IMG/VR virus record: IMGVR_UViG_3300032236_002285
Span: 248,001-312,000 of that record
Length of the DNA stretch: 64,000 bases
Origin: a virus
Direction: 5' to 3' (one strand)
Position 1 is the first letter of the stretch. Every line of letters starts with the position of its first letter. This document shows positions 1 to 64,000 of this stretch, in pieces. The position numbers and the translations under genes were made by a program. The notes below the pieces were generated by a model. The model was not told where the DNA came from. It made no database searches and worked only from the letters and a program-made list of their open reading frames with translations.

Positions 1-123
1 GTATCTATAGATGAAAGTGATGATTCTAAGAAATATTCATATCATGTTAAAAGAGGATTTTTAAGAACTGATAAATGTTATATTAAGATAGCCCCTATAA
101 GAATAGAAATTCAATTAGCATAA
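1..123 (+). CDS. 3' end of an unidentified gene (partial)
   Basis: Frame 1 is open from the first base of the window to a TAA at 121-123, giving the last 40 residues of a protein that starts outside the window. The fragment is rich in Lys, Ile and Arg and shows no motif I recognise. Its stop codon overlaps the ATG of the next gene (TAATG), so the two are translationally coupled. Confidence 0.6.
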   Translation, partial: VSIDESDDSKKYSYHVKRGFLRTDKCYIKIAPIRIEIQLA

Positions 124-647
124 TGAAACATATAAAGACATATAAACTATTTGAAAGTATTGATACTGATAAAATTTATAATAACATAGATACTTCTGAT
201 AATGATGTTTATTATCAAATACCATTCCAATGGTTTTATGACGGTAAAGAATTTGGTGATGACTTTAAGTTATTTCTTGGTGAAAGATTTATTTATGATT
301 ACATAAAAGATGAAGAAATAACAAAAGAATTAGAATCTGATTTAAGTAATGTTGATTTAAGTAAAGGGTGGGAATCTGATACATTTCATTCTGGTGATAA
401 TAAAGATAACATACACACTAAAAGGATTGCTAAATTAGTTCAGTCATTACAAAATAATGAGCCACTAAGACCTATATCTTTTTGGGTATCAGAAAATAGT
501 TATATGCATGATTGTTATAATTTCATAGAAGATGGAAATCATAGGTTAAGAGCTTTACAGTATTTAGGTTATGATTATTTCCCAGCTTATGTTTATGGTT
601 CTCATGAGAAGTTTATTTTAGAAGAATTAAAAAAATTAAATAGTTAA
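123..647 (+). CDS. Tagged protein with ParB/sulfiredoxin-like domain
   Basis: 174 residues. The N-terminus MKHIKTYKLFES is the shared tag seen on many proteins of this window. The C-terminal part (about residues 95-165) carries an IEDGNHRLRALQYLG motif followed by a PAYVYG strand, the pattern of the ParB N-terminal/sulfiredoxin-like fold where the DGxHR segment contacts nucleotide or nucleic acid. The function of such stand-alone domains in phages is not established; some are nucleases or nucleotide hydrolases. It begins at an ATG overlapping the upstream stop and is followed by a TTAATATATA motif and a second tagged gene. I infer a nucleotide or nucleic acid-binding role only. Confidence 0.7.
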   Translation: MKHIKTYKLFESIDTDKIYNNIDTSDNDVYYQIPFQWFYDGKEFGDDFKLFLGERFIYDYIKDEEITKELESDLSNVDLSKGWESDTFHSGDNKDNIHTKRIAKLVQSLQNNEPLRPISFWVSENSYMHDCYNFIEDGNHRLRALQYLGYDYFPAYVYGSHEKFILEELKKLNS

Positions 648-653
648 TATATA
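644..653 (+). promoter_or_regulatory. TTAATATATA upstream motif
   Basis: Exact copy of the decamer that recurs just upstream of many genes in this window, 6 bases before the ATG at 660. It is probably a phage promoter element or a translation-start signal. Confidence 0.45.
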
Positions 654-658
654 CTATA

Positions 659-1132
659 ATGAAACATCTAAAGACATACAAGATATTTGAAAATATTGAT
701 ACGATAATAAATGATCTTAAAGATATCTTATTAGAGTTACAAGATAAGAACTTTAACATACGAATTGCGAGTATTGAACATCATGCTGGTGAAAATGCCT
801 TAGATATAACTATATCTAAAGATGGTGGTAATTTTGATTTCTGGACAGAAAGTAATATAGGTGAACTCACACCTTTCAATTTTATTGAGGTTAAAGAGGA
901 TCTAATAAGATTATTAGAATATGCTAATAGTGAAGGATGGTATGACTTTAACTTTGAAATTATTACACCATCAAACACATTAAATGGTAGTAAAAAATTT
1001 AATGATGGTACATACCAAGCTTCGGTGGAAGTTAAAGGTGATGAGATTGTAACTAATTACAGTTGGAATCAAGGTGAACCAATTAAAGATGATGAAAAGA
1101 TCCTTTGTGTTTATATTGGATTGTTGAAATAA
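659..1132 (+). CDS. Tagged hypothetical protein, DLKDILLELQD family
   Basis: 157 residues, starting with the shared tag MKHLKTYKIFEN. Right after the tag comes a helix with DLKDILLELQDKNFNI, which recurs almost unchanged in the next gene and more loosely in the gene at 4578, so these are paralogues that share the tag plus a small amphipathic domain. The remainder is a mixed alpha/beta protein with no recognised motif. It stands in a run of short tagged genes separated by AATATATACT sequences. No function can be assigned; packaging in the head is suggested only by the tag. Confidence 0.65.
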   Translation: MKHLKTYKIFENIDTIINDLKDILLELQDKNFNIRIASIEHHAGENALDITISKDGGNFDFWTESNIGELTPFNFIEVKEDLIRLLEYANSEGWYDFNFEIITPSNTLNGSKKFNDGTYQASVEVKGDEIVTNYSWNQGEPIKDDEKILCVYIGLLK

Positions 1133-1143
1133 TATATACTCTA

Positions 1144-1536
1144 ATGAAACATCTAAAATCATATAAAGTATTTGAGTCAACTGAGACAGAGCAAGACTTA
1201 AAAGATATCCTACTTGAGCTACAAGATGAAGGATATAAAGTTATACATAATGATGATGTTATGTTAGGGGTTACTGGTGAACCAGGAAATATTAAAGCTA
1301 TCTGGGTAAGAGATGTTAATAATCCAAGTTATAGTGAAGGTAAAGATTGGGAAGAGTTAAGAGATTACGCTTTAAGAATTAAAGATTACTTAGGTGATAA
1401 GTATTTGAGCTTTGCTTGGAGACCTATTCTTTTAGGAAGTCAAGGTAAAGAAAATCCTTATCATACTGTTAAGTTAAATGAAGATACCCAAATAGATGAA
1501 AAAATATACTCATTCGTAATAAAATACAAAGAATAA
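1144..1536 (+). CDS. Tagged hypothetical protein, DLKDILLELQD family
   Basis: 130 residues. I chose the ATG at 1144 because it restores the shared tag MKHLKSYKVFES and lies just after an AATATATACT motif; a longer reading from 1105 would overlap the previous gene. Residues 16-30 (DLKDILLELQDEGYKV) repeat the helix of the preceding gene, so the two arose by duplication. The C-terminal half differs. A bidirectional-looking terminator follows directly. The function is unknown. Confidence 0.65.
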   Translation: MKHLKSYKVFESTETEQDLKDILLELQDEGYKVIHNDDVMLGVTGEPGNIKAIWVRDVNNPSYSEGKDWEELRDYALRIKDYLGDKYLSFAWRPILLGSQGKENPYHTVKLNEDTQIDEKIYSFVIKYKE

Positions 1537-1565
1537 AAAAGCCCTCTTAATGAGGGCTTTCTTTT
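1535..1565. terminator. Bidirectional intrinsic terminator
   Basis: Stem GCCCTC (1541-1546) / GAGGGC (1552-1557) with loop TTAAT, flanked by A-run and T-run. It lies between two convergent genes and can serve both. Confidence 0.8.
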
Positions 1566-4501
1566 TATCTTAATAAAGTGATATTACCTTTCTTATAGAA
1601 TCTCTTACCTTTATATGAATAAGCTTCTGCTTCATAAACATAAACACCAATCGGACAAGGCTCACCTTTAAATCTACCATCCCAGCCTTCATCTATATTC
1701 TTTGTTTCAAATACCATCTGACCCCATCTATTGAATATTCTAAAATGATCCAATGTAGCAATACCATGATGTTGTACTTTAATTATATCATTAGGTGAAG
1801 AACCCGGTGAAAAAGCATTAGCCACATCAATATAAGAATCATCTTCTACAATCACAACAACTGTATCAGTTACTTCACAACCATATTCTGTTTTAGCATT
1901 GACAGTATAAATAATACTAGATTGTACTGAAGTAATAGGTGATGATATACAAGGATTACTTAAACCATTAAGCGGAAACCAATTAAAGTATAAACAATTA
2001 CCACCTGGTGTAAATTGATATGATTCACCTGGATATAATCTAATCGTATCTGGTAGATTAATACTTGCTAAGTTTTTAATCTCTACATTTACAAGAGTAG
2101 AATCTATACAACCTGTTACTTCTTGTGCCACGACTAAATAAGTAAAATTACCTGGAGGCCATACTGTTGGCTCTTGAGCCGTATCACTACTAATATATAA
2201 ATTAGGGTACCAATGAATCCAAGTTAAAGGAGCGGCAAAAGTACTTAATAACTTAGTAGAATCTCCAGGACACAATGGTTTTATTCCTAAAGGTTGGAAA
2301 AAATTACTTGCAATTACCGTATAAGTCGCATCATCACTTCCATTACATCCGATTGGTGTTGTTACCGTTAAGTTAACATTTTGACTCAATACACTATTAA
2401 AGATTGGATTCGCTATTGATGGGTTATTAAACGCACCTGAAGGTGTCCAAGTGTAAGTGTAAAAAGGATATGTTCCTGGTGTTATTATTGGATCACATTG
2501 AATTGTATCACCATTACATATTGTTCTGTCCGCCCCAATAAACACAGTTGGATTTGGTTGAACATCAATATAGATTGTCTTAATTGAATCTTTACATCCT
2601 GTCTTGGTTGCTTTGATTGTATATAACCTTGAGGTGTCAGGTGTAATCGTTGGTGACATTATGTTTGGATTACTCACAAATAAATTAGGTGTCCATTTAT
2701 AAGTATAACGATTATCACCAGTTACATTTATGTTAACCGTATTACCCTTACAAATCGCAGTATCTTTATTGTTTAGTTTGAACCCTTGTAATACTTTTAT
2801 TTTCAATGTATCATAACGAGCACATTGATTTAATCCATTTGGAGTTATCTTAACAATATAAGTCGTATCTTTTGTAGGAGTACAAATTGGATTATTAATA
2901 GTATCCTTATTCAAAAAAGTTGAAGGAAACCATTTAACACTAAAAATTGTGTTAGCACTTGGAATTAAATTAGTATTCAATAATAACGAGTTATTGATAC
3001 AAGTTACAGTATCTGGTCCCAAATTGAATATCGGTATTGGTGATACTGTTACGGTAGTCGTATCTTTGTATTTATCACAAACACCCATCAAATTACTTGT
3101 AACCACATATTGAGTTGTTACAGTTGGATTAGCAAATGGAGCAGGACAATTAGTACAAGTTAATGAAGTCACAGGCGAACCACCAGGTAAAACTGACCAA
3201 GTGAATTGGGTACCACCAGCAACTTGCAACATAGCATAATCACCAATACATATTATTGGATATGTGGTGATATGAGTTTGTTGCCAAATATAAATTGGTA
3301 CAATAAATGTTTGTGATACAGGAATACCAGGAGGTGTACAAGTAGAATCTTTAATAGTAAATGTTAATATCCTTAAACCTGTATCAATTAATGAAGGAGA
3401 CCAATTAAAACAAGTTCTAACTGAATCTGTAAATGGATGAGTTGTAGTAAGTGTTGAACCAGGAGTGGTAATGCTATTATTAGATGATACAACTAATATA
3501 GCATTTGAATTAGTTGATTTGGCATCAAAACAAAATGATATTGTATGACCACCACATCCTTCTATTCTACCATTGTTCCAAGTACCACCTACAATAGATA
3601 CTGTATCTAAATTCAAGGTTGGTGGAGGGATGGTACAAGCTTTAACAATAATTTGTATATCTCTCATCACAGAACCTATTAACACACCATTTCTCCATTC
3701 TTTTACAAAAACAGTAACAACTGCAACTTGTTGAATGTTAGGTGTAAATGATATCTGTCCTGTTGTTGGACTAATAGTAAATGTATTGTTTGTACTTAAT
3801 GGGTTATTAGTTAAGTTATAGGTTACGGGTGGTGAAGTTGTGTTTGTAAATCCTATGTCTGAACCCGCAATAACATTACAACCGGCTGAACTTGTTTTTG
3901 GTTGAATTATAGAAAATGACATTGAATCGTTATTAGGGTCAACAGCGCCATTATTATAGTTGTATGGCATATTAACACAAAGATAAGGTACTGGTTTTAC
4001 GGTAAAATAAGGTGATGAATTACCTTGAGCATATTGATTGTTAAGCATTGCTTCAACATACATATTCTGAGTACCAGGTTGATATAAATTAGTAATGGCA
4101 TTATTTCTAGCACCTTCAGAAATATAAAATTTCCATGAATTACATCTTGAAGGCAGTGTGATTGTGTTTTCATATATCCACTCTCTATAACCAGGGAAGG
4201 TACCACCGTTACAAGTACTTGGGTAACCAGGACAACCGGTACTTACTTCTTGTCCATTGGTTGGACTTGTAATTTTACTGAGTGTTATGTTAGTACACCA
4301 ATTAGTACAAGGATTAAAACAATAACATAAAACATCACTGGGTTCTGGAATACCAGTACAATCTCTATAAAATTTGAATGTAATTTTATATGTTGAATCT
4401 GATATCCAACTATAAAGTAGTTCACCGCCAGCGCAGTGAGATGCTTTGCTCACGTTAGCAAAGGAAAGTAGCATAATTAATGCTAAGAGTAATCGTTTCA
4501 T
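1565..4501 (-). CDS. Large secreted multi-Ig-like protein with type IX secretion C-terminal domain
   Basis: 978 residues. The first 20 or so residues (MKRLLLALIMLLSFANVSKA) form a classical signal peptide. The body is Cys-, Thr-, Pro- and Asn-rich and reads as a series of Ig/PKD-like beta domains with repeated 'T-x-Y-x-V' strand patterns. The last 95 residues match the CHU_C/gliding-motility C-terminal domain: AFSPGSSPND, then RIFNRWGQMVFETKN, WDGRFKGEPCPIGVYVYEA, and a final KGNITLLR. In Bacteroidota this domain directs cargo through the type IX secretion system to the cell surface. Such a gene in a phage would place a large protein on or outside the infected cell, for example for superinfection exclusion, aggregation or adhesion; that role is inference. 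A virion fibre is less likely because of the signal peptide. Confidence 0.85.
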   Translation of the reverse strand: MKRLLLALIMLLSFANVSKASHCAGGELLYSWISDSTYKITFKFYRDCTGIPEPSDVLCYCFNPCTNWCTNITLSKITSPTNGQEVSTGCPGYPSTCNGGTFPGYREWIYENTITLPSRCNSWKFYISEGARNNAITNLYQPGTQNMYVEAMLNNQYAQGNSSPYFTVKPVPYLCVNMPYNYNNGAVDPNNDSMSFSIIQPKTSSAGCNVIAGSDIGFTNTTSPPVTYNLTNNPLSTNNTFTISPTTGQISFTPNIQQVAVVTVFVKEWRNGVLIGSVMRDIQIIVKACTIPPPTLNLDTVSIVGGTWNNGRIEGCGGHTISFCFDAKSTNSNAILVVSSNNSITTPGSTLTTTHPFTDSVRTCFNWSPSLIDTGLRILTFTIKDSTCTPPGIPVSQTFIVPIYIWQQTHITTYPIICIGDYAMLQVAGGTQFTWSVLPGGSPVTSLTCTNCPAPFANPTVTTQYVVTSNLMGVCDKYKDTTTVTVSPIPIFNLGPDTVTCINNSLLLNTNLIPSANTIFSVKWFPSTFLNKDTINNPICTPTKDTTYIVKITPNGLNQCARYDTLKIKVLQGFKLNNKDTAICKGNTVNINVTGDNRYTYKWTPNLFVSNPNIMSPTITPDTSRLYTIKATKTGCKDSIKTIYIDVQPNPTVFIGADRTICNGDTIQCDPIITPGTYPFYTYTWTPSGAFNNPSIANPIFNSVLSQNVNLTVTTPIGCNGSDDATYTVIASNFFQPLGIKPLCPGDSTKLLSTFAAPLTWIHWYPNLYISSDTAQEPTVWPPGNFTYLVVAQEVTGCIDSTLVNVEIKNLASINLPDTIRLYPGESYQFTPGGNCLYFNWFPLNGLSNPCISSPITSVQSSIIYTVNAKTEYGCEVTDTVVVIVEDDSYIDVANAFSPGSSPNDIIKVQHHGIATLDHFRIFNRWGQMVFETKNIDEGWDGRFKGEPCPIGVYVYEAEAYSYKGKRFYKKGNITLLR

Positions 4502-4562
4502 ATTTAAGGTTTTACATAAAGTTATGACACTACCATGACAATTCCAAAAATTATTTTTTTAT

Positions 4563-4572
4563 TTAATATATA
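4563..4572 (+). promoter_or_regulatory. TTAATATATA upstream motif
   Basis: Exact copy of the recurrent decamer, 5 bases before the ATG at 4578. Confidence 0.45.
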
Positions 4573-4577
4573 CTTTA

Positions 4578-4979
4578 ATGAAACACTTAAAGAAATATAA
4601 TGAATCTGATCAAGAATTCACATTCATAGACATTATTGATATCCTACAAGATATCATTGATGAAGGTCATGATATTGTTATTTATTCAGCTACAGGTAAT
4701 TATTATACACCTGAAGATATTAATAAAAGAGGTGTAGAAACTGAATTCAGGTTTCAGAGATATGCTAATGAAAATAAAAAGTCATTTAAGATTCAAATCA
4801 ACTTCAAGATGAGTTTAGAGTATAGTTATCTTGTTGATTTCTTTGATGAGATGAAAGTACCTATCGCCAGATTTGAAGATACTGGATTTTATCTAAGCCA
4901 TATGGAACCAAAAGTAACTGACGAATCGGATCTCTATCGTTGTTATGGGGTTTACTACAATTTTGAATCAGATAATTAA
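4578..4979 (+). CDS. Tagged hypothetical protein
   Basis: 133 residues with the short tag version MKHLKKYNES. The segment IDIIDILQDIIDEGHDIVI resembles the DLKDILLELQDEGYKV helix of the genes at 659 and 1144, so this is a third member of that paralogous family. It is acidic, with no recognised catalytic motif. It converges on the Toprim gene at 4984 with a 4-base gap. The function is unknown. Confidence 0.65.
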   Translation: MKHLKKYNESDQEFTFIDIIDILQDIIDEGHDIVIYSATGNYYTPEDINKRGVETEFRFQRYANENKKSFKIQINFKMSLEYSYLVDFFDEMKVPIARFEDTGFYLSHMEPKVTDESDLYRCYGVYYNFESDN

Positions 4980-4983
4980 TAAG

Positions 4984-5577
4984 CTATAATCCAGATTTTT
5001 CTAAACAATCCTTTAAGAAAACCTTTGCTTCTTCTGGTGTTAAATCATTAGCATCTTTTCCACTTGGTACGGTATAAGCAAAATCACCAGCTTTAATTAG
5101 TCTTCTACCAGCCGCATCATTATCATAAATAACAATCTTCTTTTGTATTAAAGTTTTTAACCAAGATTTTAGTGAATCACTTGGGTTATTACAAAGAACA
5201 GCTATAGCCGGATAACCAGCTTCTTGAATTCTAGCCGCATCAAATATACCTTCAGTTATAAATACAAACTCATCACTCATAACATCTAAAGATTCTAATC
5301 CCCAAACAGCAATCTTTTTACCTTTACCTTCATCAGAAACCCAAGTGAAATATTTAGCCATTCTTGGATCTTCTAAATTGGATTGACCTGTTTTTTGATA
5401 ATCAGGATTGTATTTTTGATAACCCACCATTTGACCAGACAGGTTGTAAAGAAAGAAATAAGAATCTCCAGTATCTTCATCCATAATGACTCTAGTCTTC
5501 GTAGGATCAACGCCACGACCTTTTAGATGGTCTGTTAGACTACCTTCAAATTCTTCATATAGTTTTAAATATCTCAT
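4984..5577 (-). CDS. Tagged Toprim-domain protein (DnaG-like)
   Basis: 197 residues. The tag-like start is MRYLKLYEEFEG. A Toprim fold is visible in the C-terminal two thirds: VFITEGIFDAARIQEAGYPAIAV (the conserved glutamate in ITEG), then KKIVIYDNDAAGRRLIKAG (the DxD-type metal site, here DND) and a late GKDANDL segment. This matches DnaG-type and phage primase/helicase Toprim modules that bind an incoming nucleic acid, but there is no zinc-binding domain and no primase N-terminus, so it is a reduced Toprim protein. It could be a primase accessory factor, an OLD-like nuclease fragment or a topoisomerase-like regulator. The combination of Toprim and tag is unusual. Confidence 0.75.
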   Translation of the reverse strand: MRYLKLYEEFEGSLTDHLKGRGVDPTKTRVIMDEDTGDSYFFLYNLSGQMVGYQKYNPDYQKTGQSNLEDPRMAKYFTWVSDEGKGKKIAVWGLESLDVMSDEFVFITEGIFDAARIQEAGYPAIAVLCNNPSDSLKSWLKTLIQKKIVIYDNDAAGRRLIKAGDFAYTVPSGKDANDLTPEEAKVFLKDCLEKSGL

Positions 5578-5581
5578 AGTG

Positions 5582-5591
5582 TATATATTAA
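5582..5591 (-). promoter_or_regulatory. TTAATATATA upstream motif (minus strand)
   Basis: Exact decamer on the minus strand, 4 bases before the ATG of the Toprim gene. Confidence 0.45.
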
Positions 5592-5654
5592 TTTTAAATT
5601 AATACAAACTGGATGTATATACATTTATATATACTAAAAATATAATCTTACGAT

Positions 5655-5849
5655 ATGGCAGCACCTAAAGACAAAATGTTCTCACTACGAATTCCTGAAA
5701 AACTCTTAAATGAATATAGAGAGTTTTGTGAAGAAAATTCTATTAACATTTCTATGAGATTAAGAAAATTTATTGAAAGAGACCTTGAGGGTTATAGGGC
5801 TAAAAAGCTTCAACAACAAATACAAAGAAAAAATAATAATCAATCTTAA
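5655..5849 (+). CDS. Small ribbon-helix-helix DNA-binding protein
   Basis: 64 residues. MFSLRIPEKLLNEYREFCEE followed by NISMRLRKFIERDLEGYR is the Arc/MetJ/CopG pattern: one beta strand with alternating residues (FSLRIP), helix A, a short turn (NINIS-like) and helix B. Such proteins dimerise and bind DNA operators through the strand, so this is a likely phage transcription repressor or activator. The tail is basic and Gln/Asn-rich. It is followed 10 bases later by the next gene, so the two are probably cotranscribed. Confidence 0.75.
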   Translation: MAAPKDKMFSLRIPEKLLNEYREFCEENSINISMRLRKFIERDLEGYRAKKLQQQIQRKNNNQS

Positions 5850-5859
5850 TATATAGATT

Positions 5860-6903
5860 ATGAGATATATTAAAACATACGAGTCATATAAAACTAACAA
5901 ACTTCTTCAAGAAGATTTTGACAGAAAGATAACTATTCTACATAATGTAGAATTAGATGGTACAGATGAAGAACTTTTTAGAAGAATTTTTGACAAAGTT
6001 GTTGAATCTATCAAAGATGAATCTATTAAACAAGAAATCAAGAATTATGTTTCTGAAAATCAATTACTAAATGAAGGATTTTTTGATAAATTAAAAGAAA
6101 GATTTCCTAAAGCGGCTCAAGTTTCTAAATCACTTTCGGATAAAGCTGAAGGTATTTTAAGTAATATCTTACAAAAGGTTAAAGATGCTGTTTCTTTTGT
6201 TAAAAAGATTACTGAAGGTATATCAGAGTTTTTCAAAATGGCTATTGAAAAAGGTAAAGCTTTTTATATTGAGCAATTGAAAACTGGTCAGTTAAAATCA
6301 AAAGTAGATGAATTAGTTAAAACTAAAAAAGAAGGTCTGAAGACTGATTTATTTACAATTGAAAGTGTTCTTAATTTTTATAGAGTAGATTTTATGGGTA
6401 AGATTAATAATACTATTACAACCAATCTTACTAACTTCTTAAATAAAGAACAAACTCCAATTGCAGAATCTATGTTAAATGAAGGTGGTAATGTTATTTC
6501 TACTTTAGTTCATGGTATTGAAGCTATTCCACCATTCTCTTGGTTGGAAGCCCTTGCTAAATCTGGTGAAAAGGGTGCTGCCGCAGTTATTGCTGCTTTA
6601 AGCTCTTTAACTCAAAAATTAGGTGGTCATGCTTTTCAACTTCCAGTTGTTGCTATTTTAATTGGTTTACTTATAGAACAAATCATTAAAGGCCAAGCAG
6701 GTCACTGGTTATTAGAATTAGCTGGTCCTACTCCACTAGGAATGGCAATTAAAGGTATTAAAATGACAGCTTCTATAATAGCACTTATTGTTGCCATTGA
6801 TTCTGTTGTTGGTGGTCAATTGGGTATTGTTAATAATCATCACGATGACCACACCGAACACGGTGAACATGCAGAAACTGAGACTACTGAAAACACAGCA
6901 TAA
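5860..6903 (+). CDS. Tagged 347-residue protein with hydrophobic C-terminal half
   Basis: The N-terminus MRYIKTYESYKTNKLLQEDF is a variant of the shared tag. Residues 60-200 are Lys/Glu-rich helices (coiled-coil-like); residues 215-320 contain Ala/Gly/Ile-rich stretches (AAAVIAALSSLTQ, VVAILIGLLIEQII, ASIIALIVAIDSVVGG) that could be membrane-inserting helices; the end is His/Glu-rich (HHDDHTEHGEHAE), a possible metal-binding tail. This architecture resembles membrane-active virion or pore-type proteins, but I recognise no family. The tag would be compatible with ejection into the host. Confidence 0.6.
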   Translation: MRYIKTYESYKTNKLLQEDFDRKITILHNVELDGTDEELFRRIFDKVVESIKDESIKQEIKNYVSENQLLNEGFFDKLKERFPKAAQVSKSLSDKAEGILSNILQKVKDAVSFVKKITEGISEFFKMAIEKGKAFYIEQLKTGQLKSKVDELVKTKKEGLKTDLFTIESVLNFYRVDFMGKINNTITTNLTNFLNKEQTPIAESMLNEGGNVISTLVHGIEAIPPFSWLEALAKSGEKGAAAVIAALSSLTQKLGGHAFQLPVVAILIGLLIEQIIKGQAGHWLLELAGPTPLGMAIKGIKMTASIIALIVAIDSVVGGQLGIVNNHHDDHTEHGEHAETETTENTA

Positions 6904-6905
6904 AT

Positions 6906-6938
6906 AAAAAGAGGAAGTTAAAAACTTCCTCTTTTTTA
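6906..6938. terminator. Intrinsic terminator between convergent genes
   Basis: Stem GAGGAAGTT (6911-6919) / AACTTCCTC (6923-6931), flanked by A- and T-runs. Confidence 0.8.
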
Positions 6939-7271
6939 TCTTATTAAAGTAACATAACCTTTTTGAGCCATCATAGTTCCATCACAATCATATGTGATAT
7001 ACCAGTTATAAATTCCTAAATCTTGAACAACTCCATTAAAAGTTCCATCCCATCTTTTATCATTTAATTGAGATTCAAAAACGGTTTGACCCCATTTATT
7101 TTTAATTATAAAATTTAATATTTTATAATGATTACCAATTGGTCCAAAGGAATCGTTTTTACCATCATTATTTGGTGTAAAAGCGGATGGTAATGATAAA
7201 ACACAAGATTGAGATCTACCTAAATTAATAACACCTATTAAAAGCGCTATCATAAGCAATGTTTTTTTCAT
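6936..7271 (-). CDS. Secreted mini-protein: signal peptide plus CHU_C type IX sorting domain
   Basis: 111 residues. A signal peptide (about residues 1-20, ending in LGRSQS) is followed immediately by an almost complete CHU_C domain: AFTPNNDGKNDSFGPIG (the hallmark aFtPNgDGkND motif), ILNFIIKNKWGQTVFESQ, RWDGTFNGVVQDLGIYNWYI and a final KGYVTLIR. There is no cargo module, so the gene product is essentially a free type IX C-terminal signal domain. It is paralogous to the end of the protein encoded at 1565-4501. It could compete for or occupy the host type IX machinery, or be a small surface protein; both are inferences. Confidence 0.85.
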   Translation of the reverse strand: MKKTLLMIALLIGVINLGRSQSCVLSLPSAFTPNNDGKNDSFGPIGNHYKILNFIIKNKWGQTVFESQLNDKRWDGTFNGVVQDLGIYNWYITYDCDGTMMAQKGYVTLIR

Positions 7272-7364
7272 AAATTATAACGTTATTTTCTTTATATATA
7301 ATACTGATAATCAAATGTTTTTATATTTTTTTAAAACAAATTAGGTTATTTAAAATAAACATCC

Positions 7365-7372
7365 TATCTTTG
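7365..7372 (+). promoter_or_regulatory. Bacteroidota-type -7 element TATCTTTG
   Basis: Match to TANNTTTG in the otherwise gene-free 7272-7509 stretch upstream of tRNA block 1. No clear TTTG box is seen 19-20 bases upstream. Confidence 0.4.
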
Positions 7373-7455
7373 TATAACAAAACGAAAAAATAAATTACAA
7401 ATTAAAAAAAGATTAAAAAAGATTAAAAAAATTAGGTAGAATTAAAACTTTTTCT

Positions 7456-7463
7456 TAATTTTG
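7456..7463 (+). promoter_or_regulatory. Bacteroidota-type -7 element TAATTTTG
   Basis: Second TANNTTTG match, about 45 bases before the leader ORF. The downstream segment (GTATAAAATAAG, then GGACAAAAACTTTTTAATATATACA) is nearly identical to the one before the second tRNA block, which supports a shared promoter-leader cassette. Confidence 0.55.
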
Positions 7464-7494
7464 TATAAAATAAGTCAAAAGGGACAAAAACTTT

Positions 7495-7504
7495 TTAATA
7501 TATA
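7495..7504 (+). promoter_or_regulatory. TTAATATATA upstream motif
   Basis: Exact decamer 5 bases before the leader ATG at 7510. Confidence 0.45.
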
Positions 7505-7509
7505 CAACA

Positions 7510-7617
7510 ATGACAACAATGAATTTAAATATGAATATGAATCTAACGGTGGTGCTTAATACATTATGTATTAGACGCTCTGAGGGCTTCGTCATATCTA
7601 AACGATTTGTTGACTAA
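7510..7617 (+). CDS. Attenuator leader peptide of tRNA block 1 / LeuRS
   Basis: 35-codon ORF beginning MTTMNLNMNMNLTVVLNTLC, then Ile-Arg-Arg. The first 23 codons use only Met, Thr, Asn, Leu, Val, Cys, Ile and Arg, which is the set of isotypes encoded by the tRNA genes downstream. Codon 24 (TCT, 7579) is the first base of the antiterminator strand. Leu codons are TTA, CTA, CTT and TTA, never TTG. The peptide itself is unlikely to have a function; its translation rate is the likely signal. A second in-frame ATG at 7519 could also serve as start. Similar to trp/leu-type leader peptides in logic but not in sequence. Confidence 0.75.
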   Translation: MTTMNLNMNMNLTVVLNTLCIRRSEGFVISKRFVD

Positions 7618-7683
7618 ATGTATAACAAATTTTATAAAGGATAAAATCGAAACCCTCAGACAAAAAATCTGAGGGTTTTTTTA
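7579..7683 (+). promoter_or_regulatory. Transcription attenuator with mutually exclusive hairpins
   Basis: Segment A (7579-7591, TCTGAGGGCTTCG) lies inside the leader ORF. Segment B (7648-7660, CGAAACCCTCAGA) can pair with A over 12 of 13 positions, or its 3' part (7651-7660) can pair with segment C (7668-7677, TCTGAGGGTT) to form a 10-bp terminator followed by a T-run. A ribosome that reaches the leader stop at 7617 would cover A and allow termination; a ribosome stalled in the first 20 or so codons would leave A free to pair with B and permit readthrough into the tRNA block. Confidence 0.75.
7651..7683 (+). terminator. Intrinsic terminator of attenuator 1
   Basis: Stem AACCCTCAGA / TCTGAGGGTT with a 7-base loop and a downstream T-run, before the first tRNA at 7698. 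Confidence 0.85.
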
Positions 7684-7697
7684 TATGTAATAAATTT

Positions 7698-7769
7698 GGG
7701 GTGGTAGCTTAATGGTGAAGCAATCGGCTGTTAACCGATAGATTATAGGTTCGAATCCTATCCACCCCG
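7698..7769 (+). tRNA. tRNA-Asn(GUU)
   Basis: Complete cloverleaf: acceptor GGGGTGG/CCACCCC, anticodon arm ATCGG-CTGTTAA-CCGAT, normal T-arm with TTCGAAT loop, discriminator G. CCA is not encoded. First of three tRNA-Asn genes in the block. Confidence 0.9.
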
Positions 7770-7780
7770 CAAAAATAAAC

Positions 7781-7865
7781 TGGTAGGTACCCGAGCGGTC
7801 TTCAGGGACTAGTCTGATATACTAGGTGAGAAATCACGACGTGGGTTCAAATCCCACCCTACCAA
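7781..7865 (+). tRNA. Type II tRNA with anticodon GAU on a Tyr-like body
   Basis: Acceptor TGGTAGG/CCTACCA; anticodon arm CTAGT-CTGATAT-ACTAG (anticodon GAU, Ile codons); long variable arm GTGA-GAAA-TCAC closed by a GNRA tetraloop; T-arm GTGGG-TTCAAAT-CCCAC; discriminator A. The D-region (TACCCGAGCGGTC...AGGG) and acceptor look like bacterial tRNA-Tyr, whose anticodon would be GUA. The amino acid identity is therefore uncertain: Ile by anticodon, Tyr by body. Confidence 0.75.
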
Positions 7866-7871
7866 CAACAT

Positions 7872-7943
7872 TCACTGGTAGCTCAGAGGCAGAGCAACCG
7901 CCTGTTAAGCGGTAGGTCGGGATATCGTAATTCACCCAGTGAG
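7872..7943 (+). tRNA. tRNA-Asn(GUU) with degenerate T-arm
   Basis: Acceptor TCACTGG/CCAGTGA and anticodon arm ACCGC-CTGTTAA-GCGGT are perfect, discriminator G. The T-arm (about GGGAT-ATCGTAA-TTCAC) pairs badly and has an ATCGTAA loop instead of TTCRANY. U1-A72 and G73 are normal for Asn. Confidence 0.75.
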
Positions 7944-7949
7944 CAAAAC

Positions 7950-8028
7950 GCCTCAGTAGCCGAGGTCGCCTTCTAAGCGACTAATCGTAACGGAACTGAA
8001 AATGTAGGTTCGAATCCTACCTGGGGTA
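7950..8028 (+). tRNA. tRNA-Arg(UCU), apparently without a D-arm
   Basis: Acceptor GCCTCAG/CTGGGGT, anticodon arm GTCGC-CTTCTAA-GCGAC (UCU, AGA codons) and T-arm GTAGG-TTCGAAT-CCTAC are all sound. Only six bases (GCCGAG) separate position 9 from the anticodon stem, so there is no room for a normal D-arm, while 22 bases lie between anticodon and T stems. It is either a D-armless tRNA with an expanded variable region or a rearranged gene. Confidence 0.6.
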
Positions 8029-8052
8029 CAAAAAAAAGGGACACTAGTCTTA

Positions 8053-8062
8053 TTAATATATA
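8053..8062 (+). promoter_or_regulatory. TTAATATATA upstream motif
   Basis: Exact decamer about 20 bases before the homing endonuclease gene, followed by AGTAAAAT as also seen before the HNH gene at 56985. Confidence 0.45.
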
Positions 8063-8083
8063 AGTAAAATGTAGGTTTGTATT

Positions 8084-8914
8084 ATGTTAGACTTTGAAAA
8101 TATTCAAAAAGACTTTGAAAGTGGTCTTTTTTATCAAAAAGATATACTAATTAAGTATAGTATATCAATTAAAAAATTAAGAACTTTTGTAAAAAAAGGT
8201 TTATTGAATAAAGAAAATTGGAAATTAAAAAAATATGAAGTAAAAAGAGAAACAAAAAAGTTAATATCAGAAGGTAGAAAAAAATGGTTGAAAGAAAATA
8301 CATCTAAACATCCTTGGAGAAATGGAAATAAATCTAAGCCTTGTGAGGAGTTTAAGAAATTCTTAAAAAGTAGGAATATTTTCTTTTTGGAAGAGGTTAT
8401 GATTTCAAAAGAAAGATTCTATTCGGTTGATATTTTAATACCTGAGTTCACTTCGGTTGTAGAAATTAATGGTAATCAACATTATAAATCTAATGGAGAA
8501 CTTAAAGATTACTATAGTGAAAGAAATAGTTTTATAAAAAATAAAGGATGGTCGATATATGAAGTACACTACTCAATTGTTTATAATTTAGAAATGTGTG
8601 ATTCTATTTTAGAAAATATTAAAAATAATAATAAAATCGATATACCATTTTATATAAAAAATAAGAAAGAAAAAAAATATAAGAATAGGGAAGAGTACTG
8701 GAATAAAAGAAAAATTAATAAATTGAATAGTTATAGTGAAAGATTAAATGAATTAAAAAACAGTAGTATAGATTTTAAAAAGATTGGATGGGTTAAACTA
8801 GCATCTGAGATATTAAAAGTTAAAAATGTAAATAAACTATTAAAAGAAATCGATCCAGAATTTTATAAAAATTGTTATAAAAGAAAACAAAATGCCGAGG
8901 TGGTGGAATGGTAG
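8084..8914 (+). CDS. EDxHD-type (Vsr/DUF559-like) homing endonuclease inside the tRNA block
   Basis: 276 residues, Lys-rich. The central part (about residues 85-160) reads EEFKKFLKSRNIFFLEE, then RFYSVDILIPEFTSVVEINGNQHY and later WSIYEVHYS: the catalytic E...D...ExNGxQH pattern of the PD-(D/E)XK-derived EDxHD endonucleases (I-Bth0305I, Vsr-like). The N-terminus looks like a helix-turn-helix region and the C-terminus (WVKLASEILKVKNVNKLLK) like another DNA-binding helix pair. The gene interrupts the tRNA array, and its stop codon (8912-8914) lies inside the following tRNA-Leu gene, so the ORF end is made of tRNA sequence. This suggests insertion next to a tRNA target. Confidence 0.75.
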   Translation: MLDFENIQKDFESGLFYQKDILIKYSISIKKLRTFVKKGLLNKENWKLKKYEVKRETKKLISEGRKKWLKENTSKHPWRNGNKSKPCEEFKKFLKSRNIFFLEEVMISKERFYSVDILIPEFTSVVEINGNQHYKSNGELKDYYSERNSFIKNKGWSIYEVHYSIVYNLEMCDSILENIKNNNKIDIPFYIKNKKEKKYKNREEYWNKRKINKLNSYSERLNELKNSSIDFKKIGWVKLASEILKVKNVNKLLKEIDPEFYKNCYKRKQNAEVVEW

Positions 8915-8976
8915 ACACGCTAGCCTTAGAAGCTAGTACCCGCAAGGGTGTGTGGGTTCGAGTCCCACCCTCGGTA
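8894..8976 (+). tRNA. tRNA-Leu(UAG)
   Basis: Type II. Acceptor GCCGAGG/CCTCGGT, anticodon arm CTAGC-CTTAGAA-GCTAG, variable arm TACCCGCAAGGGTG, discriminator A. Its 5' 21 bases overlap the end of the homing endonuclease ORF. Followed by a hairpin repeat also found after the tRNA-Leu at 9725. Confidence 0.9.
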
Positions 8977-9001
8977 CTGAAGTGAAACGAAAGTTCACTA
9001 C
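8977..9001 (+). repeat. Hairpin repeat after tRNA-Leu, copy 1
   Basis: CTGAAGTGAAACGAAAGTTC followed by ACTAC. AGTGAA pairs with TTCACT around an ACGAAAG loop. An identical copy follows the tRNA-Leu(UAA) at 9725. Possible processing or stability element. Confidence 0.6.
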
Positions 9002-9010
9002 AAAAAAAAT

Positions 9011-9096
9011 TGATAGGTTGCCGTAGTGGCCGAACGGTCCGGACTGTTAATCCGGTGACGAATAGTCCATCGTGGGTTCGAATCCCACCCTGTCAG
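9011..9096 (+). tRNA. tRNA-Asn(GUU) with a long variable arm
   Basis: Acceptor TGATAGG/CCTGTCA, D-stem CCGT/ACGG, anticodon arm CCGGA-CTGTTAA-TCCGG, T-arm GTGGG-TTCGAAT-CCCAC, discriminator G. Between anticodon and T stems there are about 16 bases containing GAC-GAATA-GTC, a mini-hairpin shared with the tRNA-Thr at 9626. Normal tRNA-Asn has a five-base variable loop. Confidence 0.8.
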
Positions 9097-9103
9097 CAAA
9101 TAT

Positions 9104-9175
9104 AGTCCTGTAGCTTAATGGGAAAGCGCTTGCCTTACATGCAAGAGAGAGTCGGATCGTTACCGACCAGGACTA
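9104..9175 (+). tRNA. tRNA-Val(UAC) with swapped T-loop
   Basis: Acceptor AGTCCTG/CAGGACT, anticodon arm CTTGC-CTTACAT-GCAAG, T-stem GTCGG/CCGAC, discriminator A. The T-loop is ATCGTTA instead of TTCRANY, so the universal T54-A58 pair is reversed to A54-T58. Confidence 0.85.
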
Positions 9176-9181
9176 CAAAAT

Positions 9182-9255
9182 TGGACTGTAGCTCATTTGG
9201 TTAGAGCGCCACGCTGATACCGTGGAGGTGGTCGGATCGTAACCGACCAGTCCAA
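9182..9255 (+). tRNA. tRNA-Ile(GAU) with swapped T-loop
   Basis: Acceptor TGGACTG/CAGTCCA, anticodon arm CCACG-CTGATAC-CGTGG, T-arm GTCGG-ATCGTAA-CCGAC, discriminator A. Same A54/T58 reversal as the neighbouring tRNA-Val. Confidence 0.85.
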
Positions 9256-9261
9256 CAACAA

Positions 9262-9345
9262 GGTACTATGGCCGAGTGGAGTCTTTAAGACGGGAGGCAG
9301 TGGTCTGCAAAACTTCTCACACTGGTTCGAATCCAGTTAGTACCT
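9262..9345 (+). tRNA. tRNA-Cys(GCA) with hairpin insert in the D-loop
   Basis: Acceptor GGTACTA/TAGTACC, anticodon loop CTGCAAA, T-arm ACTGG-TTCGAAT-CCAGT, discriminator T (the Cys identity base). Compared with ordinary tRNA-Cys, the D-loop carries an extra self-complementary segment GTCTTTAAGAC. The anticodon stem has one T-T mismatch. Confidence 0.75.
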
Positions 9346-9350
9346 CAAAC

Positions 9351-9422
9351 GCTTCTTAAGCATTAATGGTGATGCACTAGTCTTGTAAACTAGAGAAATC
9401 GGATCGTTACCGGTAAGAAGCT
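9351..9422 (+). tRNA. tRNA-Thr(UGU) with swapped T-loop
   Basis: Acceptor GCTTCTT/AAGAAGC, D-stem GCAT/ATGC, anticodon arm CTAGT-CTTGTAA-ACTAG, T-arm ATCGG-ATCGTTA-CCGGT, discriminator T. Position 8 is A rather than the usual T. Confidence 0.8.
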
Positions 9423-9428
9423 CTAAAT

Positions 9429-9500
9429 TGTTCTGTAGCTCAATGGTAGAGCGCTTCTGTGACATGGAAGAGGTAGTCGGATCGTTACCGACCAGGACAA
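9429..9500 (+). tRNA. tRNA-Val(GAC) with swapped T-loop
   Basis: Acceptor TGTTCTG/CAGGACA, anticodon arm CTTCT-GTGACAT-GGAAG, T-arm GTCGG-ATCGTTA-CCGAC, discriminator A. Fourth tRNA with the A54-T58 reversal. Confidence 0.8.
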
Positions 9501-9525
9501 CAAAATAATGGATGGTGATTAAGAG

Positions 9526-9598
9526 TGTTACTTCGTGAAATGGTATACACATTTGTCTTAAAAACAAACTTTTGAGGGTTCAAGTCCCTCAGTAAAAT
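9526..9598 (+). tRNA. tRNA-Leu(UAA) lacking the long variable arm
   Basis: Leu-like D-region (GTGAAATGGTATACAC), anticodon arm TTTGT-CTTAAAA-ACAAA, T-arm GAGGG-TTCAAGT-CCCTC, but only five bases (CTTTT) between anticodon and T stems, whereas tRNA-Leu is normally type II. The acceptor TGTTACT/AGTAAAA has one mismatch. An outer AAGAG...CTCTT stem flanks the gene. Confidence 0.65.
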
Positions 9599-9625
9599 CA
9601 CTCTTTGAACTTTCCTCCATTATAT

Positions 9626-9709
9626 GCCGATGTGGCTCAGTGGCGACAGCACTGGTTTTGTAAACCAGAGACGAATAGTCCAACGGGGGTTCGAGTCCCT
9701 CCATCGGCT
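9626..9709 (+). tRNA. tRNA-Thr(UGU) with a long variable arm
   Basis: Acceptor GCCGATG/CATCGGC, anticodon arm CTGGT-TTTGTAA-ACCAG, T-arm GGGGG-TTCGAGT-CCCTC, discriminator T. The variable region contains GACGAATAGTCCA, the same mini-hairpin as in the tRNA-Asn at 9011. Confidence 0.8.
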
Positions 9710-9724
9710 CAAAATAAATCACCT

Positions 9725-9809
9725 GCCTGGGTGGTGGAACGGTAGACACGCTGGACTTAAAATCCAGTGGGCAGTAATGCCCGTGAGGGTTCGAGTCCCT
9801 CTCCAGGTA
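9725..9809 (+). tRNA. tRNA-Leu(UAA)
   Basis: Type II. Acceptor GCCTGGG/TCCAGGT, anticodon arm CTGGA-CTTAAAA-TCCAG, variable arm TGGGC-AGTAAT-GCCC, discriminator A. Confidence 0.9.
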
Positions 9810-9834
9810 CTGAAGTGAAACGAAAGTTCACTAC
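9810..9834 (+). repeat. Hairpin repeat after tRNA-Leu, copy 2
   Basis: Same 25-base hairpin sequence as at 8977-9001, again directly after a type II tRNA-Leu. Confidence 0.6.
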
Positions 9835-9840
9835 TAAATT

Positions 9841-9911
9841 ATTGGGATAGTTTAATGGTAAATCGTGGGCCTGATATGCCCGTGTTCTTGGTTCGATTCC
9901 AGGTCTCAATA
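9841..9911 (+). tRNA. tRNA-Ile(GAU)
   Basis: Acceptor ATTGGGA/TCTCAAT, anticodon arm TGGGC-CTGATAT-GCCCG, T-arm CTTGG-TTCGATT-CCAGG, discriminator A. Class I variable loop. Confidence 0.85.
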
Positions 9912-9916
9912 CAAAC

Positions 9917-9988
9917 TTCGATATGGCCTATTGGTAGGGTGCAGGGGGACATGTTCCTGAGGACTTGGTTCGATTCCAGGTATCGATA
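9917..9988 (+). tRNA. tRNA with abnormal anticodon loop (CAU?)
   Basis: The acceptor (TTCGATA/TATCGAT, first pair mismatched) and T-arm CTTGG-TTCGATT-CCAGG are clear. The best anticodon stem CAGGG/TCCTG leaves an eight-base loop GGACATGT without U33 in the usual place; an alternative AGGGG/TTCCT stem leaves six. CAU is the most likely anticodon (Met or Ile2), but GAC or ACA cannot be excluded. Confidence 0.5.
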
Positions 9989-9995
9989 CAAACAT

Positions 9996-10082
9996 CGCGG
10001 GGTAGAGTAGAGGTCAAACTCACTGGGCTCATAACCCAGGGTTGCGCAAGTGACACGTCAGGTTCGAATCCTGCCCCCGCTA
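9996..10082 (+). tRNA. Initiator tRNA-fMet(CAU) with expanded variable region
   Basis: The anticodon arm CTGGG-CTCATAA-CCCAG has the three G-C pairs typical of initiators, and the first acceptor position is unpaired (C1 versus T72), another initiator hallmark. The variable region is about 18 bases and contains the palindrome TTGCGCAA. Confidence 0.8.
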
Positions 10083-10088
10083 CAACAA

Positions 10089-10161
10089 GCAGTCATCGTA
10101 TAGTAGGTGATTACACCACCTTGGTACGGTGGAGATTCCGGTTCGAATCCGGGTGATTGCT
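10089..10161 (+). tRNA. tRNA-Thr(GGU)
   Basis: Acceptor GCAGTCA/TGATTGC, anticodon arm CCACC-TTGGTAC-GGTGG, T-arm CCGG-TTCGAAT-CCGG, discriminator T. Confidence 0.85.
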
Positions 10162-10166
10162 CAAAT

Positions 10167-10247
10167 GCCCAGATGGTGGAATGGTATACACGCCAGTCTA
10201 AGAAGCTGGTTCCTTCGGGATTGAGAGTTCGAGTCTCTCTCTGGGCA
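10167..10247 (+). tRNA. tRNA-Leu(AAG)
   Basis: Type II. Acceptor GCCCAGA/TCTGGGC, anticodon arm CCAGT-CTAAGAA-GCTGG, variable arm TTCCTTCGGGATTG, discriminator A. A34 is unusual for a bacterial tRNA-Leu and would match the CTT codon directly. Confidence 0.85.
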
Positions 10248-10255
10248 CAACATAC

Positions 10256-10340
10256 GCCGGTGTGATCCGATGTGGTAATGGAGTTCGGCTCATATCCGAA
10301 TTGGTTTATCCTATTGCTGGTTCGACTCCAGCCACCGGTA
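10256..10340 (+). tRNA. tRNA with CAU anticodon (Met or Ile2), long variable region
   Basis: Acceptor GCCGGTG/CACCGGT, anticodon arm TTCGG-CTCATAT-CCGAA, T-arm GCTGG-TTCGACT-CCAGC, discriminator A. About 16 bases separate the anticodon and T stems. Elongator Met and lysidine-type Ile cannot be told apart here. Confidence 0.8.
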
Positions 10341-10345
10341 CAAAT

Positions 10346-10426
10346 GTCAGAATGGTGGAATGGTATACACGCTAGTTTCAAAAACTAGTGCCGAAAGGTA
10401 TGAGAGTTCAAATCTCTCTTCTGATA
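10346..10426 (+). tRNA. tRNA-Leu(CAA)
   Basis: Type II. Acceptor GTCAGAA/TTCTGAT, anticodon arm CTAGT-TTCAAAA-ACTAG, variable arm TGCCGAAAGGTAT, discriminator A. It reads UUG, the only Leu codon used in the LeuRS gene that follows. Confidence 0.9.
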
Positions 10427-10448
10427 CTCGATAAAATAAAAAATAAAA

Positions 10449-10730
10449 ATGGAAAAGATTATCGACATCGTTAGAGATAACGTTGCAAGATTCGACTGGG
10501 CTTCTGAAGGAGTCCTCTACTACAAAGTAGAAACTGAAAAATATATCTATCACTTCCCAGTAGATATGAATAACAAAGAAGATGTGGGAACAGCTAATTT
10601 TGAATCAGAACATAAGGCTATAAATCTTATGAGATATTTAAGAAAAGCATCAGAAAACTTAGAAAAAATTAAAAACGATTCAGGTACGCCTGATTGGAAA
10701 AAGACATTAAGAGTTACACAAAAAGTATGA
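10449..10730 (+). CDS. Hypothetical 93-residue protein coupled to LeuRS
   Basis: The protein is charged, with a predicted strand-rich middle (GVLYYKVETEKYIYHFPVDM) and a helical C-terminus (INLMRYLRKASENLEKIKN). No family is recognised. It starts 22 bases after the last tRNA of block 1, and its stop (TGA at 10728) overlaps the LeuRS start in an ATGA, so it is cotranscribed and translationally coupled with LeuRS. Its five Leu codons are CTC, CTT and three TTA, which makes the all-TTG use of LeuRS stand out. It could be a LeuRS accessory factor, but nothing in the sequence shows this. Confidence 0.7.
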   Translation: MEKIIDIVRDNVARFDWASEGVLYYKVETEKYIYHFPVDMNNKEDVGTANFESEHKAINLMRYLRKASENLEKIKNDSGTPDWKKTLRVTQKV

Positions 10731-11992
10731 AAGATGAAAAGTATATATGCGTTATGTTTCCTTACCCAAGTGGTTCGGGATTGCATGTAGGTCACTTTTA
10801 TAATTATGCTATAATTGATTCTTATTGTAGATACTTTAAATACAAAGGTCAACAAGTTTTTCAACCTTTTGGTTATGATGCCTTTGGTTTGCCGGCTGAA
10901 AACTATGCTAGAAAAGTAGGTCGTGATGCTAAAGATGTTACCTATGAAAACATCAGTCAATTTAGAAAACAGATGGAAAAGATGGATACCAACTATCAAG
11001 AAATGTTGGTAACATCTGATCCTTCTTATCAAAAATGGACACAATGGTTGTTTTTGAAATTGAAAGAACATGGCTTGGCTTATAAAAAAGATGGTGAAGT
11101 AAATTGGTGTCCTTCTTGTGAAACCGTATTGGCTCGTGAACAAGTTAAATCTGATTGTTGTGAAAGATGTTCAACTAAGGTAGAAATGAAAACAATGAAT
11201 CAGTGGTACTTTAAGATTACTGATTATAAAGAACGTTTGATTAAAAACTTGGATTGGATAGATTATCCAAAATCAACTATTAACGCGCAAAGAATGTGGT
11301 TGGAAAACTTGCACGATTGGTGTGTTTCTCGTCAAAGAAAATGGGGCTGTCCAATTCCAATAGAAGGTGAAACCGATACAATGGATACATTTGTAGATTC
11401 TTCATTTTACTATGTTAGATATTGTGATGCTACTAATGATAATGAATTGTGTGCTAAAGATAAATATAAACAAGTAGATGTTTATGTTGGTGGTAATGAA
11501 CACGCTTGTATGCACTTGATTTATGCTCGTTTTATTAATATGTTTTTGTATGATATTGGTGTTGTTTCAGAGGAAGAACCATTTAAGAAAGTTATACATC
11601 AAGGTATAATTTTGAACGAAGGTGAAAAAATGTCTAAAACAAAAGGTAATGTTATTAATCCAGATGATTATGACTCTGATGAATTGAGATTTTATATGAT
11701 GTTTATTGGTCATTATTTTGATGGTGGTTCTTGGTCTGACCAAAATATAGCTGGTATTAAAAGATTTATTAGTCGTTTTAAGGAGTGGATGTCAAGAGAA
11801 GGTTCTGATACTTTTGATATTGAATCATTTAAGAAAAAAATATTTAACTACACTGAGAGTTTTAAGTTTAATAAAGTTGTTAGTGAGTTTATGACAATAG
11901 TTAATCAAAATAGAACTAAAAACATAACACCTGAGATAAAAAAAGAATTGATTGAATTGATTAAGGTGTATATGCCTGGAATTAAAATTTAA
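10727..11992 (+). CDS. leuS: Leucyl-tRNA synthetase without CP1 editing domain
   Basis: 421 residues, about half the usual LeuRS length. The class I signatures are present: HVGH in SGLHVGHFYN, SRQRKWGCPIP, and KMSKTKGNVINP (KMSKS). A CXXC pair set (CPSC...CCERC) marks the zinc-binding insert. The sequence passes from NAQRMW directly to LENLHDWC, where bacterial LeuRS has the roughly 190-residue CP1 editing domain, and the C-terminal tRNA-binding domain is short. It should charge tRNA-Leu without post-transfer editing, as known for Mycoplasma mobile LeuRS. I chose the ATG at 10727 because it overlaps the upstream stop. All 19 Leu codons are TTG, and leucine is only about 4.5% of residues. Arg codons include many CGT, unlike most neighbours. 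Confidence 0.9.
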   Translation: MKDEKYICVMFPYPSGSGLHVGHFYNYAIIDSYCRYFKYKGQQVFQPFGYDAFGLPAENYARKVGRDAKDVTYENISQFRKQMEKMDTNYQEMLVTSDPSYQKWTQWLFLKLKEHGLAYKKDGEVNWCPSCETVLAREQVKSDCCERCSTKVEMKTMNQWYFKITDYKERLIKNLDWIDYPKSTINAQRMWLENLHDWCVSRQRKWGCPIPIEGETDTMDTFVDSSFYYVRYCDATNDNELCAKDKYKQVDVYVGGNEHACMHLIYARFINMFLYDIGVVSEEEPFKKVIHQGIILNEGEKMSKTKGNVINPDDYDSDELRFYMMFIGHYFDGGSWSDQNIAGIKRFISRFKEWMSREGSDTFDIESFKKKIFNYTESFKFNKVVSEFMTIVNQNRTKNITPEIKKELIELIKVYMPGIKI

Positions 11993-11995
11993 ATT

Positions 11996-12027
11996 AAAAA
12001 AGTCCTCTATTTTAGAGGACTTTTAAT
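11996..12027. terminator. Intrinsic terminator after LeuRS
   Basis: Stem AGTCCTCT (12001-12008) / AGAGGACT (12014-12021), with T-run. Confidence 0.8.
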
Positions 12028-12077
12028 TTATTTAAGATTTTAAATATACACAATAAATGTTTATCACTATCATATCT

Positions 12078-12347
12078 TTATTTATCAGCTATAGTTAGTT
12101 TTAATCTTATTGTTGTATTTTCATCTGTGATATTACCAGTAGTTACTCTAACACCTTTTACCCAAACTTCTGACTCATTTACTTTAAAAGCATTAGTAAG
12201 ATTTAATCTACTAATTGATTGAGTTAAAAAATCGGCTACTGATAAGTCAGTATCTAACTTCATATCAAATGAAGGTGATGGGTAAGAACTTTTATTGCTC
12301 TTTGAATCTACATAAGTAATATCTGATTTAACGTGAAATAGTTTCAT
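12078..12347 (-). CDS. Hypothetical 89-residue protein
   Basis: A beta-rich small protein (DITYVDSKSNKSSYPSPSF; later EVWVKGVRVTTGN) with no recognised motif. It follows the large minus-strand gene at 12369 by 21 bases and is probably cotranscribed, suggesting a role with that virion-type protein. The function is unknown. Confidence 0.6.
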   Translation of the reverse strand: MKLFHVKSDITYVDSKSNKSSYPSPSFDMKLDTDLSVADFLTQSISRLNLTNAFKVNESEVWVKGVRVTTGNITDENTTIRLKLTIADK

Positions 12348-12368
12348 ATTTATTTTTATTATTTTTTA

Positions 12369-14600
12369 TTACCAAGTTATATCATTAATTTGATAATTAA
12401 TACTACCTAAGCCAGAACCTGTAGTAAATGTTTTAAGGGTATTACCTGAACCAAGAACATAAGTGTAGTTATTTGAATTATCGTGGAATGATGCAATTAA
12501 ACGACCATTGTAATAATCATAACTATCATTGTGTTCAAATCCATTAATAATATCTAAAGTGTTACCACTAAAGTCTAAAAGTTTAACACTCCAACTACCA
12601 GAATATGTTCCACTTGTATTGCTATATATACCCATAATCCTATCCAAACCAATTATAAAATAACTAGAGTTCATTGAATCACTACTTACTTCAAACTTAC
12701 TAGACATGCTATTTTTATTAACAAGTCTGTAATAAGGACTACCTGAGTTATAAATAATAGTAGTATTATCAGTGTAATCAAAATCTGAACCTTGTTGTGT
12801 TTCGGTCCAACCATAAGCAACATTGTCAAAAGTACTAAATGATCCACTTAATTTATTACTATACCAATCATTACCATCACCATCGGTGAACATAAATACA
12901 TCCCCAAGAGAATAGCCTATATTACTTGGTGATGTTCCATTCATAGTTTGTTCATCTAATTTAGTACCACTTGAATTAAAAGTTAAAGCAGTTGTACCAC
13001 CTGAGTTATTAACATAAACAGCATAGTATTTATCATCACCACCTGATAGATATTGAAAAGAAGAAAAATCTGTTAATGCAAAGTCTATATTACTTGTGCG
13101 TGATAAATACTTAATACTATAAACATCACCAGAACCATCATTAGTTCTAACTGATAAATATATACCATCTTTAGTTATTCTATTACTCCACTCATAATAG
13201 TTATTGTTACCACTATTAGAAAGTGCAACCGTTGTAAAATCATGACCTGGATATTTCATTAATGCTGTCCAGTTGGCTGAATAATCTGTTAATAAAATAA
13301 ATAAGTTTTCAGTAGATACCGGATCATCAGGATCGGTAGCATCTATATAATCCGCAAAAGCATATTGATCATTAAATAAAGAACTATCATAGGTATGATA
13401 ATCAAAAGTATCTGCATCACCATCATACACAACATAAGTATTTTGACTACCTGTATATGGACTATATAATTTGTAATAAAATTTATTATTACCATAAAAG
13501 TCGAAATTATGATTACCATATTGATAATCTGATGTTGATCCTAAATCAGCATAAACATTTATTCTTCTAATAGATGTACCACTAGTACTATAAACATCAA
13601 TATAATCTAAATAGCTATATGTAGTATCATAGTTAAAGAAAGCGATAACGTTTGATCTATAACCAACAACATAAGAACCGTGTCTATCTGATGTGTAAAC
13701 TAAACTCACAGCACCTGTATTAGTGTCAATTAAATAAGTATCATGATAACTAGATTGATAAACTCTAAAAAGAACGACATTACCGCTTCTTGAATAGTAA
13801 TCATAAGAGCCACCAAACCAATAAGTTTGAGAGTTAGGAACATTAAAAGTAGTTTTTTCTGACAAACCTGTATAAGTTATATAATCATAACCACCAGATA
13901 AATCATCTACAACAAATGTTATACCTTTTTTATAATTATGATAATCCCAACTGGCTACATTACTATCATAAGTATCTGAATATTGAATCACCCCATCAGG
14001 ACCAACAAATACCATTTTATACATATTACTATCACTATCATTAGTAAAGGTATACATTATATATCTTCCATCAACGGTATCATAGTATTGATAATTCCAG
14101 TCACTAGATGATAATCCAGAATCAATATCAGATATTAAAGTATCAGTTGTATAATTCATAACTGAAAATCCAAAATTTCCACTATTCATTACATAGTTAA
14201 AGAAAATTGCATCTCCTGAATTAAAATTACTAATGATGGTTCCATAGTTAGGAGAACTATTAAGCCAAGTTTTAGCATCATCAACATTTGAAAAAGTACC
14301 AGGACTTCCAGGTAATCTATTAATTAAGTGTAAAAGATCTGAATTTGTTTTTGTTGGAGTTTTCCAAAATGTCGGTTTATTAGGATCTGCGATACCTTTA
14401 CCACCAGCAGTTGTTCTACCTGCTAAGTTTGTTGAAGTTGTATCTGAATAAATAACATACCCTGATACATCATCAAGACCTGCTATCCAACCACCTGTTG
14501 TGTAATCAACTGCACCAGTTGCAACTGCTAAATTTCCTATTTGAGTAGCACCAGTAATTGGTGTTTTACTTGGATTGTACTTTACATCATATTTTGCCAT
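12369..14600 (-). CDS. Large Tyr/Asp/Ser-rich virion-type protein, probably tail fibre or adhesin
   Basis: 743 residues, strongly enriched in Tyr, Asp, Ser, Asn and Gly, with many short repeats of the type YxGSYDYYSRSGN or DTYDSNVASWDYHNY that suggest a beta-propeller or beta-helix built of about 40-residue blades. There is no signal peptide, so it is probably a virion component rather than a secreted protein. The N-terminus (YNPSKTPITGATQIGNLAV) resembles the start of phage appendage proteins. No receptor-binding domain can be named. It lies between tRNA/LeuRS and GluRS, on the opposite strand. Confidence 0.6.
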   Translation of the reverse strand: MAKYDVKYNPSKTPITGATQIGNLAVATGAVDYTTGGWIAGLDDVSGYVIYSDTTSTNLAGRTTAGGKGIADPNKPTFWKTPTKTNSDLLHLINRLPGSPGTFSNVDDAKTWLNSSPNYGTIISNFNSGDAIFFNYVMNSGNFGFSVMNYTTDTLISDIDSGLSSSDWNYQYYDTVDGRYIMYTFTNDSDSNMYKMVFVGPDGVIQYSDTYDSNVASWDYHNYKKGITFVVDDLSGGYDYITYTGLSEKTTFNVPNSQTYWFGGSYDYYSRSGNVVLFRVYQSSYHDTYLIDTNTGAVSLVYTSDRHGSYVVGYRSNVIAFFNYDTTYSYLDYIDVYSTSGTSIRRINVYADLGSTSDYQYGNHNFDFYGNNKFYYKLYSPYTGSQNTYVVYDGDADTFDYHTYDSSLFNDQYAFADYIDATDPDDPVSTENLFILLTDYSANWTALMKYPGHDFTTVALSNSGNNNYYEWSNRITKDGIYLSVRTNDGSGDVYSIKYLSRTSNIDFALTDFSSFQYLSGGDDKYYAVYVNNSGGTTALTFNSSGTKLDEQTMNGTSPSNIGYSLGDVFMFTDGDGNDWYSNKLSGSFSTFDNVAYGWTETQQGSDFDYTDNTTIIYNSGSPYYRLVNKNSMSSKFEVSSDSMNSSYFIIGLDRIMGIYSNTSGTYSGSWSVKLLDFSGNTLDIINGFEHNDSYDYYNGRLIASFHDNSNNYTYVLGSGNTLKTFTTGSGLGSINYQINDITW

Positions 14601-14628
14601 AGTGATTAAAATTTTTTATTTTATAGAT

Positions 14629-14638
14629 TATATATTAA
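14629..14638 (-). promoter_or_regulatory. TTAATATATA upstream motif (minus strand)
   Basis: Exact decamer 28 bases upstream of the 743-residue virion-type gene. Confidence 0.45.
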
Positions 14639-14677
14639 AATACCAAATAAACATTTTACAATCTCAGTTTTTTTCCA

Positions 14678-14685
14678 TAAATTTG
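14678..14685 (+). promoter_or_regulatory. Bacteroidota-type -7 element TAAATTTG
   Basis: TANNTTTG match 11 bases before the small membrane protein ORF at 14697. Confidence 0.4.
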
Positions 14686-14696
14686 TAATCTAATTA

Positions 14697-14834
14697 ATGA
14701 GTATTTGTACAAAACTACAAACAATAACAGGTATACATAGATATCTTTTCAGACTACTATTTGTGATATGGTTCATCAATAGCGCATGGGCTTTATTTTG
14801 GTATATAGTGATTGGATTAATTATAGAAGATTAA
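14697..14834 (+). CDS. Small membrane protein (45 residues)
   Basis: Short ORF starting MSICTKLQTITGIHRYLFR, followed by a hydrophobic, Trp-rich stretch LLFVIWFINSAWALFWYIVI and ending GLIIED. It predicts one long or two short transmembrane helices. A TANNTTTG element sits just upstream and GluRS starts 26 bases downstream. No family is recognised; a small phage membrane effector is plausible. Confidence 0.5.
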   Translation: MSICTKLQTITGIHRYLFRLLFVIWFINSAWALFWYIVIGLIIED

Positions 14835-14860
14835 TAAATTTATATTAAAAAATAATATAT

Positions 14861-16486
14861 ATGGACATGAAATACATTAAAACTAGAAATAGATTTCTTG
14901 CTGAATCAAAAGGTGAAATGAGCGACAACGCTCTTCATACACTTGCGACTCATGATGATGGACAATCTCCTGATGTTCAAAAAAGTTTGGATGCACTTGA
15001 CGAGGTTTCTCCTAAAGGTAAAGTGGTAACTCGTTTTGCTCCTTCACCAACAGGATTTTTACATATCGGAGGTGTTCGTACAGCTCTTTACAACTACTTG
15101 TTTGCTAAAAAACACGGTGGTATCTTTTATGTTCGTATTGAAGATACTGACCAAAAACGTTTTGTAGGCGATGCTGAAAAATATATTCAAGACGCTTTAG
15201 AATGGTGTGGTATTGACCCAGATTATGCACCTTGGAAAGGTGGTCCTAATGGACCTTACCGCCAATCGGAAAGAGATTATTCTGGTCATATTCAAACTCT
15301 TTTAGATAAGGGTATGGCTTACTATGCTTTTGATACAGAAGATGATATGGTTAAAGTAAGAGCTGAAAATGCTCACTTTGCTTACGATACTAAAACTCGT
15401 ATGTCAATGAAGAACTCACTCTCTTTATCTAAAGAAGAAGTTGATGCACTTCTTGCTGCTAATACTCCATTTGTAATTCGCTTCAAAACACCAGAAAATA
15501 GAACTATCACCGTTAATGATGTAATTCGTGGTGAAGTTAGTTTGAATACAAATCAAACTGATGATAAAGTTTTGGTTAAATCAAATGGTATTCCTACATA
15601 TCATATGGCTAACGTATGTGACGACCACGATATGGGAACTACTCACGTTATTCGTGGTGAAGAATGGTTGCCTTCAACTCCACTTCACTTAATGTTATAT
15701 GAAGCATTTGGTTGGGAAGCTCCTACATTTGCTCACCTACCTCTAATTTTGAATCCTGATGGTAAAGGTAAGTTGTCTAAACGTAAAGCTTTAGCTTTAG
15801 GTATTCCAGCTTTCCCAATGGGTGGTGAAGGTGAAGATGATAAAGGTCAAAAAGTAAAGTATCTTGGTTTCAAAGATGAAGGTTTTGAACCACAAGCTAT
15901 GTTGAATTTCTTGGTGCTTTTAGGTTGGTCCCCAACAGATACTCAAGAACTTATGACTATGGCTGACATGATTTCTAAATTTGACTTAGCTCATGTTCAT
16001 AAGGCTGGTGCTCGTTTTGATGTTGAAAAAGCTAAACACTTTAATGCTCAACACTTGAACACTTATAGAAGTGATGAAGAAATTCTTTCACATATTGATA
16101 TGGGTGATACCTATCATTACTCACCAGAAAATCTTTCTAAGATTGTGGATATCTGTAAAAAGAGAGCAGTCTTTACTAAAGATTTACAAGCTGTTGCTGA
16201 TATCTTCTTTAAGCCAATTGTGATTAAAGAAACAGATGTTAAGTTATTAACTGATGATTACAAAAAAGTATTCTCAGTTTTTGTAACTAAGTCAATTGAT
16301 TGGACGGCTGAAACTATTAAACAAACAATTCACGACATTTGTCAAGAAATAGGTGTTAAAATGGGTAAGATAATGCCTGCTTTAAGATTGGCTATTGCTG
16401 GTGGATTACCAGGTCCAGATTTGGCAACAACAATGGAAATAATTGGTAGGGATGAAACCTTAATAAGAATTAAAAACACTTTATAA
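14861..16486 (+). CDS. gltX: Glutamyl-tRNA synthetase with N-terminal phage tag
   Basis: 541 residues. Residues 1-55 are an extension not present in normal GluRS: MDMKYIKTRNRFLAESKGE carries the shared tag, followed by an acidic linker. The enzyme proper begins at VVTRFAPSPTGFLHIGG (HIGH motif), continues with an RGEEWLPSTPLH motif and GKLSKRKALALG (KMSKS), and has a Bacteroidota-like insert around residue 310 and a complete anticodon-binding region. It charges tRNA-Glu and in many bacteria also tRNA-Gln, but this phage also has GlnRS. The start could be 14861 or 14867. Arg codons are often CGT, unlike the AGA of most neighbours, which suggests more recent acquisition or high expression. Confidence 0.9.
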   Translation: MDMKYIKTRNRFLAESKGEMSDNALHTLATHDDGQSPDVQKSLDALDEVSPKGKVVTRFAPSPTGFLHIGGVRTALYNYLFAKKHGGIFYVRIEDTDQKRFVGDAEKYIQDALEWCGIDPDYAPWKGGPNGPYRQSERDYSGHIQTLLDKGMAYYAFDTEDDMVKVRAENAHFAYDTKTRMSMKNSLSLSKEEVDALLAANTPFVIRFKTPENRTITVNDVIRGEVSLNTNQTDDKVLVKSNGIPTYHMANVCDDHDMGTTHVIRGEEWLPSTPLHLMLYEAFGWEAPTFAHLPLILNPDGKGKLSKRKALALGIPAFPMGGEGEDDKGQKVKYLGFKDEGFEPQAMLNFLVLLGWSPTDTQELMTMADMISKFDLAHVHKAGARFDVEKAKHFNAQHLNTYRSDEEILSHIDMGDTYHYSPENLSKIVDICKKRAVFTKDLQAVADIFFKPIVIKETDVKLLTDDYKKVFSVFVTKSIDWTAETIKQTIHDICQEIGVKMGKIMPALRLAIAGGLPGPDLATTMEIIGRDETLIRIKNTL

Positions 16487-16518
16487 AAAAAGCCTCTGAT
16501 TTTTCAGAGGCTTTTTTA
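16485..16518. terminator. Intrinsic terminator after GluRS
   Basis: Stem AGCCTCTGA (16491-16499) / TCAGAGGCT, with T-run. It sits between convergent genes. Confidence 0.8.
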
Positions 16519-18798
16519 CTATTCAAATAGTGGGAATTTTGGCAAATATAGTCTCGTAGTGGCGTTATCTGCAAATATCATATATTTAGAATCATCTCTA
16601 ATAACATATTGATTAAGTATTTTATTATGAACATCAGATGGTATAATATCTGTAAACATTCTAATATTAGTTATTCTCATATCAGAAGCAAGTATATCAA
16701 GATTTGTATTTTCAAGTTGATATTCAATTGGTATAATATTTTGAGTACTATTATACTCTAATCTAAGTATAGTTGATGTTAAATTAGGAGCATCACTTTC
16801 CTCTTCTACATTTCTCTTATAGATGAATTGACTCATAGTTCTTTGTCTTTGGTCTATATTAAGAACATAACAATACCAAACATCTTCTTGAAGTGCTGTA
16901 TTATCACTTGATGCATGTCCTAATAGATCATAGTTATAAGTATTTGAATTTAAAGTAACTTGTATAGCATCATTTACCAAATTAACTTTCCAACCTAGTG
17001 AGTTAGTAACATCATAATAGTTCATAAAGTTATAAACCTCATCTGTTATATAATTATTAATCTTAAACCAAAGCATATATCCAATATTATCAGATACTTT
17101 AAGAATTGGATCAAAGTTTTGATAGGTAACTGCAACTTGCTGATAATTTACGGTAGACAAGTCATAATTAGCCTTACTAATAATAGTTGAAGAGTTTTCA
17201 ATTAATTCTTTATCAATTGTTGCATTATAACTTAATCTAATAGGATCGGATGATAATGGTGTAAATTGTTGCTTATTAGCAATTGAAGCTTTATCTTGAG
17301 CATTCTCAATGCCAAATAACTCATCAATAGTAGAGTTCTTGGTAAGTTGTTGTAACTTGTCTTTGATTTCCTGAGTACCAGCTTTGACATTTGCTTTTTG
17401 AGTGTATTTCTTCAATATCAATTTATAGTAAATAGCTGAGTTATTGAAGTTTCTAAATTGCTGAGCATGGTCAACTTGAAACATTCTATTAACATCACAG
17501 AAATACAAGAAATCTTCTTTTGAAGGTCTTCTTTGAGGTCCAAAAATTTCTTTGAATTGCTTTTTAGTTATATGAACCGTCATGTTTTCAAATAAACTTA
17601 AATCAAATTGATTCATTACTATTTGAGAATCTGGGAAATTATTACCATCAACTGCTACTTTTAAGTTACCTTCACATACTACATTATATAATTGATACTC
17701 ATGCATTGTATGGTCTTGACCTCTTTTATCTGGATCAGTAACAAAGTAAATAACTCTATGTCCAAACATTTGCTCAGAATCAGCACTTAATTTATTCAAT
17801 AAATCCATAGCAGTGTTTTGCTTGTAAGGATTAAATAAGTTAGCTTTATCTTGAGAATTCAATTGTGGTAAAGTTGAACCATTACCAGTTGTATCACAAG
17901 CACCAGAAGAATTTGAAATACCACCACCAACACCAGTACCTGAACCATTTGTATTATCAGCAGGTATAAAATTACCACTTGGATCCACATAACCTACTAA
18001 GTTAGATTGACAACACTCTCTAATACCATAAAGATTAGTTTTGAAATAATCTTGACTGACATTTTGAAAATCACCAATTAAATTAATATCTTGAATACTT
18101 TTAACTGATTGAGAGTTATTTGTTATTGAGTATTCTATTTGGAAAAATCTAATAGGATTAATTCTAACCGTTGTTATATTTTCTTTAGTAAATGGTTCCC
18201 AATTAGACCAAGTTCTTGAATTATCTTGTGAGAATCTATATTTAATATCAACATCAACCGTTCCTGTTGCTGATATAATTTCTAAGTCACTTATATTAAA
18301 AACTTTATAAATAAATGGAGCTTTCCAAATAATATTATCACCAGGCACTAAACTAATAGTACTAACACCATCACCAGCATTTTCAGCAACAACTCTTTCG
18401 AGTTTACCGCCAATTGAGTATTCTAAAATTCTAATAGCACCAACAGCAGATGAACCAGATCTAACCCATTTAATATCTAAATAAAGTGGGTCTTTGGTAT
18501 CAATAGTTGGGAAGTTATCAATAGCTCTTTTTAGATCAAACCAATCAGTCCAAGCATTACCATCTCTTGATATGCGATAATAGTTTTTCAAAAATCTAGT
18601 ATCAGTCATACCTAAAGTATCATACTTAAATGTTGTTAATTCTTTAACATTTTGTAAATTAACAAAACTTATTGTATATTCGGATCCGATTGAATTGAAA
18701 TATGGCGTCGCATCAACTGAATTGACTTGAGCATTTATATCAAATTTATCAGATATATCAATGGTGCCGTTTTCTAAGTTTGAAACTATTTGTTGCAT
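16519..18798 (-). CDS. Large virion-type structural protein (baseplate or tail)
   Basis: 759 residues. The N-terminal 230 residues are beta-rich (AWTDWFDLKRAIDNF; TWSNWEPFTKENITT), followed by a Gly/Ser linker near residue 290 (GSGTGVGGGISNSSG), a mixed segment with HRVIYFVTDPDKRG, and a C-terminal lectin/LamG-like beta-sandwich (LWFKINNYITDEVYNF; WYCYVLNIDQRQRTMSQF). There is no signal peptide or catalytic motif. The modular beta architecture and size suggest a baseplate or tail-associated protein; I cannot name the T4 counterpart. Confidence 0.55.
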   Translation of the reverse strand: MQQIVSNLENGTIDISDKFDINAQVNSVDATPYFNSIGSEYTISFVNLQNVKELTTFKYDTLGMTDTRFLKNYYRISRDGNAWTDWFDLKRAIDNFPTIDTKDPLYLDIKWVRSGSSAVGAIRILEYSIGGKLERVVAENAGDGVSTISLVPGDNIIWKAPFIYKVFNISDLEIISATGTVDVDIKYRFSQDNSRTWSNWEPFTKENITTVRINPIRFFQIEYSITNNSQSVKSIQDINLIGDFQNVSQDYFKTNLYGIRECCQSNLVGYVDPSGNFIPADNTNGSGTGVGGGISNSSGACDTTGNGSTLPQLNSQDKANLFNPYKQNTAMDLLNKLSADSEQMFGHRVIYFVTDPDKRGQDHTMHEYQLYNVVCEGNLKVAVDGNNFPDSQIVMNQFDLSLFENMTVHITKKQFKEIFGPQRRPSKEDFLYFCDVNRMFQVDHAQQFRNFNNSAIYYKLILKKYTQKANVKAGTQEIKDKLQQLTKNSTIDELFGIENAQDKASIANKQQFTPLSSDPIRLSYNATIDKELIENSSTIISKANYDLSTVNYQQVAVTYQNFDPILKVSDNIGYMLWFKINNYITDEVYNFMNYYDVTNSLGWKVNLVNDAIQVTLNSNTYNYDLLGHASSDNTALQEDVWYCYVLNIDQRQRTMSQFIYKRNVEEESDAPNLTSTILRLEYNSTQNIIPIEYQLENTNLDILASDMRITNIRMFTDIIPSDVHNKILNQYVIRDDSKYMIFADNATTRLYLPKFPLFE

Positions 18799-18802
18799 GA
18801 CT

Positions 18803-18812
18803 TATATATTAA
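18803..18812 (-). promoter_or_regulatory. TTAATATATA upstream motif (minus strand)
   Basis: Exact decamer 4 bases before the ATG of the 759-residue structural gene. Confidence 0.45.
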
Positions 18813-18853
18813 AAAAGCAATTCCGGATATTAATTAAAATAATTCTATATAAA

Positions 18854-18885
18854 TTTGGATATTGTGGATAAGTAATGTATATTTG
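18854..18885 (+). promoter_or_regulatory. Bacteroidota promoter TTTG-N20-TATATTTG
   Basis: TTTG at 18854-18857 and TATATTTG at 18878-18885, upstream of the peptidase gene at 18911. Confidence 0.65.
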
Positions 18886-18910
18886 TATTTAGAAAAATCA
18901 TAACCCTAAA

Positions 18911-20146
18911 ATGATGAATATAAAAGACAAGTTTATTGAGTTAACAAGTAGAACATATCCTCACGGAACTGAGGAAGATGTTTTTCCTTTGTTAAACCCT
19001 GAACTACAAAAAGATGAGTTTAATAACCTTTTTATTAAAATTGGTGAAAGTGATGTTATGTTTACATCGCACTTAGATACTGCAACATCTGCACTTACCT
19101 CTGTTAGTCACGTTTTTGATGGTAACATAATTAAGACAGATGGTAAATCTATTTTAGGTGCTGATGATAAAGCAGGTGTTACTATTATGCTTTATATGAT
19201 TGAAAATAAAATCCCAGGACTTTATTACTTTTTCTTAGGTGAAGAAGTAGGTTGTATTGGTTCTAAGAAAGTTTCTAATAAATATAAAACTGAAAAACTT
19301 GAAGGTATCAATAAAGTAATTTCATTTGACCGTAGAGGTACCGACTCTGTTATTACTTTTCAATCTAGTCAAAGATGTTGCTCTGATAAATTTGGTGAAG
19401 AATTATCTAAACAATTAAATTTAGCAAATGATACTTTTTCATATAAGAATGACCCAACTGGTATCTTAACTGACTCTATTCAATTTATTAGCATTTATCC
19501 AGAGTGTACTAACATTTCTGTTGGTTATCGTTCAGAACACACATTTGCTGAACAACAAGATATTGAACACTTGACTAAATTAGCTGAGGCTTGTTTGAAA
19601 GTAGATTGGAATGGTTTACCTGTTGAAAGAGATCCTTCTAAAACTGAATACAAATCATACGGTGGTTACGGTGGATATGGTTGGAGTGATTGGGATGATT
19701 ATGACTACGGTTATAAAACAACTACCAATAACACTTCAAAGTGGAATTGGAATAAAAATGTAACACCAAAGACTGATAAAATTTGGTTCCACGATAAGAA
19801 ATATAACTATGTTTCTAATGTAGAACTTGATTCTTTAACTAAAAAAGTTATATCAGTTGATTTGTGTAAAGAACGTGTTGAGTATGAAAAGATGATAGTT
19901 GAAGATTTATTAATGTCATTGGATTTAAGTTATAAAGATTTTACTTGGGATGGTTTTAAGTTGAAAGTATTCTATAAGCAAAATGCTGGTGACCACACAA
20001 CAGAGTGTGATCGTAATGACTTGTTAGAATATTTACCTGAACTTGACTATTCAAATGGTGATGATTTAGGTGATTATAAGAGTAACACAAATGAATTTGA
20101 TGATTTTACTGATTCTTCAGAATTTAATTACTCAGAATTTGACTAA
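18911..20146 (+). CDS. M20/M28-type zinc metallopeptidase
   Basis: 411 residues. The catalytic domain (residues 1-235) has the di-zinc signatures: MFTSHLDTA (first His-x-Asp), LGADDKAGVTIML (bridging Asp), FLGEEVGCIGS (catalytic Glu pair), ISFDRRGTD (metal Asp) and YRSEHTFAEQQ (last His). It would cleave peptides or act as an aminopeptidase/dipeptidase in the cytosol. After a Gly/Tyr/Trp-rich linker (around residues 245-275) comes a C-terminal domain of unknown function with an acidic tail. The usual M20 lid domain is not evident. In a phage it could recycle peptides or process virion proteins. MMN and MN starts are both possible. Confidence 0.8.
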   Translation: MMNIKDKFIELTSRTYPHGTEEDVFPLLNPELQKDEFNNLFIKIGESDVMFTSHLDTATSALTSVSHVFDGNIIKTDGKSILGADDKAGVTIMLYMIENKIPGLYYFFLGEEVGCIGSKKVSNKYKTEKLEGINKVISFDRRGTDSVITFQSSQRCCSDKFGEELSKQLNLANDTFSYKNDPTGILTDSIQFISIYPECTNISVGYRSEHTFAEQQDIEHLTKLAEACLKVDWNGLPVERDPSKTEYKSYGGYGGYGWSDWDDYDYGYKTTTNNTSKWNWNKNVTPKTDKIWFHDKKYNYVSNVELDSLTKKVISVDLCKERVEYEKMIVEDLLMSLDLSYKDFTWDGFKLKVFYKQNAGDHTTECDRNDLLEYLPELDYSNGDDLGDYKSNTNEFDDFTDSSEFNYSEFD

Positions 20147-20175
20147 TAAAGAGCCAGAAAACTGGCTCTTTTTAA
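20147..20175 (+). terminator. Intrinsic terminator
   Basis: Stem GAGCCAG (20151-20157) / CTGGCTC (20162-20168), followed by T-run. Confidence 0.8.
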
Positions 20176-20185
20176 ATATTATATT

Positions 20186-20635
20186 ATGAAAACAATAGCA
20201 ATCTACGCTGGAAGTTTTAACCCATTTCACATCGGACATCTTAATATAGTTGAGAAAGCCGAAAAAATATTTGGTAGTGGTAATGTTGTTATCGCTATAG
20301 GAGTTAACCCAGAAAAGCCAAAATCTGATATTGAAATCAGATGTCAAGAAATCAGTAAAAAGATTAATCGTCAAGTTATTTACTATACTAAATTTCTTCA
20401 TGAACTAATTGAAGATTATGAAAAATCTGGTTATAGTGTTGTACTTATAAGAGGTTTAAGAAATGGTGACGACTTAGCTTATGAAGATAACCAACTTAAA
20501 TTTATCAATGATTTCAAAAAAGATATCAATGTTGTTTTCTTTCGCTGTGATGAAGAATTTAAACACATTAGTTCTTCTGCTATTAGAAATCTACAATCTT
20601 TCCGACCAGGTTCCGGTGATAAATATTTAGTATAA
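20186..20635 (+). CDS. coaD: Phosphopantetheine adenylyltransferase-like enzyme (CoaD)
   Basis: 149 residues. YAGSFNPFHIGHLNIVEKA contains the (T/H)xGH nucleotidyltransferase motif, and LIRGLRNGDDLAYEDNQL plus HISSSAIRNLQSF match the CoaD family: RGLRxxxDxxYE binds pantetheine phosphate, ISSSxIR closes the active site. CoaD makes dephospho-CoA from 4'-phosphopantetheine and ATP. It is slightly shorter than bacterial CoaD (about 160). It heads a compact operon with overlapping genes (20635, 20876, 21288, 21689). A nicotinamide-nucleotide or other adenylyltransferase specificity is possible but less likely given RGLRNGDD. Confidence 0.85.
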   Translation: MKTIAIYAGSFNPFHIGHLNIVEKAEKIFGSGNVVIAIGVNPEKPKSDIEIRCQEISKKINRQVIYYTKFLHELIEDYEKSGYSVVLIRGLRNGDDLAYEDNQLKFINDFKKDINVVFFRCDEEFKHISSSAIRNLQSFRPGSGDKYLV

Positions 20636-20883
20636 TGAGGGATATTGAGGGTAGATATTTATCTGATAATGAAATTGAAGCAATTAATTCTTATTTATTA
20701 CAAAATGGTTGCTCAACTATTAATGGCACACCAAATATAACAAATATACACTTTACTAATGGTTTTTATAAAACCGAATTTTCAGAGGCTAACAAAGCAA
20801 CATTAAGTTACCTTGAAGTACCTGAAAACTGGGTTAAGTCATTTATAAGAGATAAGAAAATAAATAAAATAATAAATGGATAA
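20635..20883 (+). CDS. Hypothetical 82-residue protein
   Basis: Starts MRDIEGRYLSDNEIEAINSY with a TAATG overlap to the CoaD gene and overlaps the next gene by 8 bases. It has an alternating helix/strand pattern and no motif I recognise. It is part of the CoaD operon, and its function is unknown. Confidence 0.65.
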   Translation: MRDIEGRYLSDNEIEAINSYLLQNGCSTINGTPNITNIHFTNGFYKTEFSEANKATLSYLEVPENWVKSFIRDKKINKIING

Positions 20884-21286
20884 GCAAAGATACTTCAATG
20901 TAATAAAAAACTATAAGAAAATGTGTTCAAACCTTATAGCAAGTATTTCATCATATAATTGGTCTGACGAATTTTGTAGAAAAGAAGTTAAAGAACTTTA
21001 TGCAAAACTAATTAAAGAATTTGAAAATGTTGACTTCACTCAATTCACACTTGAAGAACTAAAGCAACTTGATTTTAATATGTTGGATGATGATACAATC
21101 TTAATGCCAGTTTGGGCAATTGATTGTTTACCAGATGGTGCTATTGTAATGAGTATTAATGGTGATGAAATCACTTTTGATAAATCTAAAGGTTTAGATA
21201 AAGATGTAAGATTTGGATGTACCGCCTATGGATTTTCTAAATCTCAATTAAGAGATTCTGCTATTGAGCAAGTTTTAGGTAAGTAG
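20876..21286 (+). CDS. Hypothetical 136-residue protein
   Basis: The N-terminal half is helical (RKEVKELYAKLIKEFENVDF). The C-terminal half reads ILMPVWAIDCLPDGAIVMSINGDEITFDKSKGLDKDVRFGC, a small beta fold seen in several T4-like phage hypotheticals. No catalytic residues are evident. It overlaps the preceding gene and is tightly spaced with the next. Confidence 0.65.
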   Translation: MDKQRYFNVIKNYKKMCSNLIASISSYNWSDEFCRKEVKELYAKLIKEFENVDFTQFTLEELKQLDFNMLDDDTILMPVWAIDCLPDGAIVMSINGDEITFDKSKGLDKDVRFGCTAYGFSKSQLRDSAIEQVLGK

Positions 21287-21287
21287 T

Positions 21288-21692
21288 ATGAAAGAAGTAG
21301 AATTGCTAAAATTAGGGTACATAGTACATGCCGTTAGACAAGATAAAAAAAATCTTATAATGGTTGCTTTCAATGGTGGTCCATTATTTGACTATTATAT
21401 TTCAATTTTAACTAGTCAATGTGATGATTACGAATATCTAAAAACTGATAAGTCTATTATTGGTGGTATAAATTTAAACTTGATGAATCGAAAAGATTTA
21501 GAAACATTCAAGTGTGTACCAGATGATAATCCAATTGTAGGTAAAAACTTTACAGTAAATAATCATTATTGGAGTACATCAGAAGTTAAAAAGATAATAA
21601 ATAATAATATTATAATAACTAAAAACTCAGTCTATGCCATTCATGATATTTCTGAGTTAAGAGATAAAAAAATAAATGATTTAGGTATATGA
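21288..21692 (+). CDS. Hypothetical 134-residue protein
   Basis: Begins MKEVELLKLGYIVHAVRQDK; mixed alpha/beta with a C-terminal IIITKNSVYAIHDISEL strand pair. It shows no recognised domain. The stop overlaps the ATG of the methyltransferase gene by 4 bases, so it belongs to the same operon. Confidence 0.6.
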   Translation: MKEVELLKLGYIVHAVRQDKKNLIMVAFNGGPLFDYYISILTSQCDDYEYLKTDKSIIGGINLNLMNRKDLETFKCVPDDNPIVGKNFTVNNHYWSTSEVKKIINNNIIITKNSVYAIHDISELRDKKINDLGI

Positions 21693-22243
21693 TTAATTAT
21701 ATTCCAACAAATAGAAACAATCCAAGATTAGCAAATGTAGGTAGTGCTTGGGGTAATATTCCTACAATAATAAAAGACATAATTGATAGGTTTAATTTAA
21801 AACAAGATTTAGCTCTTGAATTTGGCGTTGAGTATGGTTATTCAACTTCAGCGTTAGCTAACTATTTTAATAATGTAATTGGTGTTGATACTTTTGAAGG
21901 AGATCCACACTCTGGATTTAAAATAAATCATCTTGAAACAACTACTGAAAATCTTAAAGATTTTAGTAATATTCAATTAGTTAAATCAGATTACAGAGAT
22001 TATATTAAAGATAATAATAATATGTATGATATGATTCATATTGATATTATACACACTTACAATGAAACATTTGAATGCGGTGAGTGGGCAATAAATCACT
22101 CAAAGTGTGTTGTTTTTCATGATACACTTTCATTTTATGAAATAATGAGAGTTTGTGAAGATCTATCAGCAAAACACAACCTTGATTTTTACAATTATGA
22201 GGAATCTTATGGTTTAGGTATTTTAATTAATAATAATCTATAA
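21689..22243 (+). CDS. Class I SAM-dependent methyltransferase-like protein
   Basis: 184 residues. LALEFGVEYGYSTSALANYF is a glycine-poor version of motif I (E/DxGxxxGxS), followed by VIGVDTFEG (acidic end of strand 2), NIQLVKSDYRDYI (motif III region) and YDMIHIDIIHTYNET (strand 4). This is the Methyltransf_24/CmcI-like topology, often found in antibiotic or sugar O-methyltransferases that use a DxH/D metal site (here HIDIIHTY). The substrate is unknown. It is the last gene of the CoaD operon. Confidence 0.75.
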   Translation: MINYIPTNRNNPRLANVGSAWGNIPTIIKDIIDRFNLKQDLALEFGVEYGYSTSALANYFNNVIGVDTFEGDPHSGFKINHLETTTENLKDFSNIQLVKSDYRDYIKDNNNMYDMIHIDIIHTYNETFECGEWAINHSKCVVFHDTLSFYEIMRVCEDLSAKHNLDFYNYEESYGLGILINNNL

Positions 22244-22310
22244 ACTAAATAAAGAATAAAAGTATAACAAATGGCAATAATGCCATAATTAAAAATAAAC
22301 AAGAATAAAA

Positions 22311-22502
22311 ATGAAAACAGGAACAGTAAAGTTCTACAATGAGGCTAAAGGATTTGGTTTCATCACAGACGAAAACGGAACTGACGTGTTTGTACACGCT
22401 ACAGGACTAAAAGATGAAATCAGAGAAAATGATTCAGTTAGCTTTGAAGTAACAGAAGGTAAAAAAGGATTAAATGCAATTAATGTAACAGTTAATGCTT
22501 AA
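22311..22502 (+). CDS. cspA: Cold shock domain protein
   Basis: 63 residues, a complete single CSD: MKTGTVKFYNEAKGFGFI contains RNP1 (KGFGFI) and TDVFVHATGL contains RNP2 (DVFVH). It binds single-stranded RNA/DNA and acts as an RNA chaperone. It is shorter than CspA (70) but complete, with its own terminator at 22523. It may help unfold mRNAs or affect the leader attenuators nearby; the latter is speculation. Confidence 0.9.
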   Translation: MKTGTVKFYNEAKGFGFITDENGTDVFVHATGLKDEIRENDSVSFEVTEGKKGLNAINVTVNA

Positions 22503-22522
22503 TATATTTTTAGTACTAATTA

Positions 22523-22551
22523 AAACCCTTAGATTTATCTGAGGGTTTTTT
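22523..22551 (+). terminator. Intrinsic terminator after cspA
   Basis: AACCCTTAGA (22524-22533) pairs with TCTGAGGGTT (22538-22547), followed by T-run. Confidence 0.8.
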
Positions 22552-22562
22552 GTTTATAAAAA

Positions 22563-22572
22563 TTAATATATA
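22563..22572 (+). promoter_or_regulatory. TTAATATATA upstream motif
   Basis: Exact decamer 4 bases before the ATG at 22577. Confidence 0.45.
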
Positions 22573-22576
22573 ATGT

Positions 22577-22951
22577 ATGAAATATTTACAAACAATAAAC
22601 GAATATCAAAGAACTGTAGGTTTTAGATATTCTGAACCAAAAGAAAAATATAAAGTATCTTTATTATGTAAAGGTCAAGATATCAATGAAGATAAGATAA
22701 ATGAAGGTTTATCAAAAGTTAGTGAATTGACTTATGACTCAAAGTCTATTGAAGTAAATTTACTTGATGAAGGTATGATTGCTGAACTACCAGAAATTGG
22801 ATCTGTAGAGATTAGCGCAATTGTTAGTTTTAATGTAACTCTTTACAATGAGAAAGAAGTAAATGGTGTTGTTAGTGAATTAGGTCAAAAGTTATCAAAA
22901 TTTGATATTGAAATATTAGATTTTAAATCAAAAGAAAATTTGGAAGATTAA
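22577..22951 (+). CDS. Tagged hypothetical protein
   Basis: 124 residues beginning MKYLQTINEYQRTVGF, a divergent version of the shared tag. The rest is a small alpha/beta protein (KYKVSLLCKGQDINEDKINE; VEISAIVSFNVTLYNEKEVNG) with a ferredoxin-like strand order but no recognised family. It lies just upstream of the promoter region of tRNA block 2. Confidence 0.6.
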   Translation: MKYLQTINEYQRTVGFRYSEPKEKYKVSLLCKGQDINEDKINEGLSKVSELTYDSKSIEVNLLDEGMIAELPEIGSVEISAIVSFNVTLYNEKEVNGVVSELGQKLSKFDIEILDFKSKENLED

Positions 22952-22972
22952 AATATTATTTCTATCTTTGTA

Positions 22973-22980
22973 TTCACAAA
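22973..22980 (+). promoter_or_regulatory. Bacteroidota-type -7 element TATCTTTG
   Basis: TANNTTTG match upstream of tRNA block 2, parallel to the one at 7365. Confidence 0.4.
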
Positions 22981-23013
22981 ACAAAAAAGAATTAAAAAAA
23001 AATTAAAAAAATA

Positions 23014-23044
23014 TTTGACAAATTAAAACTTTGTTGTATATTTG
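23014..23044 (+). promoter_or_regulatory. Bacteroidota promoter TTTG-N19-TATATTTG
   Basis: TTTG at 23014-23017 and TATATTTG at 23037-23044, about 48 bases before leader ORF 2. The downstream segment closely matches that before leader 1. Confidence 0.7.
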
Positions 23045-23076
23045 TATAAAATAAGAACAAAAGGAACAAAAACTTT

Positions 23077-23086
23077 TTAATATATA
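23077..23086 (+). promoter_or_regulatory. TTAATATATA upstream motif
   Basis: Exact decamer 5 bases before the leader 2 ATG. Confidence 0.45.
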
Positions 23087-23091
23087 CAGAA

Positions 23092-23190
23092 ATGAAAAAC
23101 TTAAACTTAAATATCGTTAACCCTCAACCGCAAGTTGTAATCGATCAGGATCCTGGTTCGAAAGGGGCTAACTATGTGGTTTTAAGTTAA
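23092..23190 (+). CDS. Attenuator leader peptide of tRNA block 2
   Basis: 32-residue ORF starting MKNLNLNIVN, followed by PQPQVVIDQDP and a short Gly/Ser/Lys segment. The central part is dense in Pro (3), Gln (3) and Asp (2); the tRNAs downstream are Asp and Pro, then Gln after the third leader. The NLNLN start resembles leader 1. As in leader 1, the coding sequence just after the sensor codons (23168-23173) can pair with the 5' arm of the following terminator. Confidence 0.65.
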   Translation: MKNLNLNIVNPQPQVVIDQDPGSKGANYVVLS

Positions 23191-23246
23191 AGATATTATA
23201 ACTATGAAACATTACCCAGTTAGTCGAAAGATTAACTGGGTTTTTT
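23168..23246 (+). promoter_or_regulatory. Transcription attenuator 2
   Basis: CTAACT (23168-23173, inside the leader) is an exact complement of AGTTAG (23218-23223), and GGT (23178-23180) can extend the pairing to ACC (23214-23216). The same strand forms the terminator stem ACCCAGTTA (23214-23222) / TAACTGGGT (23233-23241). The alternative helix is weaker than in attenuator 1 but has the same geometry. Confidence 0.55.
23214..23246 (+). terminator. Intrinsic terminator of attenuator 2
   Basis: 9-bp stem with a 10-base loop, followed by TTTTTTG; located 11 bases before the first tRNA of block 2. Confidence 0.8.
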
Positions 23247-23256
23247 GTTTTAGATA

Positions 23257-23330
23257 CAGTCCGTGGGTATGTTGGTATGAATAACCTCCTGTCACGGGGA
23301 AGAAGCCGGTTCGATTCCGGTACGGACTGC
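23257..23330 (+). tRNA. tRNA-Asp(GUC)
   Basis: Acceptor CAGTCCG/CGGACTG, anticodon loop CTGTCAC with a CCTC/GGGG stem, T-arm CCGG-TTCGATT-CCGG. The discriminator is C rather than the usual G of Asp. First of four tRNA-Asp genes. Confidence 0.8.
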
Positions 23331-23334
23331 AAAA

Positions 23335-23408
23335 CGAGAAGTGACTAAGGTTTTAAGCACGCGCCGTCTGGAGCGGTGAGTTAGCAGGTTCGATTCCTGT
23401 CTTCTCGA
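23335..23408 (+). tRNA. tRNA-Pro(UGG), with C33
   Basis: Acceptor CGAGAAG/CTTCTCG; the best anticodon stem CGCCG/CGGTG gives the loop TCTGGAG, anticodon TGG with C in place of the universal U33. T-arm GCAGG-TTCGATT-CCTGT, discriminator A. An alternative loop CTGGAGC would give GGA (Ser), but its stem pairs poorly. Confidence 0.65.
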
Positions 23409-23471
23409 CAACAAGTAGCTTTTGAGGCGAAAAATACTCTTTAGAGAATAGAGTAAAACAATTCTCAAAAT
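23409..23471 (+). other. Spacer with alternative hairpins between tRNAs
   Basis: No tRNA is recognised. TACTCT...AGAGTA and GAGAAT...ATTCTC are overlapping, mutually exclusive stems. It may be a processing element or a decayed tRNA. Confidence 0.3.
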
Positions 23472-23544
23472 GGTCTCGTGGTTGAATGGTTACAATACCA
23501 CCCTGTCACGGTGCGAGATGCCGGTTCGATTCCGGTCGAGACCG
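23472..23544 (+). tRNA. tRNA-Asp(GUC)
   Basis: Acceptor GGTCTCG/CGAGACC, anticodon loop CTGTCAC (CCACC/GGTGC stem, outer pair mismatched), T-arm CCGG-TTCGATT-CCGG, discriminator G as expected for Asp. Confidence 0.85.
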
Positions 23545-23549
23545 CAAAA

Positions 23550-23620
23550 GGACATATAGCTTAAAAGGAAAGAGTACCTCCAGTGGGAGGGGAGTCTTGG
23601 TTCAAGTCCAGGTATGTCCG
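23550..23620 (+). tRNA. tRNA with irregular anticodon arm (UGG, Pro?)
   Basis: Acceptor GGACATA/TATGTCC and T-arm CTTGG-TTCAAGT-CCAGG are sound, discriminator G. The anticodon region CCTCC-AGTGGGA-GGGGA allows four pairs and puts TGG at 34-36 with G33; GTG (His) is the alternative. The D-stem is also weak. Confidence 0.5.
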
Positions 23621-23626
23621 CAAAAA

Positions 23627-23698
23627 GGTCTATTAGGGTAGTGGTTATCCTTCCCGACTGTCTATCGGGAGACACCGGTTCGAATCCGGTATAGACCG
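23627..23698 (+). tRNA. tRNA-Asp(GUC)
   Basis: Acceptor GGTCTAT/ATAGACC, anticodon arm CCCGA-CTGTCTA-TCGGG, T-arm ACCGG-TTCGAAT-CCGGT, discriminator G. Confidence 0.88.
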
Positions 23699-23745
23699 CA
23701 AATGGGCTTTTCAAGACAAAAAGTTTGTAGATTACTTAATGAAAC

Positions 23746-23817
23746 GGTCTAGTGGTGAAGTGGCTATCATATCTGCCTGTCACGCAGAAGTAGAGGGATC
23801 GAAACCCTTCTAGACCG
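23746..23817 (+). tRNA. tRNA-Asp(GUC) with A54 T-loop
   Basis: Acceptor GGTCTAG/CTAGACC, anticodon arm TCTGC-CTGTCAC-GCAGA, T-arm GAGGG-ATCGAAA-CCCTT, discriminator G. A54 replaces the conserved T but A58 is kept. The 3' end is followed by CCA in the DNA. Confidence 0.85.
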
Positions 23818-23826
23818 CCAAAAATT

Positions 23827-23901
23827 CGGGGTGTAGCGTAGTCCGGTTATCGCGCATGCTTTGGGAGCATGAAATCGTAGGTTCGAATCCTGCCACCCCG
23901 A
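23827..23901 (+). tRNA. tRNA-Pro(UGG)
   Basis: Acceptor CGGGGTG/CACCCCG, anticodon arm CATGC-TTTGGGA-GCATG, T-arm with TTCGAAT loop, discriminator A. A regular tRNA. Confidence 0.9.
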
Positions 23902-23932
23902 CAAAGAAACAAAATATTAATAAATAGAAATT

Positions 23933-23986
23933 ATGAGAACAACAACACAATACCAGCAACAACAACAAATTAATCCAACGGATTGA
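23933..23986 (+). CDS. Gln-rich attenuator leader peptide of the tRNA-Gln/GlnRS unit
   Basis: 17-residue ORF MRTTTQYQQQQQINPTD with six Gln codons (five CAA, one CAG), four of the CAA in a row. It lies immediately upstream of an intrinsic terminator, three tRNA-Gln(UUG) genes and GlnRS. The stop codon (TGA, 23984-23986) is itself part of the strand that can pair with the terminator 5' arm, so a terminating ribosome would mask it. This is the clearest amino-acid-specific leader of the three. Confidence 0.8.
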   Translation: MRTTTQYQQQQQINPTD

Positions 23987-24048
23987 TAACGGTATCGTAT
24001 TGTCTAAACTTTACAAACCCTATTCAATCTGATTGAGTAGGGTTTTTT
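23981..24048 (+). promoter_or_regulatory. Glutamine-responsive transcription attenuator (predicted)
   Basis: GATTGA (23981-23986, over the leader stop codon) is the exact complement of TCAATC (24024-24029) in the 5' arm of the terminator, and GGT (23991-23993) can pair with ACC (24017-24019). Stalling on the Gln codons at 23948-23968 would leave GATTGA free and favour antitermination; normal translation would cover it. Confidence 0.65.
24015..24048 (+). terminator. Intrinsic terminator of attenuator 3
   Basis: AAACCCTATTCAATC pairs with GATTGAGTAGGGTTT (24031-24045), followed by T-run; ends just before the tRNA-Gln at 24051. Confidence 0.85.
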
Positions 24049-24050
24049 AT

Positions 24051-24121
24051 TGTCTGATGGTGTAGTGGTAGCACAAGGGTCTTTGATCCCCTTAGTTCAG
24101 GTCCGATTCCTGATCAGACAA
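24051..24121 (+). tRNA. tRNA-Gln(UUG)
   Basis: Acceptor TGTCTGA/TCAGACA with U1-A72, a Gln identity feature; anticodon loop CTTTGAT (TTG) above the stem AAGGG/CCCTT with a mismatch at 31-39; T-arm TCAGG-TCCGATT-CCTGA. Confidence 0.8.
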
Positions 24122-24128
24122 CAAATAT

Positions 24129-24210
24129 TGAGGAATAGAATAATGGCAGTTCACCCGCCTTTGAAGCGGAGAGAGAAATCTCAGTGTAGGTTCGAGTCCT
24201 ACTTCCTCAA
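24129..24210 (+). tRNA. tRNA-Gln(UUG) with a long variable arm
   Basis: Acceptor TGAGGAA/TTCCTCA, anticodon arm CCGC-CTTTGAA-GCGG, T-arm GTAGG-TTCGAGT-CCTAC. The variable region has a GAGA-GAAA-TCTC hairpin with a GNRA loop, analogous to the one in the tRNA at 7781. Confidence 0.82.
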
Positions 24211-24216
24211 CAAAAT

Positions 24217-24288
24217 TGCTTTATAGTATATGGGTTAACATATCTGTCTTTGAAACAGATGAACTTGGTTCGAGTCCAAGTGGAGCAA
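24217..24288 (+). tRNA. tRNA-Gln(UUG)
   Basis: Acceptor TGCTTTA/TGGAGCA (two G-U pairs), anticodon arm TCTGT-CTTTGAA-ACAGA, T-arm CTTGG-TTCGAGT-CCAAG. Third tRNA-Gln in a row, 18 bases before GlnRS. Confidence 0.85.
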
Positions 24289-24306
24289 CAAAAAATAATA
24301 ACTACT

Positions 24307-25911
24307 ATGAATTTCATTGAAGAAAAAATAATTGAAAAAGGTAATCTTGATAAACTAACATTGAGATTTCCACCAGAACCAAATGGCTATTTACATATTG
24401 GTCACGCTAAATCCATTATCTTAAATTTTGGTTTAGCTGAAAAATATAATAGACCTTGTAACTTGAGATTTGATGATACTAACCCAACTACCGAAGATAC
24501 TCACTTTGTTGAGTCAATTATAAAAGATATAGAATGGTTAGGTTACAAACCCGCCAATATTTTCTATACATCTGATTATTTTGATTTTCTTTATGAATGT
24601 GCTATTACTTTAATTAAAAAAGGATTAGCTTATGTTGATGATTCAACATCAGAAGAAATTGCTAACTTAAAAGGAACACCAACTTCACCTGGTAAAGATT
24701 CACCTTATAAGTCAAGAAGTGTTGATGAAAATTTAGACCTATTTAATAGAATGAGATTAGGTGAATTTGTAGAAGGTTCTAAAATTCTTAGAGCTAATAT
24801 TGATATGACTTCTCCTAATATGATTTTAAGAGATCCAGTTCTTTATAGAATAATATCTAAGTCACACCACAGAACTGGTGATACTTGGAAGATTTATCCA
24901 ATGTATGACTTTGCTCATCCACTTTCAGATTATAAAGAAGGTATTACCGATTCTTTATGTACTTTAGAATTTGAAGTTCACAGACCTTTATATATGTGGG
25001 TTTTAGAAAATTGTGATTTAGAAAATCCGCTTCCAGAAGAAACTGAGTTTGCTCGTTTGAACATTGACTATACGGTTATGTCAAAGAGAAAATTAAAAAG
25101 ATTAGTTGAAGAAGGATTTGTAGATGGTTGGGATGATCCAAGAATGCCAACTATTTCTGGTTTAAGAAGAAGAGGTTTTACTCCAAATGCTATTAAAGAT
25201 TTTTGTGATAGAATTTCTGTTACAAGAAAAGATGGTATTGTTTCTTATTTACTTTTAGAAGAATGTTTAAGAACTGATTTGAACATAGTTACCAATAGAT
25301 TAATGGGTGTTATGGATCCAGTTAAGTTAGTTATTACTAATTGGGATAGCGGAACTGAAATGGTTGAAGTTGAAAATAATCCTGGTGATGAAAGTGCTGG
25401 TACAAGAATGATTCCTTTTAGTGGTGAACTATTTATTGAAAGAGAAGATTTCAGAGAAGAAGCTAATAATAAATTTCATAGATTGAAATTAGGTGGTGAA
25501 GTAAGATTAAAAGGCGCTTATGTTATTATGGCTAACGAAGTTATCAAAGATGAATTTGGAGAAATCACTGAGATTAGATGTACTTACGATCCTTTAACAA
25601 GATCAGGTATGTCTATTGAAAGAAAGATTAAAGGAACTATTCACTGGGTATCTGCTGAACACGGAGTTAGAATGAATGTAAATGAATATGATAGATTATT
25701 TAATGATGGATCACCAGATAAAAATGAAGATGATTTTATCAATTATATCAACCCAGATTCACTTATAATTAATGATAAGGCAATCTTTGAACCTCACGTT
25801 TTAAACGTCAAGGAACCAGTTCAAATGATGAGAAAAGGGTATTATATTTTAGATACTGATGGTAAAAGTTTCAATAAAACGGTAAGTTTAAAAGAAGGTT
25901 GGGTAGGTTAA
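24307..25911 (+). CDS. glnS: Glutaminyl-tRNA synthetase almost free of glutamine
   Basis: 534 residues, close to the bacterial length (about 550). FPPEPNGYLHIGHAKSI (HIGH), CNLRFDDTNP, WDDPRMPTISGLRRRG and VMSKRKL (KMSKS) are diagnostic of GlnRS; the C-terminal beta-barrels (FSGELFIEREDFREEANNKF; GGEVRLKGAYVI; KGTIHWVSAEHG) that read the CUG/UUG anticodon are intact. It charges tRNA-Gln. I placed the start at 24307 because an upstream ATG at 24250 would run through a tRNA gene. The protein has a single Gln (codon CAA at 25822) where conserved positions are replaced by Glu, Lys, Arg or Asp, whereas GluRS of similar length in this window has about 13. It sits in an apparent Gln-attenuated unit. 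Confidence 0.93.
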   Translation: MNFIEEKIIEKGNLDKLTLRFPPEPNGYLHIGHAKSIILNFGLAEKYNRPCNLRFDDTNPTTEDTHFVESIIKDIEWLGYKPANIFYTSDYFDFLYECAITLIKKGLAYVDDSTSEEIANLKGTPTSPGKDSPYKSRSVDENLDLFNRMRLGEFVEGSKILRANIDMTSPNMILRDPVLYRIISKSHHRTGDTWKIYPMYDFAHPLSDYKEGITDSLCTLEFEVHRPLYMWVLENCDLENPLPEETEFARLNIDYTVMSKRKLKRLVEEGFVDGWDDPRMPTISGLRRRGFTPNAIKDFCDRISVTRKDGIVSYLLLEECLRTDLNIVTNRLMGVMDPVKLVITNWDSGTEMVEVENNPGDESAGTRMIPFSGELFIEREDFREEANNKFHRLKLGGEVRLKGAYVIMANEVIKDEFGEITEIRCTYDPLTRSGMSIERKIKGTIHWVSAEHGVRMNVNEYDRLFNDGSPDKNEDDFINYINPDSLIINDKAIFEPHVLNVKEPVQMMRKGYYILDTDGKSFNKTVSLKEGWVG

Positions 25912-26288
25912 ACTGCCTCCCATCTACCATCTGATAAAAATCTATATGAACCAATAAACTCAAATTTTGCCCATTGTTCCGGTGATATTAAAGAAAGAAA
26001 TTCTTCTCCATTTTTGGAGTAAAGATGATAAACTTCACCAGATATTGGTTCAAAATTATGCTTTGCTTTATAAAGTCTTTCATTTATTTTAATTTCAAGC
26101 ATTAGTGATTCGTATTCTTTAGCCATTTCTTCAAAACGAGCAGAGTAATATTTTTTTACTTTGCTTGTTTTTTCCAGCCTAAAAAGGTCGATGTTATCCG
26201 GTGAAAATTTTTGCGAGCCGATTTCCGTTGGATAGGTTTTAACCATTCTATCCACAACATAACTCATTGGTAATTTCTTATCTTGCAT
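25908..26288 (-). CDS. DUF2452/C1orf50-like protein
   Basis: 126 residues. The C-terminal half EPISGEVYHLYSKNGEEFLSLISPEQWAKFEFIGSYRFLSDGRWE matches the pattern of the DUF2452 family (human C1orf50 and bacterial relatives), with the conserved VYHLY...FLSLISPxxW...F.GSYR..D..W strand-rich core preceded by a long helix (RFEEMAKEYESLMLEIKINERLY). Its molecular function is unknown. It overlaps the end of GlnRS by 4 bases on the opposite strand. Confidence 0.7.
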   Translation of the reverse strand: MQDKKLPMSYVVDRMVKTYPTEIGSQKFSPDNIDLFRLEKTSKVKKYYSARFEEMAKEYESLMLEIKINERLYKAKHNFEPISGEVYHLYSKNGEEFLSLISPEQWAKFEFIGSYRFLSDGRWEAV

Positions 26289-26376
26289 ACAATTATATTA
26301 ATAATAACTATAATGTTTTTATAAGGTTATCATGATGTTTCATGAATTTAAATTTCCTATATTGTAAAATTATTAT

Positions 26377-26384
26377 TATATTTG
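26377..26384 (+). promoter_or_regulatory. Bacteroidota-type -7 element TATATTTG
   Basis: TANNTTTG match 16 bases before the ATG at 26401, with an AATATATACA sequence between. Confidence 0.5.
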
Positions 26385-26397
26385 TGAATATATACAA

Positions 26398-26853
26398 TTG
26401 ATGCTCTGCGTTTATAAAATTAAATTTAATAAGTCACCTTTTGACCTTAATGATGACTATGAAAGACTTTCTGACATAGATAAGGAAAAGATTGCTGATA
26501 TGGAAGCAGAGTCATTTTTGGATTACGAGGAAGATGGTAGATATGCTTTCTTTATCATTGCTGAGCCAACTGAAGTTAAAAAATATACAAATGTTCTTAG
26601 TGAAAATTTAGTTCAATTTGAATTAAATAATATGTCTGATGATATATTAAAGGGAAATTTTAATATTGAAGACTCGGTTGGAAGTAAAGTAAAAACAATC
26701 AACTCGATGAAATATTCATTTTTTGTTGACGATTTGAAAGATTGGATATACAACAATTTAGATATTGATACTATATTAGATAGAATATCTTCTGTTGGAA
26801 TGGCATCTTTAACAGACGTAGAAAAGAAATTTTTAAAGAATTATAACTTATGA
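26398..26853 (+). CDS. Hypothetical 151-residue protein
   Basis: An acidic protein (MMLCVYKIKFNKSPFDLNDD; LSDIDKEKIADMEAESFLDY) with a helical C-terminus (DIDTILDRISSVGMASLTDV). There is no recognised motif. It starts a run of overlapping genes (26398-28721) probably transcribed from the promoter at 26377. The start could be the second ATG at 26401. Confidence 0.6.
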   Translation: MMLCVYKIKFNKSPFDLNDDYERLSDIDKEKIADMEAESFLDYEEDGRYAFFIIAEPTEVKKYTNVLSENLVQFELNNMSDDILKGNFNIEDSVGSKVKTINSMKYSFFVDDLKDWIYNNLDIDTILDRISSVGMASLTDVEKKFLKNYNL

Positions 26854-27263
26854 ACTTATTTTTAGATGATATTAGAATTCCTGGAATGGCACACAATGCT
26901 AAGAAAGGATTAGGTCTTGACTATCTACCTACTAATAAATGGGTTATTGCTCGTGATTATTTTGAATTTGTTAATATAGTTGATAAACACTTTGACGAAA
27001 TTGAATTAGTTTCATTTGACCATGATTTGGCTTGTGTTAAAGATGGTATAGAATATACTGGTAAAACTGCTGTTGATTATTTAATCAACTATTGCTTAGA
27101 ACATAGTAAACAATTTCCTGATTGGTATGCTCATACTGATAACACTTCTGGTCGTCAAAACATCATTGGTGCTATTACCAACTATTTAAAAGTAGTTGAA
27201 GGCAAAGACCTTTCAGATTTTAGATATTATCATAATGGTATTGTTAATGGAAAATTTGTATGA
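26850..27263 (+). CDS. Cyclic-phosphate processing receiver-domain protein
   Basis: 137 residues. MNLFLDDIRIPG is the acidic pocket of a degraded receiver domain, followed by WVIARDYFEFV, ELVSFDHDLAC and a late HTDNTSGRQNIIGAI, the conserved LFLDDxRxP ... SFDHDL ... H-N-G-N pattern of the cyclic-phosphate processing receiver (cpPR) family. Members are predicted to act on RNA ends with cyclic phosphates. With the 2H phosphoesterase, polynucleotide-kinase-like and RNA ligase genes of this window it would form an RNA repair set; this link is inference. Confidence 0.75.
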   Translation: MNLFLDDIRIPGMAHNAKKGLGLDYLPTNKWVIARDYFEFVNIVDKHFDEIELVSFDHDLACVKDGIEYTGKTAVDYLINYCLEHSKQFPDWYAHTDNTSGRQNIIGAITNYLKVVEGKDLSDFRYYHNGIVNGKFV

Positions 27264-27571
27264 ACTTTATCACAAAACACTTAATTGAAAAAATTGGCGA
27301 ACAGATTAGACAAAAACAATCTATTCTAAAACATAACCACTTTTATTACTTTGATGAACCTATTAAAGATGGTAAAAAGCATAAAAGAGTTATAGATAGA
27401 GTTGATAGGTCTTATCCTTACGTTAAGAATGAAATTTTACCAATTACTTGGTATGCTTTAGATGCTTCTTCTTTAAGAGAGCTTTACATGAAATTAAAAT
27501 ATAACCAGTTTTACATCTATAAAAAATTAGAAGATGGTAAAAGCTATAAAACAAGAATTAAAAACAAATGA
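27260..27571 (+). CDS. Hypothetical 103-residue basic protein
   Basis: A Lys/Tyr-rich protein (IGEQIRQKQSILKHNHFYYF; ELYMKLKYNQFYIYKKLEDG). The overlap with both neighbours (4 bases each) shows it is part of the operon. It is possibly nucleic acid-binding from charge, with no recognised fold. Confidence 0.6.
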   Translation: MNFITKHLIEKIGEQIRQKQSILKHNHFYYFDEPIKDGKKHKRVIDRVDRSYPYVKNEILPITWYALDASSLRELYMKLKYNQFYIYKKLEDGKSYKTRIKNK

Positions 27572-28278
27572 TAGTAGGAAAAAGCTTTAAATATTGCACT
27601 GATTATGATTACAACACATATCGTGATTGTAGTAATCATGGGTGTGATGATGAAGGAATTTGTCGTTGTGGAACTATTGAAAATGCTCATATCATTTCAG
27701 TAAACATACCTTCAATGGTTGATGAAATATATTCAGAATATTTTGATAATAGTTTAGCTTCTAAAAGAAACTCTACTATCAATAATATATTAGGTGGTGT
27801 TTCTAAAGAAATTGATATTTATACCATTGATAGGATTTTAAGAATCAATGGTGCCTATGAACCATCTAATTGGGATATTCAAATTTGTGGTGGATATTAT
27901 GGTCAAGAAATTGACGATATTCTTTTAGAAGATAGTATTGCTAGAAAAGTTGAGGACCAAATCAATGAAGCTTTTTCAATTATTGATTTAACATCAAGAG
28001 TTGAATATCTTTTAACTTTGGAATATGGAGAGGTTTTACCTGCTTTAAAAGGTCGTCAATATTCAATTGAAATGGTTGAAAGAGATAGTATCATTTTTGG
28101 TTCAGATGAACATTATAGAAAAGTAAATACTAAAAACCTTGACCATTATTCTGATAAGAATTATGAAGGTATTAGAGGTATTGCTTTAGTTAAAGACAAT
28201 AAATTCAGATTGATTGATGGTTATCACCGTTGTTCAACATCTGAGAACATTAAGATTAAACTTTTAATCGCAAAATAA
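27568..28278 (+). CDS. Protein with N-terminal Cys-rich region and C-terminal ParB-like motif
   Basis: 236 residues. The N-terminus has a Cys cluster (DYNTYRDCSNHGCDDEGICRC) that could bind zinc. The C-terminus ends IRGIALVKDNKFRLIDGYHR, then C, resembling the DGxHR segment of ParB/sulfiredoxin-like proteins such as the one at 123-647. The middle is acidic and helical. The function is unknown; nucleic acid or nucleotide handling is possible. Confidence 0.6.
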   Translation: MIVGKSFKYCTDYDYNTYRDCSNHGCDDEGICRCGTIENAHIISVNIPSMVDEIYSEYFDNSLASKRNSTINNILGGVSKEIDIYTIDRILRINGAYEPSNWDIQICGGYYGQEIDDILLEDSIARKVEDQINEAFSIIDLTSRVEYLLTLEYGEVLPALKGRQYSIEMVERDSIIFGSDEHYRKVNTKNLDHYSDKNYEGIRGIALVKDNKFRLIDGYHRCSTSENIKIKLLIAK

Positions 28279-28721
28279 TGATTGATTTTTTTCATAGTGG
28301 AAGTCAAGTAGGATTTGTAATCAACGGTGTTGGTGGTGCAATCCTACTTTTTTATATATTGATAGAACTATCTATGGTGGTTGTAACTGGTACATTTTTA
28401 TGGCGTAAGTTATTAATTGCTTTTAATGTTCATAGACAAGTAAAGTCAACTATCCCAAGGTGGTGGAAGATTGATAGAATATCAATTATAACAATTGTTA
28501 AGAAAAAGAATAATCTTTTATCTTGGGATTACGAATGTTATGTTCATGTTAGTTCTAATTATATTGAGGGAGTTTGGACAAATGACCATGTAAAAACTAA
28601 TAGTTGGGGAAAAATTTTAAAGTGTGACCTTTTTGATGATATTAAAACTATTGATTCAAGACACGGTGATAAAGTAAAACAGTATAATAGAGATAATACA
28701 TTAGATAAACTTGGAATTTAG
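28278..28721 (+). CDS. Membrane-anchored hypothetical protein
   Basis: 147 residues with an N-terminal hydrophobic region (VGFVINGVGGAILLFYILIE and LSMVVVTGTFLW), probably one or two transmembrane helices, followed by a basic, soluble domain (WWKIDRISIITIVKKKNNLL). There is no recognised family. It is the last gene of the 26.4-28.7 kb run and overlaps the convergent gene at 28718 by 4 bases. Confidence 0.6.
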   Translation: MIDFFHSGSQVGFVINGVGGAILLFYILIELSMVVVTGTFLWRKLLIAFNVHRQVKSTIPRWWKIDRISIITIVKKKNNLLSWDYECYVHVSSNYIEGVWTNDHVKTNSWGKILKCDLFDDIKTIDSRHGDKVKQYNRDNTLDKLGI

Positions 28722-30613
28722 TTCCAAGTTTCATTATCTAAGTCTTCTTTTCTATCTTCACACTTAGCTCTTAACATAGAAATTCTATCTCTATATTCTT
28801 GTTCTTCTTTATTGTCAAACTTGATTCTTAACTGACCTTTATCATTTAAGATATCGTCATACTTATTATATAATTTATCAACTCTTTCAATAAGAACATC
28901 TAAGAACTCACTAATACTTTCAGTATAAGTAAACCAATCAATTACTCTTTTCTCTTCACCATCAACAGATTGTTCTATTAAAGCATAACCTAAAGCTTTA
29001 GCATCTATTTCAGTTAGATATTCAACTCCTGTTATATCAACAGCATTACTATCTTTAGCTTCTTCTATCTTATAAACCTCAGTTGCGAATTTCTTAGGAA
29101 TGTAATTACCTTTATAATCAACAACTAATAAATCTTGACTTATGTAACTATAGCTAGACCAGTCGCTAAATTTATCAGATATTTTATCAAACCAAAACCA
29201 ATCAGTGTCTATTAGAGTAATATTGTTATCACCTTCATACATATATTTATCACCAGGACTTGGTACATCACCATCACTATAAATCTCAGTAACTACTCTT
29301 ACAGCGGTTTGATCGTATAACATTCTACGTTCAATATCAGACCAAACACCATCATCTACATGGAAATATTCATCATGATCTTCATCATAGAATATATCAT
29401 CATAGTCTTCTGGGTACCAACCTTGTCTTCTTCTACTACTTGCTCTTCTAACTTCAACCGATCTATCCAGGATTAAATAATCATCAAGAGGGTCTGACCA
29501 AATAGCATCATCTTCAGAAATTCTTCTATCATACCATTCAGAGTAAACACCACCTTCAATTTCTTGATATCCACCACCAGTATCTTCTAAAATATACTGA
29601 CCTTCATAGTCTTTATCTTGTTCATCATCATTGTGTAAAATGCCATTACTAACATCATATCTTCTAAAAGTATCCATATAAGGGTATCTGTTGTAATCTT
29701 TATCTTTAACCTTAACCGTCATCTGAACATTTTTAACTTCATCATTTATAGTAACCGTTGAATAACTATGATGGTTATTATATGATTTATAACACCAACC
29801 TTGTTCTTTAGCATAGTTTTTGAATTTTTGAACATCAGAGTCTTTAATAGTATATTGTCTATCCATAAAATACTCAACACCTTCAATAACATCACTACCT
29901 CTTTTTATAGATGATAATTTCCAAACCAAAGCTCTGCCTAATATTTTATCATCTTCTTTAAGTATTAATAATTTACAAACATCTTGGTTTTGAGTATAGA
30001 TTCCAAATAAACCTCTTTTTTTAGCCATACAAGATGAACCTAATGTACCACCTTCTTCTTTATAATTCTCATACCAGTACCAATATTCAATATCTTCGCC
30101 TTCAACTAAATCAAAATGCTCTCCAGTTTTTTCTAAAGAAGCTTTAAATGAATTTACAAAATCTTGTCTTTGTTTATCATTATATTTTCCGGGAAATAGT
30201 TTATTAACAAACTTACCTAATGCTACTTCGTTTCTTGATTTAGTAAATACTCCAGAAGCGTCAGGTGTTTTATTCATATCAAACTCATGTAAGTCATTTG
30301 AATAAGTCTGAGGATCTGGCATTGCCTTGTTATCAATGTTTATAGACCAATCTATATCAGGATATTTAGCATTAATCAACGGCTTAGCATTTCTCATTGT
30401 TATAAAAGAAAGATAACCTTCTTTACCTAAATCAATAAAAGTCATATCAGGCTTTACATCGGTACCTTCTGAATTTAATAATTCAGCCGCAATATCATTA
30501 TTCTTTATTCTACTAAGAGCTTTTCTAACATTTGGTGAGTAATACAAAAAAGACTCATTGATAGCCTTTTCTAATAATAAATCTTCAATAAAACTATTAT
30601 AATTTGAAATCAT
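28718..30613 (-). CDS. Large acidic hypothetical protein with tag-like N-terminus
   Basis: 631 residues. MISNYNSFIEDLLLEKAINE followed by SFLYYSP resembles the shared tag (Lys/Asn-Tyr-x-x-Phe-x-Glu, then NES). The N-terminal third contains YWYWYENYKEEGGTLGSSCM and VCKLLILKEDDKILGRALVW, a conserved Cys-containing core of unknown activity. The middle is made of Asp/Tyr-rich short repeats (DYDDIFYDEDHDEYFHVDDG). The C-terminus is helical. I cannot name a family; large phages often carry similar proteins. Confidence 0.55.
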   Translation of the reverse strand: MISNYNSFIEDLLLEKAINESFLYYSPNVRKALSRIKNNDIAAELLNSEGTDVKPDMTFIDLGKEGYLSFITMRNAKPLINAKYPDIDWSINIDNKAMPDPQTYSNDLHEFDMNKTPDASGVFTKSRNEVALGKFVNKLFPGKYNDKQRQDFVNSFKASLEKTGEHFDLVEGEDIEYWYWYENYKEEGGTLGSSCMAKKRGLFGIYTQNQDVCKLLILKEDDKILGRALVWKLSSIKRGSDVIEGVEYFMDRQYTIKDSDVQKFKNYAKEQGWCYKSYNNHHSYSTVTINDEVKNVQMTVKVKDKDYNRYPYMDTFRRYDVSNGILHNDDEQDKDYEGQYILEDTGGGYQEIEGGVYSEWYDRRISEDDAIWSDPLDDYLILDRSVEVRRASSRRRQGWYPEDYDDIFYDEDHDEYFHVDDGVWSDIERRMLYDQTAVRVVTEIYSDGDVPSPGDKYMYEGDNNITLIDTDWFWFDKISDKFSDWSSYSYISQDLLVVDYKGNYIPKKFATEVYKIEEAKDSNAVDITGVEYLTEIDAKALGYALIEQSVDGEEKRVIDWFTYTESISEFLDVLIERVDKLYNKYDDILNDKGQLRIKFDNKEEQEYRDRISMLRAKCEDRKEDLDNETWN

Positions 30614-30619
30614 ACAAAC

Positions 30620-30629
30620 TATATATTAA
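30620..30629 (-). promoter_or_regulatory. TTAATATATA upstream motif (minus strand)
   Basis: Exact decamer 6 bases before the ATG of the 631-residue gene. Confidence 0.45.
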
Positions 30630-30636
30630 TTTTATA

Positions 30637-30667
30637 TTGGTAAATTAATAAATATATCATATCTTTG
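30637..30667 (+). promoter_or_regulatory. Bacteroidota promoter TTG-N20-TATCTTTG
   Basis: TTG at 30637-30639 and TATCTTTG at 30660-30667, upstream of the Nudix gene at 30693. Confidence 0.6.
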
Positions 30668-30692
30668 TAAGACAAAAAATTATACACAATTA

Positions 30693-31298
30693 ATGGCAAC
30701 TATAAAAAAGTTCAACCAATTTAACACATCTGAATGGATAGGACCTTTAACAATCCTCGATATTAAGGATAATATCGTTTATACTAACTTTGGTAATTTC
30801 TCTAATAAGTCAGAAAATAAATTAACTATAGGCTACTCTTATATTTTAAGAGTTGTAGGTAATGATATTGTTGATACAGGAATGTCCTGTGTTGACTTAG
30901 TTGTTTTAGTAGATACTGGAACAAATTATAAAATTCTTTCTATTAAGCGTGGTAAAGAACCATTCAAAGGAATGTGGGCTAATCCAGGTGGTAACATTGA
31001 TGAAGGTGAGATACCTTTAGATGCCGCAATCCGTGAGTTAGAAGAAGAAACAGGACTTCTTATACATCCTAGAGACTTTACTTACGTTGGTGCCTTTGAT
31101 AAGCCTTATCGTGACCCTAGAAATAAAAACTGTGTTAGTCATGCTTTTGCTACTGTCTTAGATGAAATCCCAGAAGTTGTAGCTGGTGATGATGCTACAG
31201 AATGTACTTGGAATGATGTTAGTTATGACGGTGATGTAACCGTTGATATGGCATTTGACCACGCAGAAATAATTAAAAAATCAATTCAATCAATTTAA
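30693..31298 (+). CDS. Nudix hydrolase
   Basis: 201 residues. The Nudix box is complete: GGNIDEGEIPLDAAIRELEE followed by ETGL (GX5EX7REUXEEXGU), around residues 105-128. It hydrolyses nucleoside diphosphates linked to another group; the substrate cannot be read from sequence (candidates: NAD/ADP-ribose, NMN adducts, oxidised dNTPs, RNA caps). The N-terminus MATIKKFNQFNTSEW is tag-like but diverged. It is followed by the kinase gene 1 base downstream of its stop; the pairing of a Nudix and a kinase occurs in phage NAD or RNA metabolism. Confidence 0.85.
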   Translation: MATIKKFNQFNTSEWIGPLTILDIKDNIVYTNFGNFSNKSENKLTIGYSYILRVVGNDIVDTGMSCVDLVVLVDTGTNYKILSIKRGKEPFKGMWANPGGNIDEGEIPLDAAIRELEEETGLLIHPRDFTYVGAFDKPYRDPRNKNCVSHAFATVLDEIPEVVAGDDATECTWNDVSYDGDVTVDMAFDHAEIIKKSIQSI

Positions 31299-31299
31299 T

Positions 31300-31788
31300 A
31301 TGAATTTAAAATACTTAAAAGAACCATTTGTTATTATCCTTATCGGACCACCTCTTTCGGGTAAATCAACTTGGATTAGAGAAAACTTTCCAACGACTGA
31401 AGTAATTAGTCGTGATGAAACCGTTATGGAAGTATATGGTTCAAGAAACTATACAGAAGCATTTAACAATGTTGATCAAAAAGAAGTAGATAGAGTTTTA
31501 ACTCAAAAGTTTATTGATGCTAATGAGGCTAAGAAAAATGTGATTGTTGATATGACTCATATGGCTTCTAAACGTAGAAAGCAAAATCTAAACTATTTTT
31601 CTGATGATTACTATAAGTTGGGTGTTATCTTTCCTATTTTATCAGATGAAGAATATGAAAGAAGAAACAAAAAAAGAATTGAAGAGGAAAACAAAGATCT
31701 TCCAATGAGAATTGTAAAGAATATGATTTCTTCTTATCAACCAATTCAACCAGATGAAGATTTTAACAAAGTAATAACATTAAAATAA
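31300..31788 (+). CDS. P-loop kinase similar to polynucleotide kinase
   Basis: 162 residues. The Walker A is IGPPLSGKSTWIR, followed by VISRDETVMEVYG (the SRD acceptor motif as in T4 Pnkp), NVIVDMTHMASKRRKQNL (Walker B-like DxTH and lid arginines) and a late ERRNKKR. This is the T4 polynucleotide kinase-type 5'-kinase module without the phosphatase domain. It would phosphorylate 5'-OH ends of RNA or DNA; a nucleoside or zeta-toxin-like kinase is a less likely alternative. Confidence 0.75.
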   Translation: MNLKYLKEPFVIILIGPPLSGKSTWIRENFPTTEVISRDETVMEVYGSRNYTEAFNNVDQKEVDRVLTQKFIDANEAKKNVIVDMTHMASKRRKQNLNYFSDDYYKLGVIFPILSDEEYERRNKKRIEEENKDLPMRIVKNMISSYQPIQPDEDFNKVITLK

Positions 31789-31793
31789 AATAT

Positions 31794-32120
31794 ATGTCAA
31801 GTACATTCGACGCATTGGTAGAAGCTATACAGGCTTCTGGTAAAAAATTTAACGAGATTGGTAAAGAATCTATTTTTGCTTATCTTCAAAAACAAGGTGA
31901 ACCTAAAAGCACATGGGATTCTACTTATCAAAAACTAAATGATATGTTTACTCCAACTAAAAAGAAATCTAACTTATCAAGTGCTGGAAATTCTGGAACT
32001 TCTATGATGGTAGATACACATGTGTCTGTTGTTGATTATTCAGACTCATCACACAATGATGTTAAGACTAGACAACCAAGGAAGTCAATTTTTTCTGAGA
32101 TAAAGAAAGTAGCTGGGTAA
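31794..32120 (+). CDS. Hypothetical 108-residue protein
   Basis: Starts MSSTFDALVEAIQASGKKFN, a helical N-terminus (FAYLQKQGEPKSTWDSTYQK) with a Ser/Lys-rich disordered C-terminal half and a basic end. No family is recognised. It is the last gene before the terminator at 32133. Confidence 0.55.
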   Translation: MSSTFDALVEAIQASGKKFNEIGKESIFAYLQKQGEPKSTWDSTYQKLNDMFTPTKKKSNLSSAGNSGTSMMVDTHVSVVDYSDSSHNDVKTRQPRKSIFSEIKKVAG

Positions 32121-32132
32121 AAGAAATTATTT

Positions 32133-32168
32133 AATCATAGGCATACTATAAGTGTGCCTATGATTTTG
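32133..32168 (+). terminator. Intrinsic terminator
   Basis: AATCATAGGCA (32133-32143) pairs with TGCCTATGATT (32155-32165), followed by TTGTATTTT. Confidence 0.75.
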
Positions 32169-32195
32169 TATTTTAAAAAGTATTTATTATATTTG
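32165..32195 (+). promoter_or_regulatory. Bacteroidota promoter TTTG-N19-TATATTTG
   Basis: TTTG at 32165-32168 and TATATTTG at 32188-32195, upstream of the gene at 32217. Confidence 0.65.
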
Positions 32196-32216
32196 TATTT
32201 CAAATAAAATATATAC

Positions 32217-32579
32217 ATGACTGATTTTATCTCTACATACTCTCTGAACACTAATGAAATTAACAAATTGGTTGATTTTGATTGTGTAAAATCAGATAGA
32301 TGGATTGATTTAGTACTTGAAAATGAAGGTCAATTTAGTAGAACTGGTGAGTTCATGGCATTCGATATAGATGGTGTGGAATTAGTTATATTTTATAATT
32401 TATCTGTATATGGTAAAATAGAATATGATAGAGGTGATTATTGGACACCACCATATTGTGATGTTGATATCACTGGTGAATCTATTGATGTGAATCAAGT
32501 TATCTTAGATAACTATGATATTGAGTTAACAAAAGAACTCAAAGATTCATTTTCAAAAGTAATTAAAAATAATTTATAA
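32217..32579 (+). CDS. Hypothetical 120-residue protein
   Basis: An acidic protein (MTDFISTYSLNTNEINKLVD) with a beta-rich middle (FMAFDIDGVELVIFYNLSVY) and WTPPYCDVDITGE. Its fold resembles small phage proteins that pair with the next gene. The function is unknown. Confidence 0.6.
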   Translation: MTDFISTYSLNTNEINKLVDFDCVKSDRWIDLVLENEGQFSRTGEFMAFDIDGVELVIFYNLSVYGKIEYDRGDYWTPPYCDVDITGESIDVNQVILDNYDIELTKELKDSFSKVIKNNL

Positions 32580-32581
32580 TT

Positions 32582-32908
32582 ATGGCAAATGTTTATTTTG
32601 ATAAGGAAAATTACGGTAACTGGGTAGTTTATGAATTAGAAGACTACTATAATTTTAAAGCCGTTAACTATCAAACAAATGAAGAATCAAATCATATTTT
32701 ATCTTGGTCTAGAAATTATGATGAATCTGATTTAAGTGATAATGTAGATAGAATCTATGATGTAGAAATAGATGAAGTAAAATATTATTTTCTTTTTTGT
32801 AAAAATAATAAAGGCTGGGATTTAATCTCAGAAGATCCAAGTAAATTAGAACTACTTATAAAAGAAAAAGGTTTATTTTTTACTGGTGAGACTAAGATAG
32901 TTGAGTAA
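32582..32908 (+). CDS. Hypothetical 108-residue protein
   Basis: Starts 2 bases after the previous stop (MANVYFDKENYGNWVVYELE). An acidic, Tyr-rich alpha/beta protein with no motif. Its last 36 bases overlap the convergent flavodoxin-like gene. Confidence 0.6.
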   Translation: MANVYFDKENYGNWVVYELEDYYNFKAVNYQTNEESNHILSWSRNYDESDLSDNVDRIYDVEIDEVKYYFLFCKNNKGWDLISEDPSKLELLIKEKGLFFTGETKIVE

Positions 32909-33730
32909 GTTATCCATCAATTGGTCAGCTCTTTCAAAAAATTCTTTATTCTTTAATACTTTTATATTCGCTGTATAATAGTCAACTCCTTTATTTACAT
33001 AAAATGATTGTACCAATTCATCAGGTACATAAACACCGGAATACTTTAATTGATTTATAAAAGGCATAACAACATTTTTAGGATTGTGTGAAAAGCCATC
33101 ATCCATAATATCATATGAATCCGGTAATTCTCTATCGTGATAATCATCGGCACCATCATCACCATGTACATAAAACCCCGCAACTTTACCTTCTAAATGA
33201 TTTCTTAAAAGACTATCAAATTTTCTAGACTTTGATAGTTTACCAGTCACCTCGGCATTTTTAATATTCTCTCTACCCAATACATTAATAGCATCCCAAA
33301 CATTCATAGTTAAGTTAGAACAAACTAAACGATCAAACATTGTTTTAACTTGAGCTGATAAAGAATGCCAATGAACAGGTGAAACAATTATAAAAGCATC
33401 ACATTCTTGTAATAGATTATAAACATCTAATTCGTGTAGTAAGTCAGGTACTTTTTGGTCACCTTTGTTATAACAAGAACAAGGAAAGTGACAATGATAA
33501 CCACCCGCAGTTGAAACACAACCTTTACAAGGTTGAATAGTTGGCTTCTTATATTGATTAACAGAAAGGTCTATAAGTTTGAAGTTAATAAAAGGAGACC
33601 ACTCTTCTAAAATATAATCAACAATAACATGACTTTTAGAGTCCATGCCAGGACAAGTATCTTTATCTCTTGGAGAACCTTGAAATAAAACGACATTTGG
33701 TTTTTTGTCACCGAGCTTTCTAATAATCAT
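32873..33730 (-). CDS. Flavodoxin-like NAD(P)H-dependent FMN reductase
   Basis: 285 residues. NVVLFQGSPRDKDTCPG is the FMN phosphate-binding loop of the flavodoxin-like fold, PCKGCVSTAGG and HFPCSCYNKGD carry Cys residues as in the iron-sulfur flavoprotein/multimeric flavodoxin family, and CDAFIIVSPVHWHSLSAQVK, then TMFDR, is the conserved second flavin loop. It should bind FMN and act as a reductase; the substrate is unknown. In a phage it might modulate redox state or reductase activity for nucleotide metabolism. The C-terminal 100 residues are an extension. Confidence 0.8.
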   Translation of the reverse strand: MIIRKLGDKKPNVVLFQGSPRDKDTCPGMDSKSHVIVDYILEEWSPFINFKLIDLSVNQYKKPTIQPCKGCVSTAGGYHCHFPCSCYNKGDQKVPDLLHELDVYNLLQECDAFIIVSPVHWHSLSAQVKTMFDRLVCSNLTMNVWDAINVLGRENIKNAEVTGKLSKSRKFDSLLRNHLEGKVAGFYVHGDDGADDYHDRELPDSYDIMDDGFSHNPKNVVMPFINQLKYSGVYVPDELVQSFYVNKGVDYYTANIKVLKNKEFFERADQLMDNLLNYLSLTSKK

Positions 33731-33731
33731 A

Positions 33732-33763
33732 TTTGTATATATTAATTATTTTTACTATCTTTG
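33732..33763 (+). promoter_or_regulatory. Bacteroidota promoter TTTG-N20-TATCTTTG
   Basis: TTTG at 33732-33735, TATCTTTG at 33756-33763. The ATG at 33768 follows after 4 bases, so the transcript would be nearly leaderless. Confidence 0.6.
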
Positions 33764-33767
33764 CCTT

Positions 33768-34196
33768 ATGAAAGTTAGTTTTGATTTTGATAATACGTTA
33801 TCTCGAAAGGATGTTCAAGAGTTTGCCAAAGAGTTGGTGAATGAAGGGCACGAAGTTTGGATTGTTACTTCTAGGTTTGATGATGAAACTGCTGAAAAAA
33901 ACCTTAATAAATCTGGTCTTTTTGCCGGTGTTGTTAATCAAAACCAAAAACTTTTTAAGGTTGCTGAACAATGTGGCATTAAAAAAGAGAATATTCAATT
34001 TACTTGTATGGAATCTAAATCTTTATTTTTAGAAGGTAAAGGATTTATATTTCATTTAGATGATGATGATATTGAGTTGATGGATATTCATGAAAATAAT
34101 AAATTTACTGGTTATAAATGTTTTCCAGTTCATGTTGACCATTTTGAGTGGAAAGAAACTTGTAAAGATATTTTGAAAAAAAGTTTGGCGGAATAA
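33768..34196 (+). CDS. HAD-superfamily phosphatase-like protein
   Basis: 142 residues. VSFDFDNTLSRKDVQEFAKE is the HAD motif I (DxDxT), VWIVTSRFD is motif II (T/S), and FHLDDDDIELMD supplies the acidic motif IV. It is a small HAD without a cap domain, as in phage nucleotidases and polynucleotide phosphatases. I took the ATG at 33768 because it directly follows a promoter and starts the HAD strand; a longer frame from 33705 is unlikely. The substrate is unknown; 3'-phosphate removal would fit the RNA repair theme but is inference. Confidence 0.75.
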   Translation: MKVSFDFDNTLSRKDVQEFAKELVNEGHEVWIVTSRFDDETAEKNLNKSGLFAGVVNQNQKLFKVAEQCGIKKENIQFTCMESKSLFLEGKGFIFHLDDDDIELMDIHENNKFTGYKCFPVHVDHFEWKETCKDILKKSLAE

Positions 34197-34214
34197 AAAA
34201 TTGTTGTATCTTTG
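34184..34214 (+). promoter_or_regulatory. Bacteroidota promoter TTTG-N19-TATCTTTG
   Basis: TTTG at 34184-34187 and TATCTTTG at 34207-34214, before the small ORFs and tandem RNA-like repeats. Confidence 0.65.
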
Positions 34215-34249
34215 TGTAACAAAAAGAGAACACAATGATTAAATAATAA

Positions 34250-34354
34250 ATGAAAACAATTTTCGTAATTAAATTATTTGTAATTCTAGGAATTACAAGT
34301 ATGGGTCCGAAAAACTATTCTTACTCTATAACATTGGCGACACGGTGCCGATAA
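34250..34354 (+). CDS. Small hydrophobic peptide (34 residues)
   Basis: MKTIFVIKLFVILGITSMGP followed by a polar end; a possible membrane peptide or leader. It is preceded by a good promoter, and its stop overlaps the next ATG (TAATG). Coding status is uncertain. Confidence 0.4.
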   Translation: MKTIFVIKLFVILGITSMGPKNYSYSITLATRCR

Positions 34355-34404
34355 TGGAAGAAAAACAAATTAGAGTGGATATTTATCCAAATTCTAAAAA
34401 GTGA
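34354..34404 (+). CDS. Very small ORF (16 residues)
   Basis: MEEKQIRVDIYPNSKK, coupled by TAATG to the preceding small ORF. It is possibly translated, but may only be an upstream ORF of the repeats that follow. Confidence 0.3.
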   Translation: MEEKQIRVDIYPNSKK

Positions 34405-34457
34405 TAAAAATTTGCGGTTTTTTACAACTTTTGAAAATCGTAAAGTATAACATAAAG

Positions 34458-34607
34458 AGTTTTCGTAGTGGTTAACTCTTAATTCCTCCAACTGAGGGGT
34501 CTGTTTTTACAGGGTGGGTACTAAACCCCACGCAAAGTTTTCGTAGTGGTTAACTTACCTCTGAACAGAGGGGTCTGTTTTTACAGGGTGGATACCTAAC
34601 TCCACAC
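34458..34607 (+). repeat. Tandem imperfect repeat with tRNA-like hairpins
   Basis: Two copies (34458-34535 and 34536-34607) each begin AGTTTTCGTAGTGGTTAACT and share the block GAGGGGTCTGTTTTTACAGG at 34494 and 34568. Each can form CCTC/GAGG, CTGT-TTTT-ACAG and a final GTGGG/CCCAC-type hairpin (GTGGA/TCCAC in copy 2), which looks like a degenerate tRNA or a tandem regulatory RNA. Located between a small ORF and a small membrane protein. Confidence 0.6.
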
Positions 34608-34620
34608 TAAAATTAATTCT

Positions 34621-34731
34621 ATGAATGACACGGAAATGTATGCTTTAATAGCAACTCCTGTTATATTGTTTGGTTCAATAGCAATCGCAGTGTATAAGGA
34701 AAAGAGAGCCAAGAGAAAGAAAGGCGTTTAA
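34621..34731 (+). CDS. Small single-pass membrane protein (36 residues)
   Basis: MNDTEMYALIATPVILFGSI followed by AIAVYKEKRAKRKKGV: one transmembrane helix with a strongly basic cytoplasmic tail. It is followed immediately by a terminator. No family is recognised. Confidence 0.55.
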   Translation: MNDTEMYALIATPVILFGSIAIAVYKEKRAKRKKGV

Positions 34732-34757
34732 TCCCATCTAAGATGGGATTTTTTTTG
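34730..34757 (+). terminator. Intrinsic terminator
   Basis: AATCCCATCT / AGATGGGATT with a tight loop and a T8 run. Confidence 0.8.
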
Positions 34758-34791
34758 TAAAACTTTTTAATAATTTTTAATATTAACATTA

Positions 34792-35241
34792 ATGGATTTA
34801 CTAACATCAGAAATAGATATTTTACTTCTTATATTACCTAGAATTTTAGTAGCCACAATATGTGGATTTCTTGTAGGTTGGGATAGAGAAAAGAAAAAGA
34901 AAGTAGCCGGTTTAAGAACAATGGTTCTTATTAGCGTTGGTACTTGTATATTTGTTTTATCAGCTCTTGTTTGTTCAAAAATGTATAATATATCAGACCC
35001 ATCCAGAATTATATCAACTATTATAACTGGTATAGGATTTTTAGGTGCTGGTGTTATTATGAAACATGATGATAAAATTGTTGGTGTAACAACCGCTTCT
35101 TTTATATGGGTAATCGCGGGTATAGGTATTATGGCTGGTCTTGGAATAATTATTATGCCAATTGTTTTGACTTTTGGACTTTTATTCATATCTTCGTATT
35201 TCGAAAAATTAGAAAAGTACATACAAAGAAAAAATCAATAG
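34792..35241 (+). CDS. MgtC/SapB-family membrane protein
   Basis: 149 residues with four or five hydrophobic helices. LPRILVATICGFLVGWDREK (R-x7-G-x2-G-x-(D/E)RE), KKKVAGLRTMVLISVGTC (the GLRT motif) and IITGIGFLGAGVIMK are the diagnostic MgtC/SapB segments. MgtC proteins in bacteria modulate membrane ATP synthase and magnesium/phosphate homeostasis. Here it would sit in the host inner membrane during infection and might alter host energetics; that is inference. The C-terminal domain of longer MgtC proteins is absent. The gene's stop codon overlaps the start of the CYTH gene (AATAGATG). Confidence 0.85.
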   Translation: MDLLTSEIDILLLILPRILVATICGFLVGWDREKKKKVAGLRTMVLISVGTCIFVLSALVCSKMYNISDPSRIISTIITGIGFLGAGVIMKHDDKIVGVTTASFIWVIAGIGIMAGLGIIIMPIVLTFGLLFISSYFEKLEKYIQRKNQ

Positions 35242-35730
35242 ATGAAATTAGAAATCGAACGCAAATTTCTATTGAAGGCTATGCCTGATATAGATCCTAC
35301 CGAGGTTGTTAAAATTGACCAATACTATTTTAAAAATTCAAAAGGTGTTTGGGAACGAGCTCGATCATGGGAGTCTAATAAGAATGGTAAAAAATATATT
35401 CACACGGTTAAAAAAAGCATTTCTAAAGGTGTAAACCTTGAAGATGAAAAAGCATTAACTGATGTTGAGTTTGTTGATTTTAAAAATAAGTGTTTATCAA
35501 AAACACTTGAGTCTAAATTCATTTCCAAAGAAAGATGGATTTATCCAGATGGTAAACTTTATTGGGAAGTTGATATTTTTAATAGTGGTCACCATTTAAT
35601 TGTAGCAGAGATTGAAATACCTACAAAAAGCTATAAATTGACTATTCCGGATTTTATTAAAGATAAAATGCTGTTAGAAGTAACAGGATTAAAACAATTC
35701 AGTAATAGAAACCTTTCTAATAAAATCTAA
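35242..35730 (+). CDS. CYTH-domain protein (triphosphate tunnel enzyme)
   Basis: 162 residues. MKLEIERKFLL is the EIERKFLL signature; KIDQYYF, VWERARSW (R-x-R), KYIHTVKKSI, and LIVAEIEIPTKS then LLEVTG supply the alternating acidic and basic strands of the tunnel. CYTH enzymes hydrolyse inorganic or organic triphosphates (ThTP, PPPi) or form cAMP. It could remove RNA 5' triphosphates or act on nucleotides. It is coupled to the MgtC gene. Confidence 0.85.
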   Translation: MKLEIERKFLLKAMPDIDPTEVVKIDQYYFKNSKGVWERARSWESNKNGKKYIHTVKKSISKGVNLEDEKALTDVEFVDFKNKCLSKTLESKFISKERWIYPDGKLYWEVDIFNSGHHLIVAEIEIPTKSYKLTIPDFIKDKMLLEVTGLKQFSNRNLSNKI

Positions 35731-35740
35731 TATAAAAAAC

Positions 35741-36274
35741 ATGAGTAATAAATTAGAATTAAGAATGTATGGTCTTGTACCATATAATATTTCACCAATT
35801 CAACAAGCTATCCAATTTGGACACGCTGTTGTTGAGTATGGTCAAAAAATGAAATACTTAGGTGAACATAAGCAGTCACTGAATACTCAGTACAATGATT
35901 GGGCTGATAACTGGAAAACATTTATCATCTTAAATGGTGGTACGACAAATCATAAAACTTCCTTAGAAAATGGATTACCATTTGGTAGTCTGAATAACCA
36001 CTTACTTACTTTATCTGAAAATGATGTTGAGCTTGCTCATTTTAGTGAGCCAGATTTGGGTGACCAATTAACTGCGGTTGTTTTCATTGTTGATGAAAGA
36101 GTATTTAATAAAAAGAAATATCCGGATTTTGGATTTGACTATGATGAAATAAATGAATGCTTTGTTAGAAATACTAATTTTGGTCTAAAGCCAGACTCTG
36201 CTTGGAAAGAAAGTATAGGTGGTGCTAAAAATGTCTTCCTAAGAGACTTTTTGAAAAACTTTAGATTAGCTTAA
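35741..36274 (+). CDS. Peptidyl-tRNA hydrolase 2-like protein
   Basis: 177 residues. ISPIQQAIQFGHAVVEYGQK resembles the Pth2 signature (GKxAAQxxHA), and AHFSEPDLGDQLTAVVFIVD resembles the late strand of that family. Such enzymes release peptides from peptidyl-tRNA and would fit a phage with so many tRNAs and attenuators that involve stalled ribosomes. The assignment is from a few motifs only; an unrelated alpha/beta protein is possible. Confidence 0.5.
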   Translation: MSNKLELRMYGLVPYNISPIQQAIQFGHAVVEYGQKMKYLGEHKQSLNTQYNDWADNWKTFIILNGGTTNHKTSLENGLPFGSLNNHLLTLSENDVELAHFSEPDLGDQLTAVVFIVDERVFNKKKYPDFGFDYDEINECFVRNTNFGLKPDSAWKESIGGAKNVFLRDFLKNFRLA

Positions 36275-36276
36275 CT

Positions 36277-36624
36277 ATGGCTGAAAGTTGGATAAAGATT
36301 AATGATGAAATATTTTACACTAAAGATATATCAATTCAATTAAGTATTGGATCACATGCTTCTTTATCATTGACATTTGATATTAATAAATATCCAAGCT
36401 ATTCAAATATATTTTTTACTAAATATGATGGTCGTGAAAAATTTAATATTGTAGGTAAAGATTTTGAAGCAAAAGGAACTATAATTAAAACAATTGATAT
36501 TGATAAAAGTACAATGATTGTATCTGTTAGATGTGATTTGCTTAATCATAAAGATATTTCAGAAAGAAGAGAAGAAATTCTTGATAAAGTACTAAACAAC
36601 CCTGAAAATAATAATATAAAATAA
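36277..36624 (+). CDS. Hypothetical 115-residue beta-rich protein
   Basis: The sequence WIKINDEIFYTKDISIQLSI followed by SLSLTFDIN and GTIIKTIDIDKSTMIVSVRC suggests a small beta-sandwich, with a Lys/Glu-rich C-terminal tail. It is similar in style to small virion proteins, but no family is recognised. It starts 2 bases after the Pth2-like gene and is followed by the ClpC-like gene. Confidence 0.55.
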   Translation: MAESWIKINDEIFYTKDISIQLSIGSHASLSLTFDINKYPSYSNIFFTKYDGREKFNIVGKDFEAKGTIIKTIDIDKSTMIVSVRCDLLNHKDISERREEILDKVLNNPENNNIK

Positions 36625-36642
36625 ACAAGTAAAATTTAAAAT

Positions 36643-38775
<2,133 letters not shown>

Positions 38776-38799
38776 ACTTCCTTCTGTTCATATCAAAGA

Positions 38800-38832
38800 T
38801 AAGAGAGAGTTGAAAAACTCTCTCTTTTTATT
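38800..38832 (+). terminator. Intrinsic terminator after clpC-like gene
   Basis: AGAGAGAGTT / AACTCTCTCT stem with GAAAA loop and T-run. Confidence 0.8.
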
Positions 38833-38866
38833 TTAAACAATTATTATAATAATCAGTATAAACAAT

Positions 38867-39451
38867 ATGGTACTTTACATTTTTATAACACATCAGAAAA
38901 ACATAAATAACTGCTATAATAGAATCTTTAATATGATGAAGGATGATTTTATAGTCGTTCAGGGTGGATTTGCTAAAGATGAATATGATGAGGACAAAAA
39001 AATACTGAAATTGAATTGTAATGATTTATATGTAGGTCTGCCGGAAAAAGTTATGAAAACATTTCATTATTTAATTAGTGATGATAGATTTAGTAAATAT
39101 ACACACTTTTGTAAATTGGATGATGATATGATAGTTACTAAAAGATTTGAAAATTTAACTGATGATTATTTAGGTAATGTTTCTTATCAAGAGGGTAATA
39201 GAAATTGGCACATTGGTAGATGTGGTAATTTTTGGGATAAGATTCCATATTTAGGTAAATTTGTACCTTGGTGTATGGGTGGGTTTGGTTATGTTGTTTC
39301 AAGAAAAGCTTTGCAAAAAGTATTACCAAATTTTAACTATTTAGATCATATTTATGAAGATCTATACATGGGTATTATTTTAAATAATTCAGGCATACTA
39401 CCTAAAATGATAAATACAAAAGAATATCTGATAAGCCCAGACCATAAATAA
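38867..39451 (+). CDS. GT31-like galactosyltransferase-family protein
   Basis: 194 residues. YTHFCKLDDDMIVTKRF carries the DDD metal motif typical of beta-1,3-galactosyltransferases, followed by YLGKFVPWCMGGFGYVVSRK (the conserved CxGxGYxxS segment) and HIYEDLYMGI (the EDV/EDL motif). It transfers a sugar from a UDP-sugar to an acceptor glycan. It is the first gene of a twelve-gene glycosylation cluster in the same direction to 49503. Confidence 0.75.
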   Translation: MVLYIFITHQKNINNCYNRIFNMMKDDFIVVQGGFAKDEYDEDKKILKLNCNDLYVGLPEKVMKTFHYLISDDRFSKYTHFCKLDDDMIVTKRFENLTDDYLGNVSYQEGNRNWHIGRCGNFWDKIPYLGKFVPWCMGGFGYVVSRKALQKVLPNFNYLDHIYEDLYMGIILNNSGILPKMINTKEYLISPDHK

Positions 39452-39462
39452 GTAAAATAGTA

Positions 39463-40485
39463 ATGATTAAAATTTATACCTATGCTCATAAAAGACCAGA
39501 TTTTATCGCAATTCAATTTGACTCTATTTCTAAATACCTTAAAGACGACTATGAATATGTTGTTTTTAACAACGCTATAGATGATGAAAATTTAAGTTCT
39601 CAAATAGAAAAAGAATGTCAAAAGATTAATATAAAATGTATAAAAGTACAGCTACAAGAAGATATTAATAATCAAAATTTTATTGATGGTTCTGAGATAC
39701 AATTTATAAATAACAATGGTAATTACAAATACGCTAATCCAAATGTTGCTTGTTCTTACCCTCTTATTTGGTCTTTTAAAAATATTATATCTAAAGATGA
39801 TAATGAAAATATAATTGTTATCATTGATTCTGATATGTTTTTTAGTAGAGATATCTCTATTAAAGATTTAATGACCGGTTATGATATAGCCTTTATTCCT
39901 CAATATAGAAATAATGATGTTCACTATATGTGGAATGGGTTTGTTATTATAGATGGTAGTAAAAATAATTTAAATGAAATAAACTGGTTTTGTGGAAGAG
40001 TTAATGGCCAACCTGTTGATGTTGGTGGACAAACTCATTTTTATCTTAAAAATAATCCTCAATTAAAAATAATGTATTTAGAGTTTTGGAATCTAAATGA
40101 ATTTAATAATGATGAATATAGATCACATCTAAATGGTAATATGTGCGTTCTTTTTTCTTTGAAAGACAATGAAGTTGTAGATTTTACTCCAATAGATAGT
40201 AGGTTTACTGATAATAATAAATTATTTGATTACGAAATAGATAAAGATAGTTTTGATGAGTATATAAAATACTATACAGATAATATTAAATATATTAAAA
40301 ACTCTGTAGAATCATTTAACTTTCCAAAACCAGAGCATATAGATTTTATAAAATGTTATAATAAAAAAATAGAAGACTCTTTTATTTTTCATTACAAGAG
40401 TGGTAGTAACTATCTAAACTTCCAAGATAATAATTATAATAAGTTAAAGACTAATGCTCTTAAAAAATTAATTGAATCACTATGA
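39463..40485 (+). CDS. Putative glycosyltransferase (GT-A fold)
   Basis: 340 residues. NIIVIIDSDMFFSRDISIKD contains a DxD motif after a hydrophobic strand, preceded by YKYANPNVACSYPLIWSFKN and followed by a domain with YMWNGFVIIDG. This is a GT-A-like arrangement but I cannot name the family. It overlaps the next gene by 4 bases, which places it firmly in the glycan operon. Confidence 0.6.
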   Translation: MIKIYTYAHKRPDFIAIQFDSISKYLKDDYEYVVFNNAIDDENLSSQIEKECQKINIKCIKVQLQEDINNQNFIDGSEIQFINNNGNYKYANPNVACSYPLIWSFKNIISKDDNENIIVIIDSDMFFSRDISIKDLMTGYDIAFIPQYRNNDVHYMWNGFVIIDGSKNNLNEINWFCGRVNGQPVDVGGQTHFYLKNNPQLKIMYLEFWNLNEFNNDEYRSHLNGNMCVLFSLKDNEVVDFTPIDSRFTDNNKLFDYEIDKDSFDEYIKYYTDNIKYIKNSVESFNFPKPEHIDFIKCYNKKIEDSFIFHYKSGSNYLNFQDNNYNKLKTNALKKLIESL

Positions 40486-41186
40486 TATTTTTTTCAATTG
40501 CCATACCCACTTATGAAATGAAAGGTAAAGGTGTTGAGTATTTAAGACAAAGCTTTCAAATATTAAAAAATCAAACATTTAAGGATTTTGAAATTGTTAT
40601 ATCCGACCATAGTAAAAATGATGATATAAAAAACTTATGTGAAGAGTGGAAAGATACTTTAGATATTAAATACTTCCAAAATACAAAAGATATAGGTAGC
40701 TCTTCATCAAATATAAACAATGCTATTATTAATTCTAAAGGTGAATGGGTTAAAATATTATTTCAAGATGACTTTTTATATAATGATCAATCATTAGAAA
40801 ACACTCATAAAGTAATTATTGAAAATTCTGATAAAAAATGGTTTGCTTCATCATGTGAACACAGCAATGATGGTAATACTTTTTATCGACCACTTTATCC
40901 AAAATGGGATGATAGAATGTTATATGGTTTTAATAGCATTAGCTCACCTAGTGTTATAACTATTAAAAATGATAGCACAAGATTATTTTTTGATAAAGAT
41001 TATATATGGTTAATGGATTGTGACTATTATCAAAGATACTTTAATAAGTTTGGTCTACCAACTATTATACCCGATATAACCGTGGTTAATAGAACATGGG
41101 GTGACCAGTTAACAAATACTATTCCTGATTCTGTTAAAAAGAATGAACATTATCAGATATTAAAAAAACATAGAATTATATGGTAA
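40482..41186 (+). CDS. Family 2 glycosyltransferase
   Basis: 234 residues. FFSIAIPTYEMKGKGVEYLR and QTFKDFEIVISDHSKNDDIK are the N-terminal GT2 strands, GEWVKILFQDDFLYND is the acidic nucleotide-sugar site (QDD), and WLMDCDYYQRYFNKFG follows. It is a soluble GT2 that adds one sugar. It overlaps both neighbours. Confidence 0.8.
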   Translation: MIFFSIAIPTYEMKGKGVEYLRQSFQILKNQTFKDFEIVISDHSKNDDIKNLCEEWKDTLDIKYFQNTKDIGSSSSNINNAIINSKGEWVKILFQDDFLYNDQSLENTHKVIIENSDKKWFASSCEHSNDGNTFYRPLYPKWDDRMLYGFNSISSPSVITIKNDSTRLFFDKDYIWLMDCDYYQRYFNKFGLPTIIPDITVVNRTWGDQLTNTIPDSVKKNEHYQILKKHRIIW

Positions 41187-41836
41187 ATAAAATTAATTTA
41201 AATAACGTAACAATAGTCTCTGTTGCTTGTGTTAGACCATTAGAAACATTAAAGGCTATTAAATATTCAATGAATGGAATTGAGTTTAATAAAGCAATGT
41301 TATTAACAAATCATAATATAACAGACAATGAAGTTGAAATAGTTAATATTAATAATCTAGATTATGAAGGCTACAATCGGTTCATTGTTTATGATTTACA
41401 CAAATATATTGAAACAGAATTTGCTTTAATTGTTCAAGATGATGGATATGTTATCAACCCTAATATGTGGCAAGATGATTTTTTAAAATACGATTACATA
41501 GGTGCTCCTTGGGGGTTGCCTAGTGATAATTTTAGTTTTAGAGATCCATTTGGTAATTTAATTAGAGTTGGTAATGGTGGTTTTTCTTTAAGAAGTAAAA
41601 AGATATTATCACTTCCTACTCAACTAGGATTAGAATGGAAAAGCTATTTTGGTTTTTATAACGAAGATGGGTTTTTTACTTGTCACAATAGACATCATTT
41701 TGAAAAAGAAGGTTGTGTATTTGCTCCAATTGATGTTGCTAAGTATTTCTCACATGAAGCAGAGATACCAGAAACAATAGGTATCCAACCATTTGGATTT
41801 CATGGTAAATGGTCAAAATATTTAAGAATGTTATAA
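41180..41836 (+). CDS. DUF5672-family (glycosyltransferase-associated) protein
   Basis: 218 residues. TEFALIVQDDGYVINPNMWQ, DYIGAPWGLP, VGNGGFSLRSKKIL, NEDGFFTCHNR and FGFHGKW are the conserved segments of DUF5672, which occurs in surface polysaccharide clusters and is predicted to be a GT-A enzyme. It overlaps the previous gene by 7 bases. Confidence 0.8.
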   Translation: MVNKINLNNVTIVSVACVRPLETLKAIKYSMNGIEFNKAMLLTNHNITDNEVEIVNINNLDYEGYNRFIVYDLHKYIETEFALIVQDDGYVINPNMWQDDFLKYDYIGAPWGLPSDNFSFRDPFGNLIRVGNGGFSLRSKKILSLPTQLGLEWKSYFGFYNEDGFFTCHNRHHFEKEGCVFAPIDVAKYFSHEAEIPETIGIQPFGFHGKWSKYLRML

Positions 41837-41838
41837 AT

Positions 41839-42768
41839 ATGTTAACAGCAACAATGACAGGTAATTTAGGCAACCATATGTGGAATTATGTTCTATGTAG
41901 AGTTGTCGCTGAGAAATTAGGATATGAATGGGGTGTTAATCCTGTTCCAACACATGATTATCATAATGGTTCAAACCAAATGTACTTCATGAATGTTGAT
42001 TTTGGTAAAGAAGTAGAGGTTATTGGTAAAAACGAAAGAGGTCTTAATGTTTATAAAAACATACCTAATGAGTATTATGATAGTCCAAAAAAATATAATT
42101 ACATCGGTAATGAGTGTTGGATAAATCTTTATGATTCTAATGTATTTAATGTACAAGATAATACAATGATTCATTTAATATCACAATCAGAAGATTATTT
42201 AATAGATAGAAAAAGTGAAATACAATCTTGGTTTAATATTAAAGATGAATATAAAAACGAATATAATAATAGACTACTCGAATCTGGTATAAATTTAGAT
42301 GATAATTTATGTGTTATAAATTTCAGAGGTGGTGAGTTTTTATCAGTTCATAATTTAGTTCCTAGACCTGAGTATTGGAGAGATTGTATCAATCATATGA
42401 AATCTATAAATCCAAATATGAACTTTATAATAATAACAGATGATGTTAGATCCGCTACTAGATATATCGGAAATTACCCTTGTTATCATTTTGATATTGG
42501 AATGGATTTTTATATTATAAACCAATCAAAATATTCTATATTGAGTAATTCCAGTTTTGGCTGGTGGGCTTCTTGGTTAAATATTAAATCAAATTTAACA
42601 ATTGGTCCAAAATATTGGGCAAGACATAACATAAGTGATGGTTATTGGTCATTAGGTGACCAGTATGTAAGAGGTTGGTATTATATGGGTAGAGATGGAT
42701 TACTATATGACTATGATGCTTGTAAAAAAGAATCTAATGAATACTATAAAAATAAAAATTTAATATAA
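41839..42768 (+). CDS. Alpha-1,2-fucosyltransferase-like (GT11-related) protein
   Basis: 309 residues. TATMTGNLGNHMWNYVLCRV matches the GxGNQxFxY start of GT11, CVINFRGGEF is the HxRxGD-like donor motif, and ILSNSSFGWWASWL is the conserved SxFSWWxAxL loop. I used the ATG at 41839, right after the previous stop, because it starts the domain. It is related to the gene at 46214 but diverged. Confidence 0.75.
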   Translation: MLTATMTGNLGNHMWNYVLCRVVAEKLGYEWGVNPVPTHDYHNGSNQMYFMNVDFGKEVEVIGKNERGLNVYKNIPNEYYDSPKKYNYIGNECWINLYDSNVFNVQDNTMIHLISQSEDYLIDRKSEIQSWFNIKDEYKNEYNNRLLESGINLDDNLCVINFRGGEFLSVHNLVPRPEYWRDCINHMKSINPNMNFIIITDDVRSATRYIGNYPCYHFDIGMDFYIINQSKYSILSNSSFGWWASWLNIKSNLTIGPKYWARHNISDGYWSLGDQYVRGWYYMGRDGLLYDYDACKKESNEYYKNKNLI

Positions 42769-43637
42769 TGAGAAAAATTTATGATTGCTTTCTATTCTTT
42801 AATGAATTGGATTTACTTGAGATGAGATTAAACATTATGGATCCATATGTTGATTATTTTGTAATCACTGAAGCCTCAGTAACACATAGCGGAATACCTA
42901 AACCTTATAACTTTGAGGCAAATAAAGAAATGTTTTCTAAGTTTCTACATAAAATAATTTATATAAAAAACGATGACATTCCAAATGACTTTGTTAATTT
43001 ACCTCAAATTGAAAATCCAGATTCATATGAAGGACAATGTGTTAAAAAAATACATGAACTAATTGAATCTCAAAATGGATTATTCAATAGACAAACTGAA
43101 CCTTATTTTGGTAGAGACTTCTTTCAAAAAGAATCTATTCGTAAAGGCTTAGAAAATTGTCAAGATAATGATATTATAATCTCATCTGACTTAGATGAAA
43201 TACCAAACCCAGAGATATTAAAAAATATAGATGAGTATTTAGATAAGGCAAAGTTTTTCACGTTTGTTCAAAAAACATATTATTACTATTTGAACTTCTT
43301 AAAAGAATCTAATTGGAAAGGATCTAGATTAGCTTTATATAAAGATGTTAAAGACTACTCTTACAACAAATTAAGAGCTCAACAAAATTATGATTTAGAA
43401 AATGGTGGTTGGCATTTTAGTTTTATGGGTGGACCAGAAAGAGTTAGAACAAAGATAGCCTCATACTCACATCAAGATTTAAATAACCAATATGTTATGG
43501 CTAGTGTTGAAAGTAATATTGAAAAAGGTATGGATCCATTTTTTAGAGGTGGTTTAGCAAAAGTAGAAATAGATAATACATATCCAGAATATCTTTTAAA
43601 TAATTTAGATAGATACTCACATATGATTAAAAAATAA
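42768..43637 (+). CDS. GT17-family N-acetylglucosaminyltransferase-like protein
   Basis: 289 residues. KIYDCFLFFNELDLLEMRLN, VDYFVITEASVTHSG and NDIIISSDLDEIPNPEIL are hallmarks of family GT17 (beta-1,4-mannosyl-glycoprotein GlcNAc transferase-like), widespread in bacterial and phage/giant-virus glycan clusters. NGGWHFSFMGG is a further conserved segment. The acceptor sugar is unknown. Confidence 0.85.
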   Translation: MRKIYDCFLFFNELDLLEMRLNIMDPYVDYFVITEASVTHSGIPKPYNFEANKEMFSKFLHKIIYIKNDDIPNDFVNLPQIENPDSYEGQCVKKIHELIESQNGLFNRQTEPYFGRDFFQKESIRKGLENCQDNDIIISSDLDEIPNPEILKNIDEYLDKAKFFTFVQKTYYYYLNFLKESNWKGSRLALYKDVKDYSYNKLRAQQNYDLENGGWHFSFMGGPERVRTKIASYSHQDLNNQYVMASVESNIEKGMDPFFRGGLAKVEIDNTYPEYLLNNLDRYSHMIKK

Positions 43638-43648
43638 AAATATTAAAA

Positions 43649-44167
43649 ATGAATAATTACGACATTTTATCAGAAAACTCCGAGCATCACTGGCCTTTAC
43701 TAAATACTAATAATGAAGTTTTATTAGATTTAGGTTGTGGAAGACACTGGGCATTTGAATTAGAAGATTCAAGTCCTGTTTATTTAGGTAAAGAAGCATT
43801 AAAAGTTATAGCAATAGATGCTTCACCACAAGAAATAGACTATTTTAACTCCGCTGATTTAGATAAAGATAAGTTTACTTTTCTTTGTATGAAGATACAA
43901 TCTAAGCAAGATATACTTAATTTGATTGGTGAGTATAAACCAACCGTTTTAAAATGTGATATTGAAGGATTTGAGACAAATTTTTATGACATAACAAAAG
44001 AAGAAATGTCTAATATAAAAGAAATAGGAATGGAGTACCATAATTATGATATTTTAGATAAAATATCAAATAAGCTTATTGAGTGGGGATTTGATATTCA
44101 CACAAAAGCAAGATTTGCTTTTGTTGATGCTCCTCAAATGGGTGTTTTGTTCTGTAAAAGAAAATAA
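43649..44167 (+). CDS. FkbM-like sugar methyltransferase
   Basis: 172 residues. VLLDLGCGRHWAFEL (motif I), KVIAIDASPQEIDYF (motif II), TVLKCDIEGFETNFYD (the KxDIEGxE motif typical of FkbM family) and GMEYHNYDIL. It probably O-methylates a sugar in the glycan made by this cluster. Confidence 0.8.
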   Translation: MNNYDILSENSEHHWPLLNTNNEVLLDLGCGRHWAFELEDSSPVYLGKEALKVIAIDASPQEIDYFNSADLDKDKFTFLCMKIQSKQDILNLIGEYKPTVLKCDIEGFETNFYDITKEEMSNIKEIGMEYHNYDILDKISNKLIEWGFDIHTKARFAFVDAPQMGVLFCKRK

Positions 44168-44176
44168 AATTAAAAT

Positions 44177-45169
44177 ATGAACATTAAAAGAATTATTATT
44201 TGGGGTCATTGTATAAACGGTAATACTGCCGGTAGCCATAGTTGGATACACAGAGGTTACTATCTGGCATTTAAAAAATTAGGTTATGAAACACATTGGA
44301 TTGACAATTTATCAACAATTGATCAAAATGATTTATCCGGAACTTTATTTTTTACAGAAGGTACTGCATCAGGTACTATGCCTGTAAGAGAGGATTGTTA
44401 TTATGTTTTACATCATATTGATAACAATCCTTTTATTCAAAAAGGTGCTAAGTATGTTAATCTTTGTAACTATTTACATGTTGAGTTAAATGAAGGTAGA
44501 AATTGGAACTACCCTGGTTCATCTATTGAAAAAATAAAAGATTATGTTTACTATGATATTAATAGTAAGGCTATTTATCAACCTTGGGCAACAGACCTTT
44601 TACCGGAACAAATAGAAGAAAATATAGCAAACTTTGATATTAACAAGAAAGAAATAAACTTTGTTGGTAGTGTTTGGTCAGAAAATATCAACGAAATAAT
44701 GCCATTTTTTATGGATTGTTTTAAGCGAGATATTAAGTTAAATATCTATGGTTGGTTTCAATTTCCAAATCTTATGAAATCATATACAAACATTTCTCAT
44801 ATGGCACCTTGTGGAACTAGTGAAGAAGTAGCAATTAATCTTATTAAATCTTCTTTAATATATCCTGATGTTAGAGGTGAGTTACACAGAAGAGTTGGAT
44901 ATATCCCATGTAGAACATTTAAGAATATAAGTTATGGTTGTATACCTTGTACTAATTCTTTGCCAGTTTATGAATTCTTTGATAAGATTTTACCATATTC
45001 TGAAAATACAGGTGAGTTTATTCAAAAGTCGATAGACTATTTAACAAATGATAAAAATAAAGAAAAATCAATTTATCTAATGAATAAGGTTAAAGAACAT
45101 CACACCTATATTAACAGAGCATTGGATTTATTAGATTTTATAAAAGTTATCTATAATAATGGAGAATAA
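44177..45169 (+). CDS. Putative GT-B glycosyltransferase
   Basis: 330 residues. IIIWGHCINGNTAGSHSWIH forms a Rossmann-like start; EINFVGSVWSENINEIMPFF begins a second domain and the end (RTFKNISYGCIPCTNSLPVY) resembles the donor-binding K-N-I-x-x-G of CgeB/GT4-like enzymes. The assignment is weak but the position inside the glycan operon supports it. It overlaps the next gene by 11 bases. Confidence 0.6.
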   Translation: MNIKRIIIWGHCINGNTAGSHSWIHRGYYLAFKKLGYETHWIDNLSTIDQNDLSGTLFFTEGTASGTMPVREDCYYVLHHIDNNPFIQKGAKYVNLCNYLHVELNEGRNWNYPGSSIEKIKDYVYYDINSKAIYQPWATDLLPEQIEENIANFDINKKEINFVGSVWSENINEIMPFFMDCFKRDIKLNIYGWFQFPNLMKSYTNISHMAPCGTSEEVAINLIKSSLIYPDVRGELHRRVGYIPCRTFKNISYGCIPCTNSLPVYEFFDKILPYSENTGEFIQKSIDYLTNDKNKEKSIYLMNKVKEHHTYINRALDLLDFIKVIYNNGE

Positions 45170-46217
45170 AATAGCAATTATAACAGGTTCAGCTGGGCTT
45201 ATAGGTTCACAAGCATGTGACTTTTTTAGTAAGAAAGGATATAAAATTATTGGCATAGATAACGATATGAGAGCTTATTTCTTTGGTGAAGGTTCTTCTA
45301 CTAAAGACTCATTAAAGTCTCTTAAATCGAAAATAAATGACTATGAACACTATAATATAGATATCAGAGACTATCAAAAACTAAGTGAAGTATTTAGTAA
45401 CTACTCATCTGATATTGATATTGTAATTCACACAGCGGCTCAACCATCACATGACTGGGCGGCTAACGAGCCTTTAACAGATTTTAGTATTAATGCTACT
45501 GGAACAATGAATATGTTAGAAGTAACAAGATTGAATTGTCCTAAAGCTACATTTATCTTTACATCAACTAATAAAGTTTATGGTGATACACCTAATTATT
45601 TAGACTTGATTGAAACAGATACTAGATGGGAATTAATTGATGGTAGTATAAATGAAACCATGTCTATTGATAATACTAAACATTCTGTATTTGGTGCTTC
45701 TAAAGTAGCTGCTGATGTTATGTGTCAAGAATATGGTAAATACTTTGGAATGAATATTGGTATTTTCAGAGGTGGTTGTTTAACTGGACCAAATCATGCC
45801 GGTGCTGAATTACACGGCTTTCTTTCTTATTTAGTTAAGTGTATTGTTAATGATAAACCATATACAATCTTTGGTTACAAAGGCAAACAAGTAAGAGATA
45901 ATATTCACTCTTGGGATTTAGTTAATATGTTCTGGGAATTTCATCAGAATCCAAAACAAGGTGAGGTTTATAATGCTGGTGGTGGTAGAGATAACTCTAC
46001 TTCTATATTAGAAGCGATTGACACAATTAATAAAATTGCGGGAACTAATTGGTCTAATTACACTATATCTGAACAAAATAGAATTGGCGATCATATTTGG
46101 TATATTTCTGATTTAACAAAATTTAGAACTCATTACCCAAATTGGAATATAACTATTGACTTAGAAGAAACCATTAGACAAATGGTTGATTTTGAAAAAA
46201 GTAAATTAAATAAATGA
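45159..46217 (+). CDS. NAD-dependent nucleotide-sugar epimerase/dehydratase (extended SDR)
   Basis: 352 residues. AIITGSAGLIGSQACDFFSK (GxxGxxG cofactor loop), IVIHTAAQPSHDWAANEPLT, FIFTSTNKVYGDTPNYLDLI (the S/T and YxxxK region is shifted: HSVFGASKVAADVMC carries the lysine), and GGCLTGPNHAGAELHGFLSY resemble CDP-paratose/CDP-tyvelose 2-epimerases. It makes an activated unusual sugar. Confidence 0.8.
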   Translation: MENKIAIITGSAGLIGSQACDFFSKKGYKIIGIDNDMRAYFFGEGSSTKDSLKSLKSKINDYEHYNIDIRDYQKLSEVFSNYSSDIDIVIHTAAQPSHDWAANEPLTDFSINATGTMNMLEVTRLNCPKATFIFTSTNKVYGDTPNYLDLIETDTRWELIDGSINETMSIDNTKHSVFGASKVAADVMCQEYGKYFGMNIGIFRGGCLTGPNHAGAELHGFLSYLVKCIVNDKPYTIFGYKGKQVRDNIHSWDLVNMFWEFHQNPKQGEVYNAGGGRDNSTSILEAIDTINKIAGTNWSNYTISEQNRIGDHIWYISDLTKFRTHYPNWNITIDLEETIRQMVDFEKSKLNK

Positions 46218-47044
46218 TTATAGTAAAACTAATGGGTGGTATGGGTAACCAAATGTTTCAATACGCATTTGGTAGAGCGTTGTCCTTAAAATATAATACA
46301 CCATTAAAGATTGATTTATCATTCTTGAAAAACAGAAATATGGGTCCTGGCTTTATTTATCGTGATTATGATTTAAATCTTTTTAATGTATATGAGGATT
46401 TCAATGTTAATTATAATGGTGTTGCTGTTGCGAGTGAACCATTTTTTCATTATTCAAATGAGTTGGTTAATGCCATTGCTCAAGTAAAAGATAGAAATAT
46501 TTTAATTGATGGCTATTGGCAATCACCAAAATACTTTTTAGGATTAGACTCTCAAATTAGAAAAGATTTTGAATTTAAAAATAAAGTTGATGATAGTAAA
46601 GATGATAATATACTAAATATGGTTAATCTCATAACCAATTCAAACTCTGTTATGATAAACGTAAGAAGAACAGATTATCTAAATACAAATCATCATGGTG
46701 TTATGGGTTTAGAATATATTAATAATTCGGTTAATATTATTAAAAGTAAAGTAGAAAATCCTAAGTTTTTTATATTCTCTGATGATATTGATTGGTGTAA
46801 AAGTAATATAGTTTTAGATAATATGGTCATAGTTGATCACTCATATAAAGGTGATAGATTTTCATACTATTTACAATTAATGATGATGTGTAAAAACTTT
46901 ATTATACCCAATAGCACATTTGCTTGGTGGGCCGCTTGGTTGAATCAGTATGAAGATAAAATTGTAATAGCTCCTAAGAAGTGGCTAGCGAGTGATAAAA
47001 TAAATACAAATGATATAATACCAAGTGATTGGATAAGAATATAA
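46214..47044 (+). CDS. Alpha-1,2-fucosyltransferase (GT11)
   Basis: 276 residues. VKLMGGMGNQMFQYAFGRAL is the canonical GGxGNQxFQYAxG start, MINVRRTDYLN the donor-phosphate HVRRGD-like motif, and FIIPNSTFAWWAAWLN the third motif. It would transfer fucose (or a similar sugar) from GDP-fucose. It overlaps the epimerase by 4 bases. Confidence 0.88.
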   Translation: MIIVKLMGGMGNQMFQYAFGRALSLKYNTPLKIDLSFLKNRNMGPGFIYRDYDLNLFNVYEDFNVNYNGVAVASEPFFHYSNELVNAIAQVKDRNILIDGYWQSPKYFLGLDSQIRKDFEFKNKVDDSKDDNILNMVNLITNSNSVMINVRRTDYLNTNHHGVMGLEYINNSVNIIKSKVENPKFFIFSDDIDWCKSNIVLDNMVIVDHSYKGDRFSYYLQLMMMCKNFIIPNSTFAWWAAWLNQYEDKIVIAPKKWLASDKINTNDIIPSDWIRI

Positions 47045-47052
47045 AAATTAAA

Positions 47053-48045
47053 ATGAAAAAAATATTTATTACGGGTTGTGCCGGTTTACTGGGTGCTAAT
47101 TTTTCCAGATATCTACTAGATAAAGGATATTTTGTTGTAGGAGTTGATAACTTTTTTGGAGGTTATAAAGACTTTTTACCAAATCATGAAAACTTTAAAT
47201 TTTATGAAATTGATCTTTATGATAACAAATCAATATCAGAACTTTTTGAAAAATACGAATTTGATTGTGTATATCATTTTGCTGCTTATGCTGCAGAGGG
47301 GTTATCACCTTTCATAAGAAGATTTAATTATATAAACAATGTTGTTAACTCAATGTCAGTTATAAATGAATGTATTAATAGAGATATTAAAATTATATTC
47401 ACATCATCTATGGCTGTCTATGGTGGTCAAACTCCACCATTTGATGAGTCTATGCTTCCTAGCCCTGTTGACTCATATGGTATAGCTAAGTTTTCAGTTG
47501 AACAAGATTTAGCTTGTGGTGCTTCTCAATTTAATTTAAGATATAACATTATCAGACCTCATAATGTACTTGGTACTTATCAAAATATTTGGGATAAATA
47601 TAGAAATGTAATTGGTATTTTTATTAGACAATCATTGAATAATCAACCCATTACAATCTATGGTGATGGTCTTCAAACAAGAGCATTTTCTGATATTAAA
47701 TACTATATGAAACCATTTGAAATGTTAATTGATGGATTTGATGGAGAAACTTTTAATATAGGAGCAGACAAATACTATACAATTTTAGAGGTTGCTAATA
47801 AGGTTAAATCGATCGCGGATAAATATGGCTACAAAACAGACATTGTTCATCTTGAACCAAGACATGAAGTAAAACACGCTTATTGTGACCACACTAAAGC
47901 AAAAGATAAATTAAACTTTATTGATGATACAAATATTGATGTTTTAATTGAAGATATGTTTATTTGGGCAATGAAACAACCTAAAAGAGAAGTTAAAAAA
48001 ATTGAATATGAAGTAACTAATAAAATATATTCATATTGGAAATAA
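47053..48045 (+). CDS. NAD-dependent epimerase (UDP-glucose 4-epimerase-like)
   Basis: 330 residues from the ATG at 47053. KIFITGCAGLLGANFSRYLL, CVYHFAAYAAEGLSPFIRRF, IIFTSSMAVYGGQTPPFDES, and DSYGIAKFSVEQDL (YxxxK) are complete extended SDR motifs; IIRPHNVLGTYQNIWDKYRN is close to bacterial GalE-like enzymes. It supplies a nucleotide sugar for the cluster. The longer frame from 47029 would overlap the previous gene. Confidence 0.85.
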   Translation: MKKIFITGCAGLLGANFSRYLLDKGYFVVGVDNFFGGYKDFLPNHENFKFYEIDLYDNKSISELFEKYEFDCVYHFAAYAAEGLSPFIRRFNYINNVVNSMSVINECINRDIKIIFTSSMAVYGGQTPPFDESMLPSPVDSYGIAKFSVEQDLACGASQFNLRYNIIRPHNVLGTYQNIWDKYRNVIGIFIRQSLNNQPITIYGDGLQTRAFSDIKYYMKPFEMLIDGFDGETFNIGADKYYTILEVANKVKSIADKYGYKTDIVHLEPRHEVKHAYCDHTKAKDKLNFIDDTNIDVLIEDMFIWAMKQPKREVKKIEYEVTNKIYSYWK

Positions 48046-48051
48046 ATTATT

Positions 48052-49503
48052 ATGATTAAAGAAAAAGATATAGTATTTGTAACAACTACTCTTTATACTA
48101 AGTGGTTGGGTTATCAAAAAAGAATAATTAAAGAATTATTTCCAGATAGTCATCATATAATAGTTGATGGTAGAAATAATTGGCCAAACTCTTGGTTTTA
48201 TTGGATAGATGAGGTTAAAAAGTGTGATCAGAAATACTACATTCACATTGATGAAGATTTTTTTATAACAAGTAAAGATGAACTTTTGAAGGTTATTGAA
48301 AAAATGGATTCAGAAAGTATAGATTTAATTGGTTGTCCAGATGGTCACCATCATTTTAGAGGAGCAAATCCAGTAGCTATCAATACATTTTTAATGTTTG
48401 GTAGAGTAGATGATATTAAAAGAATTAATACAGATTTAAAAAACATGAGATTTAATCTTACTTCTTTTGACGGTTCTACTTATTCGTGGCAAAATAGTTA
48501 TGGTATTAGGTTCAAAGAATCTTATAAATCTGATTTTAATTATCAATTTGATAAACAAGGTGGTTCAAACTTTATAAATGAGCATGAGCCTTACTATGCC
48601 TTTTTGTGGACAATGAAAGAACTGGGTTGTAAATTTGATTATTTGTTTCCTTACTTTGATGAGAGATTTAAATCAACTAATGCTAGATTAACTACAGACT
48701 CACCTGACATTGGTATACACATGTGGTATACTAGAAACTGGCACGAAACATTTGATGTTCATGGATTACCAAATCGTGAGAGATATGAAAGAGTTGAAAA
48801 GGTTTTATTAGATAATAAGAAAATAAATATTTATATCAATGTTGCTATTATTGGTAGTGTAAATTACATACTATCTGAATTATTAAATACTATATTCAAA
48901 AGTGGTTTATATTTTGCTTGTAATAAGATAGTGCTAATTTGTAATGGTGATTTTAATCAAATATCACTAAACTTAAATATTCCAAAAATTGAAATTGTTA
49001 AAGCAAATTCTGATATATCTAAATGTGAATTTCCTACATTAGATAGAATTTGGAATGATTGTCAACAAGAAGAACTAATAGTTTTATACTTACATACTAA
49101 AGGTGTTACTAAACCAGGTCAACAAACAATACAAGATTGGACAAACTTACTTTCTTATTTTAATATAGGAAAGTGGCAAGATAGGTTTTATGATTTAAAT
49201 GATTATGATTGTTCGGGTATAAATTTTGGAGGTAACAAAGAAGATATTAATGAAAATCCTGAAACTTGGGGATACGGTAAAGCACCTGTTCATTATAGTG
49301 GAAACTTCTGGTGGTCTAAATCATCTCATATTAAAAAGCTACCTAATCCTATAAGTTGGCTACCTGATAACAATTATAGAAAATGGAGAGTTATGGCTGA
49401 GATGTGGTTGTGTCAAATAGATGGTGATTACAAATCTGCATGGCAGTCAAATGTAAATCACTATAAACAAAATTACCCAAAAAATTTATATGAATCAAAT
49501 TAA
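48052..49503 (+). CDS. Two-domain glycosyltransferase-type protein
   Basis: 483 residues. The N-terminal half has YYIHIDEDFFITSKDELLKV (DxD after a hydrophobic strand) and resembles GT-A proteins of glycan clusters. The C-terminal half, from about residue 260 (INIYINVAIIGSVNYILSEL), contains LIVLYLHTKGVTKPGQQTIQ, DWTNLLSYF and HYSGNFWWSKSSHIKKLP, the pattern of proteins that make rhamnan- or capsule-like polysaccharide. It looks like a fusion of two enzymes and ends the glycan cluster. Confidence 0.65.
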   Translation: MIKEKDIVFVTTTLYTKWLGYQKRIIKELFPDSHHIIVDGRNNWPNSWFYWIDEVKKCDQKYYIHIDEDFFITSKDELLKVIEKMDSESIDLIGCPDGHHHFRGANPVAINTFLMFGRVDDIKRINTDLKNMRFNLTSFDGSTYSWQNSYGIRFKESYKSDFNYQFDKQGGSNFINEHEPYYAFLWTMKELGCKFDYLFPYFDERFKSTNARLTTDSPDIGIHMWYTRNWHETFDVHGLPNRERYERVEKVLLDNKKINIYINVAIIGSVNYILSELLNTIFKSGLYFACNKIVLICNGDFNQISLNLNIPKIEIVKANSDISKCEFPTLDRIWNDCQQEELIVLYLHTKGVTKPGQQTIQDWTNLLSYFNIGKWQDRFYDLNDYDCSGINFGGNKEDINENPETWGYGKAPVHYSGNFWWSKSSHIKKLPNPISWLPDNNYRKWRVMAEMWLCQIDGDYKSAWQSNVNHYKQNYPKNLYESN

Positions 49504-49717
49504 AACAGGAGCTGGTGGTGAAATCTATTCAAATCCAGAAGCAGATAAATTAAGTGAGCACTACGGTATTGATATAGCTGATCAATTAACATCTATGTTA
49601 TCGGCTGAATTAGCCAAAAGTATTGATAGAGATATTCTAAGAAGTTTAGGTTTAGAACCAGATAGAAATAAAAGAAGGATAAATTCTATTAATAAGATAT
49701 TTAAAGACGTTGAATAA
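49490..49717 (+). CDS. Small 75-residue protein, possibly virion-associated
   Basis: MNQIKTGAGGEIYSNPEADK followed by IADQLTSMLSAELAKSIDRD, then ILRSLGL. The amphipathic helix with LTSMLSxELAxSIDRDIL resembles the N-terminal arms of phage capsid-associated proteins, but the match is generic. It overlaps the glycan cluster end by 14 bases and converges on the tail-tube-like gene. The function is unknown. Confidence 0.5.
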   Translation: MNQIKTGAGGEIYSNPEADKLSEHYGIDIADQLTSMLSAELAKSIDRDILRSLGLEPDRNKRRINSINKIFKDVE

Positions 49718-50300
49718 TAGTTGGTAAAGAACCAAGTTCAAGTACTTTAGATTTATCCAATAAGAACTCAATATCATAAAAGTTAAAGTGAAATGTCATT
49801 GTAAATTCTTTAGCATTCACTTTTTGTTGTGAATAGTTAAATGTATTATCTGAAAGACCTTTAAGAACTATTTCATAGAATCTAATTACATAAATAGCGT
49901 CTCTGTGTATATCAACACAAGTAATTGTAAAAGGATTAACCCAAGCATTTTCAACATCTAAATAGTGTTTAGTTAAAATATCAAACATTAACCAATAGTT
50001 CAAATCAGCATCAACAGATCTAAATGTGACATTTAACTCATGAGTTGTTGTGATATCTTGAACATTTTTAGCTGGTTTGAATTCTCTAATTTTACCTCTC
50101 ATATTAGTTTGTTTAGGCATATCAAAACTAATTCCTGGAAAATTAACAGACTTAATAGTTGAGTTAATATAATCAATTACATTCTCATACTGAACCCAAT
50201 TTTTTTCTAATATTGGTGTATAAGTTTGAATAACATCATGTTCCACAAAATCACTTGGTAAGTTAAATATAAACTGACTCCCTTGACTACTTAATCTCAT
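49701..50300 (-). CDS. Tail tube-like structural protein (gp19/gp54 type, tentative)
   Basis: 199 residues. The sequence reads as a tail-tube beta-sandwich: FIFNLPSDFV, IKSVNFPGISFDMPKQTNMR and ELNVTFRSVDADLNYWLMFD, then IHRDAIYVIRFYEIVLKGLS and FTMTFHFNFYDIEFLL. The 'NSTIKSVNFPGISF' strand and the overall strand order are typical of T4 gp19-like tube and tube-initiator proteins. The exact role (tube, initiator or completion protein) cannot be decided. Situated in a minus-strand block with other virion-type genes. Confidence 0.55.
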   Translation of the reverse strand: MRLSSQGSQFIFNLPSDFVEHDVIQTYTPILEKNWVQYENVIDYINSTIKSVNFPGISFDMPKQTNMRGKIREFKPAKNVQDITTTHELNVTFRSVDADLNYWLMFDILTKHYLDVENAWVNPFTITCVDIHRDAIYVIRFYEIVLKGLSDNTFNYSQQKVNAKEFTMTFHFNFYDIEFLLDKSKVLELGSLPTIIQRL

Positions 50301-50316
50301 TTATTATTGTTATTTT

Positions 50317-52206
50317 TTATCCAGTAAGACCTGTTGCTGATGTCGCTGATGATATTGCATTATTTGATAATACACCTGGTTTAGATACCGGTATAGACTC
50401 AGTTGTTATTGCTCTTCTAGTAACTACAGCAGTTTCTTTAGGTAAATTAGGATCTTTAATAATTGTTGGGTTAGCACTAGCCGCTTGATTCAATCCAGCA
50501 ACATTAGCAACATTATCATGTACTCTAAATAAACCAGTATAAATAACAGATGTGATATTTTGAACATAACTAGTAATATAAAAAACATTAATACCTGATT
50601 CGTAAATCTTTTTAAGATCAGGATATTTATTTTGTGTAACTTTAAAGGCTAATTGACCAATTGATAAGTCAATTGAACCAGATTCTGTATAAAGTGGAAA
50701 TTCAAAATATTTAGAATCCGTTTTGAATACCAACTTAATATCACCATAAGTAGTTAGATTCAAGTAGTTAGGTTTAAGAACATCACCATTAGCTATATAA
50801 AAATTAACAATATTATCAAATGGGTATAGAACAATAGTAATTTTACCATTTCCATAGAATGTTGTATTATTAAATAAAGCATTATCTGATTTACCAACAA
50901 TATTAGCTCTGTCTATTAAAACAGGGAATGGAACATTAACCGTTTCAACCTTTACATTATTAGTATTAGTGCTAGGAATAACTCTACCTGTTGATGCTTT
51001 ACTAACAGAGTTAGGTAAAGTTATCTGACCCATTGAGTTTGATAAACCTACTAATGAAGGATCAATATTAGATTTAATATTATAGATTTTTGGTTTATGA
51101 GCATTTGATAAATTAATCTTAGTTAGATTTAAAGCATATTTAGATACTTCATCTTGTAGCATACCATAAGAAGCTCTTCTAATAATATAAGAATCATCTA
51201 CAGCATCTATTAATCTCATTTCAACATCTATAATAGCTGTTGTAGTTGAATATTTAATAATCGGTCTATATTCAACGGTTTCATTAAAGTTTTCATTTTG
51301 AGTAACCGTTGTTGTTTTACCTCTAATATTTTGTTCATACATTGTTATATTATACTGAACATAATACCTATGACCAATATTATAAGACTCTTCTATAAAC
51401 TGGTTAAACCCACCAATTGTATCATTGTAAGTTCCGTATATTTCAAAGAAATCACCATTAGCTGAATGTGCTACAACCAAACCAAGTCTTTCAAATTCTG
51501 GAGTTTGTGGAAGAGTTGTTGTTACTTTAGATGCTAAAAGGTAGCTAGTTATACCATTTATTGTTTGTATATTATTTATAAAGTGAAAATCAATAAATAT
51601 TGGTGATGTTGAATTCATACCACCACCATTGGTAAGATTAGCATTTATACTATTCTCTTTTGGAAGATTATTGGTCTTTTGAGAAGCAATATCACTTAAA
51701 GCAGGTACTAAAATAGTTATATTTTTACCCCATTGTTTTTCTTGAAAAAGAAGTGGAGGTGTTGTAAAATTTAACAAGTATTGCTGACTAACATCAGTCA
51801 TATCAAAGTAAAAATTAGAAACATCAAATGTTCTTTGGTTTGAAACATCAAACCCATATACTTTAATATAAAAACCTAAATATTCACCAAATGTCCAGTT
51901 TATTGGAACGTGAATTTTAATAGTATCAAATCTAGTTGGGGTACCAGAAGCATACTCTTTTAATTGTAAAAATGAATAATAAGATGGATTTACTTTTGCG
52001 TATTTCTGACTTACTGAATCAACTCTAAATAATTGATTACCTAATGTGTTTGCAGTAACAGATGAGCTACCTGATATAAAAGATTGGCTTCTGTCTCTAG
52101 AATCTACCAAAACATCATAAGATTCACTTAATAAATTACCGTCATCATAAATGTATTCAAGTAAAATATTTTTATCTAGTTTTATAAATTTAGAAATTTT
52201 AGCCAT
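50317..52206 (-). CDS. Virion structural protein, probably baseplate or tail sheath-associated
   Basis: 629 residues, beta-rich, without signal peptide or catalytic motif: SESYDVLVDSRDRSQSFISG, FDTIKIHVPINWTFGEYLGF, YDLKKIYESGINVFYITSYV-like segments. The C-terminus is low in complexity (Ser/Ala/Thr). It lies between the tail-tube-like gene and two small helical proteins in a minus-strand structural block. I infer a baseplate or tail component. Confidence 0.5.
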   Translation of the reverse strand: MAKISKFIKLDKNILLEYIYDDGNLLSESYDVLVDSRDRSQSFISGSSSVTANTLGNQLFRVDSVSQKYAKVNPSYYSFLQLKEYASGTPTRFDTIKIHVPINWTFGEYLGFYIKVYGFDVSNQRTFDVSNFYFDMTDVSQQYLLNFTTPPLLFQEKQWGKNITILVPALSDIASQKTNNLPKENSINANLTNGGGMNSTSPIFIDFHFINNIQTINGITSYLLASKVTTTLPQTPEFERLGLVVAHSANGDFFEIYGTYNDTIGGFNQFIEESYNIGHRYYVQYNITMYEQNIRGKTTTVTQNENFNETVEYRPIIKYSTTTAIIDVEMRLIDAVDDSYIIRRASYGMLQDEVSKYALNLTKINLSNAHKPKIYNIKSNIDPSLVGLSNSMGQITLPNSVSKASTGRVIPSTNTNNVKVETVNVPFPVLIDRANIVGKSDNALFNNTTFYGNGKITIVLYPFDNIVNFYIANGDVLKPNYLNLTTYGDIKLVFKTDSKYFEFPLYTESGSIDLSIGQLAFKVTQNKYPDLKKIYESGINVFYITSYVQNITSVIYTGLFRVHDNVANVAGLNQAASANPTIIKDPNLPKETAVVTRRAITTESIPVSKPGVLSNNAISSATSATGLTG

Positions 52207-52226
52207 CAGATAGATATCTTTTGGTT

Positions 52227-52236
52227 TATATATTAA
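52227..52236 (-). promoter_or_regulatory. TTAATATATA upstream motif (minus strand)
   Basis: Exact decamer 20 bases upstream of the 629-residue gene. Confidence 0.45.
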
Positions 52237-52254
52237 AAAAGAAAACCTTTCTTA

Positions 52255-52668
52255 TTAAGAAAGGCCCTCTTTTATTAATCTATCTTTAACAGATTCTACT
52301 ATTTGATCTTCTGTTAGACTTGGATGGTTATCAACTATCTGTCGATATAATTCCATCTCTTCTTTGGCTAACTTTTCTATCTCTACATTTATTGGATTTA
52401 CAAGATTCTCCAATCTTTTTCCTTCTTCCTCAACTTCATCAATAATTTTAAGTAGTTTTTCAAAAACTTCTACTTGACTCATATTGTTGTTTTTCTTCTT
52501 TGCGCTTTCCTCAACTTCTTTATTAAAGTCATCAAGTTTCTTAACGGTTTCTTCTAATCTATCAGAAACCTGTAAAGCTCTTGCTCTGTAAAGATCTAAA
52601 TTATTTATTAGTTTCAAATAGGTTCTCCTAATAGAGATAGCCATCTGTAAGTATTTTTCATCTACCAT
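52255..52668 (-). CDS. Coiled-coil protein, 137 residues
   Basis: Almost entirely helical and charged (RALQVSDRLEETVKKLDDFN; VFEKLLKIIDEVEEEGKRLE), with heptad-like Leu/Ile spacing. It is probably a structural or chaperone/scaffold component of the adjacent virion genes. It shares a TAATG-type overlap with the upstream gene at 52668. Confidence 0.55.
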   Translation of the reverse strand: MVDEKYLQMAISIRRTYLKLINNLDLYRARALQVSDRLEETVKKLDDFNKEVEESAKKKNNNMSQVEVFEKLLKIIDEVEEEGKRLENLVNPINVEIEKLAKEEMELYRQIVDNHPSLTEDQIVESVKDRLIKEGLS

Positions 52669-53555
52669 TATTTAGAAACTTCTTTTTTAGCTCTAGGTTT
52701 TCTAGTAGTTTTTGGTGCTTCAGTTTCAGTTTTATTAACTTGAGTAACTGAATCGGTTATTTGTGAATTTACATCTTTAACCACCTCAGCGCCATAAACC
52801 AATTCCTTAATCTTTTGTTTAATCATATCTTCAATAATTTGAGGATTTCTTAAAAGATTATCAGTAAATTCTGCTGCTAAGAAGTCAATTATACTTGTAT
52901 TATAAGAATCTTCCATCATCTCGATAAAGTCAGGACGTGGAATTTTATTTTTAATCTCAAGAGATATTGAAAAATCTTTAGATCTTTTAACATTCTTAAA
53001 CATAGTTATAATAGGATCTTCCTGAGCAATTGGTTGTTGAAATGTTTGAACTGGTCTAGAAACTGGTTGCTGAACTTGTTCAACTCTACTAACCTCAACC
53101 TTTTGAACTTCTTCAGATTCAGGATTTAATAATTTATTAAATGCTTCATTTTGTTTATTAACAGCATCTTGTGTATTGGTAGCACCATATTTTCTAGCTA
53201 ATTCAGCTCTTTCGTCTTCTTCAGTAGTCATTATTATAGCACTTTCATTCATTGCTGGTTTAGCAATGTTAGAATTAATACCATCGACATTTATCATAAC
53301 TTCTCCGGCATTTATATCATCTCTAATTTTATCCACAGGAATACTTTTAATTTTTTCAGCTAAGCTGTTATAAGCGCCTTGATTATTAAAAAAATTAGAA
53401 ACATCAATTTGTTCAGTATATAAATCAGGATTTAGAAGATTGGAAACTTTTTCTTTTCCTTTATTTTCAAGAATAGCAATATCTTCAAATGCGTCAATAA
53501 CTCTTATAGACTCACCAGTTCTGTTATTCTTAAATGTTTTATTACTAATGCTCAT
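52668..53555 (-). CDS. Hypothetical virion-block protein, 295 residues
   Basis: The N-terminus is a small beta domain (SISNKTFKNNRTGESIRVID), the middle is Gln/Pro/Val-rich and probably disordered (VEQVQQPVSRPVQTFQQPIA), followed by a helical segment (PDFIEMMEDSYNTSIIDFLA) and a Lys/Thr-rich basic tail. No family is recognised. Its position next to the coiled-coil gene suggests a virion assembly role. Confidence 0.5.
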   Translation of the reverse strand: MSISNKTFKNNRTGESIRVIDAFEDIAILENKGKEKVSNLLNPDLYTEQIDVSNFFNNQGAYNSLAEKIKSIPVDKIRDDINAGEVMINVDGINSNIAKPAMNESAIIMTTEEDERAELARKYGATNTQDAVNKQNEAFNKLLNPESEEVQKVEVSRVEQVQQPVSRPVQTFQQPIAQEDPIITMFKNVKRSKDFSISLEIKNKIPRPDFIEMMEDSYNTSIIDFLAAEFTDNLLRNPQIIEDMIKQKIKELVYGAEVVKDVNSQITDSVTQVNKTETEAPKTTRKPRAKKEVSK

Positions 53556-53601
53556 ATTGAAATATTATTTTTATTTTTATAGTATTTTTTATACTAAAAG
53601 T

Positions 53602-54270
53602 TTATTGAAAATCAACTCTGTCTTTTTTAATCACTCTATTTATGTATGAATTTAGTGGTTGTAAGTTTGTATAATGATTTAATTTTATTACATCATCTTC
53701 TGATTTAGCAGTTGATAGTGGTATTATATGATCAATATCCCAGAATGTTCCGTGGTTTTCCCAAGTCATTTCTGATGTAAATTTTTCTTCAATATAATTT
53801 TTGAAAAAAGTTACATCACAGCCTAAAATTTCAAATGTTTTTGATTTTTTTGTATAGTTTTTATTTTTGAATGCTTTTCTTATCATAGAGGATATTGAGA
53901 ATTTCAATTTAAATAAAGGATCTGATTTTCTTCTTTCTCTCTGATAGTTTGATTTATATTCTGTAATCTTCTCTTTATTTAACTTAGCGTGTTCGGATTT
54001 ATACTTTTTTATTTTTTCTTTGTTGTTTGTAGCATAATTCTTTTGATAATCCAACTTACTATCTCTGTTTGATTTATAGTTTTCTTTTAACCTTTCAAGA
54101 ATTTCATCTTTATTTGAGTCATAATAATTACTCATGTATTCTTTAATTTTTTCTGAGTTTTTCTGTCTATGATTTTTTTTATACTCAAACATGCATTTTT
54201 TACAAGAGTTTCTACCCCTAACAAAAAGATCTATTTCTTTTTCCTCTCCACATTTTATACACTTTTTCAT
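53602..54270 (-). CDS. HNH homing endonuclease with zinc-ribbon N-terminus
   Basis: 222 residues from the ATG at 54270, chosen because it begins MKKCIKCGEEKEID, a CxxC paired with CKKCMFEYKK (zinc ribbon), and a TATATATA motif lies just upstream. A long Lys-rich helical linker leads to the HNH core: WDIDHIIPLS (the DH of HNH), LNHYTNLQPLNSYIN (N/H). It would nick or cut DNA near its insertion site, here directly downstream of the gp32 gene. It is related in plan to the gene at 56985. Confidence 0.8.
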   Translation of the reverse strand: MKKCIKCGEEKEIDLFVRGRNSCKKCMFEYKKNHRQKNSEKIKEYMSNYYDSNKDEILERLKENYKSNRDSKLDYQKNYATNNKEKIKKYKSEHAKLNKEKITEYKSNYQRERRKSDPLFKLKFSISSMIRKAFKNKNYTKKSKTFEILGCDVTFFKNYIEEKFTSEMTWENHGTFWDIDHIIPLSTAKSEDDVIKLNHYTNLQPLNSYINRVIKKDRVDFQ

Positions 54271-54287
54271 AAAGTATATATAAAAAA

Positions 54288-54320
54288 AATAAGGGTTCCT
54301 TGAAAAAAGAACCACTTATT
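54288..54320 (-). terminator. Intrinsic terminator after gp32 gene (minus strand)
   Basis: AATAAG-GGTTC (54288-54298) pairs with GAACC-(A)-CTTATT, followed on the minus strand by a T-run. Confidence 0.7.
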
Positions 54321-54341
54321 TTTGATTGATTGACTTTTTGA

Positions 54342-55310
54342 TTATAAATCAGCAAAGAAATCATCTTCATCAGCTGAAGCACTTGTAGTTGCCGCTGGTT
54401 TACCAGAGAAGTTATCTTCAAAATCAAAATCATCAGATGATGGTTTTGCCTCTTGTTTAGGGTTAGAGAAAGAAGAAGAAGCTTTACCAGTTAAGAAGTT
54501 TGAAATCTCAGTGATTTTAGCTTGTTGCTCTTCAGTCAATTTCTTTGGAGCAAATTCTTCTAAATCGTGGTCACGGTCTAATAAGAAATCTTTGATTTTA
54601 CTTTGAACACCAGCTTCAATTTTACCATCGTTAAGAGGAGCATTTTTGAAAGCTTGTTTCTCTTTGAAATAAATTGGAAGAGAAGTTGTTTCTGGTTTGA
54701 ACATACTCATTTTGTAGTCAGGGTATGTTTCGTCACCTGTTTGGATTTCTTTAACAACTAATACAAAATCTTTACCAGCTGCTAAGTCAAATACGTTACA
54801 ACCTACACCAGAGATTTCACCATTCTTTTCAGCCATGATTTTATCTTTGATAGTTTTACCATATTGGAAGATTAAAATCTTACCAACTAATTCTGGTTGT
54901 TGTTCGTCTTCGATAACTAATACATAAGAGTAGTATTTCTTAGAGTACTTTAATTGCTTTGATTTTTCAATCAAAATCGCATTTTTTGAATTTTGCATTT
55001 GGTAATACAAATCAGTCAAAGGACACTTCTCGTTGAAGTTCTTTGGTGAATCAAACCAACCGCTTAATTCTTTAGGTTGTTTAATATCAACATAGTGAGT
55101 AATTTTCTCAATTGCTGATTGACCAACTTTACCTTCTTTGGTCAAGTTAGGAAGTAATCTTACTACAGATCTCCATCCTCTTTTTTTGTCTTTCACTTTT
55201 GAAAGATCTACACGATAAATACCATCGTTGTTGTTGTTTGCTTTCGCCTCATTAAGGAAGTCCATTTTGCTGTCTAAACCGCCATTAAATAAATCATCTA
55301 ATTCTGCCAT
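54342..55310 (-). CDS. 32: gp32-like single-stranded DNA binding protein
   Basis: 322 residues. The N-terminus (MAELDDLFNGGLDSKMDFLN) and a core with RGWRSVVRLLPNLTKEGKVG, THYVDIK, KNFNEKCPLTDLYYQM and KKYYSYVLVIEDEQQPELVG match the T4 gp32 OB-fold order. The C-terminal 60 residues are a Ser/Asp/Glu-rich tail ending DEDDFFADL, the acidic protein-interaction tail of SSBs. The T4 zinc ligands (His, three Cys) are mostly missing: only one His and one Cys remain near the expected place. It is central to replication, repair and recombination. Confidence 0.88.
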   Translation of the reverse strand: MAELDDLFNGGLDSKMDFLNEAKANNNNDGIYRVDLSKVKDKKRGWRSVVRLLPNLTKEGKVGQSAIEKITHYVDIKQPKELSGWFDSPKNFNEKCPLTDLYYQMQNSKNAILIEKSKQLKYSKKYYSYVLVIEDEQQPELVGKILIFQYGKTIKDKIMAEKNGEISGVGCNVFDLAAGKDFVLVVKEIQTGDETYPDYKMSMFKPETTSLPIYFKEKQAFKNAPLNDGKIEAGVQSKIKDFLLDRDHDLEEFAPKKLTEEQQAKITEISNFLTGKASSSFSNPKQEAKPSSDDFDFEDNFSGKPAATTSASADEDDFFADL

Positions 55311-55528
55311 GATTGCTTTTTATTTTTTTTGTTTATCAAATACATTATTGTATCTGATTAATATTTATATTATAGGATTAAAAAAAGTTTTAAGATTGTT
55401 TGGAAGTGTGGTTAATATTTAATATATTATTGGAAATTTGAAAAAATTCCACACTTTTTATAGAAAAAAAATTATTAAAAGTTCAATAAAATCTTGAGAG
55501 ATCAATCATTAACATCGGTATCATCATA
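55311..55528. other. Intergenic region upstream of gp32
   Basis: 218 bases with no convincing ORF. Contains a long-range stem AAGTGTGG (55404-55411) / CCACACTT (55449-55456) and T/A-rich sequence. No clear TTTG/TANNTTTG promoter for gp32 was found. Confidence 0.35.
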
Positions 55529-56104
55529 TTAAATGAAATAACCTTTTAAGAAATCAATTAATCTATTACCAACTTCAATTTTCTCTTCGTTTGGATTCCA
55601 CATTGGTCTTTCATAAGCCCAATTTGCCAAAACCTGAGCTTTTGTAAGATATTCTACAGCATCTTCTAAAATAGTAATAATTTGTTCTGGTTCAACATTT
55701 TCACCTTCCTCAATATGCTTTTTAAGATCTTCAACAGAATCATCAAATCCCATTTCAATAGTACCTATAATAGCTTGAAATGCTACTTGTAAGGCTTGCA
55801 TATTATATTCGGATTTAAGTTTCTCTAACTTGTTATCCATAACTAAAACTCTAAATTTAAATTGATCCTCATCTGATAAATCATACTTATCAACCATGTC
55901 TTCAATGATACTTAGAATATCTTCACCATCAGAGACTCTATACATAAACTCTTGTTTATTTGACTTTGGTAAAGCTTTAGCAAATTGCTCAGCTTGATAT
56001 CCAATATTATATTTATCGGGGTTAGCATTATATGATTTTATAGTTGATTTAAAATCATCAGATAATGATTCAATAAATAATTTAAAGTTTTTTATATTTT
56101 TCAT
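55529..56104 (-). CDS. Tagged helical protein
   Basis: 191 residues. MKNIKNFKLFIESLSDDF is the shared tag followed by an acidic all-helical protein (LSDEDQFKFRVLVMDNKLEK; EQIITILEDAVEYLTKAQVL). No catalytic motif is seen. The start overlaps the end of the exonuclease gene upstream by 4 bases, so they are cotranscribed. Confidence 0.65.
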   Translation of the reverse strand: MKNIKNFKLFIESLSDDFKSTIKSYNANPDKYNIGYQAEQFAKALPKSNKQEFMYRVSDGEDILSIIEDMVDKYDLSDEDQFKFRVLVMDNKLEKLKSEYNMQALQVAFQAIIGTIEMGFDDSVEDLKKHIEEGENVEPEQIITILEDAVEYLTKAQVLANWAYERPMWNPNEEKIEVGNRLIDFLKGYFI

Positions 56105-56889
56105 TTTGATTTAATTACTTTTATTCTTTCCAATTGATACTTCATAATATCAACTTCTTGATTCTGTTTTAAGAAATCAACTATTTTTTGATACATCTGT
56201 ATGGTAATCCTGCAGTCTGTAAGAGCATCGTGATAGTTTGTCATATTAATTCCAAGCGCTGGTCCTACTTTAGACATTGATGATGATATTAATCCACCAT
56301 CTCTATCAGATGTTCCAATAAAATTAATTATATCTTTATATTTAACATCAGTTTCAGCCAATGCTTGTAATAGTGGTAGGTAGTATAATTGAATTAACAT
56401 CTTAGTGTCAAATACTTCATTCTTAATTTTATGACCATATCTACCAGATAACATAGCCATATCAAAAGCAGCATTTTGTGCTATAAGTAAACAAGGTTCG
56501 TAATTACCAACCCAATCAAAGAACTGATCTAATATTTCTTGTTCATTTTTATATTTGAACTTACCGGAACCATAATGATTGAATCCTAAAACCCATTTAG
56601 TTTTATCACCAGGTTTACTAAATTTTGACTTAGTTTCATCAGTTAGTTTAATCTTCTCATCAAATAAACCTAATTCTTTGAATGTATTTGAATTAAAATT
56701 ATAATCAGTAGACAAACAAGATACTTGAGTTAATTGTTGTTTCTTAGGACCACCCAACCCAGTCGTCTCGGTATCTATGAACAACCACTTTAAATTAGAT
56801 TTTGACTCAATCCAATTGAGAATCTCTGGTATACTTTTATACCACATCTTATTCTCATTAATTAATTCACTATATTTTAATATTTTCAT
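56101..56889 (-). CDS. DnaQ-like (DEDDh) 3'-5' exonuclease with tag
   Basis: 262 residues. KWLFIDTETTGLG is ExoI (DxE), LIAQNAAFDMAML is ExoII and NMTNYHDALTDCRITIQMY is ExoIII with the His of DEDDh. It removes nucleotides from 3' ends of DNA or RNA; as a stand-alone domain it may proofread, degrade host nucleic acid, or trim RNA. The N-terminus MKILKYSELINEN is a variant of the shared tag, so this enzyme could be carried in the virion. Confidence 0.85.
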   Translation of the reverse strand: MKILKYSELINENKMWYKSIPEILNWIESKSNLKWLFIDTETTGLGGPKKQQLTQVSCLSTDYNFNSNTFKELGLFDEKIKLTDETKSKFSKPGDKTKWVLGFNHYGSGKFKYKNEQEILDQFFDWVGNYEPCLLIAQNAAFDMAMLSGRYGHKIKNEVFDTKMLIQLYYLPLLQALAETDVKYKDIINFIGTSDRDGGLISSSMSKVGPALGINMTNYHDALTDCRITIQMYQKIVDFLKQNQEVDIMKYQLERIKVIKSK

Positions 56890-56893
56890 AAAC

Positions 56894-56903
56894 TATATAT
56901 TAA
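56894..56903 (-). promoter_or_regulatory. TTAATATATA upstream motif (minus strand)
   Basis: Exact decamer 4 bases before the exonuclease ATG. Confidence 0.45.
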
Positions 56904-56954
56904 AACCTATACTATGTTTTTTATTTTGGGTTGATACAGAAAGACATTAAAAAA

Positions 56955-56964
56955 TTAATATATA
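56955..56964 (+). promoter_or_regulatory. TTAATATATA upstream motif
   Basis: Exact decamer followed by AGTAAAAT, 20 bases before the HNH gene; the same arrangement precedes the homing endonuclease at 8084. Confidence 0.5.
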
Positions 56965-56984
56965 AGTAAAATAGAATTTTATAT

Positions 56985-57746
56985 ATGAAAAATTGTTTAA
57001 AGTGTAATGAGGATATAACAAAAAGAGGTGCTAGATTTAAATATTGTAAAGAATGTTCAGAGATATCAAAAAAAGAATCTTATAAAAAATATCTAAGTAG
57101 TGAAGATGTTAAAATTTCAAAAAATAAATATAGCAAAGAATATTACAAAGAAAATAAAGACAAATTAAAACCAGTTAGAAAAAAATGGAGGGAAACTAAT
57201 TCACAAAAAGAGAAAAATTACAATAAAGATAGATATCAATCATTTGATAAAGAAAGATTATCAAACTACTACACCGAGAATAAAGAAGAAATAAATAGAA
57301 AAAAATTAGAATATAGAAAAACTGAAGAGTATAAAAAATGGATATCTGAATATAGAATAAAAAATGCTCATAAGCAAAGATATAGAGATTCATTAAAATC
57401 TGTTATTAGGCGACTTAACCGTGATAAAAATGATTATACAAATAATCTATTAGGATATAGTGATTTAGAATTTAAGTTACATATAGAAAGCCAATTCACT
57501 GAAAAAATGAGTTGGTCTGAAAGAAAATCATTTGAAATTGACCATATCATACCAATAGTTGCTTTTATAGAAAATACTCCTTTGTCTATTGTTAGTTCTT
57601 TAGAAAATTTAAGACCAATGGATCCTGAAGATAATATTAAAAAATATACATCTCTGGATTATAACTATATTGAATTGTATGAAAAATATATTGAATTTTT
57701 AACGGATGATTATAAGAGTAAGGTATTGGATTATATTTCAAAGTAA
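56985..57746 (+). CDS. HNH homing endonuclease with zinc-finger N-terminus
   Basis: 253 residues. A CLKCNEDITKRG...KYCKECSE zinc finger, a very Lys-rich helical linker, and an HNH core WSERKSFEIDHIIPIVAF (DH), SLENLRPMDPEDNIKKY (N). Same architecture as the gene at 53602. It is inserted between the exonuclease and the 2H phosphoesterase, both on the opposite strand, consistent with a mobile free-standing endonuclease. Confidence 0.8.
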   Translation: MKNCLKCNEDITKRGARFKYCKECSEISKKESYKKYLSSEDVKISKNKYSKEYYKENKDKLKPVRKKWRETNSQKEKNYNKDRYQSFDKERLSNYYTENKEEINRKKLEYRKTEEYKKWISEYRIKNAHKQRYRDSLKSVIRRLNRDKNDYTNNLLGYSDLEFKLHIESQFTEKMSWSERKSFEIDHIIPIVAFIENTPLSIVSSLENLRPMDPEDNIKKYTSLDYNYIELYEKYIEFLTDDYKSKVLDYISK

Positions 57747-58276
57747 ATCTTTTCACCATTTGATAGTGAATAACAAATTTTATTTACATTCTTAACTTCG
57801 TATTTATAATCGGGTTTTACATATTTCTTACCAGTTCCTTTCTTAACATAAGAAATTGTAATATGTGGCTTGTAATCAGGGAATTGATCCGAGTTAGGAA
57901 ATTTAGACAACTCATCGTGTAAATGTTGTAAAGCACCATCCGGTATTACATTAAACTTAACAACATCAAATTTATCGTTTTTTTCAAATATACCTATACC
58001 ATCTACTTTAATATTAATATCATCTGAATAGTTCTCAAATACTGATTTAACCATTTCAGGAGTTACATCATCATGTAAACCATATAAAATAGTAACATGT
58101 GGATTATCTTGAATGCCTTTAGGATCATCATTTTCATCACCGTAAAATATGTCTTCTGGATCAATAGATGATGTTATTTCATCCCAGTTACTTACCGGAA
58201 TATTAATCATTACACAGCCATATTTATGACCGTTAATTGATTCATTTACAAATTGTATATAGTTTTTAATTATCAT
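57731..58276 (-). CDS. 2H phosphoesterase (LigT/2'-5' RNA ligase family) with tag
   Basis: 181 residues. The two HxT/S motifs are PHVTILYGL and PHITISYVKK, characteristic of the 2H superfamily, which opens cyclic phosphodiesters or cleaves 2'-5' bonds. It could heal 2',3'-cyclic phosphates left by tRNA nucleases or degrade cyclic oligonucleotide second messengers used in anti-phage defence (the Acb1 type of activity is from this superfamily). The start MIIKNYIQFVNES is a tag variant, implying possible delivery with the virion. Confidence 0.82.
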   Translation of the reverse strand: MIIKNYIQFVNESINGHKYGCVMINIPVSNWDEITSSIDPEDIFYGDENDDPKGIQDNPHVTILYGLHDDVTPEMVKSVFENYSDDINIKVDGIGIFEKNDKFDVVKFNVIPDGALQHLHDELSKFPNSDQFPDYKPHITISYVKKGTGKKYVKPDYKYEVKNVNKICYSLSNGEKIYFEI

Positions 58277-58704
58277 ATTTTACCTTGTATTATTATTCTA
58301 TTAGTTTCCCATAAATTATTATATGAAAATTCGAAATCAAGTCCAGTTTCATCGTGCAATCTTTTTATAGCGATTATAAAATCCTGATAATCTTCTGAAG
58401 AAAAATTCACAGAATTGGTTGTTGTTCTTTTTTCCCAAGAAATATCACCACTAGAGTTTATCTCTCCTGTAAATTCAAATTTCTTATAATTATAAGGATC
58501 ATACGAAAATATATGATCCTTTTCTCGTTTTTTCATTATATATTTGAAATGTGGCATTGGATGATATGATAAATTATTATCTGGGTCTTGTGACCAATAC
58601 CAACCATTATCTTCAAACTCTTGAAAACAATCTTTAATAGTATCAAAAACTTGTTGATAGATTTTTTCCTCTATTGATTCATTAAATCTTTTAAGATATT
58701 TCAT
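58273..58704 (-). CDS. Tagged hypothetical protein
   Basis: 143 residues from the ATG at 58704, which gives the tag MKYLKRFNES; a longer reading to 58734 would add ten unrelated residues. The rest is aromatic-rich (CFQEFEDNGWYWSQDPDNNL) with no recognised motif. Its stop overlaps the 2H gene start, so the two are coupled. Confidence 0.6.
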   Translation of the reverse strand: MKYLKRFNESIEEKIYQQVFDTIKDCFQEFEDNGWYWSQDPDNNLSYHPMPHFKYIMKKREKDHIFSYDPYNYKKFEFTGEINSSGDISWEKRTTTNSVNFSSEDYQDFIIAIKRLHDETGLDFEFSYNNLWETNRIIIQGKI

Positions 58705-58720
58705 ATATCTATATATATTA

Positions 58721-58752
58721 TTTGTTGTAATCAAATTTATTTTATATCTTTG
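58721..58752 (+). promoter_or_regulatory. Bacteroidota promoter TTTG-N20-TATCTTTG
   Basis: TTTG at 58721-58724 and TATCTTTG at 58745-58752, driving the RNA ligase gene with a leader of about 80 bases. Confidence 0.7.
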
Positions 58753-58784
58753 TAATGTTAATTTCTTCTTAGATAGAATTTAAT

Positions 58785-58812
58785 TGGTGGCACAAGGACG
58801 GACTCGAACCCA
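58785..58812 (-). other. Antisense tRNA 3'-end-like sequence in the RNA ligase leader
   Basis: The minus strand reads GGGTTCGAGTCCGTCCTTGT followed by GCCACCA: a T-loop (TTCGAGT), acceptor-like bases and a CCA end. The 5' half of the T-stem does not match, so it is not a complete tRNA. In the plus-strand transcript it is antisense to a tRNA T-arm/acceptor end. Confidence 0.5.
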
Positions 58813-58841
58813 GATTGTTAAACAAATTAAATTAAAGAATT

Positions 58842-59930
58842 ATGAGTAATTTTAAAGTATCTAAAGAAAAAATCGAGCTCTTCGTTCACCCGAACGCTGA
58901 CGCTCTTGAACTCGCAAAAATTGGTTCTTACCAAGTAGTAGTTCAAAAAGGTCTTTACACGACCGGTGATGAGGTAATCTTCGCACCTGAAAAATCTGTT
59001 CTAACCGGACAGCTTAAATCAGAGTACGAAAAATATCTTTCTGGTCCAAATAAAGATAGGGTAAAGGCGGTTCGTCTTAGAAATGAAATCTCTTCTGGGA
59101 TTATCATTCCAAAAGAATTAGTTCCTAACTTTGAAAGCTATACGGTTGGTGTAGATATTTCAGAGGATTTAGGAATCACTAAATACGAACCACCAATTCC
59201 AGTTCACTTGGCTGGAAGTGTGACAAGATTTGATATGCCACACATCGGAAATCACGACTGCGAACATGCAAATGTTTATGTTAATGATTTAGTACCAGGT
59301 GAAAGAGTTGTTATCACTGAGAAAGTACATGGGTCTCAATTCATCTTAGCACATGAGATTGAAACTGAGAAAACGATTGTAAGTTCTAAGGGTATGTTAA
59401 AAGCCGGATTGTCTTTACAAGATGAAGAAGGTAACACATACTGGGTAGCGGCTAGGAACGATAATATCATTGGTAGAATTAGAAATAATTTTACAGAAGG
59501 TGTTGTTCAAGTGTTTGGTGAGGTTATTCCAGTTCAAAGTGGATATAACTACGGACAAACAAAACCAACCGCAAGGTTGTTTGATGTTAGGGTAAATGGC
59601 AAATCCATTCCTTACGATATGGTACCTGATGAATTGAGAGAGTTGTGGGTACCAATCATTTACGATGGTACTCTTAATTTAGAATCTAAAGAAGTAGTTC
59701 TTTATGAAGATGAATCAAGAGGAATCCGTAAGACAAGAGTTGACTTCATCCTTCCAAAAGATGTCGTAGAACTTTGTAAGGGAAAAGAGTTAGTGTCTGG
59801 TCAAGAATTACATATCCGTGAAGGTGTTGTACTTCGTCCTTACATTGACCGTGATGCTAAAGATGGTACTAAACTTAGGTTGAAAATCATCAACCCGGCA
59901 TACAAGGAATCCGGAGAAGAAATTAACTAA
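58842..59930 (+). CDS. RNA ligase, DraRnl (Rnl5)-like family
   Basis: 362 residues. The N-terminal 130 residues form an OB-like domain as in Deinococcus DRB0094. The nucleotidyltransferase core follows: VVITEKVHGSQFIL (motif I, KxHG with the adenylated Lys), WVAARNDNI, VVQVFGEVIPVQSGYNYG (motif III-like), EGVVLRP (motif IV) and KLRLKIINPAYK (motif V). It seals RNA 3'-OH/5'-PO4 ends, probably in nicked duplex. With kinase, phosphatase-like and 2H genes it completes a tRNA repair set. Codon use is richer in C and G at the 5' end. Confidence 0.85.
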   Translation: MSNFKVSKEKIELFVHPNADALELAKIGSYQVVVQKGLYTTGDEVIFAPEKSVLTGQLKSEYEKYLSGPNKDRVKAVRLRNEISSGIIIPKELVPNFESYTVGVDISEDLGITKYEPPIPVHLAGSVTRFDMPHIGNHDCEHANVYVNDLVPGERVVITEKVHGSQFILAHEIETEKTIVSSKGMLKAGLSLQDEEGNTYWVAARNDNIIGRIRNNFTEGVVQVFGEVIPVQSGYNYGQTKPTARLFDVRVNGKSIPYDMVPDELRELWVPIIYDGTLNLESKEVVLYEDESRGIRKTRVDFILPKDVVELCKGKELVSGQELHIREGVVLRPYIDRDAKDGTKLRLKIINPAYKESGEEIN

Positions 59931-59933
59931 AAG

Positions 59934-59963
59934 AAAAACCCACTCATTTGAGTGGGTTTTTTT
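59934..59963. terminator. Bidirectional intrinsic terminator
   Basis: AAACCCACTCA / TGAGTGGGTTT stem between convergent genes, with A- and T-runs. Confidence 0.8.
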
Positions 59964-60252
59964 ATTCTTCGTCTTTGTGAATTAATTTAATTTCATCTTG
60001 CCATCCTTCTGGAAGTTCTTCCTCTTCTTCTGTATCAAAATCAAAACCCATTGAAACAAGATAATTCATTACTGAGTTTATCATAATATCATCAGCACCT
60101 CTTTCTTTCATATAATCTTCAAAATCTTCTACCGTATAAGAACCTTTCTCAGCTCTTAACTCTTCTAATTTAGGTAATATATCTACTGCGATATCTTCAT
60201 GAATATCAGAATCTATTTTACCGTATGCTTCAAATGTTTTTAAGTATTTCAT
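59962..60252 (-). CDS. Tagged acidic protein, 96 residues
   Basis: MKYLKTFEAYGKIDSDIHED is a tag variant followed by an acidic helical protein (VEDFEDYMKERGADDIMINS) ending in an Asp/Glu-rich region. No recognised domain. Gene neighbours at 60262 and 58273 carry the same tag. Confidence 0.6.
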   Translation of the reverse strand: MKYLKTFEAYGKIDSDIHEDIAVDILPKLEELRAEKGSYTVEDFEDYMKERGADDIMINSVMNYLVSMGFDFDTEEEEELPEGWQDEIKLIHKDEE

Positions 60253-60261
60253 ATAACTATA

Positions 60262-60780
60262 TTATTTTTTTGACCAGATAGATTTATTAAAAACCTTTTC
60301 AGCTTCAGACTTTATTACAGAATACAATTGAGAGAATTTATTTAAATCAAATGGCGCTTCTTCGTCTGATTCAAAGTAACAATTTTGTATAAACTCTAAA
60401 GGTGGACAAGCCGCAACAACTCTATTGATATATTCTTCTTCATCAAAATCTCTATTGTGAATACTACTATCAATATTCATTAAGTTTCTGTATTTCTCAC
60501 GGTTATAAGTTCCTATTTGTTGCATTATAGGATCTAATAAGATTGAAATATCAACTATTGTTTGAGTTAAGTTTTGCTCTTTACTCGTAGCTTGTGTTAA
60601 CAATAATAAGCCGGTAAATGCTCTAGATAAAACTAAGTGTGGTACAACATTTGTACCACGAACCGTGCCTTTCCATTTTAACTCATGTTTAAATTGGTCA
60701 TTATATACAACAAAACTATCATTTATATAATCATCAAGTGTATATTTTGATGATTCATTAAATCTCTTTAAGTGTTTCAT
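60262..60780 (-). CDS. Tagged hypothetical protein, 172 residues
   Basis: MKHLKRFNESSKYTLDDYIN starts with the canonical tag. The body is helical (LVLSRAFTGLLLLTQATSKE; IVDISILLDPIMQQIGTYNR) with no catalytic motif. It is cotranscribed with its neighbours on the minus strand. The function is unknown; internal head protein is one option. Confidence 0.6.
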   Translation of the reverse strand: MKHLKRFNESSKYTLDDYINDSFVVYNDQFKHELKWKGTVRGTNVVPHLVLSRAFTGLLLLTQATSKEQNLTQTIVDISILLDPIMQQIGTYNREKYRNLMNIDSSIHNRDFDEEEYINRVVAACPPLEFIQNCYFESDEEAPFDLNKFSQLYSVIKSEAEKVFNKSIWSKK

Positions 60781-60782
60781 AA

Positions 60783-61301
60783 TTATTTCTTCTTTTTTGA
60801 TTCACCTGAAAATGGAGACATTAAATGTTTAAGATTCCAAGAAGGTACAAATTTTTTATTATGCTTTTCAAAGTCTTCATATGATTCAATTCCTGTATCA
60901 ATAGGATTTTCAATATATTGAATATTAGCACCTTGTTTATTCATATCAGAGATTCTGTTACCAATGTCGGTTTTAGCTGACATCTTCATAACTCTTTTAA
61001 GTTGATCTACCGTATGTTGTCTAGGTAAAGCTTCATTTGTTTGTTCAACAACATCAATTGTACCATCATCATTAAATTGAGCCAACCAAGGTCCGTTACA
61101 AATTATAATTGATTGACCTACTAGCTCTGGGTTAATGTTTTCTGGTCCGAATTCCTTAACACTTTTAACACCATCTTCATCTATAACAAAGTGAAAGTCA
61201 TCTCCTTTATTTTTATCAAGAAGTCCTTTGATTCTACCTGCTACAGATATAAATTCAGTTACACCACCAATTGGTTTAAGTCTAGCTCTAATAATTTTCA
61301 T
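60783..61301 (-). CDS. Hypothetical 172-residue protein
   Basis: MKIIRARLKPIGGVTEFISV does not carry the tag. The first 90 residues are a small alpha/beta domain (GDDFHFVIDEDGVKSVKEFG), the second half helical and basic, ending in KKKK. It is 2 bases upstream of the tagged gene at 60780. The function is unknown. Confidence 0.55.
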   Translation of the reverse strand: MKIIRARLKPIGGVTEFISVAGRIKGLLDKNKGDDFHFVIDEDGVKSVKEFGPENINPELVGQSIIICNGPWLAQFNDDGTIDVVEQTNEALPRQHTVDQLKRVMKMSAKTDIGNRISDMNKQGANIQYIENPIDTGIESYEDFEKHNKKFVPSWNLKHLMSPFSGESKKKK

Positions 61302-61305
61302 AAAG

Positions 61306-61315
61306 TATATATTAA
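61306..61315 (-). promoter_or_regulatory. TTAATATATA upstream motif (minus strand)
   Basis: Exact decamer 4 bases before the ATG at 61301. Confidence 0.45.
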
Positions 61316-61319
61316 ATAA

Positions 61320-61347
61320 AAAAACTCAATCTTTTAATTGAGTTTAA
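61320..61347 (-). terminator. Intrinsic terminator after the glycosyltransferase gene
   Basis: AAACTCAAT (61322-61330) / ATTGAGTTT (61337-61345); minus-strand T-run follows. It overlaps the last codon region of the gene. Confidence 0.6.
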
Positions 61348-62441
61348 ATAGTGTTTATCCAACAATAGTCATCATACTTAAACCAGTAAAATGCTCTGTT
61401 ATTTCTTCTTAGTAAGTTAAAATAAAAATCTTTATTTTCATCTGTTTCAGTTAAAATAAAAACTTTTTTATTATTTATATCTGGTTCTATTTTTGACTTA
61501 CCGCAAATAACAATGTTATCTGATTTAGAATTAACTGAGTCAAATGTAATTTCTATATCAGGAAATAATTCTATTAAAAGTCTTCTTTTAACCAATAAAT
61601 TGGAAAATCCATAAATATCTATAGACTTTACATTTTTCCAATCAAGTGTTAAAAAGTTGTAACAATCTAGTTCAAAATCACAACCATCACCGGTGAAAAA
61701 GTAAGGAAAATAAAAAAAATCTCTTTTATTTTTTTGATACCATTTATCAAACTCATCATCTATCTGCTTAATTTGACTAACTTCTTCAGGTGTTCTTTCT
61801 TTTGTACTATTAGATACTTTATCAGTTTCATACTCAACATAACATCTTGGTAAACAAAGTACATCACCTTTTGTACTTAAATATTTAACAATATATTGGT
61901 CATTCATTCTAATCATTTTACTATCATCAGTAAATACATCAGACCAATCTATTTTAATTTTACTCCTCCAAACTCTACCTAAAAAGCTGAGAGCTGGCAT
62001 AACTCTACCTTTGTCAATAAAGGGATTTAAAAAAGGCGTATGAACAAAGTATCTTTTTAATTTACCTGACTTTTTTATCCATTTTGAAGCAGATAAAATA
62101 CAAACAACTTCCGGAAATTTATCAAACCAAATTTGACAATGTTCTAGATATGATGGATGATATAAATCATCACCGTCTATGTGAAATATAAATTCACCTT
62201 TAGCATATAAAGAAGGATTTCTATAGAATTCTCTCTTCTCAGTTTGTATAATTCTTCTAACCCTTTTATCTTTTTTAGATATCTCTAATAAAGTTTTATC
62301 AGTTTCTGGATTATCTGAAAAATCATCAGTGACAACCCATTCCCAATCTACATTTTGAGTTTTAGCACACTCATATAATCTGTAGATGTAAGATGGATCG
62401 TCACCGAAGAAAGATGTTACAATAGAGAATTTAGGACTCAT
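61344..62441 (-). CDS. Family 2 glycosyltransferase, isolated
   Basis: 365 residues. KFSIVTSFFGDDPSYIYRLY, WEWVVTDDFSDNPETDKTLL and GEFIFHIDGDDLYHPSYLEH are the GT2 nucleotide-sugar-binding strands with the GDD/DGDD motif. The C-terminal 120 residues contain a Rossmann-like segment (VKSIDIYGFSNLLVKRRLLI). It is separate from the main glycan cluster and directly follows NrdB by 3 bases. The substrate is unknown; host surface or virion glycosylation are possible. Confidence 0.75.
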   Translation of the reverse strand: MSPKFSIVTSFFGDDPSYIYRLYECAKTQNVDWEWVVTDDFSDNPETDKTLLEISKKDKRVRRIIQTEKREFYRNPSLYAKGEFIFHIDGDDLYHPSYLEHCQIWFDKFPEVVCILSASKWIKKSGKLKRYFVHTPFLNPFIDKGRVMPALSFLGRVWRSKIKIDWSDVFTDDSKMIRMNDQYIVKYLSTKGDVLCLPRCYVEYETDKVSNSTKERTPEEVSQIKQIDDEFDKWYQKNKRDFFYFPYFFTGDGCDFELDCYNFLTLDWKNVKSIDIYGFSNLLVKRRLLIELFPDIEITFDSVNSKSDNIVICGKSKIEPDINNKKVFILTETDENKDFYFNLLRRNNRAFYWFKYDDYCWINTI

Positions 62442-62444
62442 TAA

Positions 62445-63401
62445 TTAAAAATCGTCATCTAATTTATCAAAGTCAATAGCCTTGTCTGATACTTTTTGAT
62501 ATTCAGCAACTCTTTTCTCAAAGAAGTTAGTTTTACCTTGTAAAGAAATCATATCCATAAAGTCAAAAGGATTTTCAACATTATAAACCTTTTTACAACC
62601 TAAAGCACTCATCCAAAAATCAGCAACATACTCAATATATTGTTCCATCAATCTAGAATTCATACCAATTAAAGATACTGGTAAAGACTCAGTGATGAAT
62701 TCTCTTTCGATATCAACAGCTGAGCAAATAATTTCTTGAATTCTTTCAGCACTTACTTTGTTTTGAATATATCTATTGTGTAACAAAGTAGCAAATTGAC
62801 AATGTAAGCCTTCATCTCTTGAGATTAACTCATTAGAGAAAGTTAAACCTGGCATTAAACCTCTTTTCTTTAACCAGAAGATAGAACAGAATGAACCAGA
62901 GAAAAAGATACCTTCAACAGCAGCAAATGCGATTAATCTTTCAGCAAATGATTCAGAGTTAATCCACTTCAAAGCCCAATCAGCTTTCTTCATAATAGAA
63001 GGGAAGTTGTCAATTGCGTGAAACAATCTATCTTTTTCAGCTGAATCTTTGATATAAGTATCAATTAAAAGAGAGTATGTTTCAGAGTGAACATTCTCCA
63101 TCGCAATTTGAAAACCATAGAAAGATTTTGCTTCTGGGTACTGAACTTCTTTTAGGAAGTTTTCGGCTAAGTTTTCATTTACAATACCGTCAGATGCGGC
63201 AAAGAATGCTAAAACCATTTTAATAAAATGCTGTTCATCGGCATTTAATTTTTCATTCCAATCGGTTAAGTCTTGAGCTAAATCAATTTCCTCGGCAGTC
63301 CAAAAGCTCATCTCAGCCGTCTTATACATTTCCCAAATATCGTGATATTTTAAGGGAAACATTACAAATCTGTCTTTGTTTTCTTGTAGTATGTGTTCCA
63401 T
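62445..63401 (-). CDS. nrdB: Class I ribonucleotide reductase, beta subunit
   Basis: 318 residues. The di-iron ligands and radical site are visible: DLTDWNEKL (Asp), [14 protein letters not shown] (Glu, His and, four residues later, the radical Tyr), [12 protein letters not shown] (Glu) and [11 protein letters not shown] (Glu, His). The C-terminus FDKLDDDF is the peptide that docks to the large subunit. It generates the tyrosyl radical for dNTP synthesis; the alpha subunit should be nearby outside the window. Confidence 0.93.
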
Positions 63402-63471
63402 ATTTTTAATTTATTTGTATTTATTTATATAGGTATTTATTAATAATGTTTAGTTTCTTTTTTATTTAATC

Positions 63472-63479
63472 CAAACTTA
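63472..63479 (-). promoter_or_regulatory. Bacteroidota-type -7 element TAAGTTTG (minus strand)
   Basis: TANNTTTG match on the minus strand 70 bases upstream of nrdB, back to back with a plus-strand element. Confidence 0.45.
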
Positions 63480-63480
63480 C

Positions 63481-63488
63481 TATATTTG
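63481..63488 (+). promoter_or_regulatory. Bacteroidota-type -7 element TATATTTG
   Basis: TANNTTTG match 47 bases before the plus-strand gene at 63536; divergent partner of the element at 63472. Confidence 0.5.
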
Positions 63489-63535
63489 TACTTTATAACA
63501 TTTAAAAGTTGAATACCGCAGAAACAAATAAAAAA

Positions 63536-64000
63536 ATGAAATGGACGAATAAGCGATCGAGAATAGTCGATGCGCTTGAAAGTAACGCGCATGAGAATAA
63601 ATTGGAAAGTATGATAAGTAACTTATCACTTTTGAACTCAGATGAATTTTCAAAAGTAAAAAATCGACTACTTTTCTTGGCTTTAAAAAATGCTTCAAAA
63701 GAGTGTGCTGAATTTCTTTTAAGTAAAGAATCAAAGTTTAACTCTATTGATATATTGCGTAAGTGTGACTGGACTAAAATGGTTGAGGTATTTAATTTAT
63801 TAAAACTTCATGAAGATAAAGACGACTCAGGAAATCATAAATCACTTCAAAAAGCATATCTAATAAATCGTTTAGTTGATCCTTCAAAAGTAGATGCTAA
63901 TAAAGAAAGAGTTGATTTCTTATTCAAGTTAATATCTGATGGATTTTTTACGGCTGAACAAGTTAGAGACCAAATAGAAGAAAACTACAAAGGTAAGCCT
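63536..64000 (+). CDS. Unidentified helical protein, 5' end only
   Basis: The frame is open from the ATG at 63536 to the window end (155 codons so far). MKWTNKRSRIVDALESNAHE is followed by leucine-rich helices (NLSLLNSDEFSKVKNRLLFL; LKNASKECAEFLLSKE) with a spacing that recalls ankyrin- or HEAT-like repeats. The opening is Arg-rich and the first 60 bases are less AT-rich than the surroundings. The gene continues beyond the window. Confidence 0.6.
   Translation, partial: MKWTNKRSRIVDALESNAHENKLESMISNLSLLNSDEFSKVKNRLLFLALKNASKECAEFLLSKESKFNSIDILRKCDWTKMVEVFNLLKLHEDKDDSGNHKSLQKAYLINRLVDPSKVDANKERVDFLFKLISDGFFTAEQVRDQIEENYKGKP

Follow-up and report, generated by a model that had tools for sequence, protein, structure and literature searches.

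Predicted trp-type attenuators with cognate leader codons precede the tRNA gene blocks of a 476-kb phage

Introduction

The trp, his, leu and ilv attenuators act on genes for biosynthetic enzymes. The number of amino acids sensed is usually one to three, and the ilv leaders are an example in which several are sensed. In E. coli, the synthetase operon pheST is likewise under a leader-peptide attenuator. T-box riboswitches gauge tRNA charging and control synthetase genes by direct binding of uncharged tRNA, for which no translation is needed. Predictions of leader-peptide attenuators also exist for the Streptomyces genes leuS and trpS (PMC1262725). Phage tRNAs stand in for depleted host tRNAs and counter tRNA-cleaving defences, and leader peptides or attenuators are not mentioned in the two reports concerned (PMC10264068, PMC11555353); a section heading in the latter refers to the use of a strong promoter for tRNA-Tyr overexpression. 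Al-Shayeb et al. 2020 (PMC7162821) described huge phages, among them complete genomes of 634 and 642 kb, and counted as many as 67 tRNAs in a single genome; their text mentions neither attenuation nor leaders. A search of largely open-access literature found no description of attenuated phage tRNA genes.

Here, we analyzed a stretch of 64,000 nucleotides (the window), which is part of a 476-kb phage genome. The phage carries seven attenuator-like units, three in the window and four elsewhere in the genome, and we consider it very likely (probability of roughly 0.9) that each of its tRNA blocks is preceded by a trp-type ribosome-mediated transcription attenuator. As in the trp, his, leu and ilv systems, a short leader with regulatory codons is followed by strand 2, the 2:3 and 3:4 hairpins are mutually exclusive, and a U tract is present. 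Unlike those systems, the phage units target tRNA arrays, with up to eight identities per leader and 20 in total. What would be new is the use of trp-type attenuation for phage tRNA arrays, in a predicted set of feedback loops for 20 amino acids.

Results

All features described below lie on the plus strand. Upstream of block C, a motif scan identified a Bacteroidota-type promoter (TAnnTTTG), whose -7 box TAATTTTG is located at 7456..7463, 46 nt 5′ of the leader ATG. At this promoter, the -33 element is degenerate, and sister leaders carry a perfect TTTG-N19/20-TAnnTTTG promoter by the same kind of scan. The 35-codon leader C (7510..7617; translation MTTMNLNMNMNLTVVLNTLCIRRSEGFVISKRFVD*) is present as the original prediction had claimed and is kept in eight relatives. 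Its sensing part comprises codons 2 to 23, and the claimed restriction of the first 23 codons to Thr, Met, Asn, Leu, Val, Cys, Ile and Arg, up to strand 2, was confirmed. Since these eight identities account for 41.4% of the residues in the phage's own proteins (8,778 aa), 22 out of 22 would be expected by chance with a probability of 3.8e-9; the longest run of such residues in the same proteins is 11. Strand 2, the 5′ arm of the antiterminator (7579..7591), begins within the leader where the sensing codons end and pairs with strand 3 (7648..7660), which serves as the 5′ arm of the terminator and as the 3′ arm of the antiterminator. The foreseen pairing at 12 of 13 positions was found exactly (8 bp, 1 mismatch and 4 bp). 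It surpassed all 500 dinucleotide shuffles and all 50 terminator arms taken from other leader classes, and the antiterminator fold had a z score of -6.4. The intrinsic terminator hairpin (strands 3:4; 7650..7678, about 7649-7679), which is followed by a U tract, exists as anticipated, with a stem of 11 to 12 bp instead of the 10 bp first given (dG -17.2, z -5.5).

Block C (7698..10427) contains 21 tRNA genes for Asn, Ile, Arg, Leu, Val, Cys, Thr and Met and an inserted ORF (8084-8914). The earlier count of 21 tRNAs with eight identities is upheld for 19 genes that score above the Rfam gathering score and for one ARAGORN call, at 9917, with an odd anticodon loop; the Cys and Arg identities derive from similarity to relatives. 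For the putative Cys tRNA (about 9262-9345), the sole support is a 36-nt match, 81% identical, to tRNA-Cys(gca) of a relative. The putative tRNA-Arg at 7950 is 78% identical to tRNA-Arg(tct) of a relative, from which its identity was taken because ARAGORN could not read the anticodon. In relatives G003 and G016, the C blocks show both identities clearly. A LeuRS-like gene of about 420 aa (10727..11992; Pfam PF00133 and PF09334) follows the block. While Pfam confirmed the proposed gene, its placement after block C is not conserved among relatives, and its link to the block is incidental.

Two further units lie in the window. The leader D1 MKNLNLNIVNPQPQVVIDQDPGSKGANYVVLS (23092..23190), with Asp and Pro (and Gln) codons, is preceded by a Bacteroidota-type promoter with the -7 box TATATTTG at 23037..23044. 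Its strand 2 (23166..23181) has a pairing partner at 23210-23226, a pairing that is weak when taken alone (p 0.086), and the terminator (23214..23241) is followed by a block (23258..23902) of four Asp tRNAs, two Pro tRNAs and one further tRNA. The poly-Gln leader D2 MRTTTQYQQQQQINPTD (23933..23986) has no promoter motif of its own and is therefore regarded as an in-line second attenuator. The 5′ arm (24023-24029) of its terminator (24015..24045) pairs with the 3′ end of the leader (23981-23986 and beyond). Three tRNA-Gln(ttg) genes (24051..24289) come next, and a GlnRS gene (24310..25911; PF00749, PF03950 and PF20974) is located 3′ of them. The four units beyond the window correspond to His/Phe/Trp/Lys, Ser/Arg, Tyr/Glu and Gly/Ala, and the pooled leader codons of all seven units cover 20 of 20 amino acids. 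The original prediction had reported a single unit and thus understated the case. T-box riboswitches were rejected as candidates, since only tRNAs match Rfam in the 104 kb that span all seven units.

The comparison with homologous phages, set beforehand as the refuting test, found leader ORF, terminator and pairing all present. All seven classes also occur in LR745206.1 (634,780 bases) and LR756502.1 (642,428 bases), and IMG/VR contigs contain the same seven with splits or mergers, which gives 61 leaders for the phage and its relatives. In each of six phages, the correct assignment of leaders to blocks ranked at the top of all 5040 permutations. Cognate codons make up 61% of the codons before strand 2 versus 24% after it, and the gap from the last cognate codon to strand 2 is 0 to 14 nt. 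Some leaders include noncognate codons (Gln in D1, Ser in A1). Where blocks have been rearranged, leader codons travel with the tRNAs (Met, Phe, Gln and Ile-ATA). In L087, Phe and Gln are joined to Leu/Val/Thr/Met in block and leader, and in a second regrouping Asn and Ile are joined to His/Trp/Arg/Ser, with the leader codons changed likewise. A split has taken place in G003 and G016, where Met and three Leu tRNAs now follow a Leu/Met leader of their own and the first leader no longer has Met codons. The leader codons also track the encoded isoacceptor for Arg (AGR versus CGN, p=6e-4) and Ile (ATA versus ATY, p=3e-4). The proposal that a leader senses the tRNAs of its block thus appears well supported at the sequence level, as the match also holds for blocks that have been split, merged or reshuffled and reaches down to isoacceptor codons. 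In three relatives, LeuRS lies outside the array and is preceded by its own poly-Leu leader. No leader was detected in the LeuRS-bearing relative G005, in which the tRNAs are scattered, in phages with a more distant GlnRS (about 43-54% identity; L076-L084), or in fecal phages and a 735-kb phage, and no convincing leader was found for HisRS genes outside arrays (L088-L091). In L020, a possible structured RNA near 6830-7240 was rejected, as it showed no Rfam match and a fold z score of only -1.5.

Pairing between leader and terminator was above shuffles in 44 of the 61 leaders and not significant singly in the other 17; for the phage of the window, the combined p value was 1.2e-7. Covariation of terminator arm and leader strand, for which the original prediction had called, was significant in classes A1, A2, B and C, where leader strands pair better with their own arm than with orthologous ones (p 0.0005-0.0035), and not significant in D1, D2 and B2; antiterminator support is weak for D1 and B2. 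An intrinsic terminator lies between leader and first tRNA gene, and the leader ORFs carry codons of the genes that they are predicted to control. Genome-wide ranking of leader-terminator pairings placed the tRNA-block leaders on top, and a scan of 155 ORF-terminator pairs elsewhere in the phage yielded few convincing attenuators outside tRNA blocks. In most leaders, strand 2 is located upstream of the stop codon and inside the ORF, unlike in E. coli trp, so that a trp-like stop placement is absent and a ribosome at the stop codon would re-expose strand 2. This would call for tight coupling or for refolding of strands 1:2. Leader-only folds (strand 1:2) of four leaders gave z scores of -1.8 to -3.6, which support refolding of strand 2 in some leaders (-3.3 and -3.6) and weakly in others. 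A ribosome stalled on the final codons before strand 2 could, in turn, mask it. As a stop codon over strand 2 is a trait of the trp example and not of every attenuator, our claim covers the class of mechanism and not the trp geometry.

Discussion

Leaders and terminators, the alternative pairing, the match between codons and tRNAs, conservation and covariation were all observed. From them, we infer leader translation, stalling, readthrough, the direction of control and its trigger, depletion of charged tRNA, including the earlier proposal that a block is switched on when any charged tRNA is short. RNA polymerase would initiate at the Bacteroidota-type promoter, and a ribosome would start on the leader. 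With all cognate charged tRNAs plentiful, the ribosome would pass over strand 2 and the terminator (3:4) would form, releasing a transcript of about 180-220 nt. With one of these charged tRNAs scarce, the ribosome would stall in the sensing codons 5′ of strand 2, which would then pair with strand 3 and block the terminator. Readthrough would produce the tRNAs and, in some blocks, the cognate synthetase. With seven units, some nested in line, all 20 amino acids would be monitored and only the missing ones replaced. A further step, which we put forward tentatively and at somewhat less than even odds, is an inducible tRNA-pool repair program, in which isoacceptor-level loops read the whole 20-amino-acid pool of charged tRNAs and rebuild only the parts lost to tRNA-cleaving defences of the host or to degradation.

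The same RNA switch might instead respond to host amino-acid starvation rather than to loss of tRNAs. Attenuators of amino-acid biosynthesis, described as likely in flavobacteria (PMC9723704), have this architecture, and stalling looks alike whether the amino acid or the tRNA is absent. We nonetheless regard starvation as an unlikely signal, as the blocks show no biosynthetic genes, the output consists of tRNAs and a few synthetases, and the Arg and Ile codons follow the encoded isoacceptor beyond the mere amino acid. It is improbable that the leaders are translated without controlling termination and that the hairpins serve as ordinary terminators for the genes upstream or as sites of processing. 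In favor of this reading, the terminators are strong, and similar hairpins separate many phage genes (309 terminator-like sites in G000, the phage of the window), but the codon-tRNA matching in seven units, the movement of codons with moved tRNAs and the covariation of strand and arm would be left unexplained. Even less credible is an action of the leader peptides themselves, for example, as small regulatory proteins. The ORFs are kept in every relative with arrays, yet the residues differ in order and number, whereas the class of codon and the isoacceptor go with the block, and poly-Gln, poly-Leu and Ser/Arg leaders have only their architecture in common. Chance resemblance in AT-rich sequence is refuted by a p value of about 4e-9 for leader C alone and by the best of 5040 assignments in six of six phages.

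Control by attenuation in response to depleted charged tRNA would extend ribosome-mediated attenuation to tRNA genes and viruses. If blocks are switched on solely by shortage of a matching charged tRNA, tRNAs in this phage group would be replaced on demand and not supplied as constant codon compensation, and each leader would identify the shortage that its block answers. Such control would also imply that transcription and translation are closely coupled in Bacteroidota during infection, and it would offer natural sensors for 20 amino acids.

Among known systems, the attenuators of pheST and those predicted for leuS and trpS resemble the poly-Leu leaders before LeuRS, which match the amino acid of the synthetase; unlike the phage units, they are cellular and belong to single genes or operons without tRNA genes. 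Like T-box riboswitches, the phage units are predicted to respond to tRNA charging and, in some blocks, to govern synthetase genes, whereas they would depend on translation. Finally, in contrast to the phage tRNAs described previously (PMC10264068, PMC11555353), those studied here are predicted to be expressed conditionally and specifically.

Sequence anatomy of the first tRNA unit

Re-examination of the window, which spans bases 248001-312000 of a virus record of 476,236 bases (G000), bore out the positions originally predicted for the class C leader (7510-7617), its terminator (7651-7677) and the alternative pairing, in which a leader strand (strand 2, 7579-7591) can pair with the terminator 5′ arm (strand 3, 7648-7660) at 12 of 13 positions. 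The terminator stem, at 11 to 12 bp, was slightly longer than the 10 bp claimed. All 22 sensing codons fell within eight amino acid identities that make up 41.4% of the residues in the window's large proteins, which has a chance of about 4e-9; the longest run of these identities in 8,778 residues of window proteins was 11. Nineteen of the 21 tRNAs predicted downstream scored above the Rfam cutoff. Similarity to relatives is the basis for assigning the Arg identity and for calling the Cys gene. When the RNA was folded from strand 2 onward, the antiterminator (2:3) was obtained (-27 kcal/mol; z, -6.4), compared with -17.2 kcal/mol for the terminator (3:4).

The LeuRS of this unit (10727-11992, approximately 420 amino acids) and a HisRS-like protein of the phage (L020, 11433-12065, 210 amino acids) were much shorter than their cellular counterparts, which suggests loss of editing or anticodon-binding domains. 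The anticodon loops of several tRNAs (7950-8028, 9262-9345, 9917-9989 and 23550-23621) could not be read by ARAGORN; such loops may have been altered in a way that confers resistance to anticodon nucleases. Open reading frames (ORFs) resembling those of homing endonucleases were inserted inside tRNA arrays (window 8084-8914, without a Pfam match; L020 10178-10717).

Leaders match the tRNA blocks that they precede

The phage genome (G000) contains seven leader-terminator-tRNA units, whose sensing sets together cover all 20 amino acids. In the window, the Asp/Pro block (23258-23902) follows a terminator and a leader that contains PQPQVVIDQDP, and three tRNA-Gln genes (24051-24289), with GlnRS after them, follow MRTTTQYQQQQQINPTD and a terminator of their own. 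Four further units lie outside the window, in blocks at 218.6-221.9 kb and 231-233.7 kb. Their leaders begin with MRTNNTHKHFSKSNKWFSN (His/Phe/Trp/Lys tRNAs and the HisRS-like gene), MKTIMLTSKSSSSRSSKPS (Arg and Ser), MTTITNIAYYYEGE (Glu and Tyr) and MKNLTNISTAIIGGGAGAN (Gly and Ala).

Searches of IMG/VR with the GlnRS, HisRS and LeuRS of G000 added further contigs, which brought the whole set to 61 leaders in 13 phage records. All seven classes were conserved in each of two relatives, LR745206.1 (634,780 bases) and LR756502.1 (642,428 bases). The true leader-block assignment by shared amino acids was the best of all 5040 permutations in each of six phages; in a seventh phage it was the best of 720. 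Kinship makes the phages dependent on one another as tests, but the seven leaders inside one phage are separate tests. No leaders were detected in G005 (L110-L115), a 452-kb relative by LeuRS with about 40 scattered tRNAs and tRNA-Arg copies at both contig ends.

Where blocks were rearranged, leaders were regrouped likewise. On contig L087, the leader starting with MKNLTNILFVMTLTVLFQFTQT precedes Gln, Phe, Met, Thr, Val and Leu tRNAs, and that starting with MKNWHHISNSNSNRINSS precedes His, Asn, Ile, Trp, Ser and Arg tRNAs, a grouping different from that of G000. Two related phages (G003 and G016) have Met and three Leu tRNAs detached behind their own leader of Leu/Met codons; their first leader has no internal Met codon, whereas two or three are present in each of the seven unsplit leaders. 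Another (G001) combines Glu, Tyr, Gly, Ile(tat) and Ala tRNAs in one block with a single merged leader, IYIGYIAEGGYEAG. In three relatives LeuRS is sited elsewhere behind its own leader (MKQNAKSLLLLLL, MITTMNTNLLLLADS and MINNNVNILLLPLT), each followed by a terminator.

The signal could be the supply of amino acids or that of charged tRNA. Arg codons were AGR in 9 of 11 cases where the tRNA-Arg of the block reads AGR and CGN in 11 of 12 where CGN is read (P = 6e-4). Ile codons were ATA in 12 of 15 cases with tRNA-Ile(tat) and ATY in 8 of 8 with gat only (P = 3e-4); both counts include related phages. Mainly because of this isoacceptor-level match, tRNA supply is preferred over amino acid supply as the sensed quantity.

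Pairing and geometry of the putative switch

In 44 of 61 leaders, the strand 3′ of the sensing codons paired better with the terminator 5′ arm than dinucleotide-shuffled sequences did (P < 0.05); the seven leaders of G000 gave a combined P value of 1.2e-7. Leaders of classes A1, A2, B and C paired better with their own arm than with orthologous arms (P = 0.0005 to 0.0035), indicating that both strands changed together; no such signal was found in classes B2, D1 and D2. Cognate codons made up 61% of codons before strand 2 (counted after the first four) and 24% after it, and the median gap from the last cognate codon to strand 2 was 7 nt. Such an arrangement would be expected if ribosome stalling left strand 2 free to pair. 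We infer that the leader is translated and that stalling in sensing codons, triggered by short tRNA supply, would let strand 2 capture strand 3, prevent termination and switch on the tRNAs. Since strand 2 sits inside the leader ORF, the off state would need either ribosome shielding of strand 2 during synthesis of strands 3 and 4 or later 1:2 refolding, to which leader-only folds lend partial support.

Promoters and host

A motif scan usually placed a Bacteroidota-type promoter motif (TTTG, 19 to 20 nt, TAnnTTTG) upstream of outer leaders. In 7 of 10 cases the inner Gln leader showed no -7 box, so this attenuator probably works in series with the Asp/Pro one. The Gln codons of the Asp/Pro leader would then make sense, because the upstream gate would have to respond to Gln as well. 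A phage protein adjoining the tRNA block carries a CHU_C type IX secretion signal domain (6936-7268, minus strand), which further points to a Bacteroidota host. The same promoter-like motif precedes a stretch (L020 6820-7250; no Rfam match; fold z, only -1.5) that is followed by a GatB/YqeY-like ORF and could be a noncoding RNA. A tRNA-Met (L021 3074-3146) directly 3′ of the promoter motif has no leader and seems to be an unattenuated array gene.

Comparison with known attenuators

For a finding made from sequence alone, the comparative support for attenuators of phage tRNA arrays is unusually strong. In the literature searched, which left most subscription papers outside, no description of leader-peptide attenuation of tRNA genes or in phages was found. 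Leader-peptide attenuation itself is a textbook mechanism. The leuS and trpS genes of Streptomyces are predicted to be controlled by it (PMC1262725), and attenuation of amino acid operons was reported as likely in a Flavobacterium (PMC9723704).
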